Source: Spirochaetaceae bacterium (GTDB lineage Bacteria; Spirochaetota; Spirochaetia; DSM-27196; SLAA01). Taken from it: DNA of 51,554 nucleotides. The notes below the pieces were generated by a model that saw only the letters and a list, made by a program, of their open reading frames with translations, was not told the origin of the DNA and searched no databases. The stretch is from NCBI GenBank assembly GCA_003552985.1, contig PUPD01000026.1:1-51554 (forward strand). Direction: 5' to 3'. A program made the position numbers and the translations under genes. Shown piece after piece: positions 1 to 51,554 of this stretch (positions are counted from its first letter, which is position 1; every line of letters starts with the position of its first letter).

Positions 1-2033
1 AAACCACCCTGACTGAGCGCATTCTGTTTTACTGTCAGAAGATACACAAGATTCACGAGGTGAAGGGCAAAGACGGCGTCGGCGCTACGATGGATTCGAT
101 GGAGCTCGAGCGTGAGCGCGGAATCACCATTGCCTCGGCCGCAACCAACGTCAACTGGGGAGACCACGCGATCAATATCATCGACACACCGGGACACGTT
201 GACTTCACGATAGAGGTGGAACGTTCGCTCCGCGTCCTGGACGGTGCCATCCTTGTGCTCTGCTCGGTCGGAGGCGTGCAGTCGCAGTCAATCACGGTGG
301 ATCGTCAGCTGCGGCGCTACCGGGTTCCGTTTGTGGCGTTCGTCAACAAGTGCGACCGCACCGGAGCTAACCCGCTGCGCGTACGCGACCAGCTTGTGGA
401 GAAGCTCGGGCACAACGCGGTGATGATGCAGATGCCGATCGGGCTCGAGGAGAAGTTCGAAGGCATCATCGATCTCGTGGGGATGCGGGCCTGGTTCTAT
501 GAAGGTCCGGCAGGCGAGATCCGCCGCGAGGCGGAAATCCCCGAGGAGTTTCGGGCCGAAGCCGAGCAGCGGCATGAGGAGATAATCGACGCAGCCAGCA
601 TGTTTTCGGACGAGTTGGCCGAAGCGTACCTAGAAGGCTCGGCCACCGACGAGATGATTCACGCCGCGATTCGAGAAGGCACGCTGCGTCGCGAGCTCGT
701 TCCGGTGTTCATCGGCTCTGCATACCGGAACAAGGGTGTCCAGACCTTGCTCGATGCGGTGGTCAACTATCTACCGAACCCCACCCAGGTAGTAAACGAG
801 GCGCTAGATCTGGACAACAACGAGCAGTCGGTGAAGCTGACCTCCGACCTGGACGCGCCCACGGTGGCTCTGGCCTTCAAGTTGGAGGAAGGGCAGTACG
901 GGCAGCTCACCTACGTGCGGATCTACCAGGGAAGCATCAAGAAGGGGATGGAGCTCTACAACGTGCGCTCGCGCAAGCGCTTCAAGGTCGGCCGGTTGAT
1001 TCGGATGCATGCCGAGAAGATGAGCGACATCACCGAGGGATTCGCCGGAGACATTGTGGCGATCTTCGGAATCGATTGTGCCTCCGGGGACACCTTCTGC
1101 AGCCCGGGCGTGCATTACTCGATGACCTCGATGTATGTGCCGGAGCCGGTTATCTCACTGGCGGTGGCGGCCAAAGACAAGCAGTCTGAGGACAACATCG
1201 GGAAGGCGATCAATCGGTTCACCAAAGAGGACCCCACCTTCCGAAGCTATGTAGACGAAGAGTCGAACGAGACGATCGTCCAGGGGATGGGTGAGCTGCA
1301 CCTCGAGGTTTACCTTGAGCGGATGCGGCGCGAGTACCGGGCCGAGGTGGAGACCGGTATGCCGCAAGTCGCGTATCGCGAAGCAATCAGCACGCGTGCT
1401 GAGTTCGACTATACGCACAAGAAACAGACCGGTGGTGCGGGGCAGTTCGCGCGCGTCGCCGGCTACATAGAGCCGACCGAGGACGGCACCCCCTACGAGT
1501 TCGACAATCAGATCAAGGGAGGGGTTATTCCGCAGGAGTACATTCCCGCTTGTGACAAGGGGTTCCAGGCTTCGCTCAAGGAAGGGCGCCTGATCGGCTT
1601 TCCTATTATCGGTGTGCGCGCCGTGATCAACGACGGCAGCACCCACCCGGTGGACTCCTCCGATATGGCCTTCCAGCAGGCGGCAATCGGCTCGTTCAGG
1701 CAGTCTTACGAGAAGGCCAAACCCAAGATTCTTGAGCCGATTATGAAGGTGGAAGTAGAGAGCCCAACGGAGTTTCAGGGGAACATTTTCGCCAGTATCA
1801 GCCAGCGTCGTGGTATGATAGTAAGCAGCACCGAGGACGGGACGATGATGCGCGTGGAGGCCGAAGTGCCGTTGTCCGAGATGTTCGGGTACTCAACCGT
1901 TCTGCGCTCGCTTACGCAAGGCAAAGCCGAATACACAATGGAGTTTCTCAAGTACGCCAAGGTTCCGCAGAGCATCTCGGAGGAGTTGATCAAAGAGCAC
2001 AGAGCCAAGCGCGAGAAGGTACATCAGAGGTAA
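1..2033 (+). CDS. fusA: Elongation factor G, mtEFG1/spirochaete type (5' truncated)
   Basis: Translational GTPase that moves tRNA and mRNA through the ribosome. The frame is open to the left edge, where the first readable residues (TTLTERIL, from base 3) are the tail of the P-loop, so only about the first 20 residues are missing. Visible G-motifs are the switch I region [10 protein letters not shown]3 DTPGHVDFT and G4 NKCD ([12 protein letters not shown]). Domains II-V follow to the C-terminus. The stretch after G3 ([23 protein letters not shown]) and the short insert around [18 protein letters not shown] resemble mitochondrial EF-G1 and its spirochaete relatives more than typical bacterial EF-G. 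The genome may therefore hold a second EF-G elsewhere; that part is inference. The next gene starts 10 bases after the stop, so the two are likely cotranscribed. Confidence 0.96.
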
Positions 2034-2043
2034 GGAGTCGACC

Positions 2044-2745
2044 ATGGTAAAGGAAGAGCTGATTCAAAGAAGTCCGCTGCGGGTTCTCGAGCGGTCTCTG
2101 CAGGGAGGTATCGGCGCCGGAAAGATCAACGTGATCGCCTCACCGAAGGGCGTGGGTAAGACTGCAGTGCTGGTGCACCTGGCAACCGATCAGTTGTTTC
2201 AGGGCCGGCATGTGGTGCATGTGTCGTTTTCCGCTAAGACCGACCATATCATCAGTTGGTATGAGGATATCTTCAAGGAGATCGCGATGAAGCGCGATCT
2301 TGCCGACGCGCTCGAGGTTCACGACGATATCATCAGGAATCGCGTCATTATGAACTTCTCGCAACGCGGGCTCAGTGCCGAACAGTTTCTGCAGAGCCTC
2401 GAGGCCATGATCGTGCAGGGTGGCTTTGCCGCAAAGCTCGTGGTGGTAGATGGGTACGACTTCGACCAGGGGCATCCGGAGAGCATCGCGGCGATCCGTG
2501 CCTTCGCCGAAGAACACGAGATCGCGTTCTGGTTCAGCGCCTCGACCGAGCCGAACGAGCTGACCACCGACAGAGGGGTCCCGAAACGGCTCGAGCGATA
2601 CGACGACCATATCGACGTTCTGATCGCGCTGACACCGGCCGGAGATCATGTGCTGCTCCATCTGTTGAAAGAAAACGGGAACTATCCGAGGATCGACATG
2701 GAGCTGAAGCTTGATAGCCGCAGTCTTTTGATTGTTTCCGAGTAA
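2044..2745 (+). CDS. RecA/DnaB-like P-loop ATPase of unknown role
   Basis: 233-aa protein with one RecA-like ATPase core. A Walker A-type loop SPKGVGKT lies at residues 33-40 after a short lead-in (GGIGAGKINVIA) like those of DnaB/KaiC-type folds. A Walker B-like strand LVVVDGYD is near residue 135. No DNA-binding, hexamer-linker or second ATPase domain is visible, and the protein is about half the length of a replicative DnaB. The start ATG has a good AAGGAG ribosome site and lies 10 bases after the fusA stop, which suggests coexpression with translation factor EF-G. No signal peptide or membrane segment is seen. It could be a regulatory ATPase or degenerate helicase core; the function is not recognised. 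Confidence 0.85.
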   Translation: MVKEELIQRSPLRVLERSLQGGIGAGKINVIASPKGVGKTAVLVHLATDQLFQGRHVVHVSFSAKTDHIISWYEDIFKEIAMKRDLADALEVHDDIIRNRVIMNFSQRGLSAEQFLQSLEAMIVQGGFAAKLVVVDGYDFDQGHPESIAAIRAFAEEHEIAFWFSASTEPNELTTDRGVPKRLERYDDHIDVLIALTPAGDHVLLHLLKENGNYPRIDMELKLDSRSLLIVSE

Positions 2746-2771
2746 TGTGGTTTCATGGACGGGTTCCGGGG

Positions 2772-2786
2772 CGGCCGTATCGGCCG
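2772..2786. terminator. Short GC hairpin between convergent genes
   Basis: CGGCCG-TAT-CGGCCG forms a 6-bp perfect stem with a 3-base loop in the 41-base gap between the ATPase stop and the carD stop. No T-run follows on either strand, so it is only a weak candidate for a shared terminator. Confidence 0.3.
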
Positions 2787-3392
2787 TTACTCGTCGAACT
2801 CGTCCATGAGGTCTTCATCCTGTTCCGCGCCCTTGAGCTTGGATTCTTCTTCCTTTTCGGCGGCGGCGCGGCGCGCTGCTTCCGTCTCGAGACGCTCAAA
2901 TATCATCGACTCCACATTGCTCTTCTGCATCTTGAACGAGAACGACATCTCGTCGACCAGGAGCCGCAACGCATTATCGAACAGCTTGCGCTCGAGGATC
3001 GGCAATTCCTTGATCTTACTGCGATGATAGAGCGTGCGAACCACGGTAGCAATGTCAATTACGCTTCCCTGCTTGAGCAGATCCAGATTCATCTGGTACC
3101 GCATCTTCCAGTCGGCCGGGACCGGCTCATAGTCCTCTGAGATGAGCTTGAGCGCGCGCTCCGCCTCTTTCTTGGGAACGATCGGCCGAATCCCGAGCTC
3201 CTCCGCCTTGTGCACCGGTACCATGACCGTCATGTCGGAGACGTCGAGATAAATGACATAGTAGAGCAGCTGCTCGTCCTGGAACTCACGCTCCTCAATT
3301 GAAATGATCTCGCCGACTCCCTGCAGGGGGTAGACGACATGCTGCTTCTCCTTGAAAGCGGTGTTCGGCTTGGACTTGGTGGATTTCTTCAT
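2787..3392 (-). CDS. carD: CarD family RNA polymerase-binding transcription regulator
   Basis: 201-aa protein. Residues about 12-75 form a CarD/TRCF RID-type domain (FKEKQHVVYPLQGVGEI, then a VIYLDVSDMTVMVPV strand pair), which in CarD binds the RNA polymerase beta subunit. The rest is a helical domain (RTLYHRSKIKELPILERKLFDNALRLL) like the DNA-binding part of CarD. A charged, acidic tail ends DLMDEFDE. CarD stabilises open complexes at sigma-70 promoters, often of rRNA and growth genes. The ATG at 3392 was chosen over an in-frame TTG at 3428 because that TTG lies inside a perfect promoter. The -10 TATAAT ends 7 bases before the ATG and there is no Shine-Dalgarno, so the mRNA is probably leaderless. 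The promoter overlaps the end of icd. Confidence 0.93.
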   Translation of the reverse strand: MKKSTKSKPNTAFKEKQHVVYPLQGVGEIISIEEREFQDEQLLYYVIYLDVSDMTVMVPVHKAEELGIRPIVPKKEAERALKLISEDYEPVPADWKMRYQMNLDLLKQGSVIDIATVVRTLYHRSKIKELPILERKLFDNALRLLVDEMSFSFKMQKSNVESMIFERLETEAARRAAAEKEEESKLKGAEQDEDLMDEFDE

Positions 3393-3399
3393 CGGCGCT

Positions 3400-3428
3400 A
3401 TTATAAGGAAAGCGCCGCTCTCCGTCAA
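3400..3428 (-). promoter_or_regulatory. carD promoter, leaderless type
   Basis: Reading leftward, TTGACG (3428-3423), a 17-base spacer and a perfect TATAAT (3405-3400). The predicted start of transcription falls on or next to the A of the carD ATG at 3392. The -35 box overlaps the stop codon of icd, so carD can be expressed independently of the gene upstream. Confidence 0.8.
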
Positions 3429-5647
3429 ACCGGGCGCTCGAGGATCGAGTTCAGCGTCTCACTCGGCCGCATCGCCTTGGTCACCGTGGCCTCATCGAAA
3501 TGAAAGTACCCGCCCAACTCAACCGGGCTGCCCTGTGCGGCGTCGAGCTCTGTGAGAATCTGTTGTTCGTGCTTTGTGAGCGCGTCGGCCAGCTCTCCGA
3601 AGCGGTCTCGCATCGCCGGATCGGTGGCTTTGCGGGCCAGGGCGCGGCTCCAGTAAAGCGCCAGATAGAAATGGCTGCCGCGATTATCGAGCTCATGCAC
3701 CTTGCGAGAGGGCGACTTGGCATTGTTGAGGATTTCGCCGGTGGCTTCATCCAGGGTTTCCGCCAGTAGCCGGGCGTTGGGGTTGTCGAAGGTCCGCGAA
3801 AGATGCTCGAGCGCTACCGCCAACGACAGGAACTCACCGAGCGAATCCCAGCGCAGATGCCCTTCCTTTTGGAACTGTTGGACGTGCTTGGGAGCGGAGC
3901 CTCCGGCACCCGTCTCGAACAGGCCACCGCCGTTCAGGAGTCGCACTATTGAAAGCACTTTGGCACTCGTCCCGAGCTCCAGGATCGGAAACAGGTCGGT
4001 TAGGTAATCGCGCAACACGTTCCCGGTCACCGAAATCGTATCGAGGCCGGCACGAAGCCGCTTTACCGTGACAGCGGTCGCCTCGGCCGGGGCCATAAGG
4101 CGAATATCGAGGCCGTTCGTATCATGCTCCTGAAGGTAGGTGCGGACCTTTCGGATCAGCTCAACATCGTGAGCGCGGCTTTCGTTCAACCAGAAGATTG
4201 CCGGCGCGCCGGTCGACCTCGCCCGTTCCACCGCAAGCTTCACCCAGTCCTGTATTGCCACATCCTTCGTCCGGCAGACGCGGAAGATATCGCCTGTGCG
4301 CACCTCCCGCCGCAAAAGCAAGCTGCCGTCGGCAGCGAGGACCTCCACAAGGCCGGAGCCGCTGATCTCGAATGTGGTGTCGTGCGAACCGTATTCCTCG
4401 GCTTTCTTCGCCATCAGACCGACGTTTGCGACGCTGCCCATGGTTCGCGGATCGTAGGCTCCGTTGGCCTTGCAGTCGTCGATCACTGTCTGGTACACCG
4501 AAGCATAGCAGCGGTCGGGAACAACGAACTTGGTATCGGCCATTGTACCGTCGGGACCCCAGGTTTGGCCTGAGCTTCGAATCGCCGCGGGAATGGTCGC
4601 ATCGATGATAAAGTCGCTCGGCACGTGGAAACCGGTGACACCGCGATCGGAGTCCACCATGGAGAGCTTCGGCCCGCGCTGCAGGCAGGCCTCGATCTCG
4701 GCTCTAATTTCGTGCTGCTTCGATTCCGGCAGTGCCTTGATCCGCGTATACAGGTCGCGGAGACCATTGTTTGGACTCACGTGCAGGCTTTCGAAGGTGG
4801 CCGCATGCTTCTCGAAGACCTCCTTGAAATAGACCGATACTGCGTGCCCGAAGATGATGGGATCGGAAACCTTCATCATCGTAGCCTTAAGATGAACCGA
4901 GAACAGCACATCCTGTGCTTTCGCGTCCTCAATCTCTTCGGCGATGAAGCTGCGCAGCTCGTCACAACGCATGACCGCCGCGTCAATCACCTCACCGGAA
5001 TCCAACGGAATTCCCGACCGCAGAACCTTGGGATCCCCCGAGCTCGGTAGGAACCGGATCGTCGCCGAACCGGATTCCTGCATGGTTGTCGAGACTTCGG
5101 TTTCGAAGTAGTCGCCCCGGCTCATGCTTGCGACGTGCGAACGCGAGTCGCTACGCCAGGGTCCCATGGAGTGCGGGTGCTTGCGTGCGAACTCTTTTAC
5201 CGCGCGTGCAGCTCGCCGGTCAGAGTTACCTTCTCGGATAACCGGATTTACGGCACTGCCTTTGATGCGATCGTAGCGCTCGCGAGCGTCGCGCTCCTCA
5301 GGCGTACTGGGTGCGTCAGGGTAGTCGGGAATATCATAGCCCTGGCTCTGCAGCTCCGCGATTGCCGCGCGCAGCTGCGGAAGCGAGGCGCTGATGTTCG
5401 GAAGCTTGATGATGTTAGCGTCCGGCTGCAGTACGCGCTCAGCGAGCTCGGCGAGATCATCCGGTACTCGCTGCTCGGGACGCAGTCGGTCGGGGAAAAC
5501 GGCTAAGATGCGGCCGGCCAGTGAAATATCGCGGGTCTCCACGCTGACCTGTGCCGAGTCCGCGAAAGCGCGGATAATCGGCAGAAGTGAATAGGTTGCA
5601 AGCGCGGGGGCCTCGTCGGTCTTGGTATAGATGATAGACTGCTTCAT
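3425..5647 (-). CDS. icd: Isocitrate dehydrogenase, monomeric NADP-dependent type
   Basis: 740 aa, the normal size of the monomeric IDH family, unrelated in length to the 400-aa dimeric enzymes. It oxidatively decarboxylates isocitrate to 2-oxoglutarate, making NADPH in the cytoplasm. Family signatures visible include [14 protein letters not shown] near residue 80, [14 protein letters not shown] near 135 and KHPHSMGPW near 155, which contribute to substrate and metal binding. The middle region with [15 protein letters not shown] is also typical. The ATG at 5647 is preceded by GTGACA-17-TATCTT ending 8 bases upstream and by no Shine-Dalgarno, so a leaderless mRNA is likely. Its last bases overlap the carD promoter. 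Confidence 0.96.
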
Positions 5648-5655
5648 GGTGCGTT

Positions 5656-5684
5656 AAGATAGCAAAAGCGGATAATTGTGTCAC
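5656..5684 (-). promoter_or_regulatory. icd promoter, leaderless type
   Basis: Reading leftward, GTGACA (5684-5679), a 17-base spacer and TATCTT (5661-5656), with 8 bases to the ATG at 5647. Both boxes are close to consensus. No purine-rich ribosome site lies between the -10 box and the start codon. Confidence 0.65.
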
Positions 5685-5728
5685 GCCGATGTCAGGAATT
5701 CGGAATTCCAGCTGATTTCGCCTGTTGT

Positions 5729-5757
5729 TTGCGAAACCGGTGGAACTTTGGTATCTT
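5729..5757 (+). promoter_or_regulatory. Promoter of the small membrane protein, leaderless type
   Basis: TTGCGA (5729-5734), a 17-base spacer and TATCTT (5752-5757). The GTG start at 5765 is 7 bases after the -10 box. The divergent icd promoter lies 45 bases to the left. Confidence 0.6.
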
Positions 5758-5764
5758 TAATCGC

Positions 5765-6223
5765 GTGGGAAGGAAGAACCGCAACAAAGGGCTCAACGAG
5801 TTCCTCTCGGGCGCATCAATGACTGTGGCGTTCGGGCTCCTGTATTTCCTGAACGGCTCGCCTCTGTGGCTGATTCTGGGTGTGTTTACCGGTGTAGTTC
5901 CGATGTTTGAAGGGCTCTCGCGCTATGCGCGTGAACCGGCTGACGAGCGTGAGGATCGCACGCCGGTTTCACGCATCGGGCAGGCGTATCAGGAGAAAGA
6001 GATCCTGCGGGTTGCCAAGGCCGAAAGCGGCGTTCTGACCCCAACGGTAGCGGCTCTCAAGACCTCGCTGTCGATTGAGCAGGCCGAGCAGATTCTGCAG
6101 CGGTTTGTGGAGAAGGGGTACGCCGAGCTCAACGTCACCGAGCAGGGACGCCTGGAATACGTGTTCCCTGAGTTCGTACCGCGGCTTCCGAATCAGTCGC
6201 AGGCGGGCCCGGACGGCGAGTAA
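5765..6223 (+). CDS. Small membrane protein with C-terminal winged-helix-like domain
   Basis: 152 aa if started at the GTG at 5765. A basic N-terminus (GRKNRNKG) is followed by two hydrophobic spans: MTVAFGLLYFLNG around residues 19-31, and SPLWLILGVFTGVVP around 32-46. A charged linker leads to a helical part (KEILRVAKAESGVLTPTVAALKTS, then IEQAEQILQRFVEKGYAEL). That part reads like the dissociated-helix and wing layout of a winged-helix domain and ends in a strand GRLEYVFPEF. This pattern occurs in conserved spirochaete and other bacterial proteins of unknown function. The start was chosen because the promoter at 5729-5757 excludes an upstream start. No spaced Shine-Dalgarno is present. Function unknown. 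Confidence 0.75.
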   Translation: MGRKNRNKGLNEFLSGASMTVAFGLLYFLNGSPLWLILGVFTGVVPMFEGLSRYAREPADEREDRTPVSRIGQAYQEKEILRVAKAESGVLTPTVAALKTSLSIEQAEQILQRFVEKGYAELNVTEQGRLEYVFPEFVPRLPNQSQAGPDGE

Positions 6224-6286
6224 CGCGTCGAACTGCAGCTCTTCCTCCGAAACTGAGCATGCCATGCTAGTGATCGGCGCGTGCGC

Positions 6287-7873
6287 TTAACGCGGCGGCC
6301 CGGCAAAATCGTAGAACTGTACGAACCCCGGCGGAACCGGTGCGGGCTTGAGCCGAAGCTCCTTGAACGGGTGTATGTCAAGCGGGTTTGGGTACCATCC
6401 GCCGACCACGTCCTGGTCGATCAGGTTCACCGCCGGGCTGTGACTGATCGGCAGCACCACTGCATCATGTAACAGCTTCTCCTCCGCCTCAGCGAGCGTC
6501 TCCAGCCGTTCGCGGCCGCTCTGCCACATCGATTCACGCAGTAAGGCGTCATAATCCGCATCGTCGTAGCGAGCGTCATTGAGGTTGCTACGGCTCGACC
6601 AGAGTTGCAGGAAGGTCAGCGGGTCGGCGTAGTCACCGATCCAGGTTACTGTCCCGAGGGTATAGTCGCGGTCTTTGAGCGAATCGAAATAGCGAGGATG
6701 CTCGATGATCTCATGCGAGACCTCAACGTCGAACACCTCGCTCCAGTGCTCGCGCATCAGGCCCACCAGACGCTCGTTTTCCGGGCCGCCGGGTGTGCGG
6801 ACGACGATTTCCGGTAGCCCTTCGCCGTCAGGGTAGCCGTGGTCGGCAAGCAGTCGGTGCGCCTCTTCGAGGTCCTGCTCGGTGAGGCCGTCCGCGCGGG
6901 GGTATCCGGGGATCCCCGGCACCAGCGTTTGCGCCGGGTTGAAATGGATCTCGGCGTCGCGCAGCTCGTCCCAGGGAAGCGCAAGCGCCAGTGCGCGGCG
7001 AACCTGCGGATCGTCCCACGGTGTGGAGTGCGTAGCGAAGAAGAAGTAGGAGGTTGAGAACATAGGGTTGACTACGATCGTGTTTGGGTCCAGTACCTCT
7101 CCAAGCGCGATCCCGGACTCCACCCAATCGATCTCACCGCCGTTGAACCGAGCGGTTGCCCGTACCGGGTCTTCGTGCAACACAATCCGAATGCGGTCCA
7201 GGCCGACGGCACCCCGATCCCAGTACTCGGGATTGCGCCGCAGCAGAATCTCATCCTCGCTCTTCTCCGAGACGATAAACGGGCCGTTGTAGATGAGCTC
7301 CCCGGGATCCGACCAGTCCTCGAGCTCCAGGAGGTCCGGGTGCACGACCACAAAACTGTGATGCGGTAGCATTGCCAGAAAGTGCGGAGCCGGGCTGTCG
7401 AGCTCTACTTCGAGCACATCCTCACCAACTGCCCGAATGCCGACCTGGTCCGGGTCGGCATGCTCGCCCAGGCGATACTCCTCGGCGCCGGTAATGATGT
7501 CGAACAGGAAGGAGTAGGCGGTTTCACGATCGGGGTTGAGCATTTCGAGCCAGGTTTGCCGAAAATGCTCCGCGGTCACCCGCTCACCGGTGTTGTAGCG
7601 GGCGTCGGATCGAAGAAAGAACCGGTAGAGCTTTCCGTCCTGCTCGACTTCCCAATCGCTCGCTACCGCCGGTACCGGGCGCAACGTCAAGGGATGGTAA
7701 CTCACGAGCCCTTCGTAGAGTCCGGTGTAGAGCTGACCTTCGCTGGCGGTGAAGCTGTCGAGCGGGTTGAGACCGAGCTCGGTGCGCACCATTGCGACCA
7801 CCAACTCGTCTTCGCCGGCATTCGCCGCCGCAGCCGTAAGAACCATTAAGAGAACAAGAAACAGGCGCTTCAT
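6287..7873 (-). CDS. Oligopeptide-type ABC transporter solute-binding protein
   Basis: 528-aa SBP_bac_5 family protein, the usual length of OppA/DppA proteins. An N-terminal Sec signal peptide (MKRLFLVLLMVLTAAAANA) is cleaved before GEDELVV, and no lipobox Cys follows it, so it should be periplasmic rather than lipid-anchored. The family signature near residue 50 (SEGQLYTGLYEGLVSYHPLTL) and the later FNGGEIDW, PQVRRALALAL and WIGDYADPLTFL blocks are clear. It would capture peptides or similar ligands for an ABC importer, but no permease or ATPase genes adjoin it, so it is an orphan binding protein here. The ATG at 7873 was preferred to a GTG two codons upstream because GAGGAG is spaced 8 bases from the ATG. 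Confidence 0.92.
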   Translation of the reverse strand: MKRLFLVLLMVLTAAAANAGEDELVVAMVRTELGLNPLDSFTASEGQLYTGLYEGLVSYHPLTLRPVPAVASDWEVEQDGKLYRFFLRSDARYNTGERVTAEHFRQTWLEMLNPDRETAYSFLFDIITGAEEYRLGEHADPDQVGIRAVGEDVLEVELDSPAPHFLAMLPHHSFVVVHPDLLELEDWSDPGELIYNGPFIVSEKSEDEILLRRNPEYWDRGAVGLDRIRIVLHEDPVRATARFNGGEIDWVESGIALGEVLDPNTIVVNPMFSTSYFFFATHSTPWDDPQVRRALALALPWDELRDAEIHFNPAQTLVPGIPGYPRADGLTEQDLEEAHRLLADHGYPDGEGLPEIVVRTPGGPENERLVGLMREHWSEVFDVEVSHEIIEHPRYFDSLKDRDYTLGTVTWIGDYADPLTFLQLWSSRSNLNDARYDDADYDALLRESMWQSGRERLETLAEAEEKLLHDAVVLPISHSPAVNLIDQDVVGGWYPNPLDIHPFKELRLKPAPVPPGFVQFYDFAGPPR

Positions 7874-7944
7874 GGTCACGTCTCCTCTTCGCCGGCCGCC
7901 GCAGAAAGTGGCGAATCAGGCTCGGACTCGTTGCCGGCAGCATA

Positions 7945-7974
7945 ATCATATCCTCTAGCGCTCTGTGGGATCAA
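7945..7974 (-). promoter_or_regulatory. Promoter of the solute-binding protein gene
   Basis: Reading leftward, TTGATC (7974-7969), an 18-base spacer and TATGAT (7950-7945). Unlike the leaderless promoters nearby it leaves a leader of about 65 bases carrying a GAGGAG ribosome site. Confidence 0.6.
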
Positions 7975-8099
7975 TAATGCCGGCGATCGCGTTCTCAGGC
8001 GAGATGCTCAGTTACGCGCTTGATGAACCGCTTGAGGCTGCCGAGAATAGGAACGAGGCGGCGCAAAAACTGTGCTGCTCCGAATGGAGACAAATAGCG

Positions 8100-8825
8100 A
8101 TGGAACGAGTACTCGATCCGCGTCCGCGAAAGCGCTATCCCCAGGGGTATGGCCGGGTGTATCCCGTGGCCGACTACGAGCCGTGGCGCGTCGATGAGGC
8201 GTTTGCCGCAATCTACCGGCGGATCGCCGGTCACACTAAGGTGGATATCTACCGGTGCTACGAGCTGTGGGGGCTTGCCGGTCAGGCGGCCAAGCTGCCC
8301 GGAGACATCCTCGAGGTCGGGGTGTGGCGCGGAGGCACCGGCGCCCTGCTCGCCGCGCGGGCGGCCGCGCGCGCCGACTCGTACAACGGCAACGGGTTCG
8401 GAAGCAAGCGGGTGTTTCTCGCCGACACCTTCAACGGTGTGGTCAAGGCCGGCGAACGCGACCCCTACTACCGCGGAGGCGAGCACGCCGATACCAGCCG
8501 TGAGGCTGTGACGGAGCTGCTTGCCGAGCTCGATCTCACCAATGTGGAGCTTCTGCCGGGCGTGTTTCCGGAGGATACCGCAGAGCGAATCGCCCACCGG
8601 CGCTTCAGTCTGGTGCATGTCGATGTCGATGTGTATCAATCGGCGCGCGACACCGTTGAGTGGGCCTGGCCGCGGCTCACGCTCGGGGGTGTGGTGGTGT
8701 TCGACGATTACGGATTCTACGGGTGCGAGGGAGTCACCGCGCTGGTGGACGAGGTATACGAGCGGCCGGATCGACTGGTGATGCACAATCTCAATGGACA
8801 GGCGGTCGTCACCAAGCTGCGGTAG
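8100..8825 (+). CDS. TylF/MycF-like SAM-dependent O-methyltransferase
   Basis: 241 aa. It matches the macrocin-O-methyltransferase (TylF) family of metal-dependent class I methyltransferases. The SAM-binding motif I LEVGVWRGGTG lies near residue 71. The acidic metal-binding strand VHVDVDVYQSA is near 171 and FDDYGFYG near 201. Family members methylate sugar hydroxyls of macrolides or other glycans. Here no polyketide or glycan cluster adjoins, so the substrate is unknown; a cell-envelope or small-molecule sugar is a guess. The ATG at 8100 was chosen because the TylF-like region begins shortly after it and a GGAG lies about 10 bases upstream. An upstream in-frame extension to 7965 has no ribosome site. 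Confidence 0.85.
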   Translation: MERVLDPRPRKRYPQGYGRVYPVADYEPWRVDEAFAAIYRRIAGHTKVDIYRCYELWGLAGQAAKLPGDILEVGVWRGGTGALLAARAAARADSYNGNGFGSKRVFLADTFNGVVKAGERDPYYRGGEHADTSREAVTELLAELDLTNVELLPGVFPEDTAERIAHRRFSLVHVDVDVYQSARDTVEWAWPRLTLGGVVVFDDYGFYGCEGVTALVDEVYERPDRLVMHNLNGQAVVTKLR

Positions 8826-8932
8826 GCGGAACGGCTGCAGGCGAGGGCCGGGCGGGCAGCGGCGGCCGCACGGGTAGCCGTGAGCGGCCCGGCCGTGACC
8901 GGCGGCGCGAGGTGGCACGGGTTGCTGGCGTG

Positions 8933-8961
8933 TTGATAACGATCTCCTTTTTCGTTATAGT
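8933..8961 (+). promoter_or_regulatory. Promoter of the lytic transglycosylase gene
   Basis: TTGATA (8933-8938), a 17-base spacer and TATAGT (8956-8961). Predicted transcription start is near 8968, leaving a leader that contains GGAGG at 8989-8993. Confidence 0.65.
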
Positions 8962-9011
8962 TTTGCCATACCGCCTGTTGGAAAGGTTGGAGGAAAGCTA
9001 TCGTCAATCGC

Positions 9012-9710
9012 GTGTTGTTGCTTGCGGTGGTTGCGGCAGCGCTCGGGTGTTCGACCGGTTCACCGCAGTTCCACCGCGAAATGGTTACCGAGCAACAGCG
9101 GACCGGCTTCTGGAAAGACGGGAATCCGGATTTCGCTGATACTCAGGAACGGCTGTCGCCCACCGAATACGCTAACGTAATGAATCTCCTCGAGACCGAG
9201 CGGCCTATGCTAACGCTGTACCGCGAGGACGTGACGCATGAGGCGGTTCGTGAGTTCTTCGTACAAGAGACCGGCAGTGAAGAGACCGCGCTCCCGATGC
9301 TGTACCACGCCGAGCGCAACGATCTGCCGCTCTCACTGGTGTTTGCGCTGGTATGGGTGGAGAGCCACTACAATACCAGAGCGGTGAACTACAATCGCGG
9401 GGGACGCTCGGTTGATAAGGGCTTGTTCCAGCTCAACTCGGTGACGTTCCGAAGCCTCAGCGACGAGGACTTCTTTGATCCGGATATCAGTGCCCGCCAC
9501 GGAACATCGTATTTGTCGTACGCGTTCGATACCGGTGGAGACGCCGAGACGGCTGTGGCGATCTACAACGCCGGACCCTCGCGTGTGTTGCGCGGCGAGA
9601 TTCCCGAGAGCACACAGCGCTACCGGCGCCGCATCTTCGCCTATCGCGATCAACTCGATGCGCGCTTCCAAAGCTTCATCCGTCACCGCTTCCCGGGCCC
9701 GGAACTATGA
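9012..9710 (+). CDS. Lytic transglycosylase (SLT/goose-lysozyme fold), likely lipoprotein
   Basis: Peptidoglycan-cleaving enzyme with a transglycosylase SLT domain in the second half. The catalytic Glu sits in ALVWVESHYNTRAVN, followed by KGLFQLNSVTF and AVAIYNAGPSRV, the three standard motifs. The N-terminus is a hydrophobic signal ending in a lipobox-like AALGC, so the protein is probably anchored as a lipoprotein. The conventional start is the GTG at 9012, but it lacks a charged n-region and lies 18 bases from GGAGG. Starting at an ATC codon at 9000 would give the sequence (M)VNRVLLLAVV with an Arg, 6 bases after GGAGG, which fits better. About 232 residues. It precedes the aromatic biosynthesis fusion by 63 bases and may be cotranscribed. 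Confidence 0.88.
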   Translation: MLLLAVVAAALGCSTGSPQFHREMVTEQQRTGFWKDGNPDFADTQERLSPTEYANVMNLLETERPMLTLYREDVTHEAVREFFVQETGSEETALPMLYHAERNDLPLSLVFALVWVESHYNTRAVNYNRGGRSVDKGLFQLNSVTFRSLSDEDFFDPDISARHGTSYLSYAFDTGGDAETAVAIYNAGPSRVLRGEIPESTQRYRRRIFAYRDQLDARFQSFIRHRFPGPEL

Positions 9711-9773
9711 TCCCGGCTGAAGCGGCATAACAACGATCGGTTCCCGCCGAGAGCTGCAAGGAAGGTAACGACT

Positions 9774-11690
9774 ATGATAATTGTTCTCGAGCGTCAGATT
9801 CGAGAGGATCATAAACAACGAATTCGAAGCTTTCTCGAGCAACACGGTTTTCGGGTACGCGAAATCGTCGGCGAGGAGGAGACTATCTTCGGGGCCGTGG
9901 GCCAGTTGACGATCGATCATCGTGAGGTCGAGGTCTTGCCCGGCGTTGTTCGCGTTATTCCAATCAGCAAGCCGTTCAAGCTCGCCTCGCGCGAGCTGAA
10001 GCGCGAGGATACGGTCGTTCCGGTCGGCGGCGTCAAGATCGGAAGCGGCCGGGTTTCGGTCATCGCGGGGCCGTGCTCGGTGGAAAGCCGTGACGTGATG
10101 TACGAAACCGCCGAGATCGTCAAGCGTTCCGGTGCGGTTATGCTGCGCGGCGGCGCCTTCAAGCCGCGGACCTCACCGTATGCATTCCAGGGAAGCGGTG
10201 AGGAAGGGCTTCGGCTCCTGCGCGAGGTGGGTGACTACTACGGAATGCCGGTGATCAGTGAAATTGTGGCCCCGCAGCACTACAACATGATGCGCGAGTA
10301 TGTCGATGTCTTCCAGGTTGGAGCGCGCAACATGCAGAACTTCGAGCTCCTGAAGGCGGTCGGCGCGGGCGGCATGCCGGTCATTCTCAAGCGCGGCCTG
10401 GCGGCGACGATTCAGGAATGGCTGATGGCGGCCGAGTATCTGCTGGCGCACGGCAGCGAGCACGTGATCCTATGCGAACGAGGTATTCGCACCTTCGAAA
10501 CCGCTACAAGGAACACGCTGGATATCTCGGCCATTCCGGTGGCGAAGAAGCTCACCCATCTGCCGATCATCGTGGACCCCAGTCATGCTACCGGCAACCG
10601 CGAGAAAGTATCGCCGGTAGCGCTGGCTTCGGTGGCGGCCGGCGCCGACGGATTGATCGTGGAGGTGCATCCGCGCCCGGAGGAGGCGCTTTCGGACGGC
10701 CCGCAGACGCTGTTTCCGGAGCAGTTCGAGCGGCTAATGCGCGACATCGAAGCGCTGTGCCCGGTGGTTGAGAAGCAGCTCTCGCGCCTGCCGGAGAAAG
10801 GCGAGAAACGGCCGCAGTTTAGCGGCTTCGCCGCGAGGGTCGCTGTCGATGATCTTGGGGCCGAGGAGGAGCCCGCGGTTGCGTTTCAGGGCGAGTCGGG
10901 GGCCTACAGCGAGATCGCGCTCCGCCGGTTTTTTCAGTCCGACGACGTACAGCCGCACCCCTGTTCGGAGTTTCGGGACGTGTTCGACTCGGTGCTCGAA
11001 GGGCGCACGCGCTTCGGGATCCTACCGCTTGAGAACTCGCTCTCGGGATCGATCCACGAAAACTACGATCTGTTGCTGCAGTATCCGGACCTCCGAATCG
11101 TGGGTGAGATCAAGATCCGTATTATCCACAGCCTGATCGTTGTGCCCGGTGCCGGTATCGAGGACATCGAGCTCGTGTATTCCCATCCGCAAGGGTTCGC
11201 CCAATGCGCGCGGTTTCTGACCGAACACCCCAACTGGGAGCGCGTTCCGTTCTACGACACCGCGGGCTCGGTTGCGCACATCGCCAGATTGGGCGACAAG
11301 CGTTACGCGGCGATCGCAGGCTCCGAAGCGGCGCGGGCGCACGGAATGCAGGTGCTCAAGGAAGGCATCGAGACCAACCCACAGAACTACACCCGGTTTG
11401 TGGTGCTGGCGCGCGAGGAACACGCGGCCATCTCGAATCCCGATCGTGCTTCCATCGTGTTCACCACGCCGGACACCCCGGGCGCACTGTTCGAGTGCCT
11501 GCGGGTCATCGCCGACCGCAGTCTCAACATGAAGAAACTCGAGTCTCGGCCGATTCTCGGCAAGCCCTGGCATCCGATGTTCTACGTGGATATGGAGATC
11601 CCCGACCTCACGACGTTCGAGGAGGCGTACGCCGCGCTCGACCACGTCGCCGAGAACCTGCGACTGCTCGGAACCTATCGAGTGAAGTAA
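9774..11690 (+). CDS. Fused DAHP synthase (type I-beta) and prephenate dehydratase with ACT domain
   Basis: 638 aa combining the first step of the shikimate pathway (PEP plus erythrose 4-phosphate to DAHP) with the phenylalanine-branch step from prephenate to phenylpyruvate. Residues 1-70 are the ferredoxin-like regulatory domain seen in I-beta DAHP synthases. The barrel follows, with IAGPCSVES near 97-105, [11 protein letters not shown] near 130 and DPSHATGNR near 268. Prephenate dehydratase starts at [12 protein letters not shown] near 368 and has the catalytic NYTRF near 538-542. An ACT domain closes the protein, with GALF near 570 and the phenylalanine-binding LESRP near 590, so feedback control by phenylalanine is likely. 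Good AAGGAAGG ribosome site. The three modules are complete and in one frame, so this is a real fusion. Confidence 0.95.
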
Positions 11691-11757
11691 GCGTTGTAGG
11701 GAAACCCGGCAAAAAGGTCCGAGCAAAAGGGTCCGGGTCCGGGAACCGGAGCAACAG

Positions 11758-13170
11758 CTACCCGTCTACCCCCAGACGGCTTAGCTGCTCTATCTCCTGT
11801 TGCTTGGCCACGTAGGCGTGTTTGCGCTTGTTGGCGCGCACGAGATAGCCGTGCAGCGGTTCGAGATCCTCCTGCAGCGACCTGAGGCGCGCGCGGTGTT
11901 CGCGCGGTATCTCGGCGCGAAAATAGGTGTCGAGAGCCTCGAGGCGACGGTGCAGCAGGAATAACTCGTCGAGCTGCCGGTTCACAAACTGAAACACCTG
12001 CTGTTCGCTTGCTTGCTGCAGCTTCTTGTAGGTGGCGCCCATCCGCCCCTGAATACCCGCTAGCACTTTGGCGCGCTTAACAGCGTCCTCGCAGAACGGC
12101 TCGAACTCGATGCGCTCGTGGCGCACCGCGGACGTCTGCTCATCGAGGTAATCGACCGTGAGCGCGGTTGATTTCTCTGCCTGACGGACTACGCGATCGA
12201 TCCATTCGCGCAGGCGCTCGCCGAAAGTCAGGGGACGCTCGGTCACGACGCTGTAATTGTCGCGCAGCTTTCCTACCGCGGTTTCGATGTAACGGCTTGC
12301 GCCGGCCATTGTGCGCAGCGTCTCGAACAATACGCGCGTGTTGGCCGTGTCTAGTTTTTTGGGCTTCGGCGCCGCATCGGCGGGCTGCAGGCGGACAAGC
12401 AGGGCCTGCTTTGCCTCCTGTGCTTGTTCGCCGAACTCCTCTTCGAGGAGCTGGGTGATAAGCTCGCGGATATACGGGGTTCCGGGCATGCGTGCTCCGA
12501 TCGCTTTCTTGATCGCCTGATAGACGCGTTCATGCTGCTGTCGCGCGAGCGTAGCGTCGAGCTCCATGTGCGGGAGCACGCGCTCACGCAGCTCGAACTT
12601 ATAGCGCTCGCGCTGGTACTCACCGACTTCACGTAGAATCTGGATGATGGTGTTGGTCGACTTGGCGAGCTGATTCAGATTGTCGTTTACGATGCCGGTC
12701 GACAACTGGTCACCGCCGCCGCGCAGTTTACCGACACAGTGGGCGACGCTGCGGGTGAGCATGTGCGCCGAGGTTTCGCTCAGTTGCGGCCATTTGATGT
12801 AGGTGGCGAGGCCGGCGAGGGTCTTCAACCGCTTGAGATCCAGGTAGTCAATCGTGAACTGGACGTAGTTGTTGAGGAAGTCAAGCTGATTATCGAACGC
12901 TGCAAGGCGAATTGAAAGCTGCTCTTCGCGGTCGCTCTCCAGAAACGTTGTATCATCCGGCACCGCAACCTCGGAGATGCGCTGGTCACCTTTATACGGG
13001 TCCTCGGAAACAAGCCCCTTCTTCGTCAGGACGTTGAGAACTCCCAGGTACGCCCCGTGGTAGATACGAAACTGTTCCTTCAGAACCGGAATGCGCTTGT
13101 CCTCGAGGTTCACCCGCCGCTGGGTCAGCAGTTGGTCGAGGTCCGCAATGAACGCGTCGGAGTTCACCAT
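11758..13170 (-). CDS. Conserved helical cytoplasmic protein, function unknown
   Basis: 470 aa with no signal peptide or membrane span. It is nearly all helix-forming, with many charged and Gln-rich heptad-like stretches, for example EKDIQ-style repeats around ERYKFELRERVLPHMELDA and the C-terminal LRSLQEDLEPLHGYLVRANKR. No catalytic or nucleotide-binding motif was found. It resembles conserved spirochaete hypothetical proteins in general character; I do not recognise a named family. The ATG at 13170 lies 8 bases after a GATAAT -10 box with TTGCCA 17 bases further up and has no ribosome site, so the gene is probably leaderless and transcribed alone. It converges on the aromatic fusion gene. 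Confidence 0.8.
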   Translation of the reverse strand: MVNSDAFIADLDQLLTQRRVNLEDKRIPVLKEQFRIYHGAYLGVLNVLTKKGLVSEDPYKGDQRISEVAVPDDTTFLESDREEQLSIRLAAFDNQLDFLNNYVQFTIDYLDLKRLKTLAGLATYIKWPQLSETSAHMLTRSVAHCVGKLRGGGDQLSTGIVNDNLNQLAKSTNTIIQILREVGEYQRERYKFELRERVLPHMELDATLARQQHERVYQAIKKAIGARMPGTPYIRELITQLLEEEFGEQAQEAKQALLVRLQPADAAPKPKKLDTANTRVLFETLRTMAGASRYIETAVGKLRDNYSVVTERPLTFGERLREWIDRVVRQAEKSTALTVDYLDEQTSAVRHERIEFEPFCEDAVKRAKVLAGIQGRMGATYKKLQQASEQQVFQFVNRQLDELFLLHRRLEALDTYFRAEIPREHRARLRSLQEDLEPLHGYLVRANKRKHAYVAKQQEIEQLSRLGVDG

Positions 13171-13178
13171 ACCCGCGT

Positions 13179-13207
13179 ATTATCATCGAAAACAGTTCAG
13201 ATGGCAA
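13179..13207 (-). promoter_or_regulatory. Promoter of the 470-aa protein gene, leaderless type
   Basis: Reading leftward, TTGCCA (13207-13202), a 17-base spacer and GATAAT (13184-13179), then 8 bases to the ATG at 13170. Confidence 0.6.
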
Positions 13208-13352
13208 CGATGATCGACCGGATCGAGAAATCGATCGGGGAGACGACATGGATGGGATAGATGAGATCGAGCCTCAAGAGAAGCACCGTGGCGCCGGAGA
13301 CGGTTGTTTAAGGGTGAGCGGCCGAACCCGGTTCGGAGCTCAGGAGGGCTGC

Positions 13353-14147
13353 ATGCCGCGGTTGAGGCGTCTGACGGTGTTGACGCTCGCACTGCTTGCG
13401 CCCGTTTCAGGGTGTGACCAGTGGGGCAATGAGTATGAGCTCAGGCTCGAGCTACCGCGGTTGCCGGTGGCGTGGGGGACGGCGAGCGAGGTTGCTGCGT
13501 ACGAGCTGCGCTGGGTGGTCTATGGGCGCGCGCAGCACCTGCGTGTGGAGCCTGAGGAGACGAACCCTGCAGAGGGAGTTGTTGTGAGTGTGCGGATACC
13601 CAAGCGTCCAAACGTCGCGGTGCTGGCGTACCCGGTTACCTGCGACGGGATACTGCTCAAACCCGCCGGCGCGATTGTGCCGCTCCAGCTGCGCACCGGC
13701 AACCGGGTGCGCCTGCGGTTCGAGCGCGGGCCGCCCGCCTACCTGCTCTACCGCCTGGACCGCGACGGGCGCGGCGGCGCGGCGGTGAACGCCGCCCGGC
13801 TGGTCGAGGAGTTCGAAGAGCGGTTGGGCGAGCTGCGCTGGTGGGCGGACTGGGTGGCGGTGCTCGACGCCTTCGAGCGGGGCGTGTTCCGCGTGACGAT
13901 GCTCCGCGCCGTGGCGCAGCACCAGGTGCAGCTCGCCCTGCCGCCGGGCACTTACCGGTCCGCCGATCTGCTCGCGCCGCCGCGCTACCTCCCGGCCGCC
14001 GGCCCGCGCGAACAACTGCTGCCCGAAGGGGTGCATCGGTGGTTCTCGGACGATGGAGAACGCTTTGTGACGATTCAGGTAGGGCCGGGGGGGACGGTGT
14101 CGACCGTTTCGGTCGTCCGGTCGCGAGCGCGATTGTCGCGATTGTAG
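13353..14147 (+). CDS. Putative lipoprotein of unknown function
   Basis: 264 aa starting at the ATG at 13353, with AGGAGG 5 bases upstream. The N-terminus MPRLRRLTVLTLALLAPVSGC is a textbook lipoprotein signal with lipobox VSGC and Cys at residue 21. The mature part begins with a strand-rich region (YELRLELPRLPVAWG, VVVSVRIPKRPNVAVLAYPV) suggestive of a beta-sandwich. A helical middle and an Arg/Pro-rich, strongly GC-biased second half follow. No enzymatic motif is seen. An upstream in-frame ATG at 13248 lacks a ribosome site and would bury the signal peptide. It converges on leuS with a strong hairpin in between. Confidence 0.75.
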   Translation: MPRLRRLTVLTLALLAPVSGCDQWGNEYELRLELPRLPVAWGTASEVAAYELRWVVYGRAQHLRVEPEETNPAEGVVVSVRIPKRPNVAVLAYPVTCDGILLKPAGAIVPLQLRTGNRVRLRFERGPPAYLLYRLDRDGRGGAAVNAARLVEEFEERLGELRWWADWVAVLDAFERGVFRVTMLRAVAQHQVQLALPPGTYRSADLLAPPRYLPAAGPREQLLPEGVHRWFSDDGERFVTIQVGPGGTVSTVSVVRSRARLSRL

Positions 14148-14160
14148 TGCGGGAACACCG

Positions 14161-14183
14161 CGGCCGCCCGTGGCGGGCGGCCG
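14161..14183. terminator. Strong hairpin between convergent lipoprotein gene and leuS
   Basis: CGGCCGCCCG-TGG-CGGGCGGCCG is a perfect 10-bp GC stem with a 3-base loop in the 40-base gap between two convergent stop codons. No T-run is present on either strand. It could act as a bidirectional transcript end or 3' stabiliser. Confidence 0.5.
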
Positions 14184-14187
14184 GAGG

Positions 14188-16653
14188 CTACTTCGCGACG
14201 ATGTTGACGAGCTTGTCGGGTACCGCGATGGTTTTCACGACGGTCTTGCCGTCGATGTGGTGCTGTACGCGTTCGAGACCCATCGCACGGTCGATCAGCT
14301 CCTGCTCGGGGCTGCCGGCCGGCATCTGCAGCTTGCCGCGGGTCTTGCCGTTGACCTGCACCACCACCTCCACGATCTCGTCCTTGGTGAGCTCCTCTTC
14401 GTAGCTCGGCCAGGGAACCAGCGATACCGTCGACGAGTTGCCGAGGCGCTCCCACAGCTCTTCGGCGAGATGCGGGGCGTAAGGCGAAAGCAGGCGTACG
14501 AACGGCTCCCACAGCCGGAGGTGCAGCTTCTCTTGCTTGAAGAGCTCGTTGGTGAAGGTCATCATCTGCGCAATCGCGGTGTTGAACTCCAGATCGGCGG
14601 TATCCTCGGTCACCTTCTTGATTGTCTTATGCAGTAGCCGCGTGAGGTCAGCCGGCGGCTCCGCGTCGACGATCTCACGCTCGTTGAGGCGCCAGACGCG
14701 GTCGAGGAAGCGATGGACGCCGCGCAGCCCGTCGGTCGACCAGGGCTTCTCTACGCGCAGCGGGCCCATGAACATCTCGTAGACGCGCATTGAGTCGGCA
14801 CCGAACTCCCGAACGATCTCGTCAGGGTTGATGACGTTACCCATGGATTTGGACATCTTCTGGCCGTCCTCGCCGAGGATCATCCCCTGATTGACCAGGC
14901 GCATGAACGGCTCGTCGGTGTTGACCACCCCGATGTCGTAGAGCACCTTGTGCCAGAAACGCGCATACAGGAGGTGGAGCACCGCGTGCTCGGCGCCGCC
15001 GACGTACAGGTCCACCGGCATCCAGTAATCGATCTTTTCGCGCGAGGCGAGCTCGTGGTCGTTATGCGGATCGAGGTACCGCAGGTAGTACCAGCACGAG
15101 CCGGCCCATTGCGGCATGGTGTTGGTTTCGCGACGCCCAACTCGGCCGCTCCCGTCGGGGCAGTCGACGTTCACCCATTCTTCCACCTTGACCAGCGGCG
15201 ACTCGCCGGTTCCGGCGGGCTTGTAGCTCTCGACATTCGGCAGCTCAACCGGAAGCTCCTCGTAGGGGACCGGCACGAAATCATCATGCGAGCATTCGAT
15301 CAACGGAACCGGCTCCCCCCAGTAGCGCTGGCGGCTGAAGATCCAGTCCCGCAGCTTGTAGTTCACCGCGCGCCTTCCGAGGTTCTTTTGCTCAAGCCAC
15401 TCGGTAACGCGCTCCTTGAACTCCGGGGTTGGAAGGCCGGTGAACTCGCCTGAGTTGACCCCGATACCCTCGCCGGTAAACGCCTCGGTCATCGGCGGCA
15501 GCTTATCGGCCTCCGAGGGGTTGAGGTCGCCGAGCTCCTCGGGGCGTGCTACCACGCGCACGATCTTCAAACTGTAGAGCTCGGCAAACTCGAAGTCGCG
15601 CTCGTCGTGGCCGGGTACGGCCATGATAGCGCCGGTACCGTAGGACATCAGAATGTAGTCTGATATCCAGATTGGGATCTCTTCGTCGTTCACCGGATTC
15701 ACGGCGTAGGCCCCGGTGAACACGCCGTTCTTGTCTTTGGCGAGGTCGGTACGCTCGAGATCGGACTTCAGCCGCGCCTGTTCGACGTACTGCTCCACCG
15801 AGTCGCGCCGGTCGGCGGTGGTGATCTTGTTCACGAGCGGATGCTCCGGTGCGAGCACCATGTAGGTGGCGCCGAACAGGGTGTCAGGGCGCGTGGTGAA
15901 CACCTCCATGTGTTCATCATGCCCGACCACCTTGAACAGGATGTTCGCGCCTTCGCTGCGGCCGATCCAGTTGCGCTGCATTGCCTTGATCGACTCCGGC
16001 CAGTCGAGCTTCTCAAGGTCCTCGAGCAGCCGATCGGCGTACTCGGTGATCTTGAGCATCCACTGACGGAGCGGCTTGCGCTCCACCGGATGGTTGCCCC
16101 GCTCCGAGCGTGGCCCGTCGGGCGTGGTCACGATCTCCTCATTAGCGAGAACGGTACCCATCGCTTCGCAGTACCACACCGGTATCTCGGCCACGTACGC
16201 CAGTCCACGCTCGAACAACTTGAGAAAGATCCACTGCGTCCACTTGTAGTACTCCGGCTCGTGGGTGGAGATCTCGCGATCCCAGTCGTACGAGAAGCCC
16301 AACGACTTGATCTGCTTGCGGAACAGCTCGATGTTCTCTTCGGTCTTGGCCCGGGGATGCGTGCCGGTTTGGATCGCATAATTCTCGGCCGGCAGGCCGA
16401 AGCTGTCGAAACCCATGGGGTGCAGCACCGCGTACCCGTTCATACGCAGGTAGCGGGAGTAGATATCGGTTGCAGTGTACCCTTCCGGATGGCCGACATG
16501 CAGGCCGGCGGCTGAGGGATACGGAAACATATCCAGCACGTAACGCCGCTTCTCAGGCGGAACCGTGGGGTCTTCAACTGCGCGGAAGGTCTTGTTCTCC
16601 TCCCAGTACTGCTGCCACTTCTGTTCGATCTGCCCAAACGGGTATTTTTTCAT
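14188..16653 (-). CDS. leuS: Leucyl-tRNA synthetase
   Basis: 821 aa, typical for bacterial LeuRS. It charges tRNA-Leu with leucine in the cytoplasm. The class I HIGH motif appears as GLHVGH ([18 protein letters not shown]) near residue 45. The CP1 editing domain contains [17 protein letters not shown]. The KMSKS loop is [15 protein letters not shown] near residue 605, followed by the anticodon-binding and C-terminal parts ([13 protein letters not shown]). The start [14 protein letters not shown] at 16653 was chosen because it matches the usual LeuRS N-terminus and because the promoter TTGACC-18-TATCAT ends 6 bases before it. An apparent upstream extension starts inside the promoter. No Shine-Dalgarno is seen, so a leaderless mRNA is likely. 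Confidence 0.98.
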
Positions 16654-16659
16654 ACCGGG

Positions 16660-16689
16660 ATGATAGCCAAAAACAGGAAGGGCGGTCAA
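16660..16689 (-). promoter_or_regulatory. leuS promoter, leaderless type
   Basis: Reading leftward, TTGACC (16689-16684), an 18-base spacer and TATCAT (16665-16660), then only 6 bases to the ATG at 16653. No T-box leader or leader peptide can fit. Confidence 0.75.
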
Positions 16690-16722
16690 TCGAGTTGGAA
16701 CGATGTGCTGTTGGGGCGGCTC

Positions 16723-17121
16723 TCAGTGCATGAACCCGCTGATATGCACCTGGCCTGAGTCCATCATGCGGCGCAGTTTAGCCTTGAGCAGGTTCCGAAC
16801 AGGCAAACGGGTGACCGGAATCAGGATCAGGAAGCCCAGAATATCGGTGATGATTCCCGGCGTAACCAGGGTAAGCCCCGCGGCGAGGACGAGCAGAGCG
16901 TCGATGAGTTGGTCGCCCGGAAAACGTCCCTGCGCCATTTCCCGCTGTATCTCCATCCAGACATGCAGGCCCTGGAGTTTGGCGAGAAATGCTCCGACCA
17001 CGCCGGTGAGCAGCACGATCAGGATGGTCGGAAGCGCACCGATGCGCGTGCCGATCTGGATCAGCAGAAACAACTCGACGAGCGGGCCGACGGTAAACAG
17101 CAATATAAGTTTGCCTAGCAT
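16723..17121 (-). CDS. fxsA: FxsA family membrane protein
   Basis: 132 aa from the ATG at 17121 (MLGKLILLFTVGPLVELFLL). It has the FxsA layout: first span residues 3-24 with the GPLVELFLLIQIG signature, second span near GALPTILIVLLTGVVGAFLA, a short amphipathic loop (GLHVWMEIQREMAQGRFP), then LIDALLVLAAGLTLVTPGIITDILGFLILIP with the family PG/D motif, and a basic tail. FxsA affects phage T7 exclusion by F plasmid in E. coli; its normal role is unclear. The promoter TTGGCA-18-TATACT ends 9 bases before the ATG, and AAAGGTG abuts the start, so the leader is only a few bases long. It lies 69 bases upstream of leuS but leuS has its own promoter. Confidence 0.9.
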   Translation of the reverse strand: MLGKLILLFTVGPLVELFLLIQIGTRIGALPTILIVLLTGVVGAFLAKLQGLHVWMEIQREMAQGRFPGDQLIDALLVLAAGLTLVTPGIITDILGFLILIPVTRLPVRNLLKAKLRRMMDSGQVHISGFMH

Positions 17122-17130
17122 CACCTTTAG

Positions 17131-17160
17131 AGTATACAGCCTTTCCCCACCCACTGCCAA
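17131..17160 (-). promoter_or_regulatory. fxsA promoter, near-leaderless type
   Basis: Reading leftward, TTGGCA (17160-17155), an 18-base spacer and TATACT (17136-17131), then 9 bases to the ATG at 17121. Confidence 0.65.
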
Positions 17161-17532
17161 CAGCGGATAACCTCGGATGACCTCGCTTGCCCCAGGTTGG
17201 AACAGCCGCGCGAGCGTTTTCGCGAGTGCATTCTCACCTTCGATGAGGAAACTGCGGCGAGGTGAGCGATGCTTACCGCGCGGCTCGAGCGGGCGAGACG
17301 CCCCCTGCCGGCAATAGACAGCATGCTGGCCGCCACCGCCCTGCGTTATTCTGCACTGTTTGCCACCCGCAACACGGGAAACTACGACTTGACCGCAGTC
17401 AAACCAGTAGATCCCTGGGAGGGCTCCCCGCCGTGAGTCTCAAGTCGCGTTCGTATTCTCAACGATGGGGGTGACGGCGGTGACGGCGCGACAAGCACCG
17501 TACGATTTCCACCTGTCCTGTGCTTAGGGCAC
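17161..17532. other. Non-coding stretch, no feature recognised
   Basis: GC-rich gap between the fxsA promoter and the terminator to its right. Short open frames are present but none has a ribosome site or recognisable product. No tRNA, rRNA or repeat was found. Confidence 0.5.
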
Positions 17533-17570
17533 AAAAAACCCCTCAGGAAAGGAGGTAAAACCTGAGGGGT
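17533..17570 (-). terminator. Rho-independent terminator, leftward
   Basis: On the minus strand ACCCCTCAGG (17570-17561), a 13-base loop, then CCTGAGGGGT (17547-17538) followed by a run of six T (17538-17533). This is a textbook intrinsic terminator for leftward transcription. The nearest leftward gene, the CNNM transporter, stops 225 bases to the right, so it ends either a long 3' UTR or a small RNA made from 17571-17790. Confidence 0.85.
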
Positions 17571-17794
17571 GACCTCAAAAAACGAAAAACGGTAAACGCC
17601 CCACTTGCACTGGGAACATACTGTCCTTGAGAGCGGTGGCTCTCTGCTGCCGGCCGTCGGCAACGCCGCGCGACCTTTCATCCAATAAAACCTCTGAAGG
17701 GGCATGGAGGTTACATTGACAGTCAAAAATTTTTGTGAATTATTCGCGGCTTCCGGCGTGTGCTCTCGGCCGGCGTGCCGATCTGGGCTCGCCG
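17571..17794 (-). ncRNA. Possible structured RNA or long 3' UTR upstream of the terminator
   Basis: This 224-base stretch has no convincing ORF but carries several hairpins: GAGAGC-GGTG-GCTCTC near 17629-17644, GCCG-GCCGT-CGGC near 17649-17661, and the inverted repeat TTGAC-T-GTCAA near 17717-17727. It ends leftward in the terminator at 17533-17570. I tested it by eye against 6S, SRP, RNase P and tmRNA signatures and found none. No good leftward promoter was found inside it, so it may simply be the 3' UTR of the transporter gene. Confidence 0.3.
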
Positions 17795-19057
17795 TTATCC
17801 GTCCTGTTCGGGCTCTGCGGCTGCGTGCGGTGCGAACAGCACCGAGGTTACCTGCGTCCCGGAAACCTCTTCCACGCTGAACTCGCCGCGCTCGGTCTTG
17901 ATTGTCTCGTTTACGGCCGGAATGTGGCCGGTGTAGGCGCTCAGGTAACCGCCGAGAGTTTGCACGCGCTCTATCTTGGGAAGCGATATCTCGAGCGCAT
18001 CCTCGAGCTCATGGAGCGGGATATCACCGGCTATTCGGTAGGATCGCGGGCCGACCCTCACTACCTTAGGGGCTTCCTTCGCTTCGTGCTCGTCGTAGAT
18101 CTCGCCCAGAATTTCTTCGATTACGTCCTCCAGCGTGACGATGCCGGATAGCCCTCCGTATTCATCGAGAACAACCGCGAGATTGACGCCTTCGCGGCGG
18201 AACTGTGACAGCATCCAGTCCACCGCGCGGGTTTCGGGTACGAAGATCGGCTCCACCATGATCTCTTTGAGAGCCCACGAATCGTGACCGAGCTCGAGGT
18301 GCCGCAGCAGATCCTTGAGCAGGACGATTCCGACGATGCGCTCCGGATCACCGTTGTAGACCGGTATTCGCGAGTAGCTGGCTGCCGCAATCTCGGTGAT
18401 GGCGTCTCTGATCACCTCATCCTTGCTGCGGCTGAAGACTTTGGTGCGGTGCGTCATGACCGCATGTACGGTGACCTCGCTGAAGCGAAAGACGTTACGC
18501 ACGAGCCGGTATTTGAAGTTCTCGATCACACCGAGCGCGTTCGCATGTCCTACCAGGTGGAGGATGCCTTCGCGCGTCGGCACCGGCCGCCCGACACGCC
18601 CGGTCAGCCGCGTGACGACCTTGCTTACCAGCCCGATGAACCAGTTCACCGGGCGCAGGATCACCGAAAGGGCGTAGATGATGGGGATGGTCGCTAGGGT
18701 GATGAACTCGTTATGGCTGATCGCGATCTGCTTTGGAGTGACCTCGCCGAACACCAGGATGACCATCGTCAGGATCCCGGTCATGATTCCGAGCGCCTGC
18801 CGTCCGAACAGCTCGATGGTAATCGCCGACGCCATCGCCGATGCGGCTATATTGACGAGGTTGTTGCCGATCAGGATAGTGCCGAGGAGCTGATCGGGGC
18901 GGTCGACCATATGCGCGACCAGCCGGCCGCGCCGTCCGTGGTGGATGCGCAGCGAGTGAATCTGGGCGAGTGAGAGCGAGGTATATGCGGTCTCGGTACC
19001 CGAAAAGAAGCCGGAGAGCAGCAGCAACGCCAGCAACGCCGGAATGCGGATATCCAT
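17795..19057 (-). CDS. CNNM/CorC-HlyC family transporter (DUF21, CBS pair, CorC domain)
   Basis: 420 aa. Residues 1-185 form the DUF21/CNNM membrane domain, beginning MDIRIPALLALLLLSGFFSGTE with the SGFFSG(T/S)E signature and several hydrophobic spans (GTILIGNNLVNIAAS, GIMTGILTMVILVFGEVTPK). A CBS pair follows at roughly 200-325 (AASYSRIPVYNG, VNLAVVLDEYGGLSGIVTLEDVIEEI). A C-terminal CorC_HlyC domain is near 340-415. The family includes bacterial Mg2+ efflux and other divalent cation transporters; the exact ion cannot be told from sequence. The ATG at 19057 is the family-like start and sits 9 bases after a CATAGT box. Longer in-frame extensions are Arg/Ser-rich nonsense. Confidence 0.92.
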   Translation of the reverse strand: MDIRIPALLALLLLSGFFSGTETAYTSLSLAQIHSLRIHHGRRGRLVAHMVDRPDQLLGTILIGNNLVNIAASAMASAITIELFGRQALGIMTGILTMVILVFGEVTPKQIAISHNEFITLATIPIIYALSVILRPVNWFIGLVSKVVTRLTGRVGRPVPTREGILHLVGHANALGVIENFKYRLVRNVFRFSEVTVHAVMTHRTKVFSRSKDEVIRDAITEIAAASYSRIPVYNGDPERIVGIVLLKDLLRHLELGHDSWALKEIMVEPIFVPETRAVDWMLSQFRREGVNLAVVLDEYGGLSGIVTLEDVIEEILGEIYDEHEAKEAPKVVRVGPRSYRIAGDIPLHELEDALEISLPKIERVQTLGGYLSAYTGHIPAVNETIKTERGEFSVEEVSGTQVTSVLFAPHAAAEPEQDG

Positions 19058-19066
19058 GATCTGGTT

Positions 19067-19096
19067 ACTATGCTCAGTGAAGCTCCGGCGTGTAAA
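19067..19096 (-). promoter_or_regulatory. Candidate promoter of the CNNM transporter gene
   Basis: Reading leftward, TTTACA (19096-19091), an 18-base spacer and CATAGT (19072-19067), 9 bases before the ATG at 19057. Weaker than the others; it overlaps the end of the DUF4230 gene. Confidence 0.4.
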
Positions 19097-20474
19097 GGGC
19101 CGCAGACCGGGGCGCGGCGGTAAACTCCACGCGGTCCACGCCGGCCTGCCGCAGCAGCTGTTCCACGAGCCGTTCGGCGGATACGCGTGCCTGCTCGAGC
19201 ACTCCGCGCTGCACCGCGTGCCGTTCGGCTCGCTCGGCAACGTAGGCGGCGATCTCGCGGTACGCCGCCGGCGACAGCGCAATGTCAGGGTACGGGTATG
19301 CATCGGGATCGATGTCGACCACCCGCACTTGCGTCACCGTGGGGGCGGGGAGGAAGACCGTCGCTACCTGCAGCGCCTCGCTGCCGTCCAGCGCATCGTT
19401 ACCCTCCGGTGTCTCGCTGCCGCCCAGTGGCTCGCTACCGTTGGCGGGCGCCGCTTCGGCCGTGATCCGCAGCAGGCTCTCAGCCGGCGCGGAGGCTGCC
19501 GGATTGCCGGCGGCTTCCTCGCCCGTAGCCCCCGCGCGCGCTTGGCAGCCGCCGTCAGGAGCGCCGAGCGCCTCCAGCGTGAAGCCGGCGCTCACGATCA
19601 CATCGAGCACAACGAAATCGCCCACCCGGCGGGTACCGATTCCATGGCAAGCGACGATGTCGTACGCGGCGAGGAAGTCGCGTTCCTCGGCGCTGACGGC
19701 ATCCTCATACCGGCGGTCTTCGTGCCGGAGGCGACCGAGAATACTTGCCACCGACATGCCTTCCGGCATGTAGGCGAACGGAAACACGGTTCGATAGCGA
19801 TACTCGAGGGTGTGCAGCCGGCCGAGGTCGTACAGCTCCTGCAGGAGGAGGTCATGGCCCACAACGCGCGCGCGGCGAATCGGCGCGAAGGTTCGCTGCA
19901 ACCGCCTGAGATAGGGGCGCCCCAGAATCAGCGCTGCCGCCAGCAGCACCAGAACCACAATTACGAGGATGCGCAGGGGCTGTTGCCGGCGGCGGGATCT
20001 GTGAGTCATCAAAACCGCCCTCCATACAGAAACGGCGCGCTCCAGAAGCCCATGCTCCGTGGCGTCCTCGGCTACGCGATCCTTCACTCGCTCGAGCTCG
20101 GCGGCGATCTCCAGCCAGCCGAGACGGCGCCCGCGCGCACGGAGTTGGTACTGGTGTATGCTCTCTTCATCGACGTCGATCGAGAGCACGCGAGCACGCG
20201 GCAGGGTCACGAGAAGGCGCTGCGGTGCCCCCGGAACCCGGCGCACCTTGAGCCCTTCGGTGAGGTCGAGCCCGGCGTGTATGCGGTAGTCCACCGCGAA
20301 CAGGACCCGGGTATCGACCATCCGCCATAAGAAGGCCGAGCGCTGCTCGCTGATATAGACGATATCACGATGGAGCGCCTCGGCGGTGTGTAGCTCGAAG
20401 AGCTGCTGCAGCTGGCGCCTCGGCCGCGTGGTGTGGCGGCTGATCAAGTTATACCATAAACTGCACGGGCTCAT
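19074..20474 (-). CDS. Membrane protein with two DUF4230-like halves
   Basis: 466 aa. A first DUF4230-like half (residues about 20-155) has the family pattern: a receptor-like strand region, AGLDLTEGLKVRRV, then LLVTLPRARVLSIDVDEESI. A single hydrophobic span near residues 168-187 (LRILVIVVLVLLAAALIL) separates it from a second, similar half. That half has FVVLDVIVSAGFTLEAL and, after an Ala/Gly/Ser/Glu-rich insert with GSE repeats, ATVFLPAPTVTQVRVVDIDPDA, the same LP-motif strand. DUF4230 proteins usually have one membrane span followed by one copy, so this duplication flanking the span is unusual. Function unknown. The promoter TTGTCT-17-TATAAT ends 8 bases from the ATG, so the gene looks leaderless. 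Confidence 0.8.
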   Translation of the reverse strand: MSPCSLWYNLISRHTTRPRRQLQQLFELHTAEALHRDIVYISEQRSAFLWRMVDTRVLFAVDYRIHAGLDLTEGLKVRRVPGAPQRLLVTLPRARVLSIDVDEESIHQYQLRARGRRLGWLEIAAELERVKDRVAEDATEHGLLERAVSVWRAVLMTHRSRRRQQPLRILVIVVLVLLAAALILGRPYLRRLQRTFAPIRRARVVGHDLLLQELYDLGRLHTLEYRYRTVFPFAYMPEGMSVASILGRLRHEDRRYEDAVSAEERDFLAAYDIVACHGIGTRRVGDFVVLDVIVSAGFTLEALGAPDGGCQARAGATGEEAAGNPAASAPAESLLRITAEAAPANGSEPLGGSETPEGNDALDGSEALQVATVFLPAPTVTQVRVVDIDPDAYPYPDIALSPAAYREIAAYVAERAERHAVQRGVLEQARVSAERLVEQLLRQAGVDRVEFTAAPRSAALYTPELH

Positions 20475-20482
20475 AAAGCTTT

Positions 20483-20511
20483 ATTATACCGTTTAAAATC
20501 ACAACAGACAA
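20483..20511 (-). promoter_or_regulatory. Promoter of the DUF4230 gene, leaderless type
   Basis: Reading leftward, TTGTCT (20511-20506), a 17-base spacer and a perfect TATAAT (20488-20483), then 8 bases to the ATG at 20474. Confidence 0.7.
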
Positions 20512-20618
20512 TCGTGCGGCGCTGTTTCAGACTCGGGGAGCGTCACAGGGGTCATGATCTCACAGGAGCCGTCATCTACAGTCCTGCTTTATCGCGAACA
20601 CTGCTTTATATTCGGGAG

Positions 20619-20648
20619 CGTGCCGATACATATCGTGCCGATACAGAT
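20619..20648 (+). repeat. 15-bp tandem repeat in an upstream region
   Basis: CGTGCCGATACATAT (20619-20633) is followed at once by CGTGCCGATACAGAT (20634-20648), 14 of 15 identical. It lies 30 bases before the start of the secreted protein gene and may be a regulator site. Confidence 0.6.
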
Positions 20649-20677
20649 AGAAACGACCATAGCGACGAGGAGCGGGT

Positions 20678-21811
20678 GTGCTTGTAAAAGACGCGGCGGC
20701 GCAGATTGGAACGCAAGCGGCGCGGGGGAAGCGGAACGTACGGAGGACGGTGTGCGCGGCGGCATTGGTAGTGGCGGTGATGATGCCGGCGACGGGCGGC
20801 TCAGGCACTGCGTTCGCTTACGACGCCGGAGCAACCGAGGAGGAGCCGGTGTTGCTGGAGCTCGAGCTTTTGGAGCTGCACTTTGAGCAGCTCAGGCGTC
20901 TGGAACGACGGCTGAAAGAGCGCTCGGCGGCCGGCGCACGGCTCGGAGAATTGCCGCAGTTGGACCGCAAGCCTGAGATCGAGCGCCGGCTACGGCCGAA
21001 GCTAGTACCACGACGCCGCAGCGCCTTGTACCCCAGCTTGTTCGAGACGCACGATATCGTTGCCTACTACGGCAATCCCCGGTCGGACCGCATGGGCATC
21101 CTCGGCGAACAGCCGCTTGAGCAAACTGCCGAGCTTCTGAAACGCCGCGCCGCGGAGTACGCGGAGCTCTCACGCGAGGCAGGCCGTAAGGTGCTCCCGG
21201 GTTTTCACCTGGTGTACGCTACCGTCTTCCCCGACGGTGAGCTCGGCCGGCTCCCGGAGGCGCTTCTCACCAAATGGATAGAGTATGCGCTCAATCGTGA
21301 CGTTCTGGTGATCCTCGATCATCAGATCGGCCGTCACAGCGTGGAACGCGCAATCACCGAGATGCTCCCCTACCTCCGGTATCCGAACGTGCATCTCGCG
21401 ATAGATCCGGAGTGGGCCACCGAGGTGCCCGGACAGGAGGTCGGCGGGGTGCATGCCGAGGAGGTGAATGCCGCGCAGGAGATGATACAGGAGTATCTGA
21501 TCGATAACGACCTTCCGGGCAGGCGCGTATTCGTGGTGCACCAGTTTCACCGCCGCATGATCGAGGAGGCGCACCTGGTACGTAGCGATTTCAAGCGCGT
21601 GGACGTAGTTCACAACATGGACGGGTTCGGCTCACCCCGGATCAAGCTCAACACCTGGAACTATCTGTTGCGGTTTGATAATCTGCCGTTGAAGGGCTTC
21701 AAGCTGTTTTACCCCAAGAGCTGGCGCGCCGGAGGCTACGATGACCCGCTGATGACGCCGGCCGAGGTGCTGCAGCTGGAGCCGCGCCCGGTGTTCATTC
21801 AGTATCAATAG
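20678..21811 (+). CDS. Secreted protein of unknown function
   Basis: 377 aa. A long N-terminal signal (basic RGKRNVRR, then TVCAAALVVAVMMPATGG, cleavage probable near AFA-YDA) points to export. A charged helical region (ELELLELHFEQLRRLERRLKER) follows. From about residue 120 the pattern is barrel-like, with alternating strands such as DIVAYYGNPRSD, VLPGFHLVYATVFP, VLVILDHQIGRHS, VHLAIDPEWATEVPG, RVFVVHQFHRRMI and DVVHNMDGFGSPRIKLNTWNYLLRF, and conserved-looking Asp, His and Glu at the strand ends. That suggests a TIM-barrel enzyme, possibly hydrolytic, but I recognise no family. Start is a GTG with GAGGAG close upstream. It ends 18 bases before the ArgA-type gene. Confidence 0.8.
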   Translation: MLVKDAAAQIGTQAARGKRNVRRTVCAAALVVAVMMPATGGSGTAFAYDAGATEEEPVLLELELLELHFEQLRRLERRLKERSAAGARLGELPQLDRKPEIERRLRPKLVPRRRSALYPSLFETHDIVAYYGNPRSDRMGILGEQPLEQTAELLKRRAAEYAELSREAGRKVLPGFHLVYATVFPDGELGRLPEALLTKWIEYALNRDVLVILDHQIGRHSVERAITEMLPYLRYPNVHLAIDPEWATEVPGQEVGGVHAEEVNAAQEMIQEYLIDNDLPGRRVFVVHQFHRRMIEEAHLVRSDFKRVDVVHNMDGFGSPRIKLNTWNYLLRFDNLPLKGFKLFYPKSWRAGGYDDPLMTPAEVLQLEPRPVFIQYQ

Positions 21812-21829
21812 CAGCAAGGCCTGGTATCA

Positions 21830-23167
21830 ATGGAGCGTTTTGTGGAGTCCGACGCAATCAAGCAGCACGTGGATCTGATCCGCGAGGTATTCCTCTATGC
21901 CCAGCGCTTTCGCGGCGGAACCTTTGTGCTCCATATCGATTATGCGATCAATCTGCACGGCCTGCTCGCCGAGGTGGTGAAGGATCTCGTCCTGCTGCAG
22001 CAAAGCGGCATCCGCATGGTCCTTGTGCCGGGCGCGTCGCAGCGTATCGATGAGATTCTGGCCGGCTACGGGGTAGAGAATCGCCGGCATGCAGGGGTGC
22101 GGATCTCGCCGCCGGATGCAATCCCGTTCATCAAGATGGCGGCATTCGATGTCTCCAACCATCTGATGACGCTGCTGACCGCGCGCGGAACCAACGCGGT
22201 GATCGGCAACTGGGTGCGTGCCCGTAGCATGGGCGTGCGCGACGGCGTTGACTTCGGCGATACCGGCACGGTGGACCGCATCAAGCTCGAGCACGTACAG
22301 AAGGTGCTCGACGACGGGCTTGTGCCGATCTTCCCGTGCGTGGGTTGGAACGCGGCCGGCAAGCCGTACAACATCTCCTCGCATGAGCTCGCCCAGGAGC
22401 TCGCGGTGCAGCTTGGGGCGCAGAAGCTCTTCTTTATCACCGAGTTCAACGGCATCACCACCGGCGAGTACGAGCTCGACGAGCGCTTTGAGGTTACCAC
22501 CGACCGGCGGGTGCATCGCATGGATGTGGCTGAAGCCCGCCGCTTTCTGGAGCTCAACGAGCGCCACGCCGAGCGCCCGGGAGTGGAGCTCGTGCGCCGC
22601 GGCGTGGCAGCCGCCGCCGGCGGGGTTGCGCGCGTGCATATCGTCGACGGACGCATCGACGGGGTGGTCCTCAAGGAGATCTTCTCAAACCTCGGTGTCG
22701 GCACAATGATACACGCCAATGTGTACGACAGCATTCGGCCGCTGACGCCGGAAGACATCTCCGATGTGCTGCGGATCATGCGGCCGCTGGTGAAAAGCGG
22801 CGTGCTGGTAGCGCGCAATGAAGACGACCTGCGCGCGCAGCTCGACGACTACGTGGTGTTCGAGACCGACGGGACAATCTACGGATGCGGCGCACTGCAC
22901 CAGTATGAGGGCGGAAAGGCCGAGCTGGCTGCCGTCGCGGTAGATGCGCGGCACGCCGAACGCGGCACGGGGCGCAAGATCGTCGAGTATCTGCTCGCGC
23001 AGGCACGGCGGCGCGGCTGCCGGCAGGTCTTCGCGCTGACGACACAGACCTACGACTGGTTCTCGATGCATGGGTTCTATCCCGGAACGGTGCAGGACCT
23101 GCCGCCCGGCAAGCGCGAACGTTATGACCGCACGCGCAACTCTCGTATTCTGCTCCACGACCTGTAG
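21830..23167 (+). CDS. argA: N-acetylglutamate synthase, ArgA type
   Basis: 445 aa, the size of classical ArgA. The N-terminal amino-acid-kinase-like domain (RGGTFVLHIDYAINLHG, then LVLVPGASQRIDEIL and NISSHELAQELAVQLGAQKLFFI) is followed by a GNAT acetyltransferase domain. The GNAT domain starts near residue 300 (IRPLTPEDISDVLRIM) with YGCGALHQYEGGKAELAAVAV and the acetyl-CoA loop ERGTGRKIVEYLL. It makes N-acetylglutamate from glutamate and acetyl-CoA for arginine biosynthesis. The kinase-like domain normally mediates arginine feedback. Only a weak AAGG precedes the ATG, which lies 18 bases after the secreted protein gene, so translational coupling is plausible. No other arg genes are nearby. 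Confidence 0.92.
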   Translation: MERFVESDAIKQHVDLIREVFLYAQRFRGGTFVLHIDYAINLHGLLAEVVKDLVLLQQSGIRMVLVPGASQRIDEILAGYGVENRRHAGVRISPPDAIPFIKMAAFDVSNHLMTLLTARGTNAVIGNWVRARSMGVRDGVDFGDTGTVDRIKLEHVQKVLDDGLVPIFPCVGWNAAGKPYNISSHELAQELAVQLGAQKLFFITEFNGITTGEYELDERFEVTTDRRVHRMDVAEARRFLELNERHAERPGVELVRRGVAAAAGGVARVHIVDGRIDGVVLKEIFSNLGVGTMIHANVYDSIRPLTPEDISDVLRIMRPLVKSGVLVARNEDDLRAQLDDYVVFETDGTIYGCGALHQYEGGKAELAAVAVDARHAERGTGRKIVEYLLAQARRRGCRQVFALTTQTYDWFSMHGFYPGTVQDLPPGKRERYDRTRNSRILLHDL

Positions 23168-23222
23168 CCGCGGCCGAAGGGGTCCCCGCGCGCGGCACCG
23201 ACGCCTCCCGCGGCGGCTATCG

Positions 23223-23252
23223 TTGCCGCTCGGTGCCGGGCGGTAGTATACT
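23223..23252 (+). promoter_or_regulatory. htpG promoter
   Basis: TTGCCG (23223-23228), an 18-base spacer and TATACT (23247-23252). It leaves a leader of about 115 bases. No CIRCE element or obvious heat-shock sigma motif was seen. Confidence 0.5.
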
Positions 23253-23373
23253 TCCGATATCCTATTACAAGGCATGGTGTCCGCAGTCTGCACCGCGGGG
23301 TGTGCGGCACGCAGTGCATCTATCGTACAGAGACGTACAGACTATACGCACCATAAGACGGAGAGCGAAGCAT

Positions 23374-25242
23374 ATGGAAAAGCACGAATTTCAGACTGAA
23401 GTGAGTCAGTTGCTCGACATCATTGTGCATTCGTTGTACTCACAGCGCGAGATCTTCATTCGCGAGCTCATCTCCAACGCGTCCGATGCGCTCGACAAGA
23501 TGAAGTACCTCACCCTCACCGACGACGCCTTCAAGGGGATGGGGTTTGAGCCGCGCATCGATATCGAGTTCGACGAGGAGAACCACGAAACGCTGACGAT
23601 CAGCGACAACGGCATCGGCATGAACCGTGAGGACCTGATCGAGCAGCTCGGCACCATCGCCAAGTCCGGTACCAAGACCTTCCTCTCGCAGCTCTCGGGC
23701 GATGCGAAGAAGGACTCCAACCTCATCGGGCAGTTCGGCGTTGGGTTCTACAGCGCCTTTATGGTGGCCGAGCAGGTGGAGGTCAGAAGCCGCAAGGCCG
23801 GCGAGGAGCAGGGCTGGCGCTGGCGCTCCGACGGCAAGGGCGGCTACGAGATCGAGGAAGCCCCGAAGGATGGGCAGGGCACCGAGGTGACGGTGTTCCT
23901 TTCGGACGACAACCGGGAGTTCGCCAACCGCTGGAAGATCGAGGAGATCGTCAAGAAGTACTCCGACCACATCGCGTTCCCGATCTACCTGCATTACGAA
24001 AAGAAGGAGTACGACGACTCCGGCAAAGAGAAAGGCTCAACGCCGACGGTCGAGCAGGCCAACAGAGCCTCGGCGCTGTGGAAGCGCTCCAAATCGGAGC
24101 TCTCCGAAGAGGACTACCACGAGTTCTACAAGGCGATTGCGCACGATACCGATGACCCGCTTCTGTACCTCCACACGCATGCCGAAGGCACGCTGGAGTA
24201 CTCTACGCTGTTCTACGTGCCCAAGACCGCGCCGTTTGACCTCTACCACGCGGACTACCGCCCCGGCGTGAAGCTCTACGTGAAGCGGGTGTTCATCACC
24301 GACGACGAGAAGGAGCTCATGCCGACCTACCTGCGCTTCGTGCGCGGCGTAATCGACAGCGAGGACCTCCCGCTGAACGTGAGCCGCGAGATGCTGCAGC
24401 ACAACCGGGTCCTGAGCAGCATTCGGCAGGCTTCGGTGAAGAAGGTCCTCGGCGAGTTCGAGCGCATCGCCAAGGACGAGCCTGAGAAGTACGTGCAGTT
24501 CATCGAGCAATACAATCGTCCGCTTAAGGAAGGGCTGTACGGCGACTTCACCAACCGCGATACGCTGCTCGAGCTGGTGCGCTTTAAGTCCACCAAGGCC
24601 GACGGCTGGGTGAGCCTTGCCCAATACAAAGAGCGCATGCAGCCCGATCAGAAGGCGATCTACTACATCACCGGCGGCGACGAGCACACGCTGCGCAACT
24701 CTCCGCTGCTCGAGGCCTATCGCAAGAAGGATATCGAGGTGTTGATCATGGATGACGAGATCGACGAGATGGTCGTGCCGATGATCGGCACCTACCAGGA
24801 GACCGAGCTCAAGCCGATCAACCGCAGTGAGGTCGGTGAGGACATCAAGGACGAGGGCGACAAGGAGAAGGCCGAGGAGCTGAAGCCGGTGGTGGAGCGG
24901 ATCAAGAGCGCGCTCGGCGACCGAGTCAAGGATGTGCGCGTTTCCTCACGGCTTGACGAATCGCCGTCCTGCATCGTTCTCGATGAGCACGACCCCAGCA
25001 TGAAGATGCAGGAGCTACTGCGCGCCATGGGGCAGACGAACCTACCCGAGGTGAAGCCGATTCTGGAGGTCAACCCGTCGCATCCCATCGTCGAAGCGCT
25101 CAGAAATCACACCGACGACGGCATGGTCGAGGACGTGGCGTTCCTGCTGCTGGATCAGGCTCTGCTGGTGGAAGGCGCGCCGGTAAAGGACCCGGCCGAG
25201 TTCGTCAAGCGGATGAACAAGATTCTGGCCAAGGCAGTGTGA
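23374..25242 (+). CDS. htpG: Molecular chaperone HtpG (Hsp90 family)
   Basis: 622 aa, normal for bacterial Hsp90. The N-terminal GHKL ATPase domain shows NASDALDKMKYL with the catalytic Glu just before it (RELISNASD), DNGIGM, GTIAKSGT and GQFGVGFYSAFMVA. The middle domain carries the catalytic-loop Arg region (LPLNVSREMLQHN). The C-terminal dimerisation domain ends NKILAKAV, without an MEEVD tail, as expected for bacteria. It assists late folding of client proteins in the cytoplasm. Start ATG at 23374 (MEKHEFQTEVSQLL) with a GGAGAG site about 9 bases upstream; a longer in-frame extension to 23233 is not Hsp90-like. Confidence 0.98.
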   Translation: MEKHEFQTEVSQLLDIIVHSLYSQREIFIRELISNASDALDKMKYLTLTDDAFKGMGFEPRIDIEFDEENHETLTISDNGIGMNREDLIEQLGTIAKSGTKTFLSQLSGDAKKDSNLIGQFGVGFYSAFMVAEQVEVRSRKAGEEQGWRWRSDGKGGYEIEEAPKDGQGTEVTVFLSDDNREFANRWKIEEIVKKYSDHIAFPIYLHYEKKEYDDSGKEKGSTPTVEQANRASALWKRSKSELSEEDYHEFYKAIAHDTDDPLLYLHTHAEGTLEYSTLFYVPKTAPFDLYHADYRPGVKLYVKRVFITDDEKELMPTYLRFVRGVIDSEDLPLNVSREMLQHNRVLSSIRQASVKKVLGEFERIAKDEPEKYVQFIEQYNRPLKEGLYGDFTNRDTLLELVRFKSTKADGWVSLAQYKERMQPDQKAIYYITGGDEHTLRNSPLLEAYRKKDIEVLIMDDEIDEMVVPMIGTYQETELKPINRSEVGEDIKDEGDKEKAEELKPVVERIKSALGDRVKDVRVSSRLDESPSCIVLDEHDPSMKMQELLRAMGQTNLPEVKPILEVNPSHPIVEALRNHTDDGMVEDVAFLLLDQALLVEGAPVKDPAEFVKRMNKILAKAV

Positions 25243-25277
25243 TCGCCGGGAGTTCTACGGGGGAATTGCCGTTCAGC

Positions 25278-25308
25278 GGGTGCGGGGCCTTTGACAGGCG
25301 GCGCACCC
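25278..25308. terminator. Imperfect hairpin after htpG that also spans a -35 box
   Basis: GGGTGCG (25278-25284) pairs with CGCACCC (25302-25308), and inside it GCCT (25287-25290) pairs with AGGC (25296-25299). The stem surrounds the TTGACA of the next promoter. It could end the htpG transcript or serve as a protein site; no T-run follows. Confidence 0.35.
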
Positions 25309-25320
25309 CTGCGGTAATAA
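25291..25320 (+). promoter_or_regulatory. Promoter of the hydroxyacid dehydrogenase operon
   Basis: Perfect TTGACA (25291-25296), an 18-base spacer and TAATAA (25315-25320). It is overlapped on its downstream side by the shared operator at 25319-25341. Confidence 0.7.
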
Positions 25321-25341
25321 TATACCACAGGTATATCAGAT
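25319..25341 (+). promoter_or_regulatory. Shared operator, copy 1
   Basis: AATATAC-CACAGG-TATATCAGAT. It contains the perfect inverted repeat ATATACC-ACA-GGTATAT (25320-25336). It sits immediately after the -10 box and over the predicted transcription start. Copies 2 and 3 lie at 30030-30052 and 36808-36830. Confidence 0.75.
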
Positions 25342-25416
25342 TGTAGCTAGACGTCCTGGTTCAGCGGCGGCACTGAGGGTTGCCGTCGGACACGAAAGCA
25401 TAGGGAGGTATGAGCG

Positions 25417-26370
25417 ATGAAGATTGTAGTCCTCGACGGATACACGTTGAACCCCGGTGACAACCCGTGGACCGGTGTAGAAGAGCTCGGCGAGTTGACG
25501 GTGTATGACCGCACGCCGCCCGAACAAGTGGTAGAGCGGGCAGAGGACGCGGAGATCGTGCTGACCAACAAGACCCCGATAACCCGCGAGTCACTTGACC
25601 AGCTGCCGAAGCTCCAGTTCATCAGCGTGCTCGCTACCGGCTACAATATCGTGGATATTGAAGCAGCGCGAGAGCGCAATATTTCCGTTTCCAACGTCCC
25701 GGTTTACGGCACTGATGCGGTTGCGGAGTATGTATTCGCCCTGATTACGAACCATTTCCGCCGACCGGGCTTGCACGCGGAACTGGTTCAGAAGGGGGAG
25801 TGGAAGAAGAGCGGTGACTTTTCGTTCTGGCGGACGCCGTTGGCTGAGCTTGCAGGCAAGACGATCGGCATCGTCGGTTTCGGCCGCATAGGTCAGCGCG
25901 TGGGCGAGTTGGCGAAGGCGTTCAAGATGCAGGTCCTGGCGCACGATGAGTACCGTGGCAACCCTGCTGCGTATGAGTTCGAATGGCGTGAACCGGAAGA
26001 GCTGTTTGCCGAAAGCGATGTCGTAACGCTGCACTGCAATCAAACGCCGAAGAATACCGGCATGGTTAACAGAGAGCTGCTTTCGCGGATGAAACAGGGA
26101 GCGTTCTTTATCAATACTGCCCGCGGAGGGCTTGTGAATGAGCCTGACCTCGCGCAGGCACTGAAGGACGGCACCCTTTCCGGCGCGGCGGTGGACGTCG
26201 TCTCCAAGGAACCGATCACCGATGATAATCCGTTGTTATCCGCGCCGAACATTCTGATCACGCCCCATATCGCGTGGGCAGCTCTTGAGGCGCGAATACG
26301 GCTTATGGATATCACGGTGGATAATATCCGTGCGTTTCAGAAGGGTGAGCCCATCAACGTGGTCAACTAA
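25417..26370 (+). CDS. D-2-hydroxyacid dehydrogenase (glycerate/glyoxylate reductase-like)
   Basis: 317 aa. NAD(P)-dependent enzyme of the D-isomer 2-hydroxyacid dehydrogenase family. The dinucleotide motif GFGRIGQ is near residue 154. The catalytic triad is visible as Arg in NTARGG (about 235), Glu near SKEPITDDNPLL and His in TPHIAWAALEAR (about 285); the HIAW form is common in glycerate dehydrogenase/hydroxypyruvate reductase. The likely reaction is reduction of hydroxypyruvate, glyoxylate or tartronate semialdehyde type substrates. GGAGG lies about 9 bases before the ATG. It heads the first operon of the sugar-acid island and carries the shared operator. Confidence 0.88.
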   Translation: MKIVVLDGYTLNPGDNPWTGVEELGELTVYDRTPPEQVVERAEDAEIVLTNKTPITRESLDQLPKLQFISVLATGYNIVDIEAARERNISVSNVPVYGTDAVAEYVFALITNHFRRPGLHAELVQKGEWKKSGDFSFWRTPLAELAGKTIGIVGFGRIGQRVGELAKAFKMQVLAHDEYRGNPAAYEFEWREPEELFAESDVVTLHCNQTPKNTGMVNRELLSRMKQGAFFINTARGGLVNEPDLAQALKDGTLSGAAVDVVSKEPITDDNPLLSAPNILITPHIAWAALEARIRLMDITVDNIRAFQKGEPINVVN

Positions 26371-26417
26371 CGCGCGATTGGCTTTGTGCGAGGCGCTTGA
26401 GTTCAGTGAGGGGAAAT

Positions 26418-26801
26418 ATGCGTAAGATTGTCATAGAGACCAACTCGGTGAGCGTGGAAGCGCAACTCTACGACACGCCTTCGGCGGAAGCCGTTGCAAA
26501 AGCTCTGCCGGTATCCGGCACGGCCAATCGGTGGGGCCAGGAGATCTACTTTTCGATTGGACTCACGGTTGATGTGGACTCCTCGGAGGTGGCAGAGAGT
26601 ATGCCGGTCGGAAGCCTGGCGTATTGGCCTCCGGGGCAGGCGTTCTGTATTCTCTTCGGAGCCACTCCGGCAAGCGGACAGGACGGGACGCCCACCCTGG
26701 CGAGTGCAGGGGCCCATATCGGTGAGGTGTCGGCTGACGCACGCGTGTTTGACCAGGTGCAGGCCGGCGAGACCGTCACGGTACGGCCGGCGTCGGAGTG
26801 A
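26418..26801 (+). CDS. Cyclophilin-like small protein (TM1367/DUF369-type)
   Basis: 127 aa. The patterns RWGQEIYFSIGL near residue 36 and AYWPPGQAFCILFGATPAS near 72 match the cyclophilin-like beta-barrel family typified by Thermotoga TM1367. That family lacks the usual proline-isomerase active-site residues and has no established function. The ATG at 26418 is preceded by GAGGGG. It lies 47 bases after the hydroxyacid dehydrogenase and should be in the same operon, which suggests a role linked to acid-sugar or hydroxyacid metabolism, but that is inference from position only. Confidence 0.75.
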   Translation: MRKIVIETNSVSVEAQLYDTPSAEAVAKALPVSGTANRWGQEIYFSIGLTVDVDSSEVAESMPVGSLAYWPPGQAFCILFGATPASGQDGTPTLASAGAHIGEVSADARVFDQVQAGETVTVRPASE

Positions 26802-26844
26802 GCTCAGCGCTGCGCCCTTTTAAATTGAGCAATTGCGGAAAACG

Positions 26845-26868
26845 CCGGCCGGGGACGGCCCCGGCCGG
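26845..26868. terminator. Perfect 10-bp hairpin between operon genes
   Basis: CCGGCCGGGG-ACGG-CCCCGGCCGG, a perfect stem with a four-base loop, in the 112-base gap before the permease gene. No T-run follows. It may terminate partly or stabilise the upstream mRNA. Confidence 0.45.
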
Positions 26869-26913
26869 GTTATCGTCCGCGCCCGGGACGGGATAACGAG
26901 GTAACCTGCTTCT

Positions 26914-27882
26914 GTGAACGAGCTTCTGTTAGTCTTAACAGTGACATTCGGAAGCGTTGTCCTCGGGTACGTTATCCGCGTTGTCCCGGCGCCGCCGCTA
27001 GGCGCGATCACCGAAAACCGAGCCCGGATATCGAAAGCACTCAAGATCGGGGCGATTTTCGTTCTGAATCCGATTCCGATCATCAACTCGTTCTGGGGAT
27101 TGTCCCTCAGCCACGGCATCTTGCTGACGTTTCCGTTCCTGGGCATTCTCTCGGTAAGCATCGGCGGCGCGAGCGCAATCGTCTTGAATCATCTGTTTCG
27201 AATTCCTCCTAAGCGCGCCGCTTCGGTCTTTATTGCCGGGGCCTTCACCAACATAATCAGCCTGGGCGGGCTGGTTGTGTTCGCTTTCTATGGGCACGAT
27301 GGTTACGCGCTGGTCCCCTTGTTCAACACGTTTGTGTCGTTTGCATACTACGCGTTCGGCTATCCGATCTCGCATCAGCTGAGTCTGGAGAATCGCGAAC
27401 GCTTTTCCTTTTCGTCGGGTGTACTCCTGGAACGCCCGTATCTACTCATTCCGCTGGCCTCGATTCTAATCGGGACCGTACTCAATCTGGCCGGCACCGC
27501 CCGGCCGGCGTTCCTTGAGCCGCTTGCAGGATTTTTAATACCTGTCATATCAACGCTGATCGGCCTATCGATTGGGCTTTCGCTAAGCTTCGGGCGCATT
27601 GGGGCTTATCGTAAAGAGGTGATGCTGGTTTCGATAATCAAGTTCATGATAGTGCCCGCGCTTATGATTCCGCTGGGAATTACGCTTGGCCTACCCAATG
27701 TCGGCGATGGGCTTGCCTTCAACGTGCTGATCATCCTTTCGGTAATGCCGGTCGCCTTCAATGCGCTGATCCCGCCGGTTGTCTACGGTTTCGATCTCGA
27801 TCTGGCAAACTCAGCTTGGGTTGTGACGACCTCGGCGGTAGGCGCGATTCTGCCGCTGCTCTATATTGTGCTGATTCGTTGA
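26914..27882 (+). CDS. AEC (auxin efflux carrier) family permease
   Basis: 322 aa, about ten hydrophobic spans in two similar halves, as in the AEC/bile acid-type fold. Spans include LLLVLTVTFGSVVLGYVI at the N-terminus, VLNPIPIINSFWGLSL, LLTFPFLGILSVSIGGASAIVL, PLASILIGTVLNLAG, IIKFMIVPALMIPLGITLGLP and a final SAVGAILPLLYIVLIR. Bacterial members move malate, malonate or other carboxylates, so a carboxylate or sugar-acid substrate fits the island. The start is a GTG with only a distant GAGG, so translation may be weak. It follows the cyclophilin-like gene after a hairpin and precedes an acid-sugar dehydratase by 35 bases. Confidence 0.8.
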   Translation: MNELLLVLTVTFGSVVLGYVIRVVPAPPLGAITENRARISKALKIGAIFVLNPIPIINSFWGLSLSHGILLTFPFLGILSVSIGGASAIVLNHLFRIPPKRAASVFIAGAFTNIISLGGLVVFAFYGHDGYALVPLFNTFVSFAYYAFGYPISHQLSLENRERFSFSSGVLLERPYLLIPLASILIGTVLNLAGTARPAFLEPLAGFLIPVISTLIGLSIGLSLSFGRIGAYRKEVMLVSIIKFMIVPALMIPLGITLGLPNVGDGLAFNVLIILSVMPVAFNALIPPVVYGFDLDLANSAWVVTTSAVGAILPLLYIVLIR

Positions 27883-27917
27883 CCGGTAGAATGCCGTGAG
27901 GATGAGGGAGGAAACCC

Positions 27918-29087
27918 GTGAAGATCACCGATATTGAATCGCACGTACTGCTGGCCCCGAACTTCGATGTGACGAAAACTTCGAGTGCGCAGGACAGCTT
28001 CGTGGTGGTGGTACACACAGACGAAGGCATCACCGGGGTCGGCGAGTCCGACCTGAATCCGTGGATAGCTCGCGCCTGCCTGGAAGCTCCCGCCACGCAC
28101 ACGATGAGCCGCGGAATGAAGAATCTTCTGATTGGGCAGGACCCGTTGAAGATCGAGTCGCTGTGGGAGCGCGTGTATGTCGGTACGGCGATGGACGGAC
28201 GACGGGGAGCCCTGATCCATGCGCTGGGAGCCGTCGATATGGCACTGTGGGACATCAAAGGCAAGGCCGCCGGTAAGCCGGTATACCAGCTGTTGGGTGG
28301 CGAGGCGCGAGATGCCGTGACCCCGTATGCTTCGCTGCAACCGTCAGGAGACTCTTTCGAGATGTATCGGGATAGCCTTGTTGAATGGGCGCTCCGCGCG
28401 AAGGAGCTGGGTTTCAGAGCCGTGAAGGCTGAGGTTACGCTGAACGGCCCGTATGCGCACAACAATCTTGTCGAGTCCTACGAGCGCCACACCGAGATCA
28501 TTGCTGCTGTGAGAAACGCGATCGGACCGGAGATCACCCTCATGGTCGATGTGCAGTACATGTGGGATGACTTTGCGTCCGCAATCGCAGTAGTCAGAGA
28601 TTGGGGTGAGTTCAATCTCTTCTTCCTAGAAACTCCAATTTGGGTCGACAAGCTGCACGACTATGCTCGGCTCCAAGAGGAAGCTCCTATGAAGATCGCC
28701 ATGGGTGAGTGGCTTGCGACCCGGCATGAGTTCAGCGCGGCGATCGAATACGGCAAACTGGACGTTGTTCAGCCTGATATTGGCCGGGTCGGTGGACTGA
28801 CCGAGGCCCTAGTCGTCTGTGAAATGGCGCGCGATCATGGGCGTTTGGTGGTCCCACACTGTTGGAAGACCGGGATATCGGTTTCCGCGGCTGCGCATTT
28901 GGCCTTTGTGACTCACAACTGCCCCTTCATCGAGTATCTCCCACCGCAGATATGCGAAGAGGTGCTGCGTCGAGAACTGGTGGAGGAAGACCTCACGATG
29001 GTCGACGGCACTATTCAGCCGCCCACTGCTCCCGGGCTCGGTATAGAGCTCGACTGGGACACACTCAAGCGGTTTGAAGTAGAGTAA
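27918..29087 (+). CDS. Mandelate racemase-subgroup acid-sugar dehydratase (copy 1)
   Basis: 389-aa enolase superfamily enzyme with the N-terminal capping domain (VVVHTDEGITGVGESD, ALGAVDMALWDIKGKAAGKPVYQLLGG) and a C-terminal barrel. Metal ligands are visible as Asp in MVDVQYMW (about 211), Glu in LETP (about 238) and Glu in MGEWLATR (about 264). The general acid/base pair Asp in QPDIGRVGG (about 288) and His in VPHCWKTG (about 314) marks the mandelate racemase subgroup. The usual KxK appears as KAE near 170, so one Lys is replaced. The likely reaction is dehydration of an aldonate or aldarate to a 2-keto-3-deoxy acid; the substrate cannot be read from sequence. GTG start with GGGAGG upstream. 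Confidence 0.87.
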   Translation: MKITDIESHVLLAPNFDVTKTSSAQDSFVVVVHTDEGITGVGESDLNPWIARACLEAPATHTMSRGMKNLLIGQDPLKIESLWERVYVGTAMDGRRGALIHALGAVDMALWDIKGKAAGKPVYQLLGGEARDAVTPYASLQPSGDSFEMYRDSLVEWALRAKELGFRAVKAEVTLNGPYAHNNLVESYERHTEIIAAVRNAIGPEITLMVDVQYMWDDFASAIAVVRDWGEFNLFFLETPIWVDKLHDYARLQEEAPMKIAMGEWLATRHEFSAAIEYGKLDVVQPDIGRVGGLTEALVVCEMARDHGRLVVPHCWKTGISVSAAAHLAFVTHNCPFIEYLPPQICEEVLRRELVEEDLTMVDGTIQPPTAPGLGIELDWDTLKRFEVE

Positions 29088-29089
29088 GC

Positions 29090-29911
29090 TCAGACGCCGG
29101 CGTATGCGAGGAAGCCGCCGTCCACCGGAACGACGGCGCCGTTGATGAAGGCGGCACGCTCGCTGCCGAGGAAGGCGACCAGCTCGGCGACCTCTTCAGG
29201 AGTGCCGTAGCGCCCCGCCGGAACCGCCTGGAGTACCTGTTCGCCGCGTTCGGTCAGGGCGCCGGTTTCAGCGTCGATTAGCAGGAAGCGGTTCTGTTCG
29301 GTTAGGACGAATCCGGGGGCTACGGCGTTCACCCGGATCTGTTTAGAGTACACCTGATTCATATGCACCGCGAGCCACTGCGTGAAGCTGTTGGCGGCGG
29401 CCTTTCCGTTGCAATAGGCCAGTGCCCGTGTCAGTGGTTGGATACCGGCGACCGAGGTTATGTTGACTATTGCACCGGTACCGCGTTCGGCCATGACTCT
29501 CCCGACAGCCTGACAACACATGACTATGCTCAGGTAGTTCAGGTCCATCACCTTTCTGATATCATCCGGATTGAGGTGAAAGAACGATAGATCCGGCGAG
29601 GTCGTTGTGCGCGCGTGACTGCCTCCGGCTCCGTTCACTAGGAGGTCGACCGTATCCAACTGCGCCAGCGTATCATTCAAGGCAGCGGTTACGCTGTCAT
29701 GCGACGTTACGTCGCACTGCACTGCAACGGCGTCTCCTCCCCCCTGGCGGATCCCATCGACCGTGTGCCGGGCTTTTTCTATCGAGAGGTCCCATACGGC
29801 CACGCGAAAACCGTCGGCCGCCAGTCGCGTCGCCGTCGCTCCGAGAATCGCCCCACCCCCGCCGGTGACCACGGCGCGTTTCTGTGTTTGATTCTCGTCA
29901 CCCTTCGCCAT
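29090..29911 (-). CDS. uxuB: D-fructuronate reductase / D-mannonate oxidoreductase, SDR type
   Basis: 273-aa classical short-chain dehydrogenase closely resembling the Bacillus-type UxuB (YjmF). The dinucleotide loop is TGGGGAILGATATRL near residue 18 and the NGAGG motif is near 90. The catalytic Ser is in NITSVAG and the catalytic Tyr/Lys in AYCNGKAA. The telling C-terminal block NAVAPGFVLTEQNRFLL and VPVDGGFLAYAGV is the UxuB-specific pattern. It interconverts D-fructuronate and D-mannonate with NAD(P)H. It is the only leftward gene inside the first part of the island and is divergent from the transketolase operon. The TATACT box ends 10 bases before the ATG, with no spaced Shine-Dalgarno. 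Confidence 0.85.
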   Translation of the reverse strand: MAKGDENQTQKRAVVTGGGGAILGATATRLAADGFRVAVWDLSIEKARHTVDGIRQGGGDAVAVQCDVTSHDSVTAALNDTLAQLDTVDLLVNGAGGSHARTTTSPDLSFFHLNPDDIRKVMDLNYLSIVMCCQAVGRVMAERGTGAIVNITSVAGIQPLTRALAYCNGKAAANSFTQWLAVHMNQVYSKQIRVNAVAPGFVLTEQNRFLLIDAETGALTERGEQVLQAVPAGRYGTPEEVAELVAFLGSERAAFINGAVVPVDGGFLAYAGV

Positions 29912-29921
29912 CTCGAGCTGG

Positions 29922-29951
29922 AGTATAGTGCAACGTCTGACCGCACCGCAA
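29922..29951 (-). promoter_or_regulatory. uxuB promoter, short leader
   Basis: Reading leftward, TTGCGG (29951-29946), an 18-base spacer and TATACT (29927-29922), then 10 bases to the ATG at 29911. It is divergent from the transketolase promoter 55 bases to the right. Confidence 0.55.
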
Positions 29952-30005
29952 CCGGCGGCTCGAACTTCGGCGTAAGCATATTGCGCGGAACCGGCTAAGC
30001 GGAGT

Positions 30006-30034
30006 TTGACAACTCGGGCAAGCTAGTGTAATAT
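30006..30034 (+). promoter_or_regulatory. Transketolase operon promoter
   Basis: Perfect TTGACA (30006-30011), a 17-base spacer and TAATAT (30029-30034). The shared operator copy 2 begins inside the -10 box. Confidence 0.75.
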
Positions 30035-30052
30035 ACATCAAATATATCAGAT
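30030..30052 (+). promoter_or_regulatory. Shared operator, copy 2
   Basis: AATATAC-ATCAAA-TATATCAGAT, identical to copy 1 at 25319-25341 outside the six central bases. It overlaps the -10 box and the predicted transcription start, the arrangement expected of a repressor site. Confidence 0.75.
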
Positions 30053-30066
30053 GAGGGCGAAGCAGT

Positions 30067-30960
30067 ATGCATTATCACTCGGAGGAGCTCGTTACGGATA
30101 TAAGCCGGCGGGCGCAGGAGTATCGGATCGAGGTGCTGAAAATGGTGCACCGGGCCCAGACCGGGCACCTGGGCGGCGCTTTCTCGGCTGCTGAGATCAT
30201 GTCGGCCTTGTACTTTCACCATCTTAAGGTGGATCCGGCAAATCCGAACTGGGAGAGTCGCGACCGCTTGCTGTTCTCGAAGGGGCATGCGTGTGCGATG
30301 CTGTACACCGTGCTCGCGCACCGCGGATTCTTCCCGCCTGATGAACTACAGACCTTTCGTCAGTTCAACAGTCGGCTGCAGGGACATCCTGAACCGCAGA
30401 AGACGCCCGGCGTCGAGATTGCGGCCGGCCCGCTGGGGCATGGCGTGGCGATCGGTGTTGGGATGGCGCTCGCGTTGCGGGATTCGGCGACAAGCAAGCC
30501 ATCGGCTGAGTTAACGCCTTCACCGCGCGCGAGTAAGGCGAATGTTTATGTTGTGCTGGGTGACGGCGAGGTCAACGCCGGCGTTGTCTGGGAAGGGGTT
30601 ATGTCGGCTGCCAAGTTCAGGCTCGGCAACCTGACGGCGATTCTTGATTACAACGGGACCCAGCAAACCGGCTCCACGGCCGAGAGCATGCCTACCGAGC
30701 CTATCGCCGAGAAGTGGGCGGCGTTTGGGTGGCACGTCCAGGAGATACACGGCCACAACGCGGCGGAGGTGCTCGATGCGCTGGACCGGGCGGATGAGGT
30801 GCACGCTCGGCCCAGCATAATCATCGCCCGCACAACCAAAGGAAAGGGCGTGAGCTTTATGGAGTACGATCATCGTTGGCATGGGCAGCCGCCGACCGAC
30901 GAGCAGTATCAGACAGCGCTGGCGGAACTCGAGGAAGGGTTAAAGCAATGGCAGAAGTAG
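30067..30960 (+). CDS. Transketolase N-terminal subunit
   Basis: 297 aa covering only the thiamine diphosphate (pyrophosphate-binding) half of transketolase. Motifs are TGHLGGAFSAAEIMSALYF near residue 32, LFSKGHACAMLY near 75, GPLGHGVAIGVGMALAL near 125 and the TPP motif GDGEVNAGVVWEGVMSA through LDYNG near 160-200. It forms the active enzyme with the C-terminal subunit encoded next. Transketolase moves two-carbon glycolyl units from ketoses to aldoses. No clear Shine-Dalgarno is spaced from the ATG (weak GGGCGAAG). It is first in an operon under the shared operator. Confidence 0.92.
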   Translation: MHYHSEELVTDISRRAQEYRIEVLKMVHRAQTGHLGGAFSAAEIMSALYFHHLKVDPANPNWESRDRLLFSKGHACAMLYTVLAHRGFFPPDELQTFRQFNSRLQGHPEPQKTPGVEIAAGPLGHGVAIGVGMALALRDSATSKPSAELTPSPRASKANVYVVLGDGEVNAGVVWEGVMSAAKFRLGNLTAILDYNGTQQTGSTAESMPTEPIAEKWAAFGWHVQEIHGHNAAEVLDALDRADEVHARPSIIIARTTKGKGVSFMEYDHRWHGQPPTDEQYQTALAELEEGLKQWQK

Positions 30961-31895
30961 TATCAATGCGAAAAGCGTATGGAGACGCGCTTGTTGCCCT
31001 CGGGCATGAGCGTTCGGATGTCGTCGTGCTGAGCGCGGACGTGTCGAACTCCGATCACAGTTTCATGTTCGCCGAGGTGTTCCCCGACCGGTTCTTCAAC
31101 GTCGGGATTGCGGAACAGGCGCTCGTCGACGTCTCGGTTGGACTGGCGCTGGCCGGCAGAGTTCCGCTCGCCAACACGTTTGCAGCGTTTTTCGCCACCC
31201 GGGCTGTTGAGATGGTCAGAACGCACGCGTGTTACGGAGGCGCGAAGATAAAACTGATGGGGGCGTACGCCGGCCTCTCGGATTCGTTCGACGGCCCCAC
31301 TCACCACTGTATTACCGATCTCGCGATCATGCGCAGTCTTCCCAATATGACGGTTGTAGTGCCGAGCGACCCCAACTCGCTCAGCAGTTTTCTTCCCCAG
31401 ATTGCAGCCTGGGATGGTCCGGTCTATTGTCGGCTCAACCGGAACGCCGTGCCGGTGCTGTTCGATGACGGATACAGCCCTGAGATCGGCCGGGCGGTCA
31501 CGGTGCGTGAGGGCGGAGACGTTACCATCATCGCGTGCGGAGTGATGGTGGACCGCGCGTTGCAGGCCGCGCAGTCTCTGCAGAGCAGCGGGATTGAGGC
31601 GCGAGTCGTCGAGATGCACACCGTCAAGCCGCTTGACGTAGATGCAATAGCAGCGGCCGCGCGGGAAACCGGAGCAATTGTCACCGCGGAAGAACACAAT
31701 GTGCTCGGCGGGCTCGGCGGCGCGGTGACCGAGGTTGTGTGCGACCATGCGCCTGTGCCGGTTCGGCGTGTGGGAGTCGCCGACCGCTTTACCGAAACCG
31801 GCCCGTATGAGATGCTGTTGGACAATTACGGACTCGCGGTTGAGGATGTCGTGAAAGCGGCTCGGTCGGCGATTGAAGCCAAGAAAGAGCGCTGA
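30948..31895 (+). CDS. Transketolase C-terminal subunit
   Basis: 315 aa with the pyrimidine-binding and C-terminal domains of transketolase. Motifs are VVLSADVSNSDHSF near residue 25, NVGIAEQALVDVSVGLALAG near 50 with the catalytic Glu of GIAEQ, THHCITDLAIMRSLPNMTVVVPSD near 118, and a C-terminal part IIACGVMVDRALQAAQ, HTVKPLDVDAI. The ATG at 30948 overlaps the N-terminal subunit gene by 13 bases, so the two are translationally coupled. Together they make one heterotetramer-type enzyme. Two-gene transketolases are common in some bacteria and recur in specialised sugar-breakdown clusters. Confidence 0.92.
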   Translation: MAEVVSMRKAYGDALVALGHERSDVVVLSADVSNSDHSFMFAEVFPDRFFNVGIAEQALVDVSVGLALAGRVPLANTFAAFFATRAVEMVRTHACYGGAKIKLMGAYAGLSDSFDGPTHHCITDLAIMRSLPNMTVVVPSDPNSLSSFLPQIAAWDGPVYCRLNRNAVPVLFDDGYSPEIGRAVTVREGGDVTIIACGVMVDRALQAAQSLQSSGIEARVVEMHTVKPLDVDAIAAAARETGAIVTAEEHNVLGGLGGAVTEVVCDHAPVPVRRVGVADRFTETGPYEMLLDNYGLAVEDVVKAARSAIEAKKER

Positions 31896-31908
31896 AGAGG
31901 AGGGAGCT

Positions 31909-32823
31909 ATGAAGGAACCGATTCAAGAATACGCCAAGATTGGACTTGTCCACTTTATGCTGTGGAAAGACTGCATAAAGGGAGCAGGCGACCCGAGTAC
32001 GGTCAACACCATCCTTGATGACCCTTACTTTGGAGCAGTCGAGGTCTCGTGGATCAACGACGACGCTCAGCGCAAGGCGGTCGCCGAGGCAATTCGGCGC
32101 AGTGGAAAGGCGGTGGCTTTTGGAGCCCAGCCGGTGCTCCTCACCCAGAAGCTCGATATCAACCATCTGGACGAGAATGAACGCCGGCGGGGTGTCGATG
32201 CGGTGCTTTCGGTAATTCCTCAGGCCTACGAGCTCGGTGCACATGGGTTTGGCTTGCTCAGTGGTAAGGACGTACCCGAGTCCAATCGCGACCGCGCTAA
32301 GGAACAGCTGGTTAAGTCGCTTGTTGAGATCGGCAGGGAGCTCGGTAATCACGGGAGTACGCCGCTGGTGCTGGAGACCTTCGATCGGGTCCCTTACGGG
32401 AAGAACTGCCTGATCGGCCCCAATGAGGAAGCGGCCGAGGTCGCGAGGGAGGTCCGCAAGAGCATTCCGAGTTTCGGCTTGATGATCGATCTGAGCCATC
32501 TTCCGTTGCAGGGTGAAAGCGCTCAGGATGCCTGGGCTGCTGCGGGAGAATACGTTGTGCACGCGCACATGGGCAATTGCGTCATGGAGAAGCCCGAGCA
32601 TCCGATGAATGGCGATGAGCATCCGCCGCTCGGTATTCCCGACGGAGAAAACGGGGTTGATGAGCTTGCCGATTATCTGAAAGTGCTCTTGGACGGCGGG
32701 TACCTCAGCAAAGCACGCAAGCCGTTTCTCAGCTTCGAGGTCAGTGTGTTCGGGGATCTGACCCAGCAACAGGTCATTGAGCAATCCAAGCAGACGCTTG
32801 ATGCGGCATGGGCCCGCCTATAA
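31909..32823 (+). CDS. Xylose-isomerase-like TIM-barrel sugar isomerase/epimerase
   Basis: 304-aa protein of the AP endonuclease 2/sugar isomerase family. Four likely divalent-metal ligands are present at the barrel strand ends: Glu in LVLETFDR (about 157), Asp in MIDLSHLPL (about 198), His in VVHAHMGNC (about 221) and Glu in FLSFEVSVF (about 278). The family isomerises or epimerises sugars, sugar phosphates and keto acids; the substrate is not set by these motifs. The ATG at 31909 is preceded by GAGGAGGGAG and lies 13 bases after the transketolase C subunit, so it is cotranscribed with it and probably acts on a transketolase substrate or product. Confidence 0.83.
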   Translation: MKEPIQEYAKIGLVHFMLWKDCIKGAGDPSTVNTILDDPYFGAVEVSWINDDAQRKAVAEAIRRSGKAVAFGAQPVLLTQKLDINHLDENERRRGVDAVLSVIPQAYELGAHGFGLLSGKDVPESNRDRAKEQLVKSLVEIGRELGNHGSTPLVLETFDRVPYGKNCLIGPNEEAAEVAREVRKSIPSFGLMIDLSHLPLQGESAQDAWAAAGEYVVHAHMGNCVMEKPEHPMNGDEHPPLGIPDGENGVDELADYLKVLLDGGYLSKARKPFLSFEVSVFGDLTQQQVIEQSKQTLDAAWARL

Positions 32824-32877
32824 GGCCGGTGCAGCATGGCCTGAGTGTCTCGCGGTAGCGGATGAAGCGGCGCCGTT

Positions 32878-33984
32878 GTGAGTAACACAGCGCGAATTGC
32901 AAACGTAGAAGCCGGGCATTACCGAATCCCGCTCGCTCGGACACTGAGCGATTCCACCCACGGTGAGATCGGCTCGTTCGAGCTGGTTACGGTTCGGCTG
33001 TGGGACGACGCGGGCTATGACGGCGTCGGGTACACCTACACCGTCGGTTACGGGGGCTCGGCGATTCGCGAGCTGATCGAGCGAGAGGTGGCGCCACTGC
33101 TGAAGACGCTGGACAGCACTCGGCCTGAGGCGGTCTGGCAGGCGATGTGGTGGCGCCTCCACTACGTGGGGCGTGGGGGGATCGCGGGATTCGCGACCTC
33201 GGCGGTAGACATGGCTCTCCACGATCTGTCCGCCAAGCGCGCCGGGCAGCCGTTGTGGCGGTTTCTCGGCGGGGCACGTGACCGCGTTCCGGCGTACGCC
33301 GGCGGGGTAGACCTGGAGTTTACCCTCGATGAGCTGCTGGCCGAGGTCAGGGAGTATCGGGCGGAAGGCTTCACGGCGGTTAAGATCAAGGTTGGACGGG
33401 ATCGCCTGGAAGAAGATGTAGCACGCGTACGTGCCGTCCGCCGGGAGCTCGGATGGGAGTTCACCTTGATGGCGGATGCGAATATGCGCTGGTCCACGCA
33501 TGCTGCGATGCGCGCGATACAGGCGCTCCGCGATCAAAATCTGTACTGGCTGGAAGAGCCGATTGCGCCGGACGACGAGGAAGGGCACCGACAACTCGCG
33601 GCGCTGGGAGTCCCGATCGCAACGGGTGAGAACCTGCATACCGAGGCTGAGTTCGAGCGCATGGGCCGGCGAGGGAGGGTCGCAGTGCTGCAGCCCGATG
33701 TCACCAATGTCGGTGGCGTAACCGCCTGGAGAAAAGTGGCCGCAACTGCCGGCGCGCGTGGCGTTCCGGTTAGCTCTCACGGTGCACATGACGTGCACGC
33801 TCACCTGCTTGGCGCCACACCGAACGCCGGCTTCCTGGAAGTACATCGGTTCGGCCTGGATGCGTTTCTTACTCACAATCTGCAGCTGGATGCGGGCGCT
33901 GCCGTTCTGCCGGAGCGCCCGGGGACCGGTTTAGGCTTCAAGTGGGACGTGTTGGCCGATTACCAGGTAGACGGCGTCGGCTGA
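32878..33984 (+). CDS. Mandelate racemase-subgroup acid-sugar dehydratase (copy 2)
   Basis: 368-aa enolase superfamily enzyme. Ligand and base motifs are KIK in FTAVKIKV (about 169-171), Asp in MADANMRW (about 199), Glu in WLEEPIAPDDEEGH (about 226), Glu in IATGENLHT (about 251), Asp in QPDVTNVGGVTAW (about 277) and His in SSHGAHDVHAHL (about 301). The overall pattern, with LEEPIAPDDEEGH and IATGENLHTEAEF, is closest to the galactarate/talarate and related aldarate/aldonate dehydratases, but specificity cannot be assigned. The GTG start has no clear ribosome site, so it may depend on the upstream gene 54 bases away. It is the last gene of the transketolase operon before a new promoter. Confidence 0.87.
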   Translation: MSNTARIANVEAGHYRIPLARTLSDSTHGEIGSFELVTVRLWDDAGYDGVGYTYTVGYGGSAIRELIEREVAPLLKTLDSTRPEAVWQAMWWRLHYVGRGGIAGFATSAVDMALHDLSAKRAGQPLWRFLGGARDRVPAYAGGVDLEFTLDELLAEVREYRAEGFTAVKIKVGRDRLEEDVARVRAVRRELGWEFTLMADANMRWSTHAAMRAIQALRDQNLYWLEEPIAPDDEEGHRQLAALGVPIATGENLHTEAEFERMGRRGRVAVLQPDVTNVGGVTAWRKVAATAGARGVPVSSHGAHDVHAHLLGATPNAGFLEVHRFGLDAFLTHNLQLDAGAAVLPERPGTGLGFKWDVLADYQVDGVG

Positions 33985-34029
33985 CAGACGCTGATAATGC
34001 CGCAGAGGCGGTACGCGTTGCCCCCCCAA

Positions 34030-34057
34030 TTGCCCCTCAAATACGATGTGATACAAT
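34030..34057 (+). promoter_or_regulatory. Promoter of the Ldh2-type dehydrogenase operon
   Basis: TTGCCC (34030-34035), a 16-base spacer and TACAAT (34052-34057). No copy of the shared operator is present. The leader holds a hairpin GGCCCGG-GCA-CCGGGCC (34090-34106). Confidence 0.5.
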
Positions 34058-34186
34058 CAGTCCTCGTCGGGGTTTCCGTGGGTGGCCGGGGCCCGGGCAC
34101 CGGGCCGGACGCGGAGACCGTTCAGAGTGTCATGTTCATCAGATCACGGTGAGCAGGCGGATACCGATAGGCAAGGAGGCAACGAA

Positions 34187-35278
34187 GTGGAACAGGCTCA
34201 ACAGTATGTGGGTTCACGCGTCAACCCGGATGATCTGAAGCTGTTTTGTATGCGAGCGATGGAGCAGGCAGGTCTCTCCCGCCGACACGCCGAACAGACT
34301 GCCGAGGTATTAGTAACCACGGATACCTGGGGAACGTTTACGCATGGTACGCGGCAACTGGTACCGCTGCTCAACAACGTAAAGAAAGGGGCGCTCAATG
34401 CGGGCGTTGAGCCGGAGATTGTCTCCGAAGGCCCAGGCTGGACGCTCATAGATGGTCACTATGCGATGCCGATGGTTTCCTCGCAACTGGCCATGCGTTC
34501 CGCGATCGATAAAGCGAGAAGCAGTGGAATTGCGTATTCCGGAGTGCGTCATAGCAGCCACTACGGGGCTGCCGGGTACTATGCGCTGATGGCAGTGGAG
34601 CACAATATGATCGGCCTGTCATTCAGCAATGTGGACGTCTGCATGACGGTGCCCGGGGCGCGGGCGCCGGTGATGGGAACGAACCCGTTGGCCTACGCAG
34701 TTCCGGCGGGGGAGGAGCGTCCGGTCTTTATGGATATTGCGACCAGCGTTGTCGCCATCAGCAAGGTGATCGCTGCCAAGACAGCGGGCAAACCCATTCC
34801 CGACAACTGGCTGGTGGACGAGGAAGGCCGGCCGACTACAGACACCTCTGCGTACCCTGCACGGGGAGCCATTCAACCGATGGCAGGGCACAAGGGCTAC
34901 GGCATCGCGCTCTTGATCGAGATCCTGTCCGGCGTGCTTACCGGCGCCTCATTTCTCTCCGGAATCGGGCGTTGGTTGGAGGAAGAGCCGAAACCGGCCG
35001 ACGAAGGTCATGCCTTCATCGCTATGAGCGTGGAGAGCTTTATGGAGGCGGATCAGTTCAAGGCGCGCATGGACTCGATGATTCGGGAGATCAAGAACGC
35101 GCCGAAGGCCAAAGGCGTGGATCGCATCTATCTACCGGGCGAGATGGAATGGGAACGAAGTGAAGAGGCGCATCGAAGTGGTATTGAGCTGCCCGACTTT
35201 GTCCTGACGAATCTGTTCAAGGTCGCCGAAGAGAACGATCTTTTGGAAAATTTGATCTCAATACTAAAGAAGGAGTAG
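34187..35278 (+). CDS. Ldh2/malate-dehydrogenase-type NAD(P) oxidoreductase
   Basis: 363-aa member of the Ldh2 family (PF02615), distinct from Rossmann-fold lactate dehydrogenases. Visible motifs are the N-terminal helical part DLKLFCMRAMEQAGLSRRHAEQTAEVLVTTD, HGTRQLVPLL near residue 50, GVRHSSHYGAAGYYALMA near 117 with the catalytic His, GTNPLAYAVPAGEERPVFMDIATS near 160 and GAIQPMAGHKGYGIALLIEIL near 228. The family oxidises or reduces 2-hydroxyacids such as malate, ureidoglycolate, sulfolactate and 2,3-diketogulonate. In this island a hydroxyacid or keto-sugar acid is the likely substrate. GTG start with AAGGAGG 7 bases upstream. Confidence 0.88.
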   Translation: MEQAQQYVGSRVNPDDLKLFCMRAMEQAGLSRRHAEQTAEVLVTTDTWGTFTHGTRQLVPLLNNVKKGALNAGVEPEIVSEGPGWTLIDGHYAMPMVSSQLAMRSAIDKARSSGIAYSGVRHSSHYGAAGYYALMAVEHNMIGLSFSNVDVCMTVPGARAPVMGTNPLAYAVPAGEERPVFMDIATSVVAISKVIAAKTAGKPIPDNWLVDEEGRPTTDTSAYPARGAIQPMAGHKGYGIALLIEILSGVLTGASFLSGIGRWLEEEPKPADEGHAFIAMSVESFMEADQFKARMDSMIREIKNAPKAKGVDRIYLPGEMEWERSEEAHRSGIELPDFVLTNLFKVAEENDLLENLISILKKE

Positions 35279-35282
35279 CTGC

Positions 35283-36656
35283 GTGGCGATCGAGTCGATA
35301 AACCCTGCCACCAGCGAGCTGATTCGTGAGTATCCGGAGATGTCTCACGAGGAGGTCGGGCGTGCCCTGGAAGTGCTTGCGGATGGGTTCGGCCGGTGGC
35401 GCAGAGTTCCGCTGCAGGAGCGCGCGGCCCGTCTTACCACCGTCGCCGGGTTGCTGCGCGAGCGCACGGATCGCTATAGCTGGATCATGACGCAGGAGAT
35501 GGGCAAGCCGCTCAAAGATAGCCGGGCCGAGATAGAGAAATGTGCCTGGGTATGTGAGTACTACGCCGAGAACGGTGCGGCATTTCTAGCGGAGGAGCTG
35601 GTCGAGACCGAGGCGACCGAAAGCCTGATCGGGTATCAACCGCTGGGCACTGTGCTTGCTGTGATGCCCTGGAACTTTCCGTTCTGGCAGTTTTTCCGTT
35701 TCGGCGCTGCGGCGCTCATGGCGGGCAACACCGTGGCGCTCAAGCACTCCTCCAATGTTACCGGCTGCGCGCTTGAAATCGAGCAGCTTATGGCCGATGC
35801 CGGGTTCTCGGACGACGTGTTCCGCGTGCTGGTGGTCGGCGGGCGGCGAATCGCCGAGATTATCGACCGGCCGGAGATCTCGGCCGCGACGCTAACCGGG
35901 AGTACGCCGGCGGGGCGAAGCCTGGCCGAGGCCTGCGGGCGCAACCTCAAGAAATGCGTGCTTGAGCTCGGCGGCAGTGACCCGTATCTGGTCCTCGAAG
36001 ACGCGGACCTCGAGCATGCAGTAACGAGTTGTGTGACTGCACGGCTATTTAACTCGGGGCAGAGCTGTATAGCCGCCAAGCGTTTCATCGTAGTGGAGCC
36101 GGTGGCCGAGGAGTTCGAACGGCGGTTTGTGGAAGCGATGGCGAGCCGAACAGTCGGGGATCCTCTGGACGAGGCCACCGCGATCGGTCCCCTGGCGACC
36201 GTCGACCTCCGGAACGAGCTCCACGACCAGGTGCAACGCAGTATCGGCGGCGGTGCAGTATGTCTTCTGGGCGGTGAGGTTCCGGAGGACCCCGGGGCGT
36301 ACTATCCGCCGACAGTGCTTACAAACGTGGCGCCCGGTACGCCGGCCTACGAGGAGGAGCTGTTCGGCCCGGTAGCGGCAATCATCAGGGTCGGAGATGA
36401 AGCCGAGGCGATCCGGGTGGCGAACGATACCTTCTTCGGCCTCGGTGGAGCGGTATTCACCGCCGACCTCCAGCGCGGCAAACGGATTGCGCGCGATGAG
36501 ATCGAAGCCGGATGCGTGTTTGTCAACGAGTTTGTGCGCTCAGATCCGCGCATGCCGTTCGGCGGCGTAAAAGGCAGCGGCTACGGCCGCGAGCTCTCGT
36601 ACTTCGGTATCAGAGAGTTCGTCAATGTCAAAACAGTATGGGTGCGTGAGGGGTAA
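35283..36656 (+). CDS. NAD(P)-dependent aldehyde dehydrogenase
   Basis: 457-aa aldehyde dehydrogenase superfamily enzyme, similar in size to the short succinate-semialdehyde dehydrogenase group. Motifs: MPWNFPFWQFFRF near residue 130, the catalytic Glu in LELGGSDPYLVL (about 227), the catalytic Cys in FNSGQSCIAAKRF (about 262) and EELFGPVAAI near 358. Likely substrates in this setting are semialdehydes such as 2-oxoglutarate semialdehyde, glyceraldehyde or glycolaldehyde. The GTG start lies 4 bases after the Ldh2-type gene with AAGGAG upstream, so the two genes form one operon. Confidence 0.9.
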   Translation: MAIESINPATSELIREYPEMSHEEVGRALEVLADGFGRWRRVPLQERAARLTTVAGLLRERTDRYSWIMTQEMGKPLKDSRAEIEKCAWVCEYYAENGAAFLAEELVETEATESLIGYQPLGTVLAVMPWNFPFWQFFRFGAAALMAGNTVALKHSSNVTGCALEIEQLMADAGFSDDVFRVLVVGGRRIAEIIDRPEISAATLTGSTPAGRSLAEACGRNLKKCVLELGGSDPYLVLEDADLEHAVTSCVTARLFNSGQSCIAAKRFIVVEPVAEEFERRFVEAMASRTVGDPLDEATAIGPLATVDLRNELHDQVQRSIGGGAVCLLGGEVPEDPGAYYPPTVLTNVAPGTPAYEEELFGPVAAIIRVGDEAEAIRVANDTFFGLGGAVFTADLQRGKRIARDEIEAGCVFVNEFVRSDPRMPFGGVKGSGYGRELSYFGIREFVNVKTVWVREG

Positions 36657-36774
36657 TGGGGCTTGGACCGGGCGGGGCTCGGCCTGCCCCGGAGATTGGC
36701 CGGCACGCGTGCGAGTGATGCCCCGTCTCCGAGCCTCCCGGTTATTCGGTTGCCCGATCGCCGGATTTTTCGGT

Positions 36775-36804
36775 TTGACAGATTTCAAAACCCGGGCCTA
36801 TAAT
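36775..36804 (+). promoter_or_regulatory. dctP promoter
   Basis: Perfect TTGACA (36775-36780), an 18-base spacer and a perfect TATAAT (36799-36804). The strongest-looking promoter of the island. The shared operator copy 3 begins 3 bases downstream. Confidence 0.8.
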
Positions 36805-36807
36805 TCT

Positions 36808-36830
36808 AACTGGTATACGGTTAGTATATT
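36808..36830 (-). promoter_or_regulatory. Shared operator, copy 3 (reverse orientation)
   Basis: On the minus strand AATATAC-TAACCG-TATACCAGTT, matching copies 1 and 2 in the seven left bases and in TATAYCAG. The core is the perfect inverted repeat TATAC-N5-GTATA. It lies over the predicted dctP transcription start. Confidence 0.7.
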
Positions 36831-36856
36831 ACTATATCGACAAAGGGAGGTTTCGT

Positions 36857-37849
36857 ATGAGGAAACTGTCTGTAATGATGTTGGCTTTGGTGTTGATTGC
36901 CGGTGGGTTGGCATTCGCCCGTGGCGCGGCTGAGCCTGACAGAATGGAACTGAGTTTCGCGCACGTCTACGAGCCCGATCTCGCGTATCACCAGGAGGCG
37001 GTATGGGCGGCTGAGCAGATCGAGGAACGGACCGACGGGCGTATTACGGTGACGGTGTACCCTGCGGCGCAGCTCGGCAGCGAGTCTGAGATCGCCGAAG
37101 GACTGGACCTGGGAACTTCCGACATCATCTATGCCGGAGCGGCCTTTCTCGCCGGTGATTACGGGGAGCTTGCGATCGCCGAGGGACCGATGGTCTTCCG
37201 AGACTTTGAGCACTGGATGGCTTTCGCTGAAAGCGACCTGTTTCAGGACTTGGCTGAGGGATATCGCAATCAGACCGGGCATCACATCGTGGCACCGACG
37301 TACTACGGCGTTCGCCACGTGAGTTCCAGCCGGCCGATCAGGACGCTCGACGACTGGAGCGGTCTATCGATCCGCGTTCCGGACGCCCCGCTGTACCTGA
37401 TGTTCGCCGACGCGTTCGGCGCGAGTGCCACCCCAATCGCCTTCGCCGAGGTCTACCTCGCGCTGCAGCAGGGCGTGGTGGATGCGCAGGAGAACCCGCT
37501 GCCGACGATCAGGGGAATGGCGTTCTACGAGGTGCAGGACTATATCAATCTCACCGGGCACATGACCAATACCCTCAAGACCGTGGTTCGCGGAGACCTC
37601 TGGGATAACCTCAGCTCCGAGGACCAGCAGATTCTGTCGGAGGTTCTCTGGGAAGCCGCGATGCGCAGCTCACAGGCGATATACGACGAAGAGCTGGAGC
37701 TTGCCGAGTGGTTTGAGGAGCAGGGTCTGACCATCGTCCGGGATATCGACCGCGATGCTTTGATGGAAGCGGTCGAGCCGAAGTGGAGAGGGCCTGACGC
37801 GCCCTGGAGTGAGGAGACGCTCGAGAGGATGCTGGAGCTCGCTGAGTAA
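36857..37849 (+). CDS. dctP: TRAP transporter solute-binding protein (DctP family)
   Basis: 330 aa. A signal peptide (MRKLSVMMLALVLIAGGLAFA) directs it to the periplasm. The DctP signature is visible: FAHVYEPDLAYHQEAVWAAEQIEERTDGRITVTV at the start of the mature protein, LDDWSGLSIRVPDAPLYL near residue 165 with the carboxylate-binding Arg, and FAEVYLALQQGVVDAQENPLPTI near 195. It delivers an organic or sugar acid to the DctQM membrane unit. The SD AAAGGGAGG is strong, and the gene has its own consensus promoter with the shared operator. A terminator-like hairpin after it would give more binding protein than membrane subunits. Confidence 0.93.
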   Translation: MRKLSVMMLALVLIAGGLAFARGAAEPDRMELSFAHVYEPDLAYHQEAVWAAEQIEERTDGRITVTVYPAAQLGSESEIAEGLDLGTSDIIYAGAAFLAGDYGELAIAEGPMVFRDFEHWMAFAESDLFQDLAEGYRNQTGHHIVAPTYYGVRHVSSSRPIRTLDDWSGLSIRVPDAPLYLMFADAFGASATPIAFAEVYLALQQGVVDAQENPLPTIRGMAFYEVQDYINLTGHMTNTLKTVVRGDLWDNLSSEDQQILSEVLWEAAMRSSQAIYDEELELAEWFEEQGLTIVRDIDRDALMEAVEPKWRGPDAPWSEETLERMLELAE

Positions 37850-37888
37850 CGGTCTACCCTCTTAGCAAATGCAGCGACGAATTTCCGG

Positions 37889-37924
37889 CCGGGAGAGCGA
37901 CAGTGCTGTGCTCTCCCGGTTTTT
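37889..37924 (+). terminator. Intrinsic terminator-like hairpin between dctP and dctQ
   Basis: CCGGGAGAGC (37889-37898), an 11-base loop, GCTCTCCCGG (37910-37919), then TTTTT (37920-37924). A complete intrinsic terminator inside the TRAP operon; no new promoter is obvious before dctQ, so it probably works as a partial terminator. Confidence 0.8.
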
Positions 37925-37986
37925 GTCTTCAGATGACGTGAAATCAGAGCAATGGATTAACGCTTTTCAACGAGGTCAAAGGGAAA

Positions 37987-38595
37987 ATGAGTAACGAAAG
38001 ACCTGACGAGGGTCGGAGTGGAACCGACGAGATAATTGAACTGATCAAGGAACAAGCTGCCGCCGAGCCGGAGTTCTCCTACCGTGATTACCACATTGAG
38101 GACTATATTGCGTTGGCATTCTTCTGGTTCTTGTCCTTGGTCGTGTTCTCGCAATTTTTCACGCGTTACTTCCTGGGCTTCTCTATGCCGTGGACCGAAG
38201 AAGGAGCTCGCTACCTTCTCGTTTGCGTCACCTTCACCGGGTCAATCATGGCGGTGCGCAGGAACTCGCACATATTCGTGGAGTTTCTCTACCGCTACCT
38301 GCCACGCAAAGTCGGCCGAGCCTTTATCTCGTTCGTGGATCTGTCTCGAGTGGTGTTTATGATCATCGGCCTCTGGTTGGGATACCGGATTATCCCGATT
38401 ACGATGCGGCGCTACCTGGTCACGATGCGGATCCCGTTGGGATGGATTTACTTGGTAGTGACGGTCGGCTTCGCGCTCATGCTTGTTTGGTCGGTTGTGC
38501 TTGCATACCGACACTGGCGCGACGCGTACGTCCCGTCGTGCCGCGAAGACCGGATTGGAGCAGAGTCGGAGAGCAAGGGAGGTGGTTCAACGTGA
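37987..38595 (+). CDS. dctQ: TRAP transporter small membrane subunit (DctQ family)
   Basis: 202 aa with four hydrophobic spans: IALAFFWFLSLVVFSQFF, YLLVCVTFTGSIMAV, FISFVDLSRVVFMIIGLWLGY and IPLGWIYLVVTVGFALMLVW. The family motif around MPWTEEGARYLLVCVTFTGSIMAVRRNSHIFVEFL is clear. It carries an unusually long charged N-terminus of about 35 residues before the first span. It pairs with DctM in the inner membrane. Its stop overlaps the dctM start. Confidence 0.9.
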   Translation: MSNERPDEGRSGTDEIIELIKEQAAAEPEFSYRDYHIEDYIALAFFWFLSLVVFSQFFTRYFLGFSMPWTEEGARYLLVCVTFTGSIMAVRRNSHIFVEFLYRYLPRKVGRAFISFVDLSRVVFMIIGLWLGYRIIPITMRRYLVTMRIPLGWIYLVVTVGFALMLVWSVVLAYRHWRDAYVPSCREDRIGAESESKGGGST

Positions 38596-39869
38596 CAGCA
38601 TTTGTCATCATCGGTGTTTTGGTGCTGCTGATCTTGGGCGTTCCAATCGCGATAGCGCTGGGGGGCGCCTCGATGGCATGGGTGTACATCACTCAGCGCG
38701 TTCCCGACTTCATCATTATGCAACGCCTCGTTGGAGGGGTGAACAGCTTTCCGCTGCTCGCGGTGCCGTTCTTCATTTTTGCAGGGAACCTGATGAATGC
38801 TGCAGGCTTGACCACTCATATCTTCGGCTTTGCTCGGTCCCTCGTGGGGTGGATGCGCGGCGGCCTGGGGCACGTCAACGTCGGCGCCAGCATCATATTC
38901 GCCGGTATGTCCGGGGCTGCGGTCGCCGATGCGGGTGGTCTGGGAACCATCGAGATCAAAGCGATGACCGATGAAGGGTATGATCGGGACGTCTCGGTGG
39001 CGATAACCGCGGCGTCTTCGACCATAGGCCCGATCATCCCGCCGAGCCTGCCGTTAGTGGTGTATGGGGTTATGGCCCAGGCCTCAATCGGGAGGTTGTT
39101 TATCGCCGGGATCGTGCCGGGCCTTCTGATGGGTCTTTCGCTCATGGTGTTGATCCGGTTTTTTGCACACCGACGCGGGTACCCGGTGGACGCCAAGTTC
39201 AGCGTGACGAACGTGTTCCGCACGCTGTGGAAAGGGTTGCCGGCGCTGTTCACTCCAATACTGATTATCGGCGGTATTGCGCTCGGTATATTCACGCCTA
39301 CCGAGGCAGCTATCGCGGCTTCGGCCTACAGCTTGCTGCTCGGTGTTGTGGTGTATCGGTCGATATCCTTCAAGCAGTTCGTTGCGGTCAGCCTGGATAC
39401 GCTCGAGACCACCGCGGTGATTCTCTTTATCGTTGCCGGGGCCTCTATCTTCGCTTGGATCCTGACCGTGATGCGCGTGCCGGCGATGTTCGGCGAGATG
39501 CTGTTCACGATCAGCGAGAATCCGATTATCCTCCTGCTGCTCATCAACGCTGTCTTATTCGTGATTGGGTTCTTCATGGAGACGATCGCCGCGATCACGA
39601 TCATGGTGCCGGTTCTGCTGCCGGTAGCCCTGTCAATCGGGATTGATCCGGTGCATCTTGGTATCTTCATGATCTTGAACCTGATGATCGGTCTGCTCAC
39701 GCCGCCGGTGGGGATGGTGCTCTACGTATTGTCGCGCGTAGCCAGGATGCCGTTCGAGGACTGCGCCAAAGCTACGGCGGTGTTCATCATACCGCTGGTG
39801 ATCGTGCTGCTGCTCGTGACCTTTATACCGCAGCTGTCGCTCTGGCTGCCGGACCTGATCTTTAACTGA
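38592..39869 (+). CDS. dctM: TRAP transporter large membrane subunit (DctM family)
   Basis: 425 aa, the normal DctM size, almost entirely hydrophobic spans (about 12). The sodium-coupled transport subunit of the TRAP system. Typical segments: FPLLAVPFFIFAGNLMNAAGLT, GAAVADAGGLGTIEIKAM, SSTIGPIIPPSLPLVVYGVMAQ and LGIFMILNLMIGLLTPPVGMVLYV. The GTG start at 38592 overlaps the dctQ stop (GTGA) and follows GGAGGTGG, so dctQ and dctM are translationally coupled. Earlier in-frame codons read as hydrophilic nonsense. Confidence 0.95.
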   Translation: MTAFVIIGVLVLLILGVPIAIALGGASMAWVYITQRVPDFIIMQRLVGGVNSFPLLAVPFFIFAGNLMNAAGLTTHIFGFARSLVGWMRGGLGHVNVGASIIFAGMSGAAVADAGGLGTIEIKAMTDEGYDRDVSVAITAASSTIGPIIPPSLPLVVYGVMAQASIGRLFIAGIVPGLLMGLSLMVLIRFFAHRRGYPVDAKFSVTNVFRTLWKGLPALFTPILIIGGIALGIFTPTEAAIAASAYSLLLGVVVYRSISFKQFVAVSLDTLETTAVILFIVAGASIFAWILTVMRVPAMFGEMLFTISENPIILLLLINAVLFVIGFFMETIAAITIMVPVLLPVALSIGIDPVHLGIFMILNLMIGLLTPPVGMVLYVLSRVARMPFEDCAKATAVFIIPLVIVLLLVTFIPQLSLWLPDLIFN

Positions 39870-39900
39870 GCCGTGTGGTGCTGAGCGTCTGCGCTTTCCC

Positions 39901-39919
39901 GGCGGCGGGTAACGCCGCC
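39901..39919. terminator. GC hairpin after dctM
   Basis: GGCGGCG-GGTAA-CGCCGCC, a 7-bp stem in the gap between dctM and the alcohol dehydrogenase gene. No T-run follows, so termination is uncertain. Confidence 0.35.
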
Positions 39920-39960
39920 GAGGTGATGTAGAGTCTTGATGTGATAAGGAAGGTGTAGCG

Positions 39961-40998
39961 GTGAAAGCGCTGGTGAAGTACGACAAAGGCCCGGGTAATA
40001 TGGAGATCCGGGATCTGGAAGAACCGACGCCCGGCTTCGGTGAGGTTAAGATCGAGATTGCGAATACCGGAATCTGCGGATCGGACCTTCACATCTACCA
40101 TTACGATATCGACATCCCGATCAATCCGCCGGTTACCACCGGACACGAGTTCGCGGGGACGGTGGTGGAGGTTGGCTCGGGTGTTACGAGCTGTGCGGTC
40201 GGCGACCGTGTGACCTCGGAGACCGCGTATAGCTACTGCGGAGAATGCCGCCATTGCCGTGACGGCTACTATAATCTCTGCAATCAGCGGCGGACCCTGG
40301 GATATTGGCATAATGGTGCGTTCGCGCGCTACACGGTTGTGCCGGGCGACCGGGTGCATCGGCTGCCTGAGAGCATAGACTTTCGGGCCGGAGCGATGCT
40401 GGAACCGTTGGCGTGTGTAACGCATGCCGCGATCGATCTGACGAGCATCACAGAGGGAGACTGGGTGCTCGTAACCGGGCCGGGTGCCATCGGGCTGCTG
40501 GCGCTGCAAACCGCTCGCGCGCTGGGGGCACGGGTGATCGTGTCCGGTACCTCGGTTGACCGGGAGCGGCTGGACGCTGCGGCGCAGCTTGGGGCAGAGC
40601 GGACGATTGAGGTCGGGACAACCGATCTGGAAGAGGAGATCAAAACGCTCACCGACGGCGCGGGCGTTGATGTGGTTCTGGAGTGCGCCGGCAGTGAGAA
40701 GGCGGTTGATTCCGGGCTGCGTGCGATTCGTAAGCGTGGGCAGTTCACTCAGGTCGGCCTATTCGGCCGCCCCGTCACCATCGAGTTCGAGAAGGTGTGT
40801 TTCAAGGAGCTGAAGCTAACCGGCTCAATCGGCTCAAAGCGCAGTTCCTGGGAAGCGGCGATTCAGCTTGTCGCCGACGGTAAGGTGCGGACGCATCCGC
40901 TTATTTCGCATGTTCTGCCGCTCACCGAGTGGGAGCATGCGTTTCAGCAGTTCGAGAACAAGGTCGGACTGAAGCTGATGCTGCAACCGGTGGAGTGA
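39961..40998 (+). CDS. Zinc-dependent medium-chain dehydrogenase (sorbitol/L-iditol type)
   Basis: 345-aa MDR enzyme. The catalytic zinc site shows Cys in [11 protein letters not shown] (about 39) and His-Glu in [14 protein letters not shown] (about 61). The structural zinc site is the four-Cys lobe [15 protein letters not shown] (about 90-104). The NAD motif is [13 protein letters not shown] near 175. This pattern is shared by sorbitol, L-threonine and sugar-acid dehydrogenases such as L-gulonate/galactitol types. It likely oxidises a polyol or aldonate to the ketose form. GTG start; GGAAGG upstream. First gene of a tight operon running to 48149, with 4 bases to the next gene. Confidence 0.88.
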
Positions 40999-41002
40999 GT
41001 CG

Positions 41003-42130
41003 ATGTCACGGAACACCACCATCACCGAGGTAGAGCCGTTCATTCTGCATGTCCCGGTTACGGGCCGCGTAGTCCAGGATAGCACGCATACGGTCACGCA
41101 TTGGGGGGTTGTCGGAGCTCGGGTGCGGACCGCGGGAGGACTGGAAGGGTTCGGCTATACCGGCACGCACGCGCATCTGCCTTCCGACCGGCTGATAAGC
41201 GCATGCATCCGAGATTCGTACGCGCCGCTCCTCCTGGGCGAGGACGCCTGCGACGTCCAGCGGCTGTGGTCGGTCATGTATGGACACCCGCCGGTGCAGT
41301 GGGTGGGCAGGACCGGGATCACTCACCTGGCCTTGGCCGCGGTGGACACGGCGTTGTGGGACATTAAAGCGAAGGCTGCCGAGCAACCGCTCTGGAAGCT
41401 GCTGGGCGGGGCCACCAAAGTGGCGCTGCCGGCCTACAATACCGACGGGGGCTGGTTGAGTCTTGACGCTGAAACGGTGGCCGAAAACTGCCGGCGGCTG
41501 GTCGAGGAAGAAGAATACAACGGCGTCAAGATCAAGATCGGCTCGGATGATCCCAACGCGGATCTGCATCGTGTCGAGCGGGTGCGTGAGGTAATCGGCC
41601 CTCGCCGGCAGCTTGCGGTGGACTGTAACGGACGTTGGCGGCTCACTACGATGCTTGCGGCCGCCCCGCGCCTCGCTGAGTTGGGCGTGCTGTGGGTTGA
41701 GGAGCCGATATTCTATGACGACCTGCCGGGTCATATCGAGTTGGCGCGCAGGATCAGTACGCCGATCGCGCTCGGCGAGCAGTTGTACTCGCTGGATGCG
41801 TTTCGCGATTTCATCTCCTCGGGCGCGGTGCATTGGGTTCAGCCGGATATAACCCGCTTGGGCGGCATCACGGAGTGGATTCGGGTGGCCGACCTGGCGT
41901 TGGCGTACCGCTTGCCGGTAGTCCCGCATGTCGGGGATATGGGACAGGTGCACGTTCATCTCGCCTATGCGCATCCGGCCGCGACGCTGCTTGAATACAT
42001 TCCGTGGATCCGGGAGTGTTTTGAGGAGCCGATCGAGGTGAAGCACGGGAAGTACCGTCGACCCGAACAGCCGGGCGCAGGCAGCACCTTGCGAAGCGAA
42101 GCGCTCGCAGAGTACGGACAGGAGGTGTAG
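41003..42130 (+). CDS. Mandelate racemase-subgroup acid-sugar dehydratase (copy 3)
   Basis: 375-aa enolase superfamily enzyme. Motifs: [18 protein letters not shown] in the capping domain, KIK in [15 protein letters not shown] (about 175), Asp in AVDCNGRW (about 207), Glu in [14 protein letters not shown] (about 234), Glu in IALGEQLYS (about 259), Asp in [13 protein letters not shown] (about 285) and His in [14 protein letters not shown] (about 315). The three dehydratases of the island are different enough from one another that they are unlikely to be recent duplicates. The substrate is unknown; an aldonate or aldarate is expected. It lies 4 bases after the alcohol dehydrogenase and 2 bases before the transaldolase gene. 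Confidence 0.87.
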
Positions 42131-42132
42131 CG

Positions 42133-43920
42133 ATGAGCGCAGTTCCCGCACAGGAACAACGCGAACAGATTCGCGCAGAGCGCGAGCGCAAACAGCGTGA
42201 GCCGGTCGAGCTGCTGCTCGAACGGGTTCGTGCCGGTGAAATCGAAGAAGCAAGCGGCCAGGCGCTGTTCCGCTGGAGTCCGGACGAGCGTGAACGCAAC
42301 CTGCAAACGTTTGCAACACAGGTCGCGGGCGTGTTTGATGGCGCGTCGGTCGCGGAACAGCGCAGTATTCTGCGTTTCTGCTTGAAGCTGGCGCTTGATC
42401 TCGGGAGCTTTCTGCCCGCCTGGCGCGCAGGGGGGCAGGCGGGACAGGCGGGGCAGACGGGGCAGGCGGGGCAGACGGGGCAGACGGGGCAGGCGGGGAT
42501 TCCCGAGTCTGCGCAGCGGATGCAGGCGCTGCTCGGCGAGCTCACCCGGCAGCGGCCGGAGCGAGGGGCCGAGCTTGCCGAACGCATCGGGAGCGAGCTC
42601 TTGTCCCGATTAGGCGCAGAAGGCGTCGGCGATGCGGGTGATGCAGCCCGAATCGCAGAGCAGGTGCGGGTGGATGAGCCGGGCGAGCACATCGCGGCGA
42701 TGTGGGACGAATACCGTGACTCGAACCTGCGAAGAATCGCTGAAGCGTATCTTCGCGGCGAGACGCGCACCGCGCTCGGTAACGATTACGCCGCGTTCCT
42801 GGAGCATGCCTTGCGTGTAGGGGCGTGCTCACAGACCACAAACCCGGTGCTGATCAAGGTCGCCTGGGACACCGATCCAACCGGGTGGAATCGTAGAATC
42901 GACACCATCATCCGGGAACAGCATGGCGAGGAGGCGATTCGACGAGCGCTAACCGGTCCGGAGAACGAACGAGACAAGTTTATACGCCGGCTCAACTCGG
43001 TGATAACGACTGAAGTCGTGGAGCATAACTGCAGAATGCTTCGCGACATCTTTCTGGTGACCGAGGGGCGCGAGGGGCAGGTCAACCTCCAGGTGAGCCC
43101 AGAACACTATGCCGACAGCGACGCGATGGTTAAGCAAGCGACGGAGGTCTACGCGGACCTGCAACGGCGCCTGCACGGTGTACCGAACGTCCTGATCAAG
43201 ATCCCGGCTACCCCGGCCGGGAAGCAGGCGGCTGCCGAGCTCACCGAACGTGGGATCGGCGTGACCCTCACCCTGACGTTCTCGATGTTTCAGGCGACCG
43301 AGCTCGCCGACGCAATTCGAGGAGGGACGGCGCTGGTCTCGAACATCGCGCTGATGAACGGCCGACTGGCCTACCCTGTCCGGGACGAGCTGTCGGACGC
43401 GGGAGTGCCGGGCGGCGTGGAAGCGGCCCGCTGGGCCGGCGTGGCCGTTGCGCGGAAGGTGTGTCATTCACTGTACCGTTCCGCGGGTGAAGGGGGGCTG
43501 GGAATCGATCCGTCACGGGTTCGGCTGCTGATAGCGTCGCTGAGAGACTATGACGATTGGTTCCCGGATATTACCGAGATGCTCGGCGTGCCCGGGATCA
43601 CGGTCTTCCCGAACGTTCGGAGGGCGTTTGACGCTCGCCCGCGAGAGTTTGATCTCAACGCCGTACAGGGTGCAACGCCGGCTGAGGTTGTTGAGACGCT
43701 CTGTGCGAGCGAGTTGTTTCGACAGGCCTGGTGGAGTCCGGCGGACGGAACGTTCGGGCGACCCGAGAATCCGCTCTCCCTGGCGCAGAGTGACGCGAGC
43801 CGCGTCGCGTCGTGGGTGCCGGTCAAAGCGACCTTGGATCAGTTCATAGAGGGATATCGCAGCATGAACGCGATGATCGGCGAGCGGCTGCAGAGATTGA
43901 CGCAGGAGCGTACGGAGTAA
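42133..43920 (+). CDS. Long transaldolase-family protein with N-terminal extension and repeat tract
   Basis: 595 aa, nearly twice a typical transaldolase. The first 210 residues are charged and helical (EQREQIRAERERKQREPVE) and contain a Gly-Gln-Ala/Thr tract at residues 101-122 encoded by a 9-bp tandem repeat. From about residue 214 it is a transaldolase barrel: ACSQTTNPVLIKVA, QVNLQVSPEHYADSDAMVKQATEVY, VLIKIPATPAGKQAA with the likely Schiff-base Lys at about 356, and GVTLTLTFSMFQATELA. Transaldolase moves a dihydroxyacetone unit between sugars. Its place between a dehydratase and the tagaturonate epimerase, with nearly no gaps, suggests it acts on a keto-sugar or keto-uronate of this pathway; that is inference. 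SD AGGAGG. Confidence 0.82.
   Translation: MSAVPAQEQREQIRAERERKQREPVELLLERVRAGEIEEASGQALFRWSPDERERNLQTFATQVAGVFDGASVAEQRSILRFCLKLALDLGSFLPAWRAGGQAGQAGQTGQAGQTGQTGQAGIPESAQRMQALLGELTRQRPERGAELAERIGSELLSRLGAEGVGDAGDAARIAEQVRVDEPGEHIAAMWDEYRDSNLRRIAEAYLRGETRTALGNDYAAFLEHALRVGACSQTTNPVLIKVAWDTDPTGWNRRIDTIIREQHGEEAIRRALTGPENERDKFIRRLNSVITTEVVEHNCRMLRDIFLVTEGREGQVNLQVSPEHYADSDAMVKQATEVYADLQRRLHGVPNVLIKIPATPAGKQAAAELTERGIGVTLTLTFSMFQATELADAIRGGTALVSNIALMNGRLAYPVRDELSDAGVPGGVEAARWAGVAVARKVCHSLYRSAGEGGLGIDPSRVRLLIASLRDYDDWFPDITEMLGVPGITVFPNVRRAFDARPREFDLNAVQGATPAEVVETLCASELFRQAWWSPADGTFGRPENPLSLAQSDASRVASWVPVKATLDQFIEGYRSMNAMIGERLQRLTQERTE
42433..42498 (+). repeat. 9-bp tandem repeat inside the transaldolase gene
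   Basis: Seven units of GGGCAG(G/A)CG (one unit starts GGA) plus a final GGG. The unit length is a multiple of three, so copy-number changes would keep the frame and only lengthen the Gly-Gln-Ala/Thr linker. Confidence 0.9.
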
Positions 43921-43924
43921 CGTG

Positions 43925-45706
43925 ATGAGCAGTATTGAAGTAGGTGCCCTCCGAATTGACCCGCGGAAGAATCCGGCGGTGCTGGATACCGCCTCATGGA
44001 ATCCTGAGGAAGTCTACGGCGAGGTCAAGCGGGCCCCCGAGGGCTTCTTCAAGACCCTCGCAGCGTTGGATCCGGTCCGGCCGCGGATAGCCGGCGACGG
44101 TGCCTTTGAGTGTGAACAGTTACGGGTGTATCCCGGTTCGTACGTCTATCGGCATGGCTCGCGTTGGTGTCTGGCGGAAAGCGTGGGCGACGGCCGACGC
44201 GTGCTGCTGGAGCTCGCACCCGCCGGCAAGAACGCGGGTGACCTGGTATCGGATACCCCGTTTAGTCGCAGTGTCGGCGATGGATCAACGGTCGTGCGAC
44301 TGCACCCAACCGACATGGACACCCTAGCGCGCTACTTGCGCCACATCGATCCGGAGAAGGGCCCCCGTGCACTCGGCGGCATTCCCCGGATGGGGATCGG
44401 CGTCAGGCACTCGGTCTACATCTGGCCGGGGGCAATCGATGCGATGCAGAGGGGGGCGTTTTCCGCGAATCTGATCCAGAACTCGGTGCGTGAGCTGCAT
44501 ATGCTGAAAACGCTCACCGAGGGCCGACCGTCGCGCGAGAACTACCTGTTCAGTTTCGGGCGCATTCAGGAAGGGCACAGCGGGAGCACCTTTGAGGGCT
44601 TGTGGGTCGCCGGCGTGCTGCAGGCAGTTGCATCGGAGGCAGTGCCGCGTTACGGGGCGGACGCCGACCACATTCAGGTAAAGCGCGGAAGCGACGGCCT
44701 GGAGCGTGCCAAGGAATACCTCGATGCCTCGCGCTACTACTCGTTCTATACCCTGGACGTTTCCGACGTTCTCAACTATCGGGCAACCTGGGAGTTCTCG
44801 ATCGCCGAGTCGGAGCGAATGCTGCATGAAGCGATTCCCGACCGGGGCGCTCGAGACGACCTTCTGGCCTACCACGGGCGGGCGCGCTGGTTCTTCGGTC
44901 AGAGCTACAGTGCCGATGAAGCGACGATCGGCAGGTTCGTCGGAAAGTACTGGTCGGCGTTGAATAACGTGGAGGAGCTCGTGCGGTACCTCCAGTCGCT
45001 GCGCGACGGTGTGCCGTTCGACCTTGAGATAAGCATCGATGAGACGCCCGCGGAAGTTGCCACCTTTGATGCAATAACCAGTGAGTCGGAGCTGTTGTTT
45101 CTGATGCTGGAGATCTCGCGTCGCGGGATGCCGGTCACGCATTTGGCGCCGAACTTCGGCATCGAGAAAGGTACCGACTATCGTGGTCCCGACGGCCTTC
45201 CCGGCCTGGAGAAGCGAGTACACCGGCTGTACCTGCTCGCCTCGGAGCTCGGCTTCTTTCTTGACTGCCACTCCGGCGACGATCTCAGCCAAGCAACTCG
45301 CCGGACCGTCGGACGGGCTACCGCCGGCCGAGTACATTTTAAGGTATCGCCCTCGCTGCAGGTGCTGTTCGCCGAAACAGTACATCACATGTACCCGCAG
45401 ATGTTCGAATGGTGGTGGAACGATACGTTCGCATGGGTTAAGCAGGAAGCTGAGGCAGGCTCAACGTTCGCGATCGACTGTTTGCGGGAGTGCGAACGGA
45501 GCGCCGACCCCCGCCCCCACCCAAACCACAGTTTGTTTGAGCACTACAACTTTGCGACGGTGGGAAGGAGGTCGCCGGACGGCGCATTTGAGAACCGCGA
45601 GCGGTTCTACGACCTGCCTTCCGAGTTCAACCGGGAGATCGGGCGTCGGGTTTCGGACCGGCTGTGTGCACTAGCTGCGGACGTGTTCGATCACCCGCCC
45701 CGCTAA
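43925..45706 (+). CDS. uxaE: Tagaturonate/fructuronate epimerase, UxaE family
   Basis: 593 aa. Motifs shared with the UxaE family (C-epimerase between D-tagaturonate and D-fructuronate first found in Thermotoga): YGADADHIQVK near residue 243 with likely metal-binding Asp and His, HLAPNFGIEKGTDYRG near 405, LDCHSGDDLS near 445 and HFKVSPSLQVLFAE near 468. It is longer than the family members I recall (near 480-500 residues), the extra being mostly an N-terminal region of roughly 100 residues. The enzyme lets galacturonate-derived tagaturonate enter the fructuronate branch. The ATG at 43925 is preferred to an adjacent GTG because GGAG is then 7 bases upstream. The transaldolase stop is 4 bases before it. 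Confidence 0.8.
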   Translation: MSSIEVGALRIDPRKNPAVLDTASWNPEEVYGEVKRAPEGFFKTLAALDPVRPRIAGDGAFECEQLRVYPGSYVYRHGSRWCLAESVGDGRRVLLELAPAGKNAGDLVSDTPFSRSVGDGSTVVRLHPTDMDTLARYLRHIDPEKGPRALGGIPRMGIGVRHSVYIWPGAIDAMQRGAFSANLIQNSVRELHMLKTLTEGRPSRENYLFSFGRIQEGHSGSTFEGLWVAGVLQAVASEAVPRYGADADHIQVKRGSDGLERAKEYLDASRYYSFYTLDVSDVLNYRATWEFSIAESERMLHEAIPDRGARDDLLAYHGRARWFFGQSYSADEATIGRFVGKYWSALNNVEELVRYLQSLRDGVPFDLEISIDETPAEVATFDAITSESELLFLMLEISRRGMPVTHLAPNFGIEKGTDYRGPDGLPGLEKRVHRLYLLASELGFFLDCHSGDDLSQATRRTVGRATAGRVHFKVSPSLQVLFAETVHHMYPQMFEWWWNDTFAWVKQEAEAGSTFAIDCLRECERSADPRPHPNHSLFEHYNFATVGRRSPDGAFENRERFYDLPSEFNREIGRRVSDRLCALAADVFDHPPR

Positions 45707-45798
45707 CGAGCGAACCGAAGAGGCGGCCAGGGTGCGCCTGGTCTTGAGCACGCGATGTCTTCAGCAGGAATGACGGAGCAGGAAAGGACGGAACGGAA

Positions 45799-46620
45799 AT
45801 GGATGAGCGGTTTGTTGGGAAGTGCGCCCTTGTAGCGGGCGGGGCCCAGGGGATTGGGCGTGGTGTAGTTCAGCGCCTGGCTGACGAGGGGGCCGAGGTA
45901 GCGATTGCGGATCTGGATATCGAGCGTGCCCGCCAGGCTGCGGAGGAGCTGGAGGCCGCCGGCTGTAGGGCTGTTGCGGTCCAGGTTGACCTCGCCGATA
46001 TCCACTCGATCGAGAATATGGTCGGTGAAGCGGTTCACAGGTTACGGCAGATCGATTTCTTTGTGAACACCGCGGGCATCGTTCATAACACTCCGTTTCT
46101 GGAGGTTACCGAGGAAGAATGGGACCGCGTGGTGGATATCAATCAGCGTGGAGCGTTGTTCTGCATGAAAGCCGTGAGCCGCCACATGCTCGAGCGTGTT
46201 CCTGAGGAGGTGAAGGCGCGCGGACGGTCGGCGACATCGTACGGGAAGATCGTCAATTTCTCCTCGATTTCGGGCAGACGCGGTCGGCCGCTGCAGGTTC
46301 ACTATGCTTCGGCGAAGGCGGCAGTGATCAGCCTGACACAATCGGTGGCATTAGCGCTCGCGCCTTACAACATCAATGTGAACGCGGTAAGCCCCGGGCC
46401 GGTACGTACGCGAATGTGGGACATCAACGTGGCCGAGAAAGGCCGCATCTTGGGGCGCAATGCCGAACAGGAAGCCGAGCAGTTTATCGATCAGATTCCC
46501 CTCAAACGGGCCGGGACCGCCGAGGACATGGCGGCAGCGGTAGCGTTCTTATGCTCGGCGGATTCCGACTTCATCACCGGGCAGACGCTGAACGTTGACG
46601 GCGGATTCGAGATGAACTGA
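45799..46620 (+). CDS. Short-chain dehydrogenase/reductase
   Basis: 273-aa classical SDR. The dinucleotide loop GGAQGIGRGV is near residue 15, NTAGIV near 92, the catalytic Ser in NFSSISGRRG (about 155) and the YASAK catalytic pair near 172; SPGPVRTRMWD follows. It resembles sorbitol/gluconate-type sugar dehydrogenases but lacks the UxuB-specific motifs of the SDR at 29090-29911. The likely substrate is a polyol, aldonate or keto-sugar acid of the island. A 92-base gap separates it from uxaE. Its TGA stop overlaps the ATG of the next gene, so the two are coupled. Confidence 0.87.
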   Translation: MDERFVGKCALVAGGAQGIGRGVVQRLADEGAEVAIADLDIERARQAAEELEAAGCRAVAVQVDLADIHSIENMVGEAVHRLRQIDFFVNTAGIVHNTPFLEVTEEEWDRVVDINQRGALFCMKAVSRHMLERVPEEVKARGRSATSYGKIVNFSSISGRRGRPLQVHYASAKAAVISLTQSVALALAPYNINVNAVSPGPVRTRMWDINVAEKGRILGRNAEQEAEQFIDQIPLKRAGTAEDMAAAVAFLCSADSDFITGQTLNVDGGFEMN

Positions 46621-48149
46621 TGGGATCGCCCTTACCGTACCTGGACCGGGCAACTTTGCGCAATCTCCGCGGACGGCGAGGCGGTGTGGGTGACGAGGGC
46701 GGTGCGGCCGGGGCGAGCGGCGATGCCGCGCATCCCATACGGCTCGTGCAGTTCGGAGAGGGCAACTTTCTGCGCTGTTTCGTCGGCTGGATGGTCGATG
46801 TTGCTAACGAAGCGGGCTCTCTGGATGCCGGAATAGCGGTGGTGCAGCCGCTGGAGCGCGGAACGGTCGACACGCTGCGGAAGCAGGGCGGACTGTACAC
46901 GGTGGTCCTGAAAGGCGTCCGAGACGGGCAGTTGCATACATCGTATCGGGTTGTTACGGCCGTTCAGGACGCGCTCAACCCGTATCAAGAGTGGGACCGG
47001 TTCCTTACCCTGGCGAGGTCTGAAGCGCTAGAGTGGTTTGTGTCGAACACCACCGAAGCCGGCATCTCGTACGAGGCCTGCAGCCCTCCGGCGGGTGAAT
47101 GTCCGTCTTCCTACCCCGCGAAGCTGACCGCCTTTCTCCACGAGCGGTTTCGGCATTTCGACGGGGATCCGAATCGCGGGCTTCACATTCTTCCCTGCGA
47201 GCTGAACGAATCTAATGGGGATAGGCTGCGTGAGATCGTCCTGCGACACGCGGCTGATTGGGAGCTCTCGAGCGCGTTCGTCGCATGGCTGGAGACGGCG
47301 AATTGCTTCTTCAATACGCTGGTGGACCGTGTGGTTTCCGGGTATCCAAAAGACTTTGTGGATGAGCTCGAAGGTGAGCTGGGGTACCGGGACCGTCTGA
47401 TGGTGATGGGGGAGCTCTATCACTCCTGGATCATCGAAGACCCGGAGCAGCGCAGCGCCGCTCTGGCTTTGGAAGCGGCGGGGCTGAATCTCAAGCGAGT
47501 GTCCGACCTCCGCCCGTACAGACAGCGGAAGGTGCGGATACTGAATGGAGCCCACACCGGGATAGTTCCCGCGGCGGTCGCAGCTGGTCTGGAAACCGTG
47601 CAAGAGATGATCGAGGATGAGGTCTTCGGGCCTTTGACCCGGCAGCTGTTGTTTCGGGAGGTCCTGCCCTACGTCCCAGTCTCGCAGGATGAGGCGCAGG
47701 AGTACGCCGAGGCGGTGCTCGCGCGCTTCGCCAACCCCGCGATACGCCATTACCTGAGAGACATTGTCCTCAACTCGGTGGCCAAGTTCTCGGTTCGGGT
47801 GTTCCCGACCATCGTGGATTACGCGGCTGCAAAAGGCGAGCTCCCGCCGATCGCGACCTTCTCGCTTGCCGCCCTGATATGGCTTTACGGCGCAGCCGCG
47901 AGAGGCGACAGCCGCCTGCAGGAGGTTGTGCGAGATCGCGAGGACATCGTGCAGCGCTTCAGCGAGGCATGGGAAGCGTGCTCGCGGCAAGGGGACTACC
48001 GGCGCCTTGTGGCCGCGGTGGTTCCGGCGGTCGCCGGGGACGAACGCGATGCGCCGGCGGGGCTCGTTGAGGCGACGGCTCTGCAGGTAGAGCGCATCGA
48101 GCGTGGAGGCCTGAAAGCGAGCGCAGGGCAGCTCCTGACCCGGCCGTGA
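46620..48149 (+). CDS. uxaB: Tagaturonate reductase (altronate oxidoreductase), UxaB type
   Basis: 509-aa member of the mannitol dehydrogenase (polyol-specific long-chain dehydrogenase) family. The N-terminal Rossmann part has PIRLVQFGEGNFLRCFVGWM near residue 39 and the UxaB-like AVVQPLERGTVDTLRKQGGLYTVVLKGV. The C-terminal domain holds the catalytic pattern KVRILNGAH (Lys, Asn, His) near residue 302 and later VSVLPY-type blocks. It reduces D-tagaturonate to D-altronate. The start overlaps the SDR stop (TGATG). An Ala/Gly-rich insert near residues 20-35 looks like an unstructured loop. Ends at a hairpin shared with the convergent aldolase gene. Confidence 0.85.
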   Translation: MGSPLPYLDRATLRNLRGRRGGVGDEGGAAGASGDAAHPIRLVQFGEGNFLRCFVGWMVDVANEAGSLDAGIAVVQPLERGTVDTLRKQGGLYTVVLKGVRDGQLHTSYRVVTAVQDALNPYQEWDRFLTLARSEALEWFVSNTTEAGISYEACSPPAGECPSSYPAKLTAFLHERFRHFDGDPNRGLHILPCELNESNGDRLREIVLRHAADWELSSAFVAWLETANCFFNTLVDRVVSGYPKDFVDELEGELGYRDRLMVMGELYHSWIIEDPEQRSAALALEAAGLNLKRVSDLRPYRQRKVRILNGAHTGIVPAAVAAGLETVQEMIEDEVFGPLTRQLLFREVLPYVPVSQDEAQEYAEAVLARFANPAIRHYLRDIVLNSVAKFSVRVFPTIVDYAAAKGELPPIATFSLAALIWLYGAAARGDSRLQEVVRDREDIVQRFSEAWEACSRQGDYRRLVAAVVPAVAGDERDAPAGLVEATALQVERIERGGLKASAGQLLTRP

Positions 48150-48165
48150 CTGTCCCGGCCGGGTC
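48137..48165. terminator. Hairpin shared by two convergent operons
   Basis: GACCCGGCC (48137-48145), an 11-base loop and GGCCGGGTC (48157-48165), a perfect 9-bp stem that overlaps the uxaB stop codon. It likely ends transcription from both sides. Confidence 0.55.
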
Positions 48166-48170
48166 GGGGA

Positions 48171-49079
48171 TCAGGACAGAAAGCCGCTGTCTTCGAGCAC
48201 GGCCCGGAGATCAGCTCGTTCCTGGTCGCTGAGCCCGAACAGCGGTTTTCGGGGGCTGCCGCCGACGAAACCGGCGATGTCCATTGCAGCCTTCACACCG
48301 GCCACGCCGAATGTGCCGGAGACTTGCTTGTTCAACGTGACCAGCCGGGCGTTGAGCGCTTCGGCCTCATCGATCTTTCCGGAACTATAGAGCTGGTACA
48401 TCTCGGCGCAGACGCTCGGGAACGCATTCGCCAGGGAGAGAATGCCGCCTGTGCCGCCTTGTTTGAGCAGGTCCAGGAAGTACCCGGCTGAGCCCGCCAT
48501 CACGAAGAAGTTGTCACCGGCAGCTGCCAGGTTTTCCTGGTAGGTCTCTTTTGAGCTGTCCTTGACCCCTACCACGTTCGGGTGCTCGGCGACACGTTCC
48601 ATCAGTGCGCGGCGCATGGTAACTCCCGCAGCGACCGAAGGGTTGTTGTACAACACCACCGGAATGGGAGAGGCGTCCGCGACGTCCAGGATGTAGGAAG
48701 CCATCACGTCATCGGTCATGCGCTTTGCGAAGAAGTGCGGCATCAAGATGCTGGCGAGCTCGGCGCCGACGTCGGCCACCGCTTTGGTGATCTCGATCGT
48801 GAGCCTGGTGCTTTCTGCGCCGCTTCCGGCCATGATAACCATGTCGTCGGACGCGTTCTTGACGACGGTTTCCAGAACCTTCAGGCTCTCGCTCTCGCTC
48901 AGGGTCTTGTACTCACCGTTGGTCCCCAGGGAGAAATGCCCGGTTAGCCCGGAGGCGTTCATCTTGCGGATATTGTCGGCGAGGGCAGCGTAGTCGACTT
49001 CGTCGTCGGGCCCAAACGGCGTACAGATTGGGGCGAAGACCCCAGTGAGCTTGTCTCGAATGCTGGTGCGGTTACTCAT
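48171..49079 (-). CDS. DapA-family aldolase, HOGA/KDG-aldolase-like
   Basis: 302-aa class I aldolase of the dihydrodipicolinate synthase family. The Schiff-base Lys is in NVVGVKDSS (about 172) and the conserved Tyr in IPVVLYNNPS (about 144). GTNGEYKTLSE near 53 replaces the GTTGE motif of DapA. The blocks MAGSGAESTRLTIEI, RMTDDVMASYILDVADASPIPVVLY and FGVAGVKAAMDI read much like 4-hydroxy-2-oxoglutarate aldolase and keto-deoxy-sugar-acid aldolases. The likely reaction is cleavage of KDG (or a related 4-hydroxy-2-keto acid) to pyruvate and an aldehyde. Last gene of a leftward operon with KDG kinase and a hydroxyacid dehydrogenase. Confidence 0.85.
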   Translation of the reverse strand: MSNRTSIRDKLTGVFAPICTPFGPDDEVDYAALADNIRKMNASGLTGHFSLGTNGEYKTLSESESLKVLETVVKNASDDMVIMAGSGAESTRLTIEITKAVADVGAELASILMPHFFAKRMTDDVMASYILDVADASPIPVVLYNNPSVAAGVTMRRALMERVAEHPNVVGVKDSSKETYQENLAAAGDNFFVMAGSAGYFLDLLKQGGTGGILSLANAFPSVCAEMYQLYSSGKIDEAEALNARLVTLNKQVSGTFGVAGVKAAMDIAGFVGGSPRKPLFGLSDQERADLRAVLEDSGFLS

Positions 49080-49119
49080 GTTCTCAATCTCCGTTGTCTT
49101 GGTTTGCTGTAAAACCCAT

Positions 49120-49142
49120 GCCGGCGCAGATTCCGCGCCGGC
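49120..49142 (-). terminator. Hairpin between kdgK and the aldolase gene
   Basis: GCCGGCGC-AGATTCC-GCGCCGGC, a perfect 8-bp stem in the 102-base gap. On the minus strand a TTTT lies about 6 bases further down, so it could act as a partial terminator lowering aldolase expression. Confidence 0.5.
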
Positions 49143-49181
49143 CGGCCCATCACACCTGCGCGCCGCTGGAGGCGCGTGGTT

Positions 49182-50234
49182 TCATCGGATGACCCGCGCC
49201 GCGCTCCCTTGCATGACGCGCTCGGCCTCTGCCTTGGTCGCCCAGTTCCAGTCGCCGAAATACCCGTGGCAGAGGGCTGAGTAAGCCCCGGCCAGATCGA
49301 TTGCATACTGAGGATCCTGTTCGGTAAGCATGCTGTAGATGATTGCAGACGCGAAGCTGTCGCCTCCGCCGGTGCGGTCGACGATCTCAAGGTCTTCGTA
49401 TTTGCGCGAAGTATAGAACTCGCCCTCGTACAGCATGACCGTTTGCCAGTCGTTCAGAAGGCCTGTCTTGGCATCGCGAAGTGTGGTACCGACCACCTGA
49501 ACGTTCGGATAGTGCTTGCGGACCTGCTCGGCCACCGCACGGTAGTTCTCCGCACTGAGATTGGAATAGGTCTCGCTTGTGTCGGGAGCGCTGATCCCGA
49601 GCATCTTTTCGAAATCCTCTTCGTTGCCGATTATGACATCGATATACGGCATCACCTGCTTCATGACTTCCTGCGCGGCCTCCGGGCCCCACAGTGTCGA
49701 GCGGTAGTTCAAATCAAAGCTGGTCCGAACCCCCAGCTCTTTGGCCGTGCGCATCGAGGTTATTACTTCGCGCACACAGACATCGGAGAGAGCGGTCGTG
49801 ATCCCGGTGCTGTGGTACCAGCGGGTATCTGACAGCAGAGCTTTCCAATCAAACTCTCCCTCTTCAACCGTGTTGATCGCCGAATGGCCTCTGTCGTAGA
49901 TCTGCCGGTTAGGGCGCGGGCCGACTCCGATCTCCACAAAACACAGGCCGTTGCGCACGTTGCCGCGACCGTCGAACGGGACAAGGTGCACCTCGCTCAT
50001 GTCAACGCCGTGTGCCCGCCCGTGATTGATCACGAACTGTCCCGACCAGGTGTCGACCATTTTGGATACCCATTTGGATTTTAGCCCCAGATGACTGACG
50101 TTGACCGCCACGTTCAGCTCCGCCGCGGCAATCGCTAAGCGAAGCTCACTCGCTTGCTCGAGCCGCAAGTGGTGCATGGGGCTGAACCGAACCATCGCTT
50201 CACCGAATCCCAGTACATCAATCTGCTTGTCCAC
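49182..50234 (-). CDS. kdgK: 2-keto-3-deoxygluconate kinase, PfkB family
   Basis: 350-aa sugar kinase. The N-terminal FGEAMVRFSPMHHLRLEQA and AAAELNVAVNVSHLGLKSKWVSKM are characteristic of KDG kinases. Further motifs are RPNRQIYDRGHSAI near 110, WYHSTGITTAL near 140, DLNYRSTLW near 175 and the catalytic DRTGGGDSF near 290 with the base Asp. It phosphorylates KDG to KDPG with ATP. No KDPG aldolase (Eda) is in the window. The GTG start overlaps the end of the upstream dehydrogenase gene by 17 bases and has GGGAGGGAG upstream. Confidence 0.9.
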   Translation of the reverse strand: MDKQIDVLGFGEAMVRFSPMHHLRLEQASELRLAIAAAELNVAVNVSHLGLKSKWVSKMVDTWSGQFVINHGRAHGVDMSEVHLVPFDGRGNVRNGLCFVEIGVGPRPNRQIYDRGHSAINTVEEGEFDWKALLSDTRWYHSTGITTALSDVCVREVITSMRTAKELGVRTSFDLNYRSTLWGPEAAQEVMKQVMPYIDVIIGNEEDFEKMLGISAPDTSETYSNLSAENYRAVAEQVRKHYPNVQVVGTTLRDAKTGLLNDWQTVMLYEGEFYTSRKYEDLEIVDRTGGGDSFASAIIYSMLTEQDPQYAIDLAGAYSALCHGYFGDWNWATKAEAERVMQGSAARVIR

Positions 50235-51213
50235 AGCTCCCTCCCCTAGAAATGCTCAATTGATTCCGGTTATATACGCTCTTTGGAGTACGCCCCGCCA
50301 AGCAGTCTAGTACGGCGTTCACAGCCTCCAATGCGGTGTTGCTCGATACTTCCTGCGTCAGCGCCGCAACGTGCGGCGACAGAACCACATTCTCGAGGCT
50401 CATGAGCGGATGATCGCTCGCGGGCGGCTCAACCTCGAAGACGTCGAGCGCGGCGCCGGCGATTCGCTTTTCCTTCAGCAGCTCGACCAGCACCTCTTCG
50501 TCGACTACCTCGCCGCGCGCGGTGTTCACCAGGATCGCCGAAGGCTTCATCTTCGACAGGAGCTCTCTATTCGCGAGGTTTCGGGTTTCAGGCAGGTTGG
50601 GGCAATGCAGGGTGACAATGTCCGCTTCGGCAAACAGCTGCTCCAGCGTGTCGGCAATGGTGTAGCCGTCCGATACGATAGCGTCCTGCGCATACGGATC
50701 GTAGGCAAGCACCTGCATGCCCAGTCCGGCGCTGCAGATGGCGGCCACTCTTCGGCCGATATTGCCCATGCCGATAACGCCGACTGTCTTGCCGGCGGCC
50801 TCGCGCGTGGTGTTGCCGCGGCGAGCGTTCCAATTGCCGCTGCGCACGGCGGTATCCATCGTGCAAACCCGTTTCAGCACGGCGAGCATCAGCGTTACCG
50901 CGTGTTCCGCCACCGACAGGGTGTTGACGCCGACGACGTTGCACACGAGAATGCCGTGTTCCGAGGCCGCCTCCACGTCGACATTGTCGACGCCCACGCC
51001 GGTGCGCGAGACAATCTTGAGCTGCGGACATTGCTCGATGACGGTACGCGAAACCGTGGTATTCGTCCGCAACACAATTGCCTGAGCATCTTTACAGGCC
51101 TGGATTAACGCACGTTCTTCACCGCTGTCGGGCACGACAACCTCGTGCTCGTCTCTCAGCCGTTGCATGGCCTCGTCATGCAACGGCTGCGTCACCACTA
51201 CCTTGCGTTTCAT
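50218..51213 (-). CDS. D-3-phosphoglycerate dehydrogenase-like hydroxyacid dehydrogenase
   Basis: 331-aa D-2-hydroxyacid dehydrogenase. Motifs: SRTGVGVDNVDVEAASEHGI near residue 70, GMGNIGRRV near 148 for NAD binding, the catalytic Arg in NTARGEVVDEE (about 233), Glu in DVFEVEPP (about 262) and His in SPHVAALT (about 281). It lacks the ACT/serine-regulatory domain of SerA, so it is probably a catabolic enzyme for a 2-hydroxyacid, not the serine pathway enzyme. The ATG at 51213 has GTGAGGGG upstream. The 78-base gap before it contains two near-copies of CGAAAGGAAG. It overlaps kdgK by 17 bases. Confidence 0.87.
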   Translation of the reverse strand: MKRKVVVTQPLHDEAMQRLRDEHEVVVPDSGEERALIQACKDAQAIVLRTNTTVSRTVIEQCPQLKIVSRTGVGVDNVDVEAASEHGILVCNVVGVNTLSVAEHAVTLMLAVLKRVCTMDTAVRSGNWNARRGNTTREAAGKTVGVIGMGNIGRRVAAICSAGLGMQVLAYDPYAQDAIVSDGYTIADTLEQLFAEADIVTLHCPNLPETRNLANRELLSKMKPSAILVNTARGEVVDEEVLVELLKEKRIAGAALDVFEVEPPASDHPLMSLENVVLSPHVAALTQEVSSNTALEAVNAVLDCLAGRTPKSVYNRNQLSISRGGSCGQAD

Positions 51214-51291
51214 ACCCCTCACTTCCTTTCGGCTTTTTTCGGCTTCCTTTCGTCGATCCGCCCGGATCACGCGGTCACCATCTATTTCGCG

Positions 51292-51554
51292 TTATTCCGC
51301 GAAGATATAGCTCCTGACCTCCTCGAGCCGCAGGACGCCGTCGGCGGCAAGACCTGCCTCGGGCTTGCGGACCGTGGCCTTTGGGCCGTGCTCCTCACCA
51401 AGGCAATCGGCGATGATCTCAGCGTCCGAAAGATCTTCCTGTTCGGTATACTGGTTGTAGGTTGCCAGGACCGGGATCCCCGCAGCTTTGGCAGCCAACA
51501 CGCCGTTGTGGGAGTCTTCGATCACAAGGGCTTCCGCGGCGCTGCAACCGGCCC
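51292..51554 (-). CDS. HAD-family hydrolase, beta-phosphoglucomutase-like (N-terminal part beyond window)
   Basis: Only the last 87 residues lie in the window; the frame is open to the right edge. The segment SAAEALVIEDSHNGVLAAKAAG is HAD motif IV with the metal-binding Asp pair, followed by PVLATYNQYTEQEDLSDAEIIADCLGE, the pattern of CbbY/Gph/beta-PGM-like sugar-phosphate phosphatases. It probably dephosphorylates or isomerises a sugar phosphate of the island. It reads leftward 78 bases upstream of the hydroxyacid dehydrogenase gene, so it is probably part of that operon, whose promoter must lie outside the window. Confidence 0.8.
   Translation of the reverse strand, partial: AGCSAAEALVIEDSHNGVLAAKAAGIPVLATYNQYTEQEDLSDAEIIADCLGEEHGPKATVRKPEAGLAADGVLRLEEVRSYIFAE

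Follow-up and report, generated by a model that had tools for sequence, protein, structure and literature searches.

The transaldolases of the TAL_FSA family (PF00923) share a barrel fold, a Schiff-base lysine and a set of phosphate-site residues. FSA and TalB have been described as interconvertible by an exchange of those residues that position the catalytic water (PMC13259622). For the sulfofructose transaldolase SftT / BmSF-TAL of the sulfo-TAL pathway, the account given is that a C3 glycerone unit is taken from a ketose acid of six carbons and transferred, so that a C3 acid aldehyde remains (PMC11659671). The known bacterial hexuronate isomerase pathways are described in one source as running through reduction, dehydration and KDG (PMC6353982). 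For UxaE, one report proposes epimerisation by a retro-aldol reaction via a dihydroxyacetone-like enediolate (PMC11194214, where the carbon is numbered differently).

The gene considered here is found in a window of 51,554 nucleotides, which is the whole stretch of spirochaete DNA that was analysed; its features are given in Table 1. The barrel fold, the Schiff-base lysine and the phosphate-site residues of PF00923 transaldolases are common to its product. The reaction logic proposed for the enzyme is that of SftT / BmSF-TAL, from which it differs by its subfamily and size, by having a UxaE-family epimerase as the partner and by its putative substrate. Compared with the canonical UxaE (PF16257), this neighbouring partner keeps the family motifs while being about 590 aa long, 19-22% identical to the canonical members compared and only partially matched by the profile. 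The occurrence of the extended clade beside a sugar-acid epimerase suggests, as far as sequence comparison goes, an unrecognised way of splitting sugar acids.

Table 1. Features of the extended transaldolase-family gene and its surroundings in the window
Feature	Position	Strand	Remarks
Ldh_2-type 2-hydroxyacid dehydrogenase and aldehyde dehydrogenase	34082..36656	+	
TRAP transporter genes DctP, DctQ, DctM	36857..39869	+	
Zinc-dependent sugar/polyol dehydrogenase	39961..40998	+	
Enolase-superfamily sugar-acid dehydratase	41003..42130	+	
Ribosome-binding stretch	42114..42132	+	AGGAGG 7 nt 5' of ATG 42133
Extended transaldolase-family gene P0001	42133..43920	+	one ORF, 595 aa, ATG start
N-terminal helical extension proper, residues 1-194	42133..42714	+	kept in ten genomes; no match to a recognised family or fold
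Seven 9-bp units CAGRCGGGR, (Gln-Ala/Thr-Gly)x7, residues 102-122	42436..42498	+	disordered loop within the extension
Transaldolase-type barrel, residues 195-595	42715..43917	+	Lys356 (Schiff base), Asp218, Asn237, Gln320, Thr380, Met408, Arg411, Ser469, Arg471
Long, divergent UxaE-type (tagaturonate/fructuronate epimerase family) gene	43922..45706	+	conserved partner; more likely start ATG 43925
SDR dehydrogenase and tagaturonate reductase-subfamily protein	45799..48149	+	the latter above the NCBIfam cut-off

Barrel, active site and distribution of the enzyme

The Pfam profile TAL_FSA matches residues 234-505 with 93 bits against a cut-off of 27 (E 2.7e-26), and the relative at locus L085 reaches 49.3 bits with the same profile. 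In the structure model, residues 195-586 match solved transaldolases with the best Z of 34.3 over 316 residues (rmsd 2.6), the nearest structures to the barrel being the transaldolases of Neisseria gonorrhoeae and Corynebacterium glutamicum. With a profile match above the gathering score and a barrel fold containing the Schiff-base lysine, the protein belongs to PF00923.

The active site was compared with that of E. coli K-12 TalB and FsaA in a residue map, from which L036 was left out as covering the extension only. Lys356 aligns with TalB K132 and FsaA K85. The other TalB residues kept are D17 (D218), N35 (N237), T156 (T380), R181 (R411), S226 (S469) and R228 (R471). The TalB residues E96, N154 and Ser176 are replaced by Q320, Thr378 and Ala406, and the enzyme resembles FsaA in having Gln at the Glu96 position (Q59 in FSA) and Ala at the Ser176 position. 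Unlike FsaA, it is a much larger protein and has Met408 where FSA has Tyr131 and TalB has Phe178; Met was found there in all 23 homologues covering the position. The NCBIfam transaldolase and FSA models gave matches far below their cut-offs, so that the protein stays below all of them; its best score as a true transaldolase (EC 2.2.1.2) was 69.9 bits versus 367, with Glu96 and Phe178 both replaced. The FSA signature is represented by Gln59 and lacks Tyr131, the tyrosine associated with FSA activity. Since the Tyr131 position is occupied by Met408 and that of Asn154 by Thr378, the protein has neither a full transaldolase signature nor a full FSA signature. Judging from the residues, Gln320 hints at aldolase-like behaviour, and Met408 fits neither signature.

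Eleven genomes were found to carry the extended gene. The extension itself was seen in ten of them (G000, G020, G034, G038, G072, G403, G550, G534, G519 and G520; in G034 the gene is split over two contigs), and the eleventh, G085, is represented by the gene tail only. In the phylum sample, 3 of 392 genomes, the window's own included, gave a match at E<=1e-40. The gene was present in 5 of the 139 genomes in the family of G403 and in 3 of the 45 in the order of G020. A peptide-pattern scan of genome contigs, which reaches close relatives only, returned three loci, all of them in spirochaetes. In the plasmid collection, 38 of 72,556 records matched, all of them under 60% identical and spanning less than 80% of the query, and no extended homologue was found there.

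In the tree, which was computed from the barrel residues alone, the ten extended proteins group in a single clade (support 100/100, branch length 4). Outside it are 17 short spirochaete homologues, the short gene of G093 and TalB; several of these outside branches are long, and the sister group of the extended clade is unsure. The alignment A2 and the tree were made without L022-L025, L027, L030 and L031 (the first two had short or broken frames, and the others were dropped for brevity), and L004 and L036 were also left out of the tree. As the ten extended proteins form one clade, the extension was probably gained once. On the sequence data, the enzyme is a rare and divergent member of the transaldolase/F6P-aldolase family, forming a small clade of single origin.

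Pairing with a long UxaE-type gene

Of the 11 genomes, 10 show what lies downstream of the extended gene. In nine of these, a long UxaE-type gene is directly next, and in the remaining one (G072) it follows after one LarA-type gene. The UxaE matches in 100 relatives, split by score and length according to our own reading, fall into three classes, namely canonical, about 420 aa and long divergent. When the transaldolase and UxaE match tables of this one set of 100 genomes were compared by eye, a transaldolase-family gene was found within 5 kb of UxaE in six genomes, always with the long class. One of the six, G093, has a short transaldolase without the extension; the pairing is therefore with the barrel. 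This short gene (L055, 3856-4884) is placed directly 5' of the long UxaE, its branch is long and its kinship is uncertain. Long-UxaE matches in G031 (L058) and G060 (L060) were not used because of unclear frames.

The UxaE-type neighbour in the window passes PF16257 with 72.1 bits against 27.1, on a partial profile match, and contains GADADH, EISIDETP and HSGDD. The UxaE motifs GADxDH, ExSxDE and HSGxD are kept in 12 of the 14 long members; GADxDH is missing from G039, and both GADxDH and HSGxD from G068. Members of the long class (about 560-600 aa, 19-22% identical to the canonical ones compared) are found in operons of their own with TRAP, SDR and Zn-dehydrogenase genes.

Long UxaE genes without a transaldolase partner occur in G002, G030, G039 and G068. 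Two of these, L056 (G002) and L057 (G030), are otherwise near-identical clusters that are missing exactly the dehydratase-transaldolase pair, the dehydrogenase and UxaE genes adjoining each other; G002 belongs to the same genus as the window, and G030 to the same genus as L002. As long UxaE clusters exist without it, the pair is, by comparison of the loci, an optional two-gene module. Moreover, the extended gene is not needed for the core pathway, because close relatives run nearly the same cluster without it.

In the other clade, LarA or a nickel-pincer isomerase is found in place of the dehydratase (NF033504 in G072 and NF052515 in G534, above cut-off). At L086 (7735-9057) and L034 (5762-7036), genes of nickel-pincer isomerase group 22 (NF052515) and a LarA-type racemase are located beside the extended transaldolase. 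Split transketolase genes occur near the extended gene in G072 and G534, as recognised by Pfam, and in G519 and G550, as judged by ORF resemblance; G085 has a transketolase pyrimidine domain and Fe-ADH. The clusters differ in their dehydratase, LarA-type and transketolase genes, so that the substrate may not be the same in all clades. The split two-subunit transketolase at L086 (13553-15399), near the extended transaldolase-UxaE pair, recalls the sulfo-TK layout.

Candidate reaction and competing explanations

The explanation that is put forward tentatively, at somewhat less than an even chance, is that the protein is a divergent class I (Schiff-base) aldolase/transaldolase of a sugar-acid catabolic operon, acting on a 5-keto-hexonate, likeliest D-fructuronate or a close relative. 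The substrate, the order of the steps and the choice between release and transfer of dihydroxyacetone are what we infer in it. A tagaturonate reductase-subfamily protein above cut-off is present in four clusters (the window, L002, L057 and L088), which makes fructuronate or a similar 5-keto-hexonate the likely substrate. Beyond this gene in the window, a DHDPS-type gene and a PfkB kinase close to KDG-kinase models lie on the other strand.

The acid would enter via the TRAP transporter and then be oxidised or isomerised to a tagaturonate-type ketose acid, whose C4 would be inverted by the UxaE-type neighbour to the fructose-like configuration. Lys356 would form the Schiff base, and the enzyme would then cut the C3-C4 bond. 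Dihydroxyacetone would be either released or passed to glyceraldehyde 3-phosphate to give fructose 6-phosphate, and the remaining C3 semialdehyde acid (tartronate semialdehyde) would go to the neighbouring dehydrogenases. Transaldolases require the fructose-type 3,4 configuration, and for this reason a C4 epimerase beside a C3-C4 Schiff-base lyase makes chemical sense. The bond broken in the retro-aldol step proposed for UxaE would be the same one that the extended enzyme would cut.

This enzyme could also be an ordinary pentose-phosphate transaldolase with a decorated N-terminus, as the phosphate-site residues R411, S469 and R471 are kept together with Lys356. The possibility is a poor one: the gene has a catabolic operon setting and a conserved UxaE partner, a branch length of 4 separates its clade from the short spirochaete transaldolases, and Gln320, Met408 and the scores far below the family cut-offs do not agree with such a role. 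An equally poor chance is given to a sulfosugar enzyme, that is, a sulfofructose-type transaldolase of a sulfo-TAL/sulfo-TK-like pathway. The UxaE-type protein would then serve as a C4 epimerase (e.g., for a sulfo-galactose-type sugar), with sulfolactaldehyde and sulfolactate as the substrates of the aldehyde and Ldh_2 dehydrogenases. The Ldh_2 protein is indeed nearest to the L-sulfolactate dehydrogenase model (E 3.8e-69, below cut-off), and the matches of the SSADH-like aldehyde dehydrogenase, none of which reaches its cut-off, include the sulfoacetaldehyde dehydrogenase model. The transketolase genes of the other clusters point the same way, SqwGH being described as the transketolase of the sulfo-TK pathway (PMC11659671), and BmSF-TAL is among the fold matches of the barrel (Z 18.8 over 198 residues). 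However, ordinary transaldolases fit the fold better, the genes scanned included no recognisable sulfoquinovosidase or SQ isomerase, and the tagaturonate reductase-subfamily and enolase-superfamily genes point to carboxylates.

A wider proposal, more doubtful than that of the sugar-acid aldolase/transaldolase itself, is a new spirochaete sugar-acid route. In this route, hexuronates or hexonates would be cleaved at the C3-C4 bond by a UxaE-type C4 epimerase together with extended Schiff-base aldolases. The products would be tartronate semialdehyde and dihydroxyacetone (or fructose 6-phosphate), the usual reduction-dehydration-KDG route would be by-passed, and the helical domain would be an obligate part of the aldolase. 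No description of such an enzyme was found in those parts of the literature that were searched. If true, the direct ketose-acid aldolase would be the carboxylate counterpart of sulfo-TAL glycolysis, the reductant spent on the reduction step would be saved, and biocatalysis would gain a new dihydroxyacetone aldolase.

The N-terminal helical domain and the 9-bp repeat

Reading the DNA signals, the extension is very likely translated. An internal start near residue 200, with the upstream part left untranslated, was named in the original prediction as the case that would overturn it, and in-frame ATG codons are indeed present at residues 130 and 190. No AGGAGG-like site was found upstream of either, whereas AGGAGG precedes the ATG at 42133; the weak GGAG sites that were seen stand before TTG codons, and the extension is kept at the protein level in ten genomes. 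Owing to this AGGAGG and to the purifying selection on the extension, such a start is extremely improbable. For the extension, the comparison of L002 with L036 gives a dN/dS of 0.18 (162 codons). A 79-codon stretch of it gives 0.34 against L003, versus 0.11 over 372 codons of the barrel, and the values for L002 against L007 are 0.48 and 0.16, respectively. By these codon comparisons, purifying selection acts on the extension, which changes more quickly than the barrel but still evolves as a protein.

The structure model of the full protein, built with 25 homologues taken unchanged from the window and the loci, is one compact, confident chain (mean pLDDT 90.9, pTM 0.91). Its N-terminal part comprises eleven helices, from 6-21 to 198-207, with a block mean pLDDT of 80-97 outside the repeat, and the helical nature foreseen for the extension is borne out in the model as a confident all-helical domain. 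Of the 210 residues originally ascribed to the extension, about 195 are additional to the ordinary transaldolase fold, since transaldolases can be aligned with the last helix (198-207); the extra part as such is real. An extension is absent from all 17 short spirochaete homologues in the tree, in line with the claim that it is untypical of transaldolases.

Pfam gave no domain above cut-off in the extension. The PDB sequence search with it returned nothing below E 0.17, the weaker matches being unrelated secreted and eukaryotic proteins that were treated as chance. Folded alone, the extension reached a mean pLDDT of 75.3, lower than with the barrel. With this model, Foldseek produced no match at E<=0.001 and the best VIA Z was 7.4 over 127 residues; the structures matched by fold were for the most part designed helical repeats and large helical proteins of eukaryotes, and were again treated as chance. 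The search for the extension alone in other proteins, proposed along with the original prediction, found only transaldolase-fused copies among 100 related genomes. The idea of a domain shared with other proteins was rejected, as 5 of these 100 genomes carry it (E < 1e-30), always fused; the other matches, at E 0.001 or worse, were taken as chance.

The suggestion that the extension recruits partner enzymes has found no support here. The extension was seen only fused to this enzyme, and its model is less confident without the barrel, which fits an integral part better than a docking unit that acts independently. A docking module that recruits, for instance, the UxaE-type epimerase in order to channel the reactive semialdehyde would suit the strict gene neighbourhood with the long UxaE class and the co-occurrence of the extension with the long epimerase. 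It is nevertheless unlikely, considering that G093 pairs a long UxaE with a short transaldolase without the extension, that it was found on no other proteins in the 100 related genomes and that the model is a single compact chain. As an integral part, the approximately 195 N-terminal residues would be a helical domain gained once in the clade and packed on the barrel, with an oligomer interface, an active-site lid or a contact with the epimerase as its candidate roles. In a family of enzymes that has been studied so thoroughly, the domain is a candidate for a new fold or interface.

The seven 9-bp repeats claimed originally are present. The repeat pattern gave six overlapping matches genome-wide, all at this locus, and when one mismatch was allowed the 3.93 Mb yielded no other site. 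None of the nine other extended homologues has the repeat, the window genome being the only one that does. It was thought to join the extension to the barrel; the tract instead lies inside the extension, where the model shows a loop of low confidence from helix 94-104 to helix 123-140 (pLDDT < 50 at residues 106-118, which make up most of the repeat), and about 70-90 ordered residues separate it from the barrel. The repeat is not the barrel joint, since the alignment with solved transaldolases starts near residue 195, about 75 residues past the repeat, and the first barrel strand is formed by residues 214-217. Its position within the extension and its absence in relatives also dispose of a flexible linker to a recruiting domain.

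The near-uniform codons (CAG for Gln in 7 of 7 units, GGG for Gly in 6 of 7), the uniqueness in the genome and the loop position point to a recent DNA expansion by replication slippage. It would be a slippage-prone tract tolerated in a surface loop of the extension, and copy-number variation between strains, which was also predicted, is plausible given the near-identical units. A functional collagen-like element was considered and rejected: with the extension alone, PF01391 gave 15.5 bits against a cut-off of 27.2, and the repeat is confined to one protein, encoded by near-uniform codons, unique in the genome and poorly ordered in the model. Spread by a mobile element or into other genes was dismissed as well, no second locus being found in the genome. 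The 9-bp repeat itself is of little importance. Elsewhere in the window, at 19361-19441, Tandem Repeats Finder reported an imperfect 18-bp tandem repeat of 4.6 copies with 70% matches.
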